Below, piece after piece: positions 1 to 32,208 of a DNA stretch of 32,208 nt. Each line of letters begins with the position of its first letter. The first letter of the stretch is position 1. The notes below the pieces were generated by a model that saw nothing but the letters and a program-made list of their open reading frames with translations, had not been told where the DNA came from and ran no database searches. The DNA comes from Methanofollis sp. (GTDB lineage: Archaea > Halobacteriota > Methanomicrobia > Methanomicrobiales > Methanofollaceae): NCBI GenBank assembly GCA_030156225.1, contig JASGMW010000009.1, positions 1 to 32,208 of the forward strand. Direction: 5' to 3'. Position numbers and translations under genes: made by a program.

Positions 1-98
1 CAACCTGGAGATGCAGGGGTGCAGTCAGCCACCCGGACGAGAACTATCGACATGATACAGTCTCAAGCCCCGTCCACACAGGCGCGGGGTCGTTGACA
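1..98 (+). repeat. Left copy of terminal inverted repeat
   Basis: Bases 1-98 are the reverse complement of 32111-32208 with one difference, at base 58 (C here, the equivalent of G in the other copy). The match stops sharply after base 98. The repeat contains a short stem, CTATC-loop-GATAG, around 44-57; the one mismatch falls at its foot in this copy. It probably belongs to the end of a multicopy mobile element or other dispersed repeat at which the assembly stopped; its identity is not recognisable from 98 bases. Confidence 0.95.
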
Positions 99-342
99 CG
101 CCGGCGATCTCTGGCCGGCATGAGATGGAGCATGGTTGAGGGGGACGGCCCGGGATCACAGGGTTCAGGCATCATCCCGGCCGCAACCGTTGTGCGAATG
201 GTCCTGCTCTTCTCCTCGTATCGCGAGCCTGAACGTTGCGTTCCCTGATCCCTTCCGCCCGCAAAAAAATCCTGCGGACCGGGGCAGAGTATTTCAGGGA
301 GCGGACCAGACATAGGGAACAGGGCACTCCCGGGTGTTTCTC
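99..342. other. Intergenic leader upstream of pit; no gene seen
   Basis: No convincing gene or strong TATA box is seen. A minus-strand open frame (44-313) runs through it into the repeat, but its arginine- and proline-rich translation looks like noncoding GC-rich sequence. A run of seven A at 263-269 would be a T-tract for minus-strand transcription, with no minus-strand gene nearby to end. Confidence 0.5.
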
Positions 343-1374
343 ATGATACCGGACATCGCGGCGATCACGATCCTGCTGGCATTCGCCTTCACCTTTACCA
401 ACGGATTTCAGGACGCAAGCTCCATCGCCGCCACCCTGATCGCCTCCAGGTCTGCGACGCCCAGAAAAGGGATCATTCTTGTCGCAGTCATGGCGTTTCT
501 CGGCGCGGTCCTGGGAGGAAACGCGGTCGCGTTCACCCTTTCCGGGCTGATCACCCTGGAATCGGGCAGCCAGACGATCGTCGTGCTGCTGGCCGCCGTC
601 CTGAGCGCAACCGCGTGGAACCTTGCGACCTGGAGTTACGGCCTGCCCTCGTCGTCGACGCATGCCCTGATCGGCGGCCTGATCGGCGCCGGCATCGCGG
701 CGGCCGGGACCGGGAGCGTGTACTGGGGGGTGGCCGACCTGCTGGCGCCCTCGCACGAGATGGTCGGTCTGGTGAAGATCCTCTTCTTCTTCGTCGCCTC
801 GATATTCATCGGGTTTGCCGGCAGTTACCTGATGCGCAGAACGACCGGCCTTCTGCTCCGCAACGCAAAAAAAACGGTCAACAGAACGATCGTGCGCCTG
901 AACAGGATTGCCGCTGCAGCGATGGCGTTCTTCAACGGGGCAAACGACTCCCAGAAACAACTCGGCATCATCGCGCTCGCGCTCTTTGCGGCCGACCGTT
1001 CGGCAACTCTCGACGTCCCTCTCTGGGCCAGATTTGCGTGCGCTGTGCTGCTCGGCGTCGGGACCCTCGGCGGCGGATGGCGGATCATGAACACCCTGGG
1101 ACGAAGGATCTTCGAAATCGAGCCCATTCATTCGTTCGACTCCCAGGTCTCTTCGGGAGCCGCGATCGCCCTCTCCACCCTTGCCGGGGCGCCGATATCG
1201 TCGACGCATATCATCACCACCTCGGTGATCGGACTGGGAGCGGCAGAAAACCCGCGGAGGGTGCACTGGCAGGTCGGAAAGGAGATCGTCGCCGCCATGG
1301 TGGTGACGATTCCGGGGACGGCGCTGGTCGGCGCGCTGGTCTACCTGATCGTCTCATTGCTCACAGGAGCGTGA
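343..1374 (+). CDS. pit: PiT-family inorganic phosphate transporter
   Basis: This is a membrane symporter that brings phosphate (or metal-phosphate) into the cell using an ion gradient. The family signature occurs twice, as expected of the inverted-duplicate PiT fold: GFQDASSIAATLIASR near the N-terminus, and FNGANDSQKQLG in the middle. Hydrophobic membrane segments flank both. SSSTHALIGG and ISSTHIITTS are the paired second motifs. A GTG at 334 would extend the frame by three residues, but GGTG at 333-336 is a good ribosome binding site six bases before the ATG at 343, so 343 is preferred. The DUF47 gene follows after 7 bases, the usual Pit accessory arrangement. About 343 residues, normal for archaeal members. 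Substrate specificity within the family is inferred. Confidence 0.93.
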   Translation: MIPDIAAITILLAFAFTFTNGFQDASSIAATLIASRSATPRKGIILVAVMAFLGAVLGGNAVAFTLSGLITLESGSQTIVVLLAAVLSATAWNLATWSYGLPSSSTHALIGGLIGAGIAAAGTGSVYWGVADLLAPSHEMVGLVKILFFFVASIFIGFAGSYLMRRTTGLLLRNAKKTVNRTIVRLNRIAAAAMAFFNGANDSQKQLGIIALALFAADRSATLDVPLWARFACAVLLGVGTLGGGWRIMNTLGRRIFEIEPIHSFDSQVSSGAAIALSTLAGAPISSTHIITTSVIGLGAAENPRRVHWQVGKEIVAAMVVTIPGTALVGALVYLIVSLLTGA

Positions 1375-1381
1375 TTGCGTC

Positions 1382-2035
1382 ATGAAAAATCCATCGAACA
1401 ACCAGGAGAAAAAAAGGCGGCTGGACCTATTCGGCTCCATCTTCCCGAGAGAGTACGACTTCGAGGAAATGCTTGCGGACCAGGCGAGCCACATATTGAC
1501 GGGCGTGCAGACGTTTGCGAACTGGCTCCGGACAAGCCCTCTCGAAGACCCGGCAAAACTGGAGGAACTGGAGAGCGAGACAGACAGGATGCGCCACGAT
1601 CTCGAAGAAAAACTGATCACCTCCTTTTCCACGCCCTTCGACCGGCAGGACATCTACAGCATCTCGCGTCAGATAGACTACATCCTGAACTATGCAGGCG
1701 AGACGGCCAGGGAGATGTACGCCTTCGGAGTGGACCCGGACGGCGCGATCATCGGGATGGCCGATGCCCTGCTCGACGGAACGGCGTGCGTCGCCGACGG
1801 CGTGAAGGTCATGAACAGGAACAACGCCGAACTTGAGGAGCAGATCAGGCTGGCACGGGTGGCGATACACCGGATCGAGACGATCTATATCATGAGCATG
1901 GCCGACCTGCTGCATACCGGCGATGCGATGGCCGCCCTGAGAAAACGCGAGATCTATCACCACCTGCGCGACGCCGGCCGGGCGCTGCGGAACACGGCGG
2001 ACATCATGCACAGGACCGCGGTGGGACTGGCGTGA
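1382..2035 (+). CDS. DUF47 family Pit accessory protein (PhoU-like)
   Basis: This is a cytoplasmic helical-bundle protein of the DUF47/TIGR00153 family, distantly PhoU-like and normally encoded next to a Pit transporter whose activity it is thought to modulate. The start FGSIFPREYDFEEML, the acid-rich helices, the segment DRQDIYSISRQIDYILNY near residues 80-100 and the C-terminal helical pair are typical. Its 217 residues match the family. It starts 7 bases after the pit stop codon and is surely co-transcribed with it. The precise mechanism is not known from sequence. Confidence 0.92.
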   Translation: MKNPSNNQEKKRRLDLFGSIFPREYDFEEMLADQASHILTGVQTFANWLRTSPLEDPAKLEELESETDRMRHDLEEKLITSFSTPFDRQDIYSISRQIDYILNYAGETAREMYAFGVDPDGAIIGMADALLDGTACVADGVKVMNRNNAELEEQIRLARVAIHRIETIYIMSMADLLHTGDAMAALRKREIYHHLRDAGRALRNTADIMHRTAVGLA

Positions 2036-2041
2036 CGCGCG

Positions 2042-2048
2042 AAAAAAA
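2042..2048 (-). terminator. T-tract after the amidotransferase gene
   Basis: Seven A on the plus strand read as T7 on the minus strand, beginning six bases after the stop codon at 2054. Oligo-T tracts are the typical archaeal intrinsic terminator. Confidence 0.55.
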
Positions 2049-2053
2049 GGTGC

Positions 2054-2749
2054 TCATGCCCGATCGGCCTGGTCGAAGAAATTCCCGATGATCCGATGGG
2101 ACAGGCGCTCCAGCTCCTCGCTCCACGCCCCGGCATAACCGGTCACCGCCTCGGGGGGCAGACCGACCTTCTGGAGATCGCTCCCGTATACGGAAACCCA
2201 CTCTTCGAGCATCCCGATGGTGACCTCCGGGTGGAACTGGAGCCCCCAGGCATTTTTGAACCTGAACGCCTGGTTCTTGCAGTAACGCGAGGTTGCGAGA
2301 AGATCGGCGCCCTGCGGGACCGCAAAGGTATCGAAATGCCACTCGATCGTCGGGAAGGTCCGCGGCACACCGGCAAGCAGGGGATCTTTCGTCCCCTCCC
2401 GCGTCTGGGTCAGGGGAAAGAGCCCGATCTCAGGAACGGCATTTCGCGTGACAAGTCCGCCGAGCGCCTTCGCCAGGAGCTGCCCGCCCAGGCAGAAGCC
2501 GAGGTACCGGCCGCCGTCCATGACGAAAGAGCGGATCGCCGGGTCGAGGTCTGCGAGGTATGGGTGGCGTTCTTCTTCATAGACGTTCATCGGCCCGCCA
2601 AGAACGATCATGACGTCCGCGTCCTGCGGAACCGGGTCGCCGAGGTCCATTCGGGCGACCGCATAGTCGATCCCCCGCTCTTCGAGGATACCCTCGAGAA
2701 GAGGGCCCGGCCCCTCGCAGGCGATGTGCTGGATCAGTGCTGCGTGCAT
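2054..2749 (-). CDS. Class I glutamine amidotransferase-like protein
   Basis: This 231-residue protein is a stand-alone glutamine amidotransferase domain of the GMP-synthase-like type. The nucleophile elbow GFCLGGQLLAKALGG places the catalytic Cys near residue 85; WGLQFHPEV near residue 170 supplies the His and Glu of the triad; VLGGPMNVYE is the oxyanion region. Family members hydrolyse glutamine and pass on ammonia, or act as gamma-glutamyl hydrolases. No synthetase partner is adjacent, so the real substrate is unknown. GGTGA lies three bases before the ATG. It is convergent with the pit-DUF47 pair and separated from cynS by a T-tract, so it is probably transcribed alone. Confidence 0.87.
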   Translation of the reverse strand: MHAALIQHIACEGPGPLLEGILEERGIDYAVARMDLGDPVPQDADVMIVLGGPMNVYEEERHPYLADLDPAIRSFVMDGGRYLGFCLGGQLLAKALGGLVTRNAVPEIGLFPLTQTREGTKDPLLAGVPRTFPTIEWHFDTFAVPQGADLLATSRYCKNQAFRFKNAWGLQFHPEVTIGMLEEWVSVYGSDLQKVGLPPEAVTGYAGAWSEELERLSHRIIGNFFDQADRA

Positions 2750-2800
2750 ATTTCACCTTATTCTCACGTAGGTCTTGAAGAAAGAATGTCTCCTGAAGGC

Positions 2801-2807
2801 AAAAAAA
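2801..2807 (-). terminator. Terminator of the amt1-glnK1-cynS operon
   Basis: A run of seven T on the minus strand lies 57 bases after the cynS stop codon and before the next gene on the same strand. Confidence 0.55.
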
Positions 2808-2864
2808 GAACCCCCGGGATGAGAAAGACGCACAGGTTTCCGGGGGGCGATGGACGTGCGAGGT

Positions 2865-3308
2865 TCACCACTTTCTGTACGGCAGGAACTTGCCGTTCAA
2901 TTCGACGACCACACGGTCGCCCTTCGGGTCCTCCTTCTTTTTGATGTCGATCTCGAAGTCTATGGCGCTCATGATACCGTCGCCGAATTTCTCATGGATG
3001 ATCGCCTTCATCGGCATCCCGTAGACGGCCATGATCTCGTAGAAGCGATAGATCAGCGGGTCGGTCGGGACGATTGTCTCAAAAGAACCCTTGTACGGGC
3101 ACTCCTGCAGGACGGCGGCGACAGCCGGGTCCAGGCCGAGTTTTTCAACGACGATCTGCGCCTCTTCGGCCGACATGCTTGCCTGGCCGAGGAGAGCGGA
3201 CGCCGTCCATACTTCGTGCCTGCCGACGGCCTTTGCCATCTCTGCAAAGGTGATCTGCTGTTCCCGCATCGCGTCGGTAATTGCAACCGTTACATCCTTT
3301 CGGTCCAT
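2865..3308 (-). CDS. cynS: Cyanate hydratase (cyanase)
   Basis: Cyanase converts cyanate and bicarbonate to ammonia and CO2 (via carbamate), so it can supply nitrogen or detoxify cyanate. The 147-residue protein has the N-terminal helical domain (residues 1-75) and the C-terminal catalytic segment. YRFYEIMAVYGMPMKA supplies the catalytic Arg and Glu, and GIMSAIDFEIDI the catalytic Ser; the family signature ends in LNGKFLPYRKW. The open frame extends 56 codons upstream, but AGGAG eight bases before the ATG at 3308, together with family length, fixes this start. It is the last gene of an operon after amt1 and glnK1, with a 58-base gap, so it is likely induced under nitrogen limitation. This context favours a nitrogen-scavenging role. 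Confidence 0.95.
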   Translation of the reverse strand: MDRKDVTVAITDAMREQQITFAEMAKAVGRHEVWTASALLGQASMSAEEAQIVVEKLGLDPAVAAVLQECPYKGSFETIVPTDPLIYRFYEIMAVYGMPMKAIIHEKFGDGIMSAIDFEIDIKKKEDPKGDRVVVELNGKFLPYRKW

Positions 3309-3366
3309 GTGACTGCTCCTGGTAGATCTGTTCTGTTGCGTTTCTGAAATATGGGTGAAAGAAGGT

Positions 3367-3705
<339 letters not shown>

Positions 3706-5064
3706 TTACTCAGCCTCCATTGCAGGCTCGGTGGCCACGAAGTACGGGTATGCCGACATACCATGCTCGCCGAGATCGAGGCCCTGCTGCTCTTCGGCTG
3801 CAGAGACCCTGATGCCGAGCGTCTTTTTCAGGATGCCGAAGACGAGCAGACCCATGCCGAATGCCCATACGAAGTTGACTACAGTGGATATCACCTGTGC
3901 CGTAAAGAAGTCTGCCCCGCCGAAGAACAGGCCCGCGACACCGCCGTACGTGCCGTCCGCAAACAGACCGAGTGCGATCAGGCCCCATGCACCGTTGATG
4001 CCGTGGACCGAGATTGCACCGACCGGGTCGTCGACCTTCAGTTTCCAGTCGAGGAACCAGACGCCGACGACCACGAGGATACCGGCAATGAGCCCGATCA
4101 GCACCGCAGACGGGGGGTTCACCCACGCACAGCCCGCCGTGATGGCGACAAGGCCGGCGATCGCGGCGTTGCCGGTCATCGAGACGTCGGGCTTGCCGTG
4201 CCACAACCAGGTACAGATCATCGCCGAGAGCATCGCCGCCGCCGCCGCAAGGGTGGTGTTGGTCGCGATGACCGAGACCCGCAGGTCGTTGCCCACCAGC
4301 GTCGAGCCGCAGTTGAAGCCGTACCATCCGAACCAGAGGATGAAGACACCCAGGATACCCATGGTGACCGAGTGGCCGGGGATCGCACGGGGCGTACCGT
4401 CTTTTGCATATTTCCCGATGCGTGGACCGAGCAGCAGCGCACCCGCAAGGGCGACCCAGCCGCCGAGCCCGTGGACGACGCCGGAACCCGCGAAGTCGAG
4501 AGCGCCGAGGCTTGAGAGCCAGCCGCCGCCCCAGACCCAGTGGCCGTAGAACGGGTAGATGATCGCCGTGATCGCCACGCTTGCAATGATGTAAGTCGAG
4601 AACTTACACCGCTCGGCAACCGCACCCGAGACGATCGTCGCAGCCGTTGCAGCGAAGACCATCTGGAAGAACCATGACTCGATGGTGGTCACGTCGTAGG
4701 CATCACCCATCAGGAAGAAGCCGGACCACCCCATGAGCCAGTCCATGCCCTGCATCGTGCCGTACATGATGGCAAAACCGATCGCCCAGTATGTGAGCGC
4801 ACCGATGGAGAAGTCCATCATGTTCTTCATCATGATGTTGGCAGCGTTCTTCGCCCTCGTAAAGCCGGTTTCGACCATCGAGAAGCCTGCCTGCATAAAC
4901 ATCACGAGGAACCCACACATCAGTACCCAGATAAAGTCAATGGCCGCGTCCGGGTTCTCTGCGATCGTCTCTTCCCCTGAAGGGTCTGCCGCTGCCGCCG
5001 GAGCGACAATAAGAAGAATGATACAGAGCGCCGCAAGCGCCCACATAATGTGCTGTCTTTTCAT
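3706..5064 (-). CDS. amt: Ammonium transporter Amt1 (with signal peptide)
   Basis: This 452-residue Amt/Mep/Rh channel carries ammonium across the membrane. An N-terminal signal sequence (residues 1-26, ending APAAAA) precedes the eleven-helix core, unlike Amt2 and Amt3 in this window. Both pore histidines are present: His198 in SGVVHG and His354 in ISVHGINGAWG. The P-II docking tail follows the last helix. GGTGA six bases before the ATG is the ribosome binding site. It heads the amt1-glnK1-cynS operon, and an NrpR-type palindrome overlaps the predicted transcription start, so repression under nitrogen excess is expected. Confidence 0.96.
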   Translation of the reverse strand: MKRQHIMWALAALCIILLIVAPAAAADPSGEETIAENPDAAIDFIWVLMCGFLVMFMQAGFSMVETGFTRAKNAANIMMKNMMDFSIGALTYWAIGFAIMYGTMQGMDWLMGWSGFFLMGDAYDVTTIESWFFQMVFAATAATIVSGAVAERCKFSTYIIASVAITAIIYPFYGHWVWGGGWLSSLGALDFAGSGVVHGLGGWVALAGALLLGPRIGKYAKDGTPRAIPGHSVTMGILGVFILWFGWYGFNCGSTLVGNDLRVSVIATNTTLAAAAAMLSAMICTWLWHGKPDVSMTGNAAIAGLVAITAGCAWVNPPSAVLIGLIAGILVVVGVWFLDWKLKVDDPVGAISVHGINGAWGLIALGLFADGTYGGVAGLFFGGADFFTAQVISTVVNFVWAFGMGLLVFGILKKTLGIRVSAAEEQQGLDLGEHGMSAYPYFVATEPAMEAE

Positions 5065-5096
5065 CGATCTTCACCTGCTCCTGTCCAGAAGGAGTC

Positions 5097-5110
5097 GGAA
5101 AGATGTTTCC
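5097..5110 (-). promoter_or_regulatory. NrpR-type operator of amt1
   Basis: GGAA-AGATGT-TTCC matches exactly the GGAA-N6-TTCC operator known for the euryarchaeal nitrogen repressor NrpR. It begins eight bases downstream of the TATA box (minus strand) and covers the predicted transcription start, where a bound repressor would block initiation. Confidence 0.85.
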
Positions 5111-5115
5111 TTCCC

Positions 5116-5131
5116 GTACATATAAATGTAC
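5116..5131 (-). promoter_or_regulatory. amt1 TATA box inside a palindrome
   Basis: On the minus strand TTTATATG (5119-5126) is a good archaeal TATA box about 55-60 bases before the amt1 ATG, giving a predicted transcription start near 5098. It sits within an inverted repeat GTACAT-4 bases-ATGTAC (5116-5131). The palindrome could bind a second regulator or be chance. Confidence 0.65.
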
Positions 5132-5174
5132 CGATTTCTCCCTGCTGACGGACAACAGGGGGAGCGAAGGCATA

Positions 5175-5186
5175 CTATATATAAGG
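5175..5186. promoter_or_regulatory. Second strong TATA-like element
   Basis: CTATATATAAGG is AT-rich on both strands and would serve as a TATA box in either direction. On the minus strand it could drive a longer amt1 transcript (start near 5152). On the plus strand it points to the zinc-ribbon remnant at 5341. Confidence 0.4.
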
Positions 5187-5340
5187 ATCCCACGGACAGA
5201 GAGCAGAACGAGATCATCGATTGAAATCGGTCGGTCGGGATAACGTGCCCTACGGGATATTCTGCCGGCCGGGAAAAATATAAGAGCCATGGGGTGATCC
5301 GGATAACGCAAGAAGAGACGGGATCGTCAGGGAAGTACAC

Positions 5341-5519
5341 GACGAAGGGCCGTTCTGCCGGAGTTGCGGCATGCCGCTGAAGAACCCTGCCGATCGTCCG
5401 GGGACTGCTGCACCTATTGCTGCCGACAGGAAGCGTTCGTCGACCCGGAGATCACGATGGAAGAAATGGCTGCATTCTTACGCAAAAAATATGGCCGGGG
5501 CGGGCATCACGACGCCTGA
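5341..5519 (+). pseudogene. Remnant of a small zinc-ribbon protein, frameshifted
   Basis: Two pieces in different frames together resemble the PF12674-type zinc ribbon. The first frame reads GPFCRSCGMPLKNPADRPG (to about 5403). The second, shifted by one base, reads DCCTYCCRQEAFVDPEITM and ends at TGA 5517-5519. CxxCGMPL, then a CxxC, then a DPEITMEEM segment is the family order. No ATG or GTG start is present in the first frame, and the usual residues between the two Cys pairs are shortened. It is either a decayed gene or a sequencing frameshift; the missing start favours decay. Confidence 0.5.
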
Positions 5520-5573
5520 AGAAGAAGACGCCCCCTGCTCAAACGGTGGAAGATCTGAAAGGCCGAAACCGGC

Positions 5574-5819
5574 CTATCGGGAGGTCTGCTCCAGGGCAGC
5601 CTCGATCCGTTCCAGGGACGACGCGATCCGGTCCAGGTACGTCTTCAGCCATGCGAGAACGAGCGCGATCAGCACCAGCCCGGCAACGCACCAGAACAGC
5701 AGGGGAACCGCCGTGACGTCGGCGCTGAGAAGAACGCCGATCAGCAGCGCCATGCCGTACGCCACGCAGAAGAGCAGCGCCGTTCCGACGACCATTTTTA
5801 CAGCCATCTGAGAATCCAT
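5574..5819 (-). CDS. Small two-helix membrane protein, unknown function
   Basis: This 81-residue protein has two strongly hydrophobic segments (about residues 8-30 and 38-58) separated by a short turn, then a charged amphipathic tail (KTYLDRIASSLERIEAALE) that could form a short coiled coil. I do not recognise a family. GGTGG lies four bases before the ATG at 5819; a second ATG is at 5807. Its own TATA box at 5867-5875 and the T-tract closing the preceding glutamate synthase operon suggest it is a separate transcript. Confidence 0.6.
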   Translation of the reverse strand: MDSQMAVKMVVGTALLFCVAYGMALLIGVLLSADVTAVPLLFWCVAGLVLIALVLAWLKTYLDRIASSLERIEAALEQTSR

Positions 5820-5866
5820 GGGTCCACCCGATCACCCGCCGGGTGTTCCCGGAGAATAAATCATCA

Positions 5867-5875
5867 GAATATATC
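5867..5875 (-). promoter_or_regulatory. TATA box for the small membrane protein gene
   Basis: GATATATTC on the minus strand places a transcription start near 5845, about 25 bases before the ATG at 5819. Confidence 0.45.
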
Positions 5876-5933
5876 CGCACGCGGCATAAAACGTTTCGCA
5901 CGGACGCGAACCCCCGCGGCGGCAAAAAAAGAG

Positions 5934-5940
5934 AGAGCGG
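5934..5940 (-). terminator. Terminator of the glutamate synthase operon
   Basis: T7 on the minus strand starts seven bases after the last stop codon of the four-gene operon. Confidence 0.6.
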
Positions 5941-5947
5941 CGATTTT

Positions 5948-6970
5948 TCAGTCCTGCCGGCTCCGCGCCAGTTTCTTTTCTGCGAGGACCTCGACCTTCG
6001 CGAGGTCGACCTCGCCGCCCACTTCGAGCAGGCCGGCCGCACGCGCCCCCTCGACAAAGCCCAGACCGACCGGGGTGCGGACGAGCAGCGTCGTATACCC
6101 CTGCGGACTCCCGACCGCCCCGGCCGAGATGTCGGCGGCGACCGCCGCGAAGTCGGTGCAGCGGCGGCAGCCGGCAGGGATGCAGGTCTCAAGTTCTTTG
6201 AGCGGGATCGCGACGATCCGTCCGTCCGTCGTCGTCACTTCAAGTTTTCCCTTCACGTCGAGACGGGCGATCTCCCAGGGATCGATACCCAGCTCGCCCC
6301 GGATCTTTCCCTCCATCAGTCTGCCGTAGTCGAAACTCTCCGTACAGAACAGACCGACGAGGAGCCGGACCGCCTTCCTGTACGGGGCGAGCAGATCGAA
6401 ATCGCTCTCCCGCATGCGGGCGACCGCCTCCGCGGCGCAGGGCACGGCAACGACGGCGACCCGGCGATACTTCCGCACGACGACCGCCTCTTTCAGGGCG
6501 GTGAGCATCGGCACCCACCAGTTGTACCGGCTCCCGGCCTGGGCGACGAGCGCCTCCCGGCGGGTGATCACCGCCGAAGACGGTTTTTTCGTCCAGCGGT
6601 CCTCCGAGACCGTGACCACGGCGTCGATGAGCCCGGCGTCGAGGGCATGGGCGAGGATCGCCGTCACAGCGCCGCCGCTCTGTTTTCCGGGAACGGAAAA
6701 GATCGCCTTTGCGGCGATCGCTGACAGATATTCGCCCAGAAGCGGCGACGGCACCGCACCAGCCACGCGCGGGCAGACCCGATAACAGGCGCCGCACAGA
6801 ACGCCGTCGTTCTCCATCTTGCAGTAGCCCGAGGACGACGGGTGGTCCGGCGACCCCGGAGAAAACGAGAGGGCGTCGGCCGGACAGACCGCCACGCACG
6901 CCCCGCACCGGGCGCAGAGCCCCGCATCCCAGACCTCGGTTTTCAGATCCCTGTAACTTTTTTCTGCCAT
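5948..6970 (-). CDS. F420 hydrogenase/dehydrogenase beta-type subunit of glutamate synthase
   Basis: This 340-residue protein belongs to the FrhB/FpoF/FdhB-like family, which binds FAD and exchanges electrons with coenzyme F420. Residues 19-30 (CARCGACVAVCP) and about 59-67 (CGACYRVCP, with a further Cys upstream) are two ferredoxin-type [4Fe-4S] motifs; the FrhB core follows, with ETCIPAGCRRCTDFAA near residue 260. It is the last gene of an operon with three glutamate synthase parts, 7 bases after the preceding stop. The same association occurs in other methanogens, and implies a glutamate synthase driven by reduced F420 instead of NAD(P)H. The electron donor is inferred from family and context, not shown. 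Confidence 0.88.
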   Translation of the reverse strand: MAEKSYRDLKTEVWDAGLCARCGACVAVCPADALSFSPGSPDHPSSSGYCKMENDGVLCGACYRVCPRVAGAVPSPLLGEYLSAIAAKAIFSVPGKQSGGAVTAILAHALDAGLIDAVVTVSEDRWTKKPSSAVITRREALVAQAGSRYNWWVPMLTALKEAVVVRKYRRVAVVAVPCAAEAVARMRESDFDLLAPYRKAVRLLVGLFCTESFDYGRLMEGKIRGELGIDPWEIARLDVKGKLEVTTTDGRIVAIPLKELETCIPAGCRRCTDFAAVAADISAGAVGSPQGYTTLLVRTPVGLGFVEGARAAGLLEVGGEVDLAKVEVLAEKKLARSRQD

Positions 6971-6977
6971 TCTCCAC

Positions 6978-7721
6978 TCACTCCCAGGTATATTTCCCGG
7001 CGAACGGCCTGGCGCTCGCCGGACCGATCCGGGTATAGTCGGCTACGATCAGCGGGGCCGGATCGTTCCCGAAATACCGGCAGAACTCCTCGATCAGGGG
7101 CCGGATCCGCTCCCGGTGCGCCTCTTCGAAGGGCAGCACCTTCGCCCCGACGGCGAGGCAGCCGGGATCGACCTCGCCCCTGACATAGACCTCGCCGCCG
7201 TGGATGCCGCTTGCGATCCCGCGTTCGACGAACGGCCCGGTCTCGCCCAGACGGAGCAGGAGGACGATGCCGCCCGCCATATACTCGCCGAGATACGAGC
7301 GGGCGGTCCCGCCGACGACAAGGCAGGGATGTTTCTCCTCGTACTCCTTCATGTGGATGCCGCCGCGGTAGCCGACATCGTCCCTGACAAAGACCTTTCC
7401 GCCGCGCATCGAGTGGGCGGCGGCGTCTCCTGCACTGCCGTGGATGACGATCGTGCCGCCGTCCATCGTGTTGCCGGGCGCATGGTCGGCGTTGCCGTGG
7501 ACGACGAGCATCGGGCCGCGCATGAACATGCCGAGATCGCCGCCCGGCACCCCGTTGACCGTGATGACGACCTCGCCCACCAGACCGTCGGCGATGAACC
7601 GCTGGCCCAGAACGTTGTCGATGACGATCTCCTTTTCGCCGTCCCTGACCGCCGCCCTGACCATCCTGTTCAGCGGCGTATAGTGCAGTTCGGCCGCATC
7701 GATGCGTACGACCACGTTCAT
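6978..7721 (-). CDS. Glutamate synthase GXGXG-domain subunit
   Basis: This 247-residue protein is the stand-alone GXGXG (gltB3-like) right-handed beta-helix domain found at the C-terminus of bacterial GltB. Repeated glycine turns (GDLGMFMRGP, MDGGTIVIHGSAGDA, MRGGKVFVRDDVG, MAGGIVLLL) show the helix. In the enzyme it holds the FMN and amidotransferase domains together. Its ATG overlaps the stop codon of the FMN subunit by four bases, so they are coupled. The operon order on the minus strand is amidotransferase, FMN core, GXGXG, F420-type subunit. Confidence 0.92.
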   Translation of the reverse strand: MNVVVRIDAAELHYTPLNRMVRAAVRDGEKEIVIDNVLGQRFIADGLVGEVVITVNGVPGGDLGMFMRGPMLVVHGNADHAPGNTMDGGTIVIHGSAGDAAAHSMRGGKVFVRDDVGYRGGIHMKEYEEKHPCLVVGGTARSYLGEYMAGGIVLLLRLGETGPFVERGIASGIHGGEVYVRGEVDPGCLAVGAKVLPFEEAHRERIRPLIEEFCRYFGNDPAPLIVADYTRIGPASARPFAGKYTWE

Positions 7722-9229
7722 GCCCCCGCCGGTTTGACGTCGAGCACCTTCAGCATCCCCTCGTCGAGCATATAGCCCCGGAGACGGTCGCGGTTGCCCC
7801 GCAGACTCTCGATCGCGTTGATCCCCGCGGCCCCCATCAACTCGGAGACTTCCATTGTCCAGGCATGGATGAGGTTCGCCACATGCTCACCCTCCAGATC
7901 GGGGTTGAGACGGCTGACCAGGTCGGGACGCTGGGTGGCGATCCCCCACGGGCAGAGATTGCGGTAACAGTTGCCGCAGACCCGGCAGCCCATGGCGACG
8001 AGCGCGGCCGTCCCGATATAGACGGCGTCGGCGCCGAGAGCGATCGCCTTCGTGACATCGGCGGCGTTCCTGAGACCGCCGCTCGCAATGACCGAAATCT
8101 CGTTCCTGACCCCCTGAGCCCGGAGTTTCTGGTCGACGGCCGAGACCGCCGCCTCGATCGGAATGCCCACATTGTCGCGGAAGATCTTCGGGGCGGCGCC
8201 GGTGCCGCCGCGGAACCCGTCGACGACGACGGCGTCGGCGCTCGAACGGGCGATGCCCGCAGCGATGGCGGCGACGTTATGGACGGCGGCGATCTTCACG
8301 AAGACCGGCTTTTTCCACTCGGTCGCCTCCTTGAGAGAGCGGACGAGCTGGGCGAGATCCTCGATCGAGTAAATGTCGTGATGCGGCGCCGGGCTGATCG
8401 CGTCGCTCCCGAGCGGGATCATCCGCGTGCAGGAGACGTCGGCGCAGACCTTCTCGCCGGGGAGGTGGCCGCCGATGCCGGGCTTCGCGCCCTGGCCGAT
8501 CTTGATCTCGATGGCGGCGCCCCGGTTCAGGTAGTCGACATCCACGCCGAAACGGCCCGAGGCGACCTGCACGATCATATTGTCCTGGTACGGGAAGATC
8601 GCCGGGTGCATGCCGCCTTCCCCGGTCCCGAGGAAGGTGCCGGACGCCTGAGCACCCTTTGCGAGGGCGAGCTGGGCGTTGAGGGAGATCGCGCCGTAAC
8701 TCATGTGCCCGATCATGATCGGGGTGTCGAGTTTGAGGTTCGGGGAGAGTTCGGTCTCAAGATCGACATCTCCGTCTTCCCTTCGCCGCAACGTCAATCT
8801 GGACGGTTTCTTTCCGATGTAGGTCCGCAGCTCCATCGGCTCGCGGAGGGGATCGATGGACGGGTTCGTGACCTGGCAGGCGTCGAGGAGGATCTGGTCG
8901 AAGATCGGCGGCAGGGACTGGGTACTGCCCATCCCGGCAAGGATGATCTTTCCTGTCCTGGCCTGGTTGTAGATCGACTCCCGTGCATCCCGCGTCCAGA
9001 TGGGATGGGAACGGTAGTCGCAGGGATGCTCGGTGAGGGTGATTGCGTCCCTCGGACACATCGCAATGCATCGGTGGCAGGCCGTGCAGTTGCGGGAGTC
9101 GATGACGATCCGGTCTCCTTCCCGCCTGAATGTTCCGTACGGGCAGTTCTCGACGCACCGGCCGCACTCCATGCACCGGTCGCGATCGATCGAGATCTGG
9201 TAGCGAAGAGGGATGCTCCCGATCGCCAT
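7718..9229 (-). CDS. Glutamate synthase FMN-binding core with ferredoxin domain
   Basis: This 503-residue archaeal-type glutamate synthase core reduces 2-iminoglutarate (from 2-oxoglutarate and ammonia) to glutamate. Residues 18-60 hold two [4Fe-4S] motifs, CMECGRCVENCP and CTACHRCIAMCP. The FMN-binding TIM barrel follows: GHMSYGAISLNAQLALAKGA, EIKIGQGAKPGIGG, VVDGFRGGTGAAP and ASGGLRNAADV. Near the C-terminus CRVCGNCYRNLCPWG adds a Cys cluster. Bacterial GltB fuses this with amidotransferase and GXGXG domains; here they are separate genes one base away upstream and overlapping downstream. The ferredoxin domain likely carries electrons from the F420-type subunit. Confidence 0.95.
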   Translation of the reverse strand: MAIGSIPLRYQISIDRDRCMECGRCVENCPYGTFRREGDRIVIDSRNCTACHRCIAMCPRDAITLTEHPCDYRSHPIWTRDARESIYNQARTGKIILAGMGSTQSLPPIFDQILLDACQVTNPSIDPLREPMELRTYIGKKPSRLTLRRREDGDVDLETELSPNLKLDTPIMIGHMSYGAISLNAQLALAKGAQASGTFLGTGEGGMHPAIFPYQDNMIVQVASGRFGVDVDYLNRGAAIEIKIGQGAKPGIGGHLPGEKVCADVSCTRMIPLGSDAISPAPHHDIYSIEDLAQLVRSLKEATEWKKPVFVKIAAVHNVAAIAAGIARSSADAVVVDGFRGGTGAAPKIFRDNVGIPIEAAVSAVDQKLRAQGVRNEISVIASGGLRNAADVTKAIALGADAVYIGTAALVAMGCRVCGNCYRNLCPWGIATQRPDLVSRLNPDLEGEHVANLIHAWTMEVSELMGAAGINAIESLRGNRDRLRGYMLDEGMLKVLDVKPAGA

Positions 9230-9230
9230 T

Positions 9231-10280
9231 TCAGTACACTCTCCCGATGACCGGCTCGCCGGCGCGAGGCATCCAGACGCGGTCGAGATCAGGCTCCATG
9301 CGCCGGATCGCCGCCTCTTCCGAGGAGATGTAGAGACGGTCCCCTTTTTCGGCGGCGACCATGGGCCTGAGTTTGATCCGATCGGTGAAGCCGACGATCC
9401 CCTTGTGGGTGGCGACCACGATGGCGAACGGCCCGTTCATCATCGCCGAACCGTAGGCCAGACGGATCGCCCGGTTCAGGTTCTGCTCCTTCTCGGGCAT
9501 GGCGTCGATCTCGTCCCAGAACGGCGGCGCGAGCGCACGGACGGTCAGTTCTTCGTCGAGGCCGTGCCGGCGGGCGAGCAGGTCCACGAGATACGCGACG
9601 ACCTCGGTGTCGGTGAGCATCGTGCACCGGTAGCCGAAACTCTCGATATATCGCCGGTTCGTCCCGTAACTGGTGATCTCGCCGTTGTGGATCACGCTCC
9701 AGTCCAGAAGGTTGAAGGGATGGGCGCCGCCCCACCAGCCCCGCGTATTTGTCGGGTACCGGTTGTGCGCGAGCCAGATATAGCCCCTGTAATCCTGGAT
9801 GCGATAGAAATCGGCCACCTCCTCGGGCCACCCGGCCGCCTTGAAGACGCCGACGTTCTTGCCCGACGAGTAGATCAGCGCTCCCGGCACCGTGGTGTTC
9901 ACCTTCATCACCAGAGAGGTGACGATCTCCTCCTCGGAAGAGGAGGACCCGCTCATCAACGCAGCGTCGGGCTTGAAAAAGTAGCGCCACGGCGTGTGCA
10001 CTTTCTTCAGGTTCGGCTGGTCGCAGGTCGGGATCTCTTCGTCGTGCACGATCGTCCCCCACGCCCGGAGCAGCGCCTCGACCGCCGCCCTGGCCTCAAT
10101 GATATTGTCAAAAAATACGTGGAGAGCATAGCAGTCTGCGTGCTCGGGGTAGATGCCGTAGGCCGCGTAGCCGGCCCCCTCGCCGCTGCCGCGTTCGTCC
10201 ATCAAGGATAACGCCAGTTTGATCTTTGAACCGTCCATCAGGTTGCCTGCCCGATCGACGACGCTGATAATTCCGCACAT
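9231..10280 (-). CDS. Glutamate synthase class II glutamine amidotransferase subunit
   Basis: This 349-residue Ntn-type amidotransferase releases ammonia from glutamine for the FMN subunit. The open frame extends 31 codons further, but Met-Cys-Gly-Ile at 10280 fixes the start: the Cys must become the N-terminal nucleophile after Met removal. GGTGG eight bases upstream is the ribosome binding site. Other motifs are [32 protein letters not shown] and the tail [10 protein letters not shown]. It heads the glutamate synthase operon, divergent from glnA across about 100 bases, so both arms of the GS/GOGAT cycle share one control region. Confidence 0.93.
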
Positions 10281-10350
10281 AATATTTCCACCGCTACCTG
10301 ATCCCAGGAATAGGGTACGGTCTGTCCTGATAACGTATGACCAGTAATCA

Positions 10351-10358
10351 TTTATACT
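10351..10358. promoter_or_regulatory. Shared TATA element between glnA and glutamate synthase
   Basis: TTTATACT on the plus strand (AGTATAAA on the minus) can serve both directions. The plus start would fall near 10380, only about three bases before the glnA ATG. The minus start would fall near 10328, about 50 bases before the amidotransferase ATG. Confidence 0.6.
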
Positions 10359-10365
10359 ATTGGGT

Positions 10366-10379
10366 GGAAACAAATTTCC
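10366..10379 (+). promoter_or_regulatory. NrpR-type operator of glnA
   Basis: GGAA-ACAAAT-TTCC is an exact GGAA-N6-TTCC match. It begins eight bases after the TATA box, the same spacing as at amt1, and ends four bases before the glnA ATG. For the divergent glutamate synthase operon it lies upstream of the TATA box. Confidence 0.85.
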
Positions 10380-10382
10380 GTT

Positions 10383-11711
10383 ATGTCAGCCGACGCGGTT
10401 GCAGCAATGCTGGAAAGAATCAAGGCGGATAACGTAAAGTTCATTCGTCTGCAGTTTTCCGACCTGACGGGTCACCCGAAGAACGTCGCCATTCCGCACA
10501 TCCAGGCCGAGAAGGCCCTGACCGACGGAATCGGATTCGACGGCTCTTCCATTGAGGGATTCGCCAGGATCGAAGAGTCGGACATGGTCCTCAAACCTGA
10601 CATCTCCACTTATTCGCTCCTCCCCTGGAGAAAAGGAGACGCAAAGGTCGCCCGTTTCATCTGCGATGTGTACAAGCCGAGCGGCAAGCCCTTCGAGGGC
10701 GACCCCCGCTTCGTCCTCAAGAAGACCCTTGCAGAGGCCGCATCGATGGGCTACACCTTCAATACCGGCCCGGAACTCGAATTTTTCCTCTTCAGGATGT
10801 GCGACGGAAAGCCGAGCACCGAGTTCCAGGACCTCGGCGGCTACTTCGACCTCGCTCCGACCGATCTCGCCGAGGACGTCCGTCGGGACATCGTGCTCGC
10901 ACTGACCGAGATGGGCTTCGAGATCGAGGCCTCCCACCACGAGGTGGCCGAGAGCCAGCACGAGATCGATTTCAAATATTCAGACGCACTCCGCACGGCC
11001 GACAACGTCGTCACCTTCAAGTTCGCCACGAAGACGATCGCCCTGCTCAACGGGCTCCACGCGTCCTTCATGGCGAAGCCGGTCTTCGGGATCAACGGCA
11101 GCGGCATGCACACCAACTGCTCCCTCTTCAAGGACGGGAAAAACGCCTTTTACGATCCGGACGCACCCCTGCAGCTCTCGGAAACCGCCCTGTTCTTCAT
11201 CGGCGGCGTACTCAAGCACATCCGCGCCATCACCAGGATCGCAAACCCGACGATCAACTCGTACAAGCGGCTCGTCCCGGGTTATGAGGCTCCGGTCTAC
11301 ATGTCGTGGAGTGCTGCGAACAGGACGGCGCTCTGCCGCGTCCCGGCGCCCCGCGGCAACAGCACCCGCGTCGAGATCCGCAGCCCCGACCCGACCTGCA
11401 ACCCGTACCTCACCTTCGCCGCCATCCTGGCGGCAGGTCTGGACGGCGTGAAGAACAGGATCGCACCGCCCCCCAGCACCGACCGGAACATCTTCAAGCT
11501 CAACGAGGAGGAGCGGAAGGCGGCCGGCATCGACACCCTGCCGGGCAGCCTGTACGAAGCGAACGCCGCCCTCATGGAGGACGAGTTCATCTGCAACGCC
11601 CTTGGCTCCCACGTCATCGAGAACCTCAATACGATCGCCGGGATGGAGTGGGACGCCTTCAGGACGATGGTCCACCCCTGGGAACTCAAACAGTATCTCT
11701 CCAAATACTAA
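10383..11711 (+). CDS. glnA: Glutamine synthetase type I
   Basis: This 442-residue enzyme makes glutamine from glutamate, ammonia and ATP, the main entry of ammonium into metabolism. Signatures are [17 protein letters not shown] (about residues 58-74), the metal and glutamate sites GPELEFFLF and [12 protein letters not shown], and the ATP/glutamate segment [16 protein letters not shown]. The adenylylation Tyr segment of class I-beta enzymes is not seen, and length fits the I-alpha class. No ribosome binding site sits just upstream, and the predicted transcription start is within a few bases of the ATG, so the message may be leaderless. An internal ATG (10407) is the alternative start. Confidence 0.97.
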
Positions 11712-11713
11712 TC

Positions 11714-11720
11714 TTTTTTT
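11714..11720 (+). terminator. glnA terminator
   Basis: T7 begins two bases after the glnA stop codon and before the next promoter. Confidence 0.55.
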
Positions 11721-11732
11721 CTTCACCGCGCC

Positions 11733-11741
11733 TTTTAAATA
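11733..11741 (+). promoter_or_regulatory. TATA box for amt2 operon
   Basis: TTTTAAATA lies about 100 bases before the amt2 ATG, with a predicted start near 11763. Confidence 0.55.
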
Positions 11742-11745
11742 TTGA

Positions 11746-11759
11746 GGAAGGGGGTTTCC
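11746..11759 (+). promoter_or_regulatory. NrpR-type operator of amt2 operon
   Basis: GGAA-GGGGGT-TTCC is a third exact GGAA-N6-TTCC match, beginning four bases after the TATA box and reaching to just before the predicted transcription start. Confidence 0.82.
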
Positions 11760-11835
11760 TTCCTCCTTTCGGGAAAGACGCACATGTACAGACTACTCGG
11801 GCCCGTAAACGGCCGGCCGCACGGAGGACGCGGAC

Positions 11836-13032
11836 ATGGCCATTGATACGGGTGACACGGCATTCGTACTCGTCAGCACCATCCTCGTAATGCTGATGAC
11901 CCCGGCCGTCGGACTTTTCTACGGCGGCCTTGTCAGGCGCAAGAATACCATATCGATGATCGCCCTCTCGTTCATCGCATTTTCCCTGGTTACGGTGCAG
12001 TGGATGTTCATCGGCTACACCCTCGTCTTCGGCACCGACATCGGCGGATTCATCGGCGGCCTCGACCACCTCGCCCTCGCGGGTGTCGGCATGGACGGCG
12101 ACGGCATACCGGACCTGCTCTTCATGGCGTTTCAACTCACCTTCGCCGCGGTGACCCTCGCCATCGTCACGTCGGGTGCGGCCGAACGGGTGAAGATCAG
12201 TTCCTTCATCGTCTTCGGGCTGCTCTGGACGACGCTGGTCTACGACCCCATCGCACACTGGGCATGGGGCGGCGGATGGGCCCGGACCATGGGGGTGCTC
12301 GACCTTGCCGGCGGGATGGCCGTGGAGATCTGCTCGGGATTCGCAGCACTCGCCCTCTGCCTTGTGATCGGCAAGAGGGCCGGTTACGGCATGTATTCGA
12401 TGGAACCGCACAACATCCCGATGACCCTCATCGGCGGCGCACTGCTCTGGTTCGGGTGGTTCGGCTTCAATGCGGGAAGCGTGCTTGCCGCCAACGGTGC
12501 GGCGGCAAACGCCCTCGTCACCACCAATGCCGCGGCCGCAGCCGGGGCGCTTGCCTGGCTCTTTGCCTCCTGGTACCGGGGCAGACCGAGTTCGCTCGGC
12601 ATGATCTCGGGCGCCATCGGCGGCCTTGTCGCCATCACGCCCGCCGCAAGTTTCGTCGACCCGATGGGGGCGCTCGTCATCGGGGCCGTTGCAGGCCTGT
12701 TCTGCTACGGGGCGATGCTCCTGCGCATCCGTCACAATCTCGACGAGAGCCTTGACGCATGGGCCATCCACGGCGTCGGGGGACTATGGGGCACCGTGGC
12801 CACCGGCATCTTTGCAGTGGCGGCGGTCGGCGGAACGGCAGGCCTCCTTTCCGGAAACCCCGGGCAACTCCTCATCCAGATCGTCGCCGCCGTCGCCGCG
12901 ATGGTATACGCGTTCGGCATGACCTACCTCCTCGCAACAGGAGTGGACCGGCTGATGGGGCTGCGGGTGAGTGAAGAGGAGGAGTATGTGGGGCTGGACA
13001 TTGCCCAGCACGGTGAATCGCTCCAGATGTAA
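11836..13032 (+). CDS. amt: Ammonium transporter Amt2, first pore His replaced by Glu
   Basis: This 398-residue Amt-family channel starts directly with the first membrane helix ([19 protein letters not shown]) and has no signal peptide. Family motifs are [21 protein letters not shown] (from residue 141), [11 protein letters not shown] and the second pore His312 in [11 protein letters not shown]. The first pore His is missing: the aligned residue is Glu164 ([10 protein letters not shown]; codon GAG at 12325-12327) where Amt3 has His164 in [10 protein letters not shown]. Fungal Mep1/Mep3 carry the same change. GGAGG precedes the ATG. It leads an operon with a small ORF, amt3 and glnK2. The change could alter proton coupling or make it a sensor; this is inference. 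Confidence 0.95.
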
Positions 13033-13039
13033 GTACGAT

Positions 13040-13093
13040 ATGATTAAATAAGGTAGAATATAACTTCCTTCCATAAATGGAATGGTGACTGAT
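13040..13093 (+). promoter_or_regulatory. Possible internal promoter and palindrome before the small ORF
   Basis: ATGATTAAATA near 13040-13050 could be a TATA box. TTCCAT-AA-ATGGAA (13069-13082) is a perfect inverted repeat with the half-sites reversed relative to the NrpR operator. GGTGA at 13084-13088 is the ribosome binding site of the next gene. This suggests that the small ORF, amt3 and glnK2 may also be expressed apart from amt2. Confidence 0.4.
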
Positions 13094-13396
13094 ATGCGCC
13101 CGGAAGAGTATGCGATGTACCTGGGAACAGGGAGCCTGTCGGCCGGAGATCCGGGCAGGTCCACCTATGGCCCACAGGACTATGATGCCAGACATGTCAG
13201 CCCCGTCACAATCGCCGTCGTCAAACGGTTCTGGGAAGAAACCAGCCGTGCAGCAGCGATTTCAGCAGGGATTGAAGCGATTGTGGGCAGCACCCCCGAG
13301 AGCCGCGCCCTGGCCGCCGCAGCCGAGATGTTCTGGGAGGGGTCGATGGTCGACGATGTCGTGACCAACCACGCCGTTTGCTGTCAGGTGATCTGA
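13094..13396 (+). CDS. Unknown 100-residue protein between amt2 and amt3
   Basis: I do not recognise this protein. The frame opens at 13082, but GGTGA five bases before the ATG at 13094 sets that start. It is soluble, has no clear membrane segment, and looks mixed: a Gly/Tyr-rich N-terminal third ([13 protein letters not shown]) followed by alpha-helical, Ala- and Glu-rich sequence ([20 protein letters not shown]), and a C-terminal tail NHAVCCQVI with paired Cys. Its end carries GGTGATCT, which is the ribosome binding site of amt3 (GTG at 13398, one base after this stop codon), so translation of the two is tightly coupled. Codon use matches the neighbours. Its place between two Amt channels suggests a role in ammonium sensing or transport, but nothing in the sequence proves it. 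Confidence 0.7.
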
Positions 13397-13397
13397 A

Positions 13398-14594
13398 GTG
13401 CCGATAGATTCCGGCGACACTGCGTTCGTCCTCATCTGTACGGCGATGGTCATGCTGATGACACCGGGGGTCGGACTTTTCTACGGTGGCCTGGTGCGGC
13501 GGAAGAACATCATCGCAATGATCTCCCTCGCCTTCATCGCCTTCTCAGTGGTCTCTCTCCAGTGGATCCTCTGCGGCTACTCGTTCGCCTTTGGGACGGA
13601 TATCGGCGGATTCATCGGCGGCCTCGACTATCTCGGCCTTGCGGGCGTCGGCATGGACGGCGACGGCATACCCGACCTGCTGTTCATGGCGTTTCAACTC
13701 GTTTTTGCCGGCCTGACCCTTGCGATCGTCACCTCGGGCGCAGCCGAACGGATGAAGGTCAGTTCCTTCATCGTCTTCGGGCTGCTCTGGACGACGCTGG
13801 TCTACGACCCGCTCGCACACTGGGCGTGGGGCGGCGGGTGGGCGGCGTCCCTGGGCGCCCTCGACTTTGCGGGCGGCACAGTCGTCCACATCTCCTCGGG
13901 CTTCGGGGCGCTGGCGCTGGCACTGGTGATCGGCCGGCGGGTCGGCTTCGGCACCTATACGATGGAACCGAACAACATCCCGCTGACCCTCATCGGCGGT
14001 GCACTGCTCTGGTTCGGGTGGTTCGGCTTCAATGCAGGAAGCGCCCTTGCGGCGAACGGCCTCGCGGCGAACGCCTTCGTGGTCACCAACACATCGGCGG
14101 CCGCCGGTGCGATTGCGTGGCTTGTCGCCTCCTGGTACCGCGGCAAACCGAGTTCTCTCGGCATGATCTCGGGCGCCATTGCCGGTCTGGTCGCCATCAC
14201 GCCGGCGGCAGGGTTCGTCGATCCCCTCTCGGCGATCGCGATCGGCGCGATTGCAGGGCTGCTCTGCTACGGCGCCATGCTCTTCCGCCTGCGCCGCGGC
14301 CTCGACGAGAGTCTTGACGCCTGGGCCATCCACGGCATGGGCGGGCTCTGGGGAGCGATCGCAACCGGCATCTTTGCAGTGGCGGCGGTCGGCGGTGTCG
14401 ACGGCCTTCTCTACGGAAACGTCCATCAATTTCTCATACAGGTCGTCGATGCCTGTGCAGCGCTCGTCTACGCCTTCTGCGTGACCTACGCCCTTGCATG
14501 GATCGTCGACAGGACGCTCGGCCTCCGTGTCAGCGAAGAGGAAGAATATGTGGGCCTCGACATCTCCCAGCACGGGGAGTCGACCCGGGTGTGA
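13398..14594 (+). CDS. amt: Ammonium transporter Amt3
   Basis: This 398-residue Amt channel is a close paralogue of Amt2, the same length and collinear throughout, including the shared tail [11 protein letters not shown](A/S)QHGES. It keeps both pore histidines, His164 (TVVHISSGF) and His312 ([10 protein letters not shown]). The start is GTG ([11 protein letters not shown] follows), with GGTGA upstream inside the preceding small ORF. glnK2 follows after 12 bases, so Amt3 and Amt2 are the likely P-II targets. Stretches of near-identical DNA shared with amt2 point to a fairly recent tandem duplication or gene conversion. Confidence 0.96.
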
Positions 14595-14606
14595 GGTGGC
14601 ATGATG

Positions 14607-14936
14607 ATGAAGATGATCATCGCGGTGATACGCCCGGAAAAATTCGAACAGGTGGAAAAGGCCCTTACAGAAAAGGGTTTCCCGGCAATGACCGTCTCCG
14701 AGGTGCGGGGACGGGGGGAACAGAAGGGGATCGCTCTCCGATCCCGCGGCGGTCCGGTGACCGTCGACCTGATCCCGAAGATCAGGATCGAGATGGCGGT
14801 CCCGGCGACCTTCGCCGAGACCGTCGTCCAGATCATCAGGGAAGCGGCCCGGACCGGCAAAATAGGCGACGGCAAGGTCTTCGTCCTGCCGCTTGATATG
14901 GCGGCAAAGGTCCGGACCGAGGAGGTGAGCATCTAA
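14607..14936 (+). CDS. glnK: P-II family protein GlnK2 lacking Tyr51
   Basis: This is a P-II protein of about 109 residues closing the amt2-ORF-amt3 operon. ATGs at 14601, 14604 and 14607 are in frame; 14607 matches the family start (MKMIIAVIRPEKF) and lies seven bases after GGTGG. The C-terminal P-II signature TGKIGDGKVFVLPLD is intact. The T-loop differs from GlnK1: after GEQKGIALRSRGGP the residue at position 51 is Val, so the Tyr uridylylated in bacterial P-II is absent. It should still bind nucleotide and block Amt channels, but its T-loop contacts are probably adapted to Amt2/Amt3. There is no sign of a uridylyltransferase gene nearby. Confidence 0.94.
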   Translation: MKMIIAVIRPEKFEQVEKALTEKGFPAMTVSEVRGRGEQKGIALRSRGGPVTVDLIPKIRIEMAVPATFAETVVQIIREAARTGKIGDGKVFVLPLDMAAKVRTEEVSI

Positions 14937-15001
14937 CAAAGAGACAGGCATACACCCCGGTGTACGATCGTGCAAGCCGATCCTGACGCCCGGCCTGCAT
15001 C

Positions 15002-15009
15002 TTTTTTTT
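15002..15009 (+). terminator. Terminator of amt2-ORF-amt3-glnK2 operon
   Basis: T8 lies 65 bases after the glnK2 stop codon. Confidence 0.6.
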
Positions 15010-15396
15010 GTGCGTTGAACGGCGGCCGATCGCAAACGCCAGCATTTCAGTTCAGTCGAACTCTTTGTAATCCTCGCCGTTTCCACGATCTGAAAGAACG
15101 CTTTTTGTTCGTCTCCCGCCATTCGCCCGAAGCATCCGCAGACGTTTGTTGCATGCAACGAAATGGTTCGCCTGCGGATCGACGGATTCCACCCTCACAA
15201 AACCGCCGGCCCCGTCGTTGGGCGTTCGTATCGATCAGGGTGATGCCCCCATAGAGATGATCGAACGAGAGGCCGGAGGCCCGCACATCGCTGCAGTTCA
15301 CGCAGACCACCACACCGGCATCGGCGTGGACGTCCGCATCCGAAACGCTTTCAAGGCAGACGATCGGGTGGCCGTCGACGCCCGCAGCGCCGGCCT
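15010..15396 (-). other. Gap with a coding-like minus-strand stretch, no start found
   Basis: On the minus strand from about 15420 down to 15210, one frame reads like protein, with GC-rich third positions (for example HPIVCLESVSDADV and VVVCVNCSDVRASGL). It lacks an obvious start codon and overlaps the end of the 58-residue gene in another frame. It becomes less protein-like towards 15047, where the frame ends. It could be a decayed gene or a frameshifted extension of the upstream small gene. I cannot assign a family. Confidence 0.3.
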
Positions 15397-15573
15397 TCAG
15401 AACCGCCGCACCAGGTACTCGCCTGCGGTCCCGACAACGACGATCGCCGCGGCGGAGGCGAGAATCGAGAGAACGCTGCTCCCGTACAGGTCCCCGACAC
15501 GGTTTCCGGCGGCGAGGCCGGCCATGACGGCGACGAAGAGGACGAGAATTTCTTTCCTGGGAAGAATCGCCAT
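15397..15573 (-). CDS. 58-residue membrane protein, unknown function
   Basis: The frame runs on from further upstream, but only the part from the ATG at 15573 looks like protein. It has two hydrophobic segments, LVLFVAVMAGLAAG and SILASAAAIVVVGTAG, and ends EYLVRRF. It lies downstream of thiL on the same strand, across a T-tract. No strong ribosome binding site is visible. The following sequence in the next frame also looks protein-like, so this may be the front half of a frameshifted gene. Confidence 0.45.
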   Translation of the reverse strand: MAILPRKEILVLFVAVMAGLAAGNRVGDLYGSSVLSILASAAAIVVVGTAGEYLVRRF

Positions 15574-15598
15574 GCTGATCGATCTGCGGCGTCCTGAG

Positions 15599-15605
15599 AA
15601 AAAAA
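15599..15605 (-). terminator. thiL operon terminator
   Basis: T7 on the minus strand, 24 bases after the thiL stop codon. Confidence 0.5.
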
Positions 15606-15629
15606 GAGTGCACACCGGTGAAAGGGTTC

Positions 15630-16490
15630 CTACTCCGCCCACCGGTGCATGTACCCCCGCGCCGGCAGGGGCGCGCCGTCCACCGTGACGGCACGCTCCG
15701 CAACGACGCACCCGATCACCGTCGCCGCCACCCCGGCCACCGGGAAGCGATCCGGCGGGATCGTAAACAGGAGCTCGAAATCGCCGCCGCCGAAGAGTGC
15801 GAATGCGCGGCCCTCGTCCTGCGGGACGCCTGCCGGGAGAGGGAGGCGGGCCGTCTCCACCGCAAACCCGCACGCGTTCACCGCCAGCATATCGTGGAGC
15901 GTCAGGGCCAGACCGTCCGAGATGTCCATCATCGCCGTCGCCCCGGCGGCGTTGAGGGCGAGCCCCTCCGCGACCCGCGGCGACGGCGCGATCAGCCGCT
16001 GTCTGAACCGATCGCAGCCCGAAAGGGCCGCCTGCGCCCCGCCGAGATACCCGGTGACGCAGACCAGATCCCCGGGCCGGGCGCCGCTCCGCCTGACCAC
16101 CCGTTCGGCCGCGCCGAGACCGGTCGAGACGATCGTCAGCTCGATGTGGGCGTCGGTATCGCCCCCGGCGAGATCGCAGCCGTACGCACGGCAGCAGGCG
16201 AGCGCCCCCTCCGTGATCCCGGTCAGGCGTTCAGGACGGTCGAGACCCACCGCAAGGAGCAGGGCCATGGGCCGCGCCCCCATCGCCGCGATATCGGAGA
16301 TCGTCACCGCCGCCGCCATCCAGCCGATCTCCGGGTCGGTCATCCCGGCCGGAAAATCGGTTGTCTCATGGAGCATATCGGTGGAGAGGACGAGCCACTC
16401 CCCGCCGTGCCGGACGGCCGCGCAGTCGTCCGCCGTCGCCGCCGCATCGAGCATCCGGGACAGCGAACCGATCAACTCGCGCTCATCCAT
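15630..16490 (-). CDS. thiL: Thiamine-monophosphate kinase
   Basis: ThiL phosphorylates thiamine monophosphate to thiamine diphosphate, the last step of cofactor synthesis. The 286-residue protein has the PurM-like fold: the N-terminal TADDCAAVRHGGEWLVLSTD (the DD motif binding metal), MAAAVTISDIAAMGARP, then GCDLAGGDT with the second acidic pair, and MMDISDGLALTLHDM. Its ATG overlaps the stop codon of the DUF460 gene by eight bases, so it is translated from the rio2-DUF460-thiL operon. Length is slightly short for the family (usually about 300-330) but all motifs are present. Confidence 0.93.
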   Translation of the reverse strand: MDERELIGSLSRMLDAAATADDCAAVRHGGEWLVLSTDMLHETTDFPAGMTDPEIGWMAAAVTISDIAAMGARPMALLLAVGLDRPERLTGITEGALACCRAYGCDLAGGDTDAHIELTIVSTGLGAAERVVRRSGARPGDLVCVTGYLGGAQAALSGCDRFRQRLIAPSPRVAEGLALNAAGATAMMDISDGLALTLHDMLAVNACGFAVETARLPLPAGVPQDEGRAFALFGGGDFELLFTIPPDRFPVAGVAATVIGCVVAERAVTVDGAPLPARGYMHRWAE

Positions 16491-18444
16491 GCCGCCGCAC
16501 CTCCTTCTCCCGCTCGCTCCTGTACTCCTTGAAGACCTGGTTCAGCATCGCCGCCCTCTTCTCCCGTTCGTGCTCGCCGCTCCGCTCCTCCCACGCGGCC
16601 AGGGCGGCGGCGAACTTCTCCTCGTCGACCGTCCCGATCTTTCCGGAAAGCCGCAGGCCCGCCGCACCGGCCGCCGCAAGGGGCAGGGCGAGGTCGAGCG
16701 CCGCGGCGATCAGGTGCTGGTCCAGCCCCTCCAGACTCTCGCCCGGCACGACCACCGCCGCCGCCTTCGCATCGGCGATCTCCCGCACCACGCTCCGCCC
16801 CCAGCCGCCGGTCGTCCCCACCGCGATCACGTCCCCCTCGGCCAGCCCGAGATCGGCAGCGAGGTTGCGGACGGCGTCGTGCGTGAGAGAGGGAAGCGCC
16901 TTCACCGGCACCTGCCCCTCGCCGATCTGCAGCTCCTCGACCCGCCGCATCCGGTCGATCCGTTTTTTGAGACTTTTGTTGCGTTTCTCCTCCCTGCGCA
17001 GGAGCTGCCTGAGGTTCGCGACGATTGCGTCCCGCTTCGCGAGCTCCGCGTCCCGCTGGAGATCCTTCCCGCGTTCGGATCGTTCGTACCTGATCTGCCG
17101 TTTCAGCCTTGCGATCTCGCGGTCCTTCGCGGCGAGCCCCTCCTCGAGTTCCTGCACGAACTCCCGCAGGCGGCGGACCTGCCGATCGAGCTGGAGGAGA
17201 CGGTCGTCGGCCGGCGCAGGCGGCCCGGCCCCTGGCGGCGACGTCGGTGCGGGAGGCTTCTGTCCGGGCGTGCCCGAGAGATCGGCCAGCACCGCCTCGA
17301 TCGACCTGCCCCGCATCACTCCGGCCCGCACCTCGTCGAGGTCGATGCCCGGCGGCACCCGTTTTGCGATGTTTCTGAACTTGTTTTTCAGGGAGCGATA
17401 GGCGTCGAGGGCCGCAGAAAGGGCGTCGCGTTCATGGGGGTTGGCGTACCCGGTCCCGGCTGTCAGTTCCAGTTTCCCCTCCACCGAACGGTCCTGCGGG
17501 GGCACGTAGGCGACGGCATTGAAGGCCCGCCGCACCTTTTCCACTGTGTCGGGCATCGGCTGCACGTCCGAAGCGACGATCAACGGCTTTCCGACCCGGG
17601 CGATATGCTCGATGATCTCGGCCGCCCCCACCTGCCTGGACGAATACAGGTCCACCACCTCGCCGTCGAGATCCACCGCACCGATCCCGGTCGTCGTCCC
17701 GGGATCGATGCCCACGATCAGGTACCTGGACTTTTTCGTCAGGGGCTCGTACCGGATCCGGTCGAGTTTCCGCCCCTCGATGCGCACCTGCACGTCCGCA
17801 CCGCCGCAGGCACGCACCGGCATCTCCCCGCGGGAGGCGAAGACCGTGAAGTGCACGCGGGAAAAACCGCCGAACGCGAGGCGCTCGCTCTTTTCGTAGC
17901 GGAGACCGGCGGCCACCAGCTGCCCCTCCACCTTGCGGGCCCGCTCCCGCACCGCTCCGTGCATCTTCCTGACATAACGGTTCTGGCTCCAGCCCCCCCT
18001 GCCTGGCGAGCGATGGCGCGAGACCGTGATCCCGGTCGTCTTCTCGAAGGCGATCACCGCCGCACCCCCTCCCAGAGAGGCGATCCTGGCCGCCGCACCG
18101 GCCTCGGCAAAGGGGTCGGTCCGCTCCACCCTGATATTGTATCGCCCGGCCACCTTCTGGAGCGTCTCTTTGCGCTCCCCGCCGGTCACCTGCACCAGCA
18201 TGGTCCCGGGCGGCAGGGTCTGCATGAACGAGACGAGGGCGTGCCGGTCAGGAGCGAGTTCCTGCACGGAGTCGGTGGCGAGAATGTCGGGCTCCTCCGC
18301 GGCGATCAGACGGGAGAGCGCAAACGCCGTCACCTGCGAGCTGGAGACGACCTGACCGTCCTCGACGACGACAAGCGCATAGACCGGGCGGCGGGTCCGC
18401 GACCGCACCGAGCCCCTGACGATATCGATCCCGAATACCTTCAA
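16483..18444 (-). CDS. DUF460 protein (RNase H-like domain plus long coiled coil)
   Basis: This 653-residue archaeal protein is of the DUF460/COG2433 family, of unknown function. The central domain from about residue 240 (RYLIVGIDPGTTTGIGAVDL) has the RuvC/RNase H-like start GIDPG; the N-terminal domain opens with a similar KVFGIDIVRG. After a Pro-rich linker near 410-425 comes a long charged coiled coil (about 430-530), then a C-terminal domain ending in a basic helix. The start codon is TTG at 18444, overlapping the rio2 stop codon (TTGA). Co-occurrence with RIO2 suggests RNA or ribosome work, but that is inference. Confidence 0.87.
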   Translation of the reverse strand: MKVFGIDIVRGSVRSRTRRPVYALVVVEDGQVVSSSQVTAFALSRLIAAEEPDILATDSVQELAPDRHALVSFMQTLPPGTMLVQVTGGERKETLQKVAGRYNIRVERTDPFAEAGAAARIASLGGGAAVIAFEKTTGITVSRHRSPGRGGWSQNRYVRKMHGAVRERARKVEGQLVAAGLRYEKSERLAFGGFSRVHFTVFASRGEMPVRACGGADVQVRIEGRKLDRIRYEPLTKKSRYLIVGIDPGTTTGIGAVDLDGEVVDLYSSRQVGAAEIIEHIARVGKPLIVASDVQPMPDTVEKVRRAFNAVAYVPPQDRSVEGKLELTAGTGYANPHERDALSAALDAYRSLKNKFRNIAKRVPPGIDLDEVRAGVMRGRSIEAVLADLSGTPGQKPPAPTSPPGAGPPAPADDRLLQLDRQVRRLREFVQELEEGLAAKDREIARLKRQIRYERSERGKDLQRDAELAKRDAIVANLRQLLRREEKRNKSLKKRIDRMRRVEELQIGEGQVPVKALPSLTHDAVRNLAADLGLAEGDVIAVGTTGGWGRSVVREIADAKAAAVVVPGESLEGLDQHLIAAALDLALPLAAAGAAGLRLSGKIGTVDEEKFAAALAAWEERSGEHEREKRAAMLNQVFKEYRSEREKEVRRHG

Positions 18445-19298
18445 CCGACCACCACACCCACCGCCTCCACGATGGGATAGTCTATCCGATATTTTCTCTT
18501 AAAATACCTGAGCACGTTCTCGAGATCCCGCCGCAGGATCGCGTCGGCGTTCGGGTGCGAGGTCCAGATCCACTGCGGCCAGTCGATGAGCCAGACGCCC
18601 TCCTCCCCGACCATGATATTGAACTCAGAGAGATCGCCGTGGATGACCTCCTTCTGATACGCCAGCCGCACGTTGTCGAGGATCTCATCGAGCGTCCCGG
18701 CCGGATCGTCGAGCACGCAGCGGTTGAGGTTCGCGCCCGGCACCTCGGACATCACGAGCACATGGCGGGACCGATCGATCGGCACCGGGACCGAGACGTC
18801 GGGAGAGAGGCGCTGCAGGGCCAGAAACTCCTGCTCGGCAGAGCGGGCCGAGGCGAAGATCCAGGGGCAGTGCCCGGCGTCCGGCATATACCCGCGGTCT
18901 TTTCTGGCCGCCTGGAACGACTGCTGCCCGATATGGTGGATCTTCAGCACCACGGGCCCGAGGCCGAGGCCGGCATAGACCTCGGACTCTTTCCCGACCC
19001 CGATCAGGCTCCCGATCGCGGATATCGTACCCCGATGAGCGAGGGTGCGGAGGGCGATCGCATCGTAGCCCGGAAAGATCAGGGCATAGCCCGGGTACGG
19101 CACGGCGTCGTACCTGACCAGGTCCCACTCGATCATCCGCTGCAGCCGGTAGTCAAGTTCGGCATCCGAGAGCCTCGTCGCCCCTTTCAGGACATCAAGC
19201 GGGACCCACGCGTAACGCTGCATCATCCGTTCAAGGACCTGAAGAACGCGGAGGTCGTATTTGTGAAGCAACCTGATATAGTCCGGCGAGAGTGGCAT
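18441..19298 (-). CDS. rio2: RIO2 family protein kinase/ATPase
   Basis: RIO2 is an atypical kinase/ATPase needed for maturation of the small ribosomal subunit. The 285-residue protein has the N-terminal winged-helix domain (residues 1-85) and the RIO domain: the flexible P-loop GVGKESEVYAG (100-110), catalytic Lys119 (VVLKIH), catalytic loop HGDLSEFNIMV with Asp222 and Asn227, and metal-binding Asp239 in LIDWPQW. It is divergent from the tRNA thiolation gene, with only about 50 bases between, and its predicted transcription start (TATA near 19325-19332) is at or near the ATG, so the message may be leaderless. Confidence 0.95.
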   Translation of the reverse strand: MPLSPDYIRLLHKYDLRVLQVLERMMQRYAWVPLDVLKGATRLSDAELDYRLQRMIEWDLVRYDAVPYPGYALIFPGYDAIALRTLAHRGTISAIGSLIGVGKESEVYAGLGLGPVVLKIHHIGQQSFQAARKDRGYMPDAGHCPWIFASARSAEQEFLALQRLSPDVSVPVPIDRSRHVLVMSEVPGANLNRCVLDDPAGTLDEILDNVRLAYQKEVIHGDLSEFNIMVGEEGVWLIDWPQWIWTSHPNADAILRRDLENVLRYFKRKYRIDYPIVEAVGVVVG

Positions 19299-19352
19299 AA
19301 ATACTACAGATTATATCGGGCAAAAGCATAAATGTTTGACTGGGTTGAAGCG
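19299..19352. promoter_or_regulatory. Compact divergent promoter, rio2 and tRNA thiolation gene
   Basis: TTATAT at 19311-19316 fits a plus-strand TATA box with a start near 19338. TTTATGCT on the minus strand (19325-19332) fits a minus-strand start close to 19300. The two elements overlap the opposite transcripts. Confidence 0.45.
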
Positions 19353-20243
19353 ATGCAGTGCTCGAAATGCAGACAGGACGCGATCATCTGGCAACGCTAT
19401 TCAGGGCTCCACCTCTGCCGCGAACATTTTGTCGCCGACCTTGAAGCGAAGGCGAAACGGGAGATCAGGCAGAAGCGGATGATCGCGTCCGGCGACGCGA
19501 TCGCGGTCGCCCTCTCGGGGGGCAAGGACTCTTCCGCCCTCCTTCACTTCCTCACGAAGACCTTCGGGAAGCGCCGGGACGTCTCGATCTTCGCACTCAC
19601 GGTGGATGAAGGGATCGCGGGCTACCGCAATACCGATGCGGCACGCCGGATCGCAGAGGAGTGCGGGGCACCCTGGCACTGCGTCTCCTTCAAGGAGATC
19701 GTCGGCACCACCACCGACCGGATCGTGCAGACGCGGGGCGACGCCCTCTCCTGCACCTACTGCGGGGTGATCCGCCGCCACTGCCTCAACGCGGCGGCAC
19801 GCAGCCTGGGCGCCACAAAACTCGCCATGGGCATGAACCTCGACGACGAGGCCCAGTCGGTGCTGATGAACGTGCTGCGGGGAGACGCAGAGCGTCTGGT
19901 CCGCACGACGGCGCCGGTGCCCGGGGTCGTGCCGCGGATCAAGCCGTTCGCCGCCGTTCCCGAGAGGGAGGTTGCGCTCTATGCCATCCTCCGCTTCGGC
20001 ATCTTCAGGGAAGGGGGATGTCCGTACGCCCACAACGCTCTCAGGGCCGACGTGCGGGGCCTTCTCAACGATTACGGGTACCGCCACCCGGCAACGAAAT
20101 ACGCCCTCAAAAATCTGGGCGAGTATCTGCCCGGTGTCTGCACCGGCAAAACGTCTGAACTGAGGGTCTGTCCGGAGTGCGGGGAACCCTGCGGCGACAC
20201 CTGCCGCTCCTGCCATCTGGTCAGGGAGGCGCGGGGCGGATGA
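19353..20243 (+). CDS. ncsA: tRNA 2-thiolation enzyme (NcsA/Ctu1/TtuA family)
   Basis: This PP-loop ATPase family adenylates tRNA uridine and inserts sulfur. Visible are the N-terminal zinc-finger Cys (MQCSKCRQDAI, then LHLCREHF), the PP-loop SGGKDS about residue 55, the catalytic/Fe-S Cys pair in CTYCGVIRR and a later Cys in GGCPYA, and the C-terminal zinc ribbon CPECGEPCGDTC. An ATG at 19332 would add seven residues; family alignment (start MxCxxC) and the predicted transcription start favour 19353. The product is either s2U34 or s2U54; the two are hard to separate by eye. The potassium channel gene overlaps its stop codon (ATGA). Confidence 0.9.
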   Translation: MQCSKCRQDAIIWQRYSGLHLCREHFVADLEAKAKREIRQKRMIASGDAIAVALSGGKDSSALLHFLTKTFGKRRDVSIFALTVDEGIAGYRNTDAARRIAEECGAPWHCVSFKEIVGTTTDRIVQTRGDALSCTYCGVIRRHCLNAAARSLGATKLAMGMNLDDEAQSVLMNVLRGDAERLVRTTAPVPGVVPRIKPFAAVPEREVALYAILRFGIFREGGCPYAHNALRADVRGLLNDYGYRHPATKYALKNLGEYLPGVCTGKTSELRVCPECGEPCGDTCRSCHLVREARGG

Positions 20244-21916
20244 ACCGGCCGTCTTCTCTCTTTAAACGGGTCGCCGGGTCTTACCGGGCACGCATCGTCC
20301 TCTTTCTCCTCCTCCTCGCGGCCTATCTCGTCGTGTTCACGGCAGTCTTCCACACCGGATACCCGCTCTGGGAGGGGGAGCCGATCACCTGGGAGGAGGC
20401 CGTGCTGTTCGTCATGGAGACGGTGACCACCGTCGGCTATGGTTACCTCCTCCCCTTCGAAAGTGAATACACGATCCTCCTCACCATCGTGATGATCGTC
20501 ACCGGCGTCTTTCTGATCTTCATCTTCATCCCCCTCCTGCTCGCCCCGGCACTCTCCGAATACCTGCAGGCGTCCCCGCCCCGCCGTCTCTCCTCGCCGA
20601 TGAAAGGGCATACCGTCGTCATCGGGTCTGGCGAGATGACGAAATCGCTCATCGAAAGCCTCGGTATCGCCGACCTCCCCATCGTCATCGTCGAAGAAGA
20701 CCGGGAGCATGCGCATCAGTTGCTCAGGCGATTCGGCGATCTGGCCTGGGTGATCTGGGGCTCATATGCCGTCGCCTCGACCTGGCGACAGGTCTTTATC
20801 GAGGACGCGGCGACGGTTGTCGTCTGCGAACGCGAAGGGGTCGCCGCGTCGATCATTCTCGGGATCAGGGAGATGACGAAGGCGAAGATCGTTGCCGTCG
20901 TCGATAACCCGGACTACGACCGCTACCTCAGGTATGCCGGGGCGGAGTACGTTCTCTCGCCGAAGACCTCGGCCGGCCGGACTCTGGGCAGGCATGCGAG
21001 GGCCGGCAGCCAGGGGGAAACGATCCATGGTTCGAGCGAGGAAGGGGGGGCGCTCGCCTTGCTCAGGATCGTCAGCATCCCGGTGATGGCGGGTTCCCGT
21101 CTCGTCGGAAAAACCTTCGCCGAGCTCGCTCTCCCTGAAAAATACGGGATCTCGGTCCTGTTCTTCTGGAGGAAAGGCAAATTCGTGAATTTCCCGAGAG
21201 GCAGCGACCGGATCGACGCCTCGACGATGCTTTTTCTTCTCGGAAAGGGGGAGGATGTCGATCGGGCCTTCGGCGAAATTTTCAGGGGAGACCGGGAGAA
21301 ACGAGACATCGCCGTGATCGCCGGCTACGGCGACGTCGGACGGGCCGCATACCGCGAACTTACCGCTGCCGGGATCGACTGCATCGTCGTCGACCGCAAA
21401 GATCGCGGAAACAACGTCGTCGGAGAGGCAGAAGACGAGGCCACGCTCAGGGCGGCGCATATCGAAGAGGCCACGACCTGTATCGTCGCCCTCAACAACG
21501 ACGACGTCAACATCTTCACGACCCTGATGGCCCGCAACCTCAATCCCGGGATCAGGATCCTGGCCCGTGCAAACGACCCATCCTCGGTCGACAAACTCTA
21601 TCTCGCAGGCGCCGACTATGTCTCTCTTCTGCCGACCATCGGGGGACAGGCCGTTGCCGGCATCGTGCTTGCAGGGACGGTGCGCGTGCTGCTCGATCTC
21701 CCGGACGGGAGCAAAGTAGTGGTGCGACGCTCCACGAGACGAAAAGGGGTGAGCGTCGACCGGATCGAACGCCGGTGCGGGGTGAGGGTCGCCGGTATCG
21801 AAGGGGAAGGGCGGGCGATCGTTGAACCCGACGGCGGCGAGACGATCGGACAGGGAGACGCCGTCATCGCCGTCGGCCACGCCGGTCCCCTCAGGAAGTT
21901 CATCAGGCACCTCTGA
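20240..21916 (+). CDS. Potassium channel with two cytoplasmic RCK domains
   Basis: This 558-residue membrane protein is a two-helix K+ channel. TM1 is at about 19-37, the pore filter TVGYG is at 64-68, and TM2 is at about 79-105. Two complete RCK modules follow on the same chain. The first starts HTVVIGSGEMTKS (about 125), with a TrkA-C part near 285-355. The second starts DIAVIAGYGDVGRAAY (about 365), with a TrkA-C part near 480-556. The nucleotide-binding glycines are clearer in the second. Tandem RCK on one chain is less common than single RCK but known. The ATG at 20240 overlaps the upstream stop codon (ATGA), so the 21 codons upstream in frame are not used. Confidence 0.92.
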   Translation: MNRPSSLFKRVAGSYRARIVLFLLLLAAYLVVFTAVFHTGYPLWEGEPITWEEAVLFVMETVTTVGYGYLLPFESEYTILLTIVMIVTGVFLIFIFIPLLLAPALSEYLQASPPRRLSSPMKGHTVVIGSGEMTKSLIESLGIADLPIVIVEEDREHAHQLLRRFGDLAWVIWGSYAVASTWRQVFIEDAATVVVCEREGVAASIILGIREMTKAKIVAVVDNPDYDRYLRYAGAEYVLSPKTSAGRTLGRHARAGSQGETIHGSSEEGGALALLRIVSIPVMAGSRLVGKTFAELALPEKYGISVLFFWRKGKFVNFPRGSDRIDASTMLFLLGKGEDVDRAFGEIFRGDREKRDIAVIAGYGDVGRAAYRELTAAGIDCIVVDRKDRGNNVVGEAEDEATLRAAHIEEATTCIVALNNDDVNIFTTLMARNLNPGIRILARANDPSSVDKLYLAGADYVSLLPTIGGQAVAGIVLAGTVRVLLDLPDGSKVVVRRSTRRKGVSVDRIERRCGVRVAGIEGEGRAIVEPDGGETIGQGDAVIAVGHAGPLRKFIRHL

Positions 21917-21937
21917 CTGGTTCCGGGCGGGACAGAC

Positions 21938-22678
21938 CTACGACGACGTCACGTCTCGCTCAGCCGCGTCTCCCATACACCCGGCAAATGCCTCCGGATA
22001 CTCTTCAGGCCGGTTGAGAAAACGGAGGCACGATTCTTTTCCGACAAGACGGTAGATCGGCGTGCCGGCCGCCGTGCAGAACGCCGGCACCGGCCTGGGC
22101 ACCGCCGTCCGCACCTGCGCGGCGGTCTGATACCCGGGGTTCCGGACAAGACGTCCGTCGGCCATCTCGTAGTACGCAGCCCCGCCCATCGCTGCATACG
22201 GAGCGTAATCGCTTGAAAACGCGGTTGAGACCAGATTTGCAAGCACCAGATCGGCGTTGCCCGGGTTGATCGTCACATGACCGAACCCCGGCGGGATCAC
22301 CGCGACCTCGCCGGCCCCCGCCTTCACCAGCACGACATCCAGGGCGTCGCGCCTCTGAAGCAGAAAATGCGCCGTTCCCTCGACGACTTCATAGACCTCG
22401 GGGTACCCGATGCCGGCCTGATTCGCCGGGTGATAATGCCCTTTCGTCTTGACGAACTCCGGCCCGATGACGCCCGGCGGGATCACCGTCATGTCGTAGC
22501 GCAGTGAACGGGCAGAAAGCCATGAATGGTCCTCTTCGTTCAGTGCAAGATCCCGGTACATAAAATAGAGGGGACGGTCGGGGTCTTCGGCCCTGATCTC
22601 CGGTGCCGCCAGCACACCGTCCATATCGGCAAGGGTCCGGATATGGGGCTCTGGCAGCGGTCCTTCCCAGTGAACCAT
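21938..22678 (-). CDS. pgi: Cupin-type glucose-6-phosphate isomerase
   Basis: Archaeal cPGI, unrelated to the bacterial enzyme, interconverts glucose-6-phosphate and fructose-6-phosphate in sugar storage and gluconeogenesis. Metal ligands are seen in TKGHYHP (His81, His83), YPEVYEV (Glu94) and GFGHVTINPG (His134), on a cupin barrel. The ATG at 22678 overlaps the surface-protein stop codon, and an in-frame GTG at 22681 is possible. At about 246 residues it is longer than the roughly 190-residue thermococcal enzyme, by a C-terminal extension (about 190-246) with two Cys, as in other methanogen members. It is convergent with the K+ channel gene, 21 bases away. Confidence 0.9.
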   Translation of the reverse strand: MVHWEGPLPEPHIRTLADMDGVLAAPEIRAEDPDRPLYFMYRDLALNEEDHSWLSARSLRYDMTVIPPGVIGPEFVKTKGHYHPANQAGIGYPEVYEVVEGTAHFLLQRRDALDVVLVKAGAGEVAVIPPGFGHVTINPGNADLVLANLVSTAFSSDYAPYAAMGGAAYYEMADGRLVRNPGYQTAAQVRTAVPRPVPAFCTAAGTPIYRLVGKESCLRFLNRPEEYPEAFAGCMGDAAERDVTSS

Positions 22679-23964
22679 CACTGGGCTTTGCGCTTTCTGT
22701 AGATATAATACCCTGCTCCGATCAGAACGATGACGACGACGGCGAGCACTATGAGGCCCGTGATCGACTCGGCCTCCTCTATGTTGACGGTCAACTTCAT
22801 GGTATCGGAGATCTGGCTGTTGTCGAGGGCGTCGCGGTACCTGATCTCGGAGTCGAGACCGTACTGCTTGATCGTCGCCTCCGAGTCAATGGTCACGGTG
22901 TATCTGGCAACGGCAGTCTCGCCGGGGGCGAGATCGCCGAGGTATGCGGAGTCGTCGCTGGAGGTGAAGGGATCGACGGCGCTGATCCTCGACTGGGCAT
23001 TGTACGCCGTTGCCGCACCGATGTTCTTATAGGTTACTTCCAGGATGGCCTTTTCTCCGGGGTGGGCGACACAGGCCTCCGAGATGATGGCGAAGTCGAT
23101 CTTGCCGCCGACGGGCACGCCGACAGTCTCGGTGTCCGAATCGGCCGTTTCGCCGTTTGCCTTCTTGTACTCCACATAGACGCCGACAGGATAGGTCTGG
23201 ACCTCGGCATCGTCCGAGGCCGAGACCTTGAAGGTTACATTGGCAACGTCGCCGGGGTAGAAGTCACCGATATAGATCGTGCCGTCGGCCGGTATCAGAG
23301 GACTGGAACTGTCCTGTACGAGTTTTGCGACAGCGTTCGTTGCCTTCTCATGACCGGCGTTGCGGAGCGTGAGGTAGAGGTAGCCCTCGGTGCCGATGTT
23401 CAGGTGCTCAGAGGAGGCGGATTCGATCTCGAGGTTCACGTCCGAGGTCACCTTCACCGGGATGTGCATGGTCTCGGTCTTGGTGAGATAACCGGTCCTG
23501 ATCATGTTTTCCGAGACGTCTCTCTCGTTGCTGGTCCAGTCCGCGTACGTATAGGTGATGGTGAGAGGGAGGTCATAGGTGCCGGCCGGTGCATCCTTGT
23601 CGATCTTCACGATAAAATTCACTGTCGTGCTCGTCCCACCCGGGATGTCGCCGATCTGCTGGGATTCCGACTTGACCGTCACCGGAGCGCTGCCTGCAGA
23701 GAGTCCTGCCTCAACGAGTTTCGCCAGGCTCGGGTCGTCGGGAGGGGAAAGAGAAAACGGAGTAAGCTGGATGACCGTGTTCAGGCCGTTGTTCGAGATG
23801 ATCACCGGGAGCGTGAACTCGTCGCCCGGATCGAACTCGTTGGTGCCCGAGATCGCCGCAGATAACTCCGGTTTGCCGTAGAGAGACTCCGTCCCCGCCA
23901 GAGCAGGGACGGTAAGCACAGCCATCATAAACAGGCTGAGAAGGATTAATTTCCTGATATCCAT
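22678..23964 (-). CDS. COG1361-type surface protein with C-terminal anchor
   Basis: This 428-residue exported protein has an N-terminal signal sequence (residues 1-23, ending PALAG) and a C-terminal membrane segment (about 400-420) followed by YRKRKAQ. Between lie three or four repeats of an immunoglobulin-like fold, with the recurring motif of spaced sets such as GDFYPGDVANVTF and GDLAPGETAVARYTV, typical of CARDB/S-layer-like COG1361 proteins. The mature part is acidic and rich in Thr, Ser and Asp. GGTGA six bases before the ATG is the ribosome binding site. It faces a TrmB-type regulator across a palindrome and overlaps pgi by a stop/start. Function is probably structural or ligand binding at the cell surface; not known. 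Confidence 0.85.
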   Translation of the reverse strand: MDIRKLILLSLFMMAVLTVPALAGTESLYGKPELSAAISGTNEFDPGDEFTLPVIISNNGLNTVIQLTPFSLSPPDDPSLAKLVEAGLSAGSAPVTVKSESQQIGDIPGGTSTTVNFIVKIDKDAPAGTYDLPLTITYTYADWTSNERDVSENMIRTGYLTKTETMHIPVKVTSDVNLEIESASSEHLNIGTEGYLYLTLRNAGHEKATNAVAKLVQDSSSPLIPADGTIYIGDFYPGDVANVTFKVSASDDAEVQTYPVGVYVEYKKANGETADSDTETVGVPVGGKIDFAIISEACVAHPGEKAILEVTYKNIGAATAYNAQSRISAVDPFTSSDDSAYLGDLAPGETAVARYTVTIDSEATIKQYGLDSEIRYRDALDNSQISDTMKLTVNIEEAESITGLIVLAVVVIVLIGAGYYIYRKRKAQ

Positions 23965-23985
23965 GTACGATCACCGTGTTGTTAT

Positions 23986-23998
23986 TGTTGTAACAACA
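23986..23998. promoter_or_regulatory. Palindrome between surface protein gene and TrmB gene
   Basis: TGTTGT-A-ACAACA is a perfect 13-base palindrome, centred in the 65-base space between the divergent genes, with the minus-strand TATA-like AGATAAATG and the plus-strand CATTTATCT directly beside it. This is a strong candidate operator for the neighbouring TrmB-family regulator. Confidence 0.6.
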
Positions 23999-24029
23999 TT
24001 TATCTGCAAATCCTATTAATAGTTATGTA

Positions 24030-24803
24030 ATGCATGCTTCCCTGGAAGATCCTGTCAGTATTACAGAAGCCCTCAAAACACTCGGACTTACAAAGTATGA
24101 GGCGCTTGTCTATGTCGCCCTCCTCAAGGTCACCAGGGCGACGGCAACCGAGATCCATGAACTCTCCGGGGTGCCGCGCGCATCGGTATATCCAGCTCTC
24201 GACCGACTCTTCCAGAGAAATATGGTGACGATCTCCCATGCCACCCCGAAACGCTTCTCCGCCATTCCGCCGGGCGAGGCGGTCGATTCTCTCATGCAGG
24301 GAATAGACGAAAAGGCGTCGTATGCAAAAGAAACGCTCCAGAAACTGTACGACCGGAGAGGGGCACCTGACGGGAGCGGACAGGAGCTGGTCTGGACCAT
24401 CACCGGCGATGCGAATATCACCGCGAGGCTCAAGAACCTCATCGCTCAGGCGACAGATCAGATCCAGTTAATAGGGAACTGGCAGCTCATTGAGGACCTC
24501 GGCGAAACTCTTGCCCTGGCGGCGGAGAGGGTCAGGATGGAGGTCATCACCGAACGGCAGGAGGGAGAGATCTACCCGGACATTCCGATCATTACCGTGA
24601 TTGCGCCGAGCGGGCACGCCGAGATGCAAAATCAGGAACGGGCGGGCATAATCCTTGTAGACAATTCAAAGGTGGTGGTGGTGGTGGGATCGCAGGGTGA
24701 GACCCCGACCGCCCTGTATTCTGAGTCGGATGGATTTTACCGATTTTTCTCCACATCCTGGGCTCTGGTACGCGGCTACGGCAGAGCGCTCGATCAGAAG
24801 TGA
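24030..24803 (+). CDS. TrmB family transcriptional regulator
   Basis: This 257-residue protein has the N-terminal TrmB winged helix (ITEALKTLGLTKYEALVYVA, then SGVPRASVYPALDRLFQRNM, residues 10-65), a linker helix, and a C-terminal phospholipase D-like sensor part (about 110-255). These regulators usually bind sugars or related ligands. It has no ribosome binding site and a TATA-like CATTTATCT about 27 bases upstream, so it may be leaderless. It is divergent from the surface protein gene, the most likely target. Its end overlaps the convergent NrpR-domain gene by ten bases. Confidence 0.88.
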   Translation: MHASLEDPVSITEALKTLGLTKYEALVYVALLKVTRATATEIHELSGVPRASVYPALDRLFQRNMVTISHATPKRFSAIPPGEAVDSLMQGIDEKASYAKETLQKLYDRRGAPDGSGQELVWTITGDANITARLKNLIAQATDQIQLIGNWQLIEDLGETLALAAERVRMEVITERQEGEIYPDIPIITVIAPSGHAEMQNQERAGIILVDNSKVVVVVGSQGETPTALYSESDGFYRFFSTSWALVRGYGRALDQK

Positions 24804-25573
24804 TGGATCGGTTCAAGTCGGGATACGTCGATCAGGCCCTTGAGCGAGTTGATCTCGACCCGATACCCTGCTTCTTTTACTGCCGCCATCACATTGGTCC
24901 CACCGAGTATTGCGATGCCGAAATGCTGGGGAGAACAGGCGAAATCGAGGATAGGAGCGTTCGGCGGGCCGATCTCGAGCACGCCGGCGATCAGGCTCCG
25001 CTCCAGGTCCTCGATGACGGCCGCAACCGTGGCTTCGGCCTCCATATGACATTCCCGAAGGTTGGCGAGCACGCTGCCGCGGCCTGTCGCGACGACCCCT
25101 GAGACGTTGGTGATGTCCTGAGAGACGAGCAGTTCAAGCGGGTCGATGGTCGTGGCGTCATAAAGCACCATATCGGTAAAACGCCGCGGGGTGCCGCCCT
25201 CGATCTGCACCACGCCCCCACCGATCGGATGGAGGGGAACGCCCCGCCGGATCATCACGCCGTCAAGTGTGATCGAGCAGACGGTGCAGATCCCGACCAG
25301 TCCCTCAGGGACCGTGTACCCCCCGGCCTTCTCTCCCGTCTGAAAGATCTGGACCAGGCCGCTCGGGCTGATGCCCGCCCTGTAGGTCTCCTTTACGACG
25401 GCGAGAACGGCGTCCAGATCGTCGGCAGCCACAAGCGAGAGATTGTAGATGACCTTTCCCTCGTTCTCTGCAGGGTCGTAGGTCACCTGCATCGCCTCCT
25501 CTTCGATCAGGTGGTTGAGGAATTTCAGGGGGTGGTTCACATCATACACTCGCCACAGAGAGAGAAAAATCAT
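24794..25573 (-). CDS. Stand-alone NrpR regulatory-domain protein (DUF128)
   Basis: This 259-residue protein is a single NrpR regulatory domain (PF01995), which senses 2-oxoglutarate in the nitrogen repressor NrpR. Visible features are VTYDPAENEGKVIYNLSLV, GICTVCSITLDGVMIRRGVP, TTIDPLELLVSQDITNV and the tail GGTNVMAAVKEAGY. The winged-helix domain that precedes it in full NrpR is missing: upstream sequence in frame shows no helix-turn-helix. The ATG at 25573 is preceded by GGAGG at only two bases; a later ATG is at 25492. It resembles NrpRII-type partners, which act with a DNA-binding NrpRI. It likely affects the operators at amt1, glnA and amt2, together with a partner outside the window. 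Confidence 0.88.
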   Translation of the reverse strand: MIFLSLWRVYDVNHPLKFLNHLIEEEAMQVTYDPAENEGKVIYNLSLVAADDLDAVLAVVKETYRAGISPSGLVQIFQTGEKAGGYTVPEGLVGICTVCSITLDGVMIRRGVPLHPIGGGVVQIEGGTPRRFTDMVLYDATTIDPLELLVSQDITNVSGVVATGRGSVLANLRECHMEAEATVAAVIEDLERSLIAGVLEIGPPNAPILDFACSPQHFGIAILGGTNVMAAVKEAGYRVEINSLKGLIDVSRLEPIHHF

Positions 25574-25695
25574 TCCCTCCAGGCCGGCATGATGCGTAAC
25601 CGTCACCGGAAGGGCGTACGAGGATTCCGGCGGCTCCCATGCGCCTCCGCTGCCGGATGCCCTGGCACCCCCGGCCGGTGCGGATAGCAACATTG

Positions 25696-25704
25696 TTCTA
25701 TATT
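25696..25704. promoter_or_regulatory. Bidirectional TATA-like element
   Basis: TTCTATATT would place a plus start near 25726, essentially on the ATG of the next gene, and a minus start near 25674, about 100 bases before the NrpR-domain gene. Confidence 0.4.
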
Positions 25705-25724
25705 CCAGATCGATATGAACAGAG

Positions 25725-26663
25725 ATGGAAGGGGATCTGAGGGAGCGGACGCAGGATCTCGTGAAGATGATCCTGGAAACCGCCGGATACGAGATCGAAT
25801 GCGCCGATGAGCCGTTTGATCTCTCGGGCGTCGGGGAGGATGACGGCATTGTAGTTCTCATATCGGACAACCCCGCCGAGATCGACCGTTTCAACAGGAG
25901 AACATTCCGCCTGAAACGCGAGGACGGCGTCCAGGAGTGCAGAAAGGTGCTGGTGACTTTCTCCGGGTCTGACGCACCGGACTGCACTGTCTGGGGCGAG
26001 GAGGAGATCGCCGGATATGCCGGCAAAGCGGCTGTTGCAGGCATCTTCGGGCGCAGGATCAGGCTTGGCGGCGGGCCAGAGGCGCAACCGGCCCGGGCAC
26101 CTCCCGGGCTGGAGGTCGAGTCAGAGATCTCCATCCTCCATCTGCCGGTGCGAATCAGTGAGAAGAACGCCTCGATCATCGCGGGAACGCGGGGGCCGGT
26201 GCGGTGCCGGTTTGTCCCGTACTGGTGTTGCCACTGTACCAGCACCGGGTCCCGGACCGTGGCGAACCACCGGGTCTCTTTCGAGGCCGACCGCTGGGGC
26301 GGCCTGAACGCCATCAACGGCACCACCATGGACATGAAGGTCTCCGATGCCGTCGATACCGGGATGTCTGAGAACTGCGAGGTGCTCGCGCCGAAGATCA
26401 GAAGGGAGGATGCAGAGGAGCAGGCGGTCGCTGCAACGATCGATTCCCTCACCCAGCGAGTGCGGATCAAGCATGAGGAAGGCGACACGATCTCGTACCA
26501 GGAAGAAACAATAAAGCCGGACAGAAAAGATATCACCGCCGAGACGATGTTGATATATGTCCCGGTCTGGGAGATCGAGGGCAGGGACCGGATCGTCGAA
26601 GTGAACGCCTATACCGGGGAGATCCTCGCCATGCCGATGGACGAAGGTGTGGAGGTCTTCTAG
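25725..26663 (+). CDS. Unknown two-domain protein with Cys cluster
   Basis: This 312-residue protein was not recognised. The N-terminal part (1-115) alternates helix and strand (IVVLISDNPAEIDRF, CRKVLVTFSGSDA) and could be a restriction-endonuclease-like fold. The middle part has CRFVPYWCCHCTSTGS (about 164-179), a possible metal site. The C-terminal part ends in VPVWEIEGRDRIVEVNAYTG, a PepSY-like strand pattern. It has no signal peptide or membrane segments. It probably has a leaderless start, with a TATA-like element 25-30 bases upstream. The flavin oxidoreductase follows after 6 bases, so the two likely share an operon and perhaps a redox role. Confidence 0.75.
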   Translation: MEGDLRERTQDLVKMILETAGYEIECADEPFDLSGVGEDDGIVVLISDNPAEIDRFNRRTFRLKREDGVQECRKVLVTFSGSDAPDCTVWGEEEIAGYAGKAAVAGIFGRRIRLGGGPEAQPARAPPGLEVESEISILHLPVRISEKNASIIAGTRGPVRCRFVPYWCCHCTSTGSRTVANHRVSFEADRWGGLNAINGTTMDMKVSDAVDTGMSENCEVLAPKIRREDAEEQAVAATIDSLTQRVRIKHEEGDTISYQEETIKPDRKDITAETMLIYVPVWEIEGRDRIVEVNAYTGEILAMPMDEGVEVF

Positions 26664-26669
26664 ATCCCG

Positions 26670-28001
26670 ATGATCGTCGTTGTCGGCGGGGGACCCGCAG
26701 GAAGGTTCGCGGCCGTCAGACTCGGCAATGCAGGACGGGAGGTCACGCTCGTCGAAAAAGGAGAGATCGGGGGCCAGTGCCTGAACTACGGGTGCATGGC
26801 GGTCTGCGCTCTCAACGACGCCGCCCGGCACGTGCAGCGGGGCCGGGAGTTCGCCGCCGCCGGCATCCTGACGGGCGCCTCTGAGATCTGTTTTTCCGCT
26901 CTTCTGGCAGGCATGGATAACGTCCAGGAGAAGATCAGGGGCGTGCTCGATCAGGAGACGAAAGATGCCGGCGTCGAGATCCGGTACGGAAGTGCGGCGC
27001 GACTCGACGGCCGGCAGGTCTTCATCGACGGAGAGGAGATTGAAGCCGACGCCGTTGTTGTTGCGACCGGTTCGGTGCCGGCCGTCCCGGCGGTGGCGGG
27101 CGTCTCTCTCCCGGGTGTCCATACCGCCCACACGCTCCCGCAGATGGAGGATCTGCCCGGCGATCTGGTCATCGTCGGCGGCGGGGTCCAGGCGGCCGAG
27201 TTCGCCTATATTTTTTCGATGTTCGGAAGCCGGGTGACCGTGCTCGCGCGCAGCGCGTTTCTGAAAGGGCTCGATCCGCGCCTCCGCCGACTGGCCCTGA
27301 AAGAGCTTGCGGACGTCGAGATCAGGGAGGGGGCCCCACTCGACCGCGTCGTCGGCAGCGAACGGGTCGAAGACGTCGGCTACGGCGGGAGCGAGCCTGG
27401 AACCTGCAGGGCCGACGCCGTCCTGCTTGCGGCAGGGCTCGTCCCGAACACCGCCATGATCGAAGGGGTCGAGAAGGGGCCGAATGGAGAGGTGCGGGTG
27501 AACGACCGGATGGAGACCTCGGTGAAGGGGGTCTATGCCGCCGGAGACGTCACCGGCGGCCCCTTCCTCACGCCGGTCGCCCGCCTCCAGGGCGTCGTCG
27601 CCGCCGAGAACATCCTGGGCATCGACCGCCGCTTCGATCTCGCGGCCGTCCCGCAGAGCATCAGCCTCGCCAACGATCTGGCCTTCTGCACCGCAGGAGG
27701 CGGCGGCGGGATCGATCTCTCCGTGCCCGCTCCCGCCGGGCCGGGCTCCTTCTGGTCGGTCCTGGCCGGCGACACCGGACTTGGAAAAATCCGCGTGGAC
27801 CGGGAGAGCGGGGAGATTCGCGGCGTCTGGGCCGCATCGCCCGGCGCCGGGATTATCGCCACCTATATGGCCGACGCCATCCGTCACCGCCGGACGGTCC
27901 ACGAACTCGACGGTCTGCTCGAAGTCCACCCGATCGCCGACGGGGTGCACGGGCTGATCGGCCACGCCGCCTCGCTGCTGCGGGACCGTCCGAAAGAGTA
28001 G
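26670..28001 (+). CDS. FAD-dependent pyridine nucleotide-disulfide oxidoreductase
   Basis: This 443-residue protein belongs to the dihydrolipoamide dehydrogenase-like family. IVVVGGGPAGRFAA is the FAD-binding motif, GGQCLNYGCMAV carries the redox-active Cys pair (Cys-x4-Cys), LVIVGGGVQAAEFAYIF the NAD(P) motif and GVYAAGDVTGG the second FAD contact. The C-terminal dimer domain has EVHPIADGVHGL, which keeps His-Pro but lacks the usual Glu after it. No 2-oxoacid dehydrogenase genes are adjacent, so it is more likely a disulfide or other thiol reductase than a complex E3. It shares an operon with the unknown 312-residue gene. Confidence 0.9.
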   Translation: MIVVVGGGPAGRFAAVRLGNAGREVTLVEKGEIGGQCLNYGCMAVCALNDAARHVQRGREFAAAGILTGASEICFSALLAGMDNVQEKIRGVLDQETKDAGVEIRYGSAARLDGRQVFIDGEEIEADAVVVATGSVPAVPAVAGVSLPGVHTAHTLPQMEDLPGDLVIVGGGVQAAEFAYIFSMFGSRVTVLARSAFLKGLDPRLRRLALKELADVEIREGAPLDRVVGSERVEDVGYGGSEPGTCRADAVLLAAGLVPNTAMIEGVEKGPNGEVRVNDRMETSVKGVYAAGDVTGGPFLTPVARLQGVVAAENILGIDRRFDLAAVPQSISLANDLAFCTAGGGGGIDLSVPAPAGPGSFWSVLAGDTGLGKIRVDRESGEIRGVWAASPGAGIIATYMADAIRHRRTVHELDGLLEVHPIADGVHGLIGHAASLLRDRPKE

Positions 28002-28224
28002 GCCTGCATTTCGTCGGGACCGGAGAGGCAACGGCCCTGTCCTCTCCGACTCGCTGACCACCGGCACACGCCCACACGCGGGGCGACCCTGAAACCGGCA
28101 TTCCTGAGACTGACCTGATGGATGGGGGCAGGAGGGCGATGTGAAAGCATTGAGGCAGATCGGGTTAAATCCGGCGATAATCCGAAAAAACAAAATAATT
28201 TTAACGACGGGTGTCGCAATACGT

Positions 28225-28425
28225 ATGATGAACGAATCCGGGGGGTTTGAGCGGCTAAAAGAATATCTCGCTCAGAATCCCGACCTTGAAGAAGTCTGCA
28301 ACACCCTCGAGATCTCTGATCGCGACGTGCGGGGGGTGTTCAGGCGTCTCGAACATATCGACGAGGCCGAGGCCGCCGAGATACTCAAGCGTCTCAAACG
28401 CGCAGAACTCTCAAAAAAGGAGTGA
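28225..28425 (+). CDS. Small charged helical protein, unknown function
   Basis: This 66-residue protein has no membrane segment and is rich in Glu, Lys and Arg. A short Asn-Pro-x-Leu helix pair (YLAQNPDLEEVCNTLEI) is followed by DRDVRGVFRRLEHIDEAEA and a helical tail, which may be a helix-turn-helix-like fold. A GTG at 28141 opens the frame earlier, but the added residues are in a region with a TATA-like AATAATTTTAA at 28192-28202; a transcription start close to 28225 favours the ATG there, possibly leaderless. It is convergent with pgk. Confidence 0.55.
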   Translation: MMNESGGFERLKEYLAQNPDLEEVCNTLEISDRDVRGVFRRLEHIDEAEAAEILKRLKRAELSKKE

Positions 28426-28432
28426 CCAGCAC

Positions 28433-28439
28433 TTTTTTT
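28433..28439 (+). terminator. Terminator between small gene and pgk
   Basis: T7 on the plus strand starts seven bases after the small gene's stop codon. A6 at 28413-28418 serves the minus strand after pgk. The genes converge here. Confidence 0.5.
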
Positions 28440-29653
28440 CATCCGAAAAGCTCTTTCGAGCGTTCCAGCGCGGCGACGGCCGGGAGTTTCTTGCCGGTCA
28501 AAAATTCGATACATGCACCGCCGCCGGTGGAGATATGGGTGAACGCCGATTCCAGCCCCATCTTTTCGATCACCGCCGCCGTATGTCCGCCTCCGATCAC
28601 CGAAAACGGCACCTTCGACGAGGCCCTGAGGATCTCGTGCGTCCCGACCGCGAAGGCCGGGTCCTCGAAGACGCCTGCCGGGCCGTTCACCACGACCGTG
28701 CCCGAGGACCTGATCACCTCGTTCACCGCCCCGAGCGCCCCGGTTCCGATGTCCATCACCGGAGCGTCTGCCGGGATCAGGTCCAGCGGGTACTCGACCC
28801 GGCCGCCGGCCTCGCGCACCGCCACCTGATCCGGCACGACGATCTTCTCTCCGAAACGGGAGAGAAGCGACCGCGCCTTTTCGATCTCACCCGTATATTT
28901 CAACTGGGCGACGAGATCGGTGGAGGGCTTTCCGATATTGCGGCCCGCCGCGATGAGAAAGACGTTCGCGACCACGCCGATGACGACCACCCGGTCGGCA
29001 ACGCCTTTTTCAAGGACGTTTCCCGCGACCTCCACCGAGTCGTCCACTTTCGTCCCGCCGAGGACGAACGTCACCGGCCGCGGCGCTCCGGTAAAGACCC
29101 GCGAGAGGGTGGAGACCTCATGCTCCATCAACAGGCCTGCGGCCGAACGCATCAGCATCGGAAGCCCGACGACCGTCGGCTGCGAGCGGTGAGCGGTCCC
29201 GAAGGCGTCGTTGACGAAGAGGTCGCCCATCGAGGAGAGCATCCGGCAGATATGTGTCCCTTTCGCCGCATCGGGTGAGAGCGTCAGGTTTTCCTCGGCA
29301 TTGAAACGCACGTTTTCGAGCATCAGCACCTCCCCGGCACGCATGGAGGAGACCGCGTCCCGTGCCGAGCGGCCGAAGATATCGTCGGTATAGGTGACCG
29401 GACGACCGAGGAGGCGTTCGAGTCTGGCGGCATGGCCCTGGAGGGTGGTGAAGTCCTTCTTGCCGGGCCGGCTCTGGTGCGCCAGGACGACGACCTTCGA
29501 CTCCTCAAGGGTGCGGACGGTCGGAAGATGCTCTCTGAACCGTTTGTCGTCCAGAATCTCCCCGGACGCAGGATCGATCGGAGAGTTGAAGTCGACACGT
29601 AGGAGAACGGTTTTTCCGGATATATCGAGATCAGTGAGTGTTCCAATCGTCAT
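28439..29653 (-). CDS. pgk: Phosphoglycerate kinase
   Basis: Pgk transfers phosphate between 1,3-bisphosphoglycerate and ADP, in gluconeogenesis in methanogens. The 404-residue protein shows VLLRVDFNSPID, the substrate-binding AHQSRPGKKD, MLENVRFNAEENL, VNDAFGTAHRSQPTVVG, the hinge VLGGTKVDDS, and the nucleotide-binding end VIGGGHTAAVIEKMG with ISTGGGACIEFL. The frame extends upstream, but family length and start (MTIGTLTDLDISGKTVLLR) set the ATG at 29653. TTTTATCC on the minus strand near 29700 is the probable TATA box. Confidence 0.96.
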   Translation of the reverse strand: MTIGTLTDLDISGKTVLLRVDFNSPIDPASGEILDDKRFREHLPTVRTLEESKVVVLAHQSRPGKKDFTTLQGHAARLERLLGRPVTYTDDIFGRSARDAVSSMRAGEVLMLENVRFNAEENLTLSPDAAKGTHICRMLSSMGDLFVNDAFGTAHRSQPTVVGLPMLMRSAAGLLMEHEVSTLSRVFTGAPRPVTFVLGGTKVDDSVEVAGNVLEKGVADRVVVIGVVANVFLIAAGRNIGKPSTDLVAQLKYTGEIEKARSLLSRFGEKIVVPDQVAVREAGGRVEYPLDLIPADAPVMDIGTGALGAVNEVIRSSGTVVVNGPAGVFEDPAFAVGTHEILRASSKVPFSVIGGGHTAAVIEKMGLESAFTHISTGGGACIEFLTGKKLPAVAALERSKELFG

Positions 29654-29783
29654 AGGATAACCTGCCGCCCGGGATGTTTTCTGTACACCGTTGGGGGGAT
29701 AAAATGATATTGCTTTTCCTCGGGACCGGAGGGGCGGGAGGGCATCGCAACGCATATCGCCCCCTCGTTTCCATTCTCAGGAC

Positions 29784-30256
29784 ATGGACGAACGCGCCGC
29801 CCTCTTCGAGATCAACGAGGGGCTGCCCAGGCAGGGGCCGGGCAGCGACGCCGCACGGCAAAGGCATTCTCACTGCTCGATGATCTTCCGGCCGATGCCG
29901 TGGTGTTCGATATCGGATGCGGCAGCGGAGCACATGCTCTTGCTCGCCTCTCTCCGGCTGCCGGATCACTGCCGTCGACGTGCGCCCGCCTTTTCTTGAC
30001 ACACTCATGCTCAGGAGTGAGCAGGATGCCTTCTGTGTCGTGATCCCCTCAGATACGCCATCCATGGAGAGTCTCCCCTTCCCTGACGGATCTTTCGATC
30101 TGGTCTGGTCAGAGGGAGCGGCCTATATCGGTTATGGGGTTCGCCGCCGCCCTCACCGCATGGCGGCGGCTCCTGAAAGGAGGAGGGTATTGCGCCGTCA
30201 CCGAGATCACACGGCTCACCCCCGGTACTGTTTCGGATATTCATGGAACACCATGA
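29784..30256 (+). pseudogene. Class I SAM-dependent methyltransferase pseudogene
   Basis: Fragments of one methyltransferase appear in order in changing frames. ERAALFEINEGLPRQGPGSD (to about 29857) is followed, one frame over, by VVFDIGCGSGAHALALA, the SAM-binding motif I (to about 29963). Then ITAVDVRPPFLDTLML and LPFPDGSFDLVWSEGAAYI follow in a third frame (to about 30136), and finally GFAAALTAWRRLLKGGG in the second frame again, ending at TGA 30254-30256. Three frame changes in about 470 bases rule out a single sequencing error. The C-terminal third is missing. AT-rich sequence begins directly after, so the insertion or exchange of that DNA may have truncated it. Confidence 0.85.
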
Positions 30257-30375
30257 GATTCGGCACATAAGAGCCAGGGTTACGCTATCTTACGCTACCA
30301 AGTTCTTATTGAAAAACAAAAGAAATAATCGTCTTAGAACAATTATATATAGTAAACAAAGAAGGAAATACCCAT
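30257..30375 (+). promoter_or_regulatory. AT-rich upstream region of the TetR gene
   Basis: Composition turns sharply AT-rich here. ATTATATATAG (30342-30352) is a strong TATA box whose start would fall near 30372, only a few bases before the ATG; AAGGA at 30362-30366 would serve as ribosome binding site for a longer transcript. Confidence 0.5.
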
Positions 30376-30987
30376 ATGAATACAAAAGATAGAATCATAG
30401 AAACAGCTTTTAAATTATTTCTAAAAAAAGGATTGGACAATGTTTCCTTGAGTGAAATTAAAAAAGAATCAAACATCACTACAGGAGGGTTTTATCATTA
30501 TTTTGATAGTAAAGAAACTCTATTTTTAGAAGTGATTGACAAATACATATTTAAGTATTTTGATAGGACCCTGGAAAAGCTTAAAAATTCTGAAGGCCTC
30601 CCTCAAGAAAGATTAAAAACTATGATATTGTCAGTTATAGGGTATGATTCAACTGCAAATGAGCTGACACAATTATCCGAGAGCGCTGAGATAATAGATT
30701 ATAGAAACTTGCATCTATTATATTTGGGAAGTCTTCAAAATTATGATATAATAAGCGAACGTTATACAGAATTCAACTTGAAATTGTTAGAATTTGTCGA
30801 GACATTAATTGATAAAAGTAAAGCACGGGGTGAAATAAGAAAAGAGTTAGACTCCCATGAACTTTCAATATTTATTCAATCTGTTATTGATGGAACATTC
30901 ATGTTATGGATAACAATTCCAGATATACCGCTAAGAAAAAGTATGGAAGTTAATATAGACAGAGCGTGGGCTTATATAACATCTTAA
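30376..30987 (+). CDS. TetR/AcrR family regulator, AT-rich and probably foreign
   Basis: This 203-residue repressor-type protein has the N-terminal helix-turn-helix (RIIETAFKLFLKKGLDNVSL, then ESNITTGGFYHYFDSKETLF, residues 6-52) and a helical ligand-binding part. Base composition is strongly AT-rich (roughly 30% GC by eye), with Lys, Ile and Asn codons ending in A/T, unlike everything else in the window. It was probably acquired from a low-GC organism, such as another methanogen; the donor cannot be named. No target or effector gene lies with it; the neighbours are pseudogenes, so it may regulate itself or be a stray. Confidence 0.92.
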   Translation: MNTKDRIIETAFKLFLKKGLDNVSLSEIKKESNITTGGFYHYFDSKETLFLEVIDKYIFKYFDRTLEKLKNSEGLPQERLKTMILSVIGYDSTANELTQLSESAEIIDYRNLHLLYLGSLQNYDIISERYTEFNLKLLEFVETLIDKSKARGEIRKELDSHELSIFIQSVIDGTFMLWITIPDIPLRKSMEVNIDRAWAYITS

Positions 30988-31101
30988 GTGAAGTACCGCA
31001 CCATCCGCAGTAAGAACCTCCTCTCTCTGAATAAGCCAGAATCGCAAGATCTTTGTAATTTCAGCGAAAAACCCCTTTTATGCCCCTCGTCAACGGTTTC
31101 G

Positions 31102-31446
31102 ATGACCGCTCAAGATCGTTCAATCCTCTCGATCGGTCATCACGGCATTGTCGCCGGTGCCTACGACTCTCTTTGCATCGCCGATGTGATCGATACCGCT
31201 CTCCCAAAGACCCGTCACCATCATCTCAGCCATTCTCAGGTCATCAAGGCAATGGTGGTTCTCAACGGTCTCGGGTTCATCGAAGTCTCTCCCTATTTCC
31301 CGGACTTCTTTGACGATATCGCTGTTGAACGTCTCCTTGGTGAAGGCATCACGAGCGAGCACCTCAACGACGATGTGCTCGGCCGAACCCTGGACGCGGT
31401 CGCGGCCTACGGCCCGACCGAGTTATTCAACGAAGCCGTTGCACAA
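31102..31446 (+). mobile_element. Fragment of IS1634-type transposase (DUF4277 part)
   Basis: Only the N-terminal domain of an IS1634-family transposase remains. GHHGIVAGAYDSLCIADVID, ALPKTRHHHLSHSQVIKAM and the block RLLGEGITSEHLNDDVLGRTLDAV-GPTELFNE are the DUF4277 pattern. The open frame starts at 30988, but ATG 31102 fits the domain. The catalytic DDE part (several hundred residues) is absent; the sequence switches to unrelated DNA after about 31446. The segment around YFPDFFDD looks slightly shortened compared with what I recall. It cannot transpose by itself. Confidence 0.8.
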
Positions 31447-31469
31447 CCCCCCGATCATCCTCAATTTCA

Positions 31470-31517
31470 CCTGGTTATAACCCGCCAAAAACATACCTTT
31501 GTGCCTGGTTATAACCC
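31470..31517 (+). repeat. Pair of 14-base direct repeats containing a palindrome
   Basis: CCTGGTTATAACCC occurs at 31470-31483 and 31504-31517, 34 bases apart. GGTTATAACC within each is a perfect 10-base palindrome. It lies between the transposase fragment and the ATPase pseudogene, at 12-60 bases before the ATPase ATG, so it may be an operator pair, or a mark of the insertion event. Confidence 0.7.
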
Positions 31518-31528
31518 CTCGAAGTAGC

Positions 31529-32165
31529 ATGGCCGATCTCCTCGCACTCCTGGTCGCCCTCAACCCCTGGTGGAGCGGCAGAGACTTCGACACCGGCGTC
31601 CGGCGTGACCGCTACCTCTCGACGATCAAAAAATATTGCGCCACCGGTGAGATCGTGGTGCTCAGCGGCGTCCGGCGCTCGGGCAAGACCACCCTGCTCT
31701 ACCAGGCGATCCGCAGCCTGATCCACGAACTGGGCGTCGACCCGCGATCGATCCTCTTCGTCAACTGCGACGAGCCCGCCCTCGCCCGTCTGGACCGGCC
31801 GCTGGAGGCGGTGCTCGACGCCTACCGGTCGAACGTCTGGAGCGGAGAGGGGGCCTGGCTCATCTTCGACGAGATTCAGACAATCGCCGGATGGGAGCGT
31901 TGGGTCAAGGCAACCTATGACCGCAAACAGTTCAGGCTGGTGATATCGGGGTCTTCTTCGTATCTTCTCGATGCCAAAGGTCTCGACCCTGATCAGCGGG
32001 AGATATCTGGCGGTCCAGGCTATCCCCTTGACTTCTCAGATGTATCTCCTCTTTCACGGGATAGAGGTCGGAGCCGACCCGATCGCCATCGCCGCCCGGA
32101 AGTATGATATTGTCAACGACCCCGCGCCTGTGTGGACGGGGCTTGAGACTCTATCATGTCGATAG
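31529..32165 (+). pseudogene. COG1373-type ATPase, frameshifted and truncated
   Basis: The first part, from ATG 31529, has Walker A GVRRSGKTTLLYQ, Walker B AWLIFDEIQTIAGWERWV and the sensor LVISGSSSYLLDAK typical of archaeal AAA-like ATPases (DUF4143/COG1373). At about 31974 the reading must shift by one base: ISGRYLAVQAIPLTS and YLLFHGIEVGADP continue the family pattern in the next frame. This second frame runs into the terminal repeat at 32111 and stops at TAG 32163-32165. The C-terminal half of the protein (usually 400 or more residues) is missing. It may be truncated by the repeat element itself. Confidence 0.85.
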
Positions 32166-32208
32166 TTCTCGTCCGGGTGGCTGACTGCACCCCTGCATCT
32201 CCAGGTTG
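32111..32208 (-). repeat. Right copy of terminal inverted repeat
   Basis: This is the reverse complement of bases 1-98 with one difference at 32151. The copy interrupts the ATPase pseudogene reading frame, so a repeat element lies here and continues beyond the window end. Confidence 0.95.

Follow-up and report, generated by a model that had tools for sequence, protein, structure and literature searches.

An open-reading frame at 13094-13396 (forward strand) of the window, the whole 32,208-nucleotide stretch of Methanofollis DNA analysed here, encodes a 100 amino acid orphan protein between two ammonium channel genes, and that it is a genuine gene for a small protein is well supported. We place the ORF beyond chance because three orthologues, each of 100 codons, are free of indels and because residues 35-100 fall below neutral simulations; the protein thus divides into a variable N-terminus (residues 1-34) and a constrained C-terminal part (residues 35-100) which is predicted to be helical.

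Conservation of the ORF and its product

Read directly, the ORF begins with ATG at 13094 and ends with TGA at 13394-13396. The original prediction placed a ribosome-binding site, GGTGA, five bases ahead of this ATG, and it is indeed present at 13084-13088 (+); both the start codon and the GGTG-N5/6-ATG arrangement are conserved across all four orthologues, with a spacing of five to six bases. The genus sample comprised 12 genomes, four of which carry the ORF: the window genome, G003, G005 and G011. Each of the four copies comprises exactly 100 codons, and they align without gaps, frameshifts or indels, unlike the 60 bases 5′ of the ORF, where indels are present among the same genomes. Identity to the window copy is 62-63% in G005 and G011, and 38% over the full length in G003. 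Invariant residues are grouped as IAV.KRFW, RAAA.S, RAL, FW.G and T..AV across the four orthologues. The last residue is invariant too, perhaps on account of the amt3 ribosome-binding site rather than a need of the protein.

Compared with the neighbouring genes, the ORF evolves faster by a factor of five to ten, with an omega of ~0.49 (window genome vs. G005 and G011) against ~0.05-0.10 for amt3, glnK2, amt2 and glnA (~0.06 for Amt3/GlnK2). Residues 35-100 are under purifying selection which is weak but real (omega 0.35-0.45; only 0.07-1.4% of neutral simulations were as low), whilst residues 1-34 are indistinguishable from neutral in simulation. Counting against a coding role, the 11 changes between G005 and G011 are distributed evenly over the codon positions (3, 4 and 4; omega 0.9, from few events). 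Codon use had been described as like that of the neighbours, and this holds in so far as none of the other five frames scores higher, yet the resemblance is weak, at 0.15 bits per codon vs. ~0.55 in amt2, amt3 and glnK2.

AlphaFold returned a pair of helices (residues 37-64 and 68-81) flanked by ends modelled with very low confidence. The pLDDT was 53, or 62 when the C-terminal part was modelled by itself, so that a helical fold is suggested at low confidence; comparison of two such low-confidence models with the PDB gave nothing significant. Hydropathy indicated no transmembrane segment (highest 19-residue Kyte-Doolittle mean 0.84). That the protein has no known domain was upheld, with no match in Pfam or NCBIfam at E ≤ 10, and none in PHROGs or the PDB. 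A structured leader RNA within the ORF was considered and rejected (RNA fold z +0.72, no Rfam match).

Gene neighbourhood, probable promoter and putative operator

Upstream of the ORF lie a gene at 10383-11711 (+), whose putative product is glutamine synthetase (glnA) and which has orthologues in all 12 genus genomes, and the ammonium channel gene amt2 (11836-13032, +; PF00909). Downstream are a second channel gene, amt3 (13398-14594, +; PF00909, E = 1.8e-132), which starts with GTG at 13398, and the P-II gene glnK2 (14601-14936, +; PF00543, E = 4.7e-28). The twin-His positions confirm Amt3 as His/His, but the "His/Glu" given for Amt2 has the order reversed, as the first of the paired histidines is replaced by Glu and the second is retained (Glu/His). 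The Amt2 motif GMAVEICSG, with Glu for the first twin-His, occurs in all four carriers (window 11836-13032; L014:9420-10613; L015:8700-9893; L013:8772-9937). The first His is retained in amt1, amt3 and those relatives whose motif could be read, and amt3 and these relatives have His at both positions. Amt2 is thus a natural Glu/His channel variant, of a kind known from some fungal Mep proteins. In an alignment with E. coli GlnK, whose residue numbering is used here, the T-loop Arg47 is retained in GlnK2, which has no Tyr at 46 or 51, unlike GlnK1 with its Trp46 and Tyr51.

The spacer between amt2 and the ORF contains a TATA-box-like sequence, ATTAAATA (13043-13050, +; read directly), a probable promoter of ORF-amt3-glnK2, with TTAAAT at the matching place in the other three genomes. 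It is followed by the NrpR-operator-like AGAATATAACTTCC (13055-13068, +), which has one mismatch to GGAAN6TTCC, the NrpR binding site in methanogens (PMC2723118). One-mismatch operator matches are as frequent in the window as expected (16 found, 15.8 expected), so that a single such match carries no significance by itself, but G003, G005 and G011 match GGAAN6TTCC perfectly at the aligned position. Exact matches were found ahead of amt2 (GGAAGGGGGTTTCC, 11746-11759, +) and ahead of glnA (GGAAACAAATTTCC, 10366-10379), and a further exact copy precedes amt1, at 5097. Given that amt2 and the ORF are separated by both the TATA box and the operator, an ORF-amt3-glnK2 unit probably begins with the ORF, and NrpR would repress this unit through the putative operator. 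Two proteins with the NrpR effector domain (NRD) are encoded in the genome, one within the window and the other on contig C41. The window copy (~24794-25551, −; E = 8.1e-85) apparently leaves no room for a DNA-binding part and is adjoined by a TrmB-type regulator (24030-24803, +).

At the 3′ end of the ORF, the sequence AGGTGATC (13386-13393, +; read directly) would serve as the ribosome-binding site of amt3, and the amt3 start follows the ORF stop by one base, both as originally described. Its counterpart is GGTGATC in G005 and G011 and GGAGGCGATC in G003, and stop and start are one or two bases apart in all four genomes. Translation of amt3 is likely coupled to that of the ORF. Judged from these sequence features, an operon of ORF, amt3 and glnK2 is well supported; its genes would be co-transcribed, probably under NrpR control.

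Distribution of the ORF and the tandem amt locus

The gene order glnA-amt2-ORF-amt3-glnK2 is the same in all four carriers, and the eight other genomes have none of ORF, amt2, amt3 and glnK2 but keep amt1-glnK1; glnA and glutamate-synthase-like genes are in place in each of the six non-carriers whose glnA region was read. The ORF is therefore found in 4/4 genus genomes with the amt2/amt3 cassette and in 0/8 without it. In a glnA tree the four carriers form one clade (support 90/88), and the linkage of ORF and amt is thus one inherited arrangement and not a repeated, independent association; as the co-occurrence reflects a single event, the perfect match is weak as statistics. The original prediction had asked whether homologues always sit beside amt, and all those found do lie between amt2 and amt3, though within this one clade. 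It had also held that a lack of homologues in related genomes would count against the gene, whereas three orthologues occur in other species.

Further afield, neither the 232 class genomes nor the 394 phylum genomes sampled yielded a homologue that held up, and none was found in phages, plasmids, viral contigs or the GTDB contig set. The weak class-wide matches (L008, L009, L010, L011, L012 and L183) were rejected as chance: they are partial and low in score, none is near amt, and most lie within unrelated larger proteins or against other frames. The best explanation is that the ORF originated in, or was retained by, a single clade of the genus alone. We found no paper tying Methanofollis to ammonium transporters in the literature searched.

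Several genomes from other families of the order carry a tandem locus of the form amtA-glnK-[operator]-amtB, in many cases preceded by glnA and followed by another glnK. Like the locus described here, these glnA-amt-glnK-amt-glnK loci have two amt genes, some after glnA, and an NrpR-type operator before the second unit. However, what separates their amt genes is a glnK and not the ORF described here, and their second amt falls on a different branch of the Amt tree. In that tree amt2 and amt3 group together (99/95), amt2 being sister to the amt3 group with a long branch (0.32), and stand apart from the relatives' amtB group (100/100), so the tandem described here seems to have arisen by a separate duplication. 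The ORF takes up the leader of its second amt unit, and the corresponding leaders in the relatives hold no ORF resembling it. Three of these genomes, G058, G082 and G083 (L163:5512-5919, L164:4284-4721, L165:4612-5047), share a conserved leader of ~190 bases from operator to second amt, with no long ORF, bearing ACAGATGG towards its start and CCATCTGT towards its end in two of the three. Rfam gave no match for the loci scanned, and RNA folding was unremarkable in a single tested stretch of leader that excluded the first repeat.

The glnK between the relatives' two amt genes raises the idea that the ORF is the decayed first glnK of such an arrangement, which would fit its place between two amt genes and its length (GlnK/P-II proteins, PF00543, have ~100-110 aa and are likewise encoded beside amt). 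This is scarcely credible, as six frames in each of the four genomes gave no P-II signal (local profile best E 5.1; hhalign probability 0.1%), the relatives have their operator downstream of the first glnK whereas here it is upstream of the ORF, and amt2 and amt3 group apart from the relatives' second amt in what looks like a separately formed tandem. We rejected the P-II relic on the missing P-II signal and on the position of the ORF after the operator, not before it. The T-loop and the RTGxxGDGK nucleotide-binding motif are absent from all four orthologues, the predicted fold is helical and not ferredoxin-like, and a true P-II protein, GlnK2, is already encoded in the same operon. The original statement that the ORF is not a P-II protein thus stands, there being neither a Pfam or NCBIfam match nor P-II similarity in any frame.

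Possible roles of the product

We tentatively read the ORF product as a soluble helical accessory protein of Amt3 and GlnK2, a reading by analogy to which we give somewhat less than even weight; that it binds Amt3 or GlnK2 is a guess. The original proposal of a new channel partner or nitrogen sensor is thereby partly supported. The G011 amt2 (L013:8763-9937) has lost ~ten internal residues and is frameshifted around residue 335; the gene is probably broken, whilst the adjacent ORF-amt3-glnK2 is intact. A partner, if there is one, is therefore more likely to be Amt3 or GlnK2 than Amt2. Under plentiful nitrogen, NrpR would repress the unit; under scarce ammonium (high 2-oxoglutarate) NrpR would release it, the ORF would be translated, and ribosomes ending the ORF would go on to start amt3. 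The product, predicted to be mainly an alpha-helical segment over residues 37-81, would then act at the site of its co-translated partners and might tune the closing or releasing of Amt3 by GlnK2, as has been proposed for sP36.

The sP36 report (PMC10714827) describes a 61 aa protein of Methanosarcina mazei without a membrane helix, which moves to the membrane once ammonium is raised and through which GlnK1 is proposed to inhibit AmtB1; its level rises when nitrogen is limiting, and the same cells have an amt/glnK operon controlled by NrpR. Both are small methanogen proteins without a transmembrane helix, and by its position and probable regulation the ORF product could work in a similar manner on Amt3 and GlnK2, a comparison of role rather than of sequence. 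The ORF differs in having 100 aa against 61, in lying inside the amt operon and in being confined to one clade of another order, an order not listed in the published range of sP36, which covers Methanosarcinia, Halobacteria and a few bacteria.

An accessory role at the channel is countered by the tandem amt-glnK units of related families, which run without such an ORF, and the fast evolution of the ORF would be unusual for a protein docking on two nearly frozen partners, Amt3 and GlnK2. The even spread of changes between G005 and G011, the poor AlphaFold models and the single origin of the linkage also count against such a role. The ORF product could instead be a young, clade-specific protein of nitrogen limitation acting away from the channel, for example on another nitrogen enzyme, or with little function as yet, which sits where it does since the promoter was there. 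The restriction of homologues to one clade, the high omega with a near-neutral N-terminus and the low codon adaptation would all follow, but a place between operator and amt3 kept in four species, with the one-base junction, and the lack of a second copy elsewhere in the window genome, speak against it, and we consider this possibility somewhat unlikely.

Alternatively, the ORF may matter mainly in cis, its translation opening or supplying the amt3 ribosome-binding site whilst most of the protein sequence drifts. The position of that site in the last codons, the gap of only one or two bases from stop to start in 4/4 genomes, and the weak amino-acid constraint, with residues 1-34 neutral, are consistent with such a role; it is nevertheless distinctly unlikely, given that residues 35-100 are constrained at the amino-acid level, that the invariant KRFW, RAAA, RAL and FW motifs are not needed by a ribosome-binding site, that the RNA fold is not unusually stable and that the relatives' second amt genes have no such leader ORF. 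An untranslated chance frame in the spacer would account for the low codon-use score, and in neutral simulations of single pairs the frame stays open in 13-26% of copies, but 300 bases without indels over four genomes, a conserved start and ribosome-binding site, and purifying selection at residues 35-100 make it very improbable.

The product might even form a third component, an adaptor or sensor, of an archaeal Amt3-GlnK2 gate, a new clade-specific family independent of sP36 at a locus with a Glu/His channel, which we regard as rather unlikely. The sP36 report states that archaea encode no GlnD (PMC10714827); sP36 is the one small-protein answer found in the literature searched to how, then, the nitrogen signal reaches archaeal GlnK and Amt. 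If true, another small protein, unrelated to sP36 and built into an amt-glnK operon, would point to a repeated origin of adaptors of this kind. If the ORF is only a coupling frame or a young, weakly functional gene, it would still represent a clean, clade-specific insertion into a nitrogen operon.
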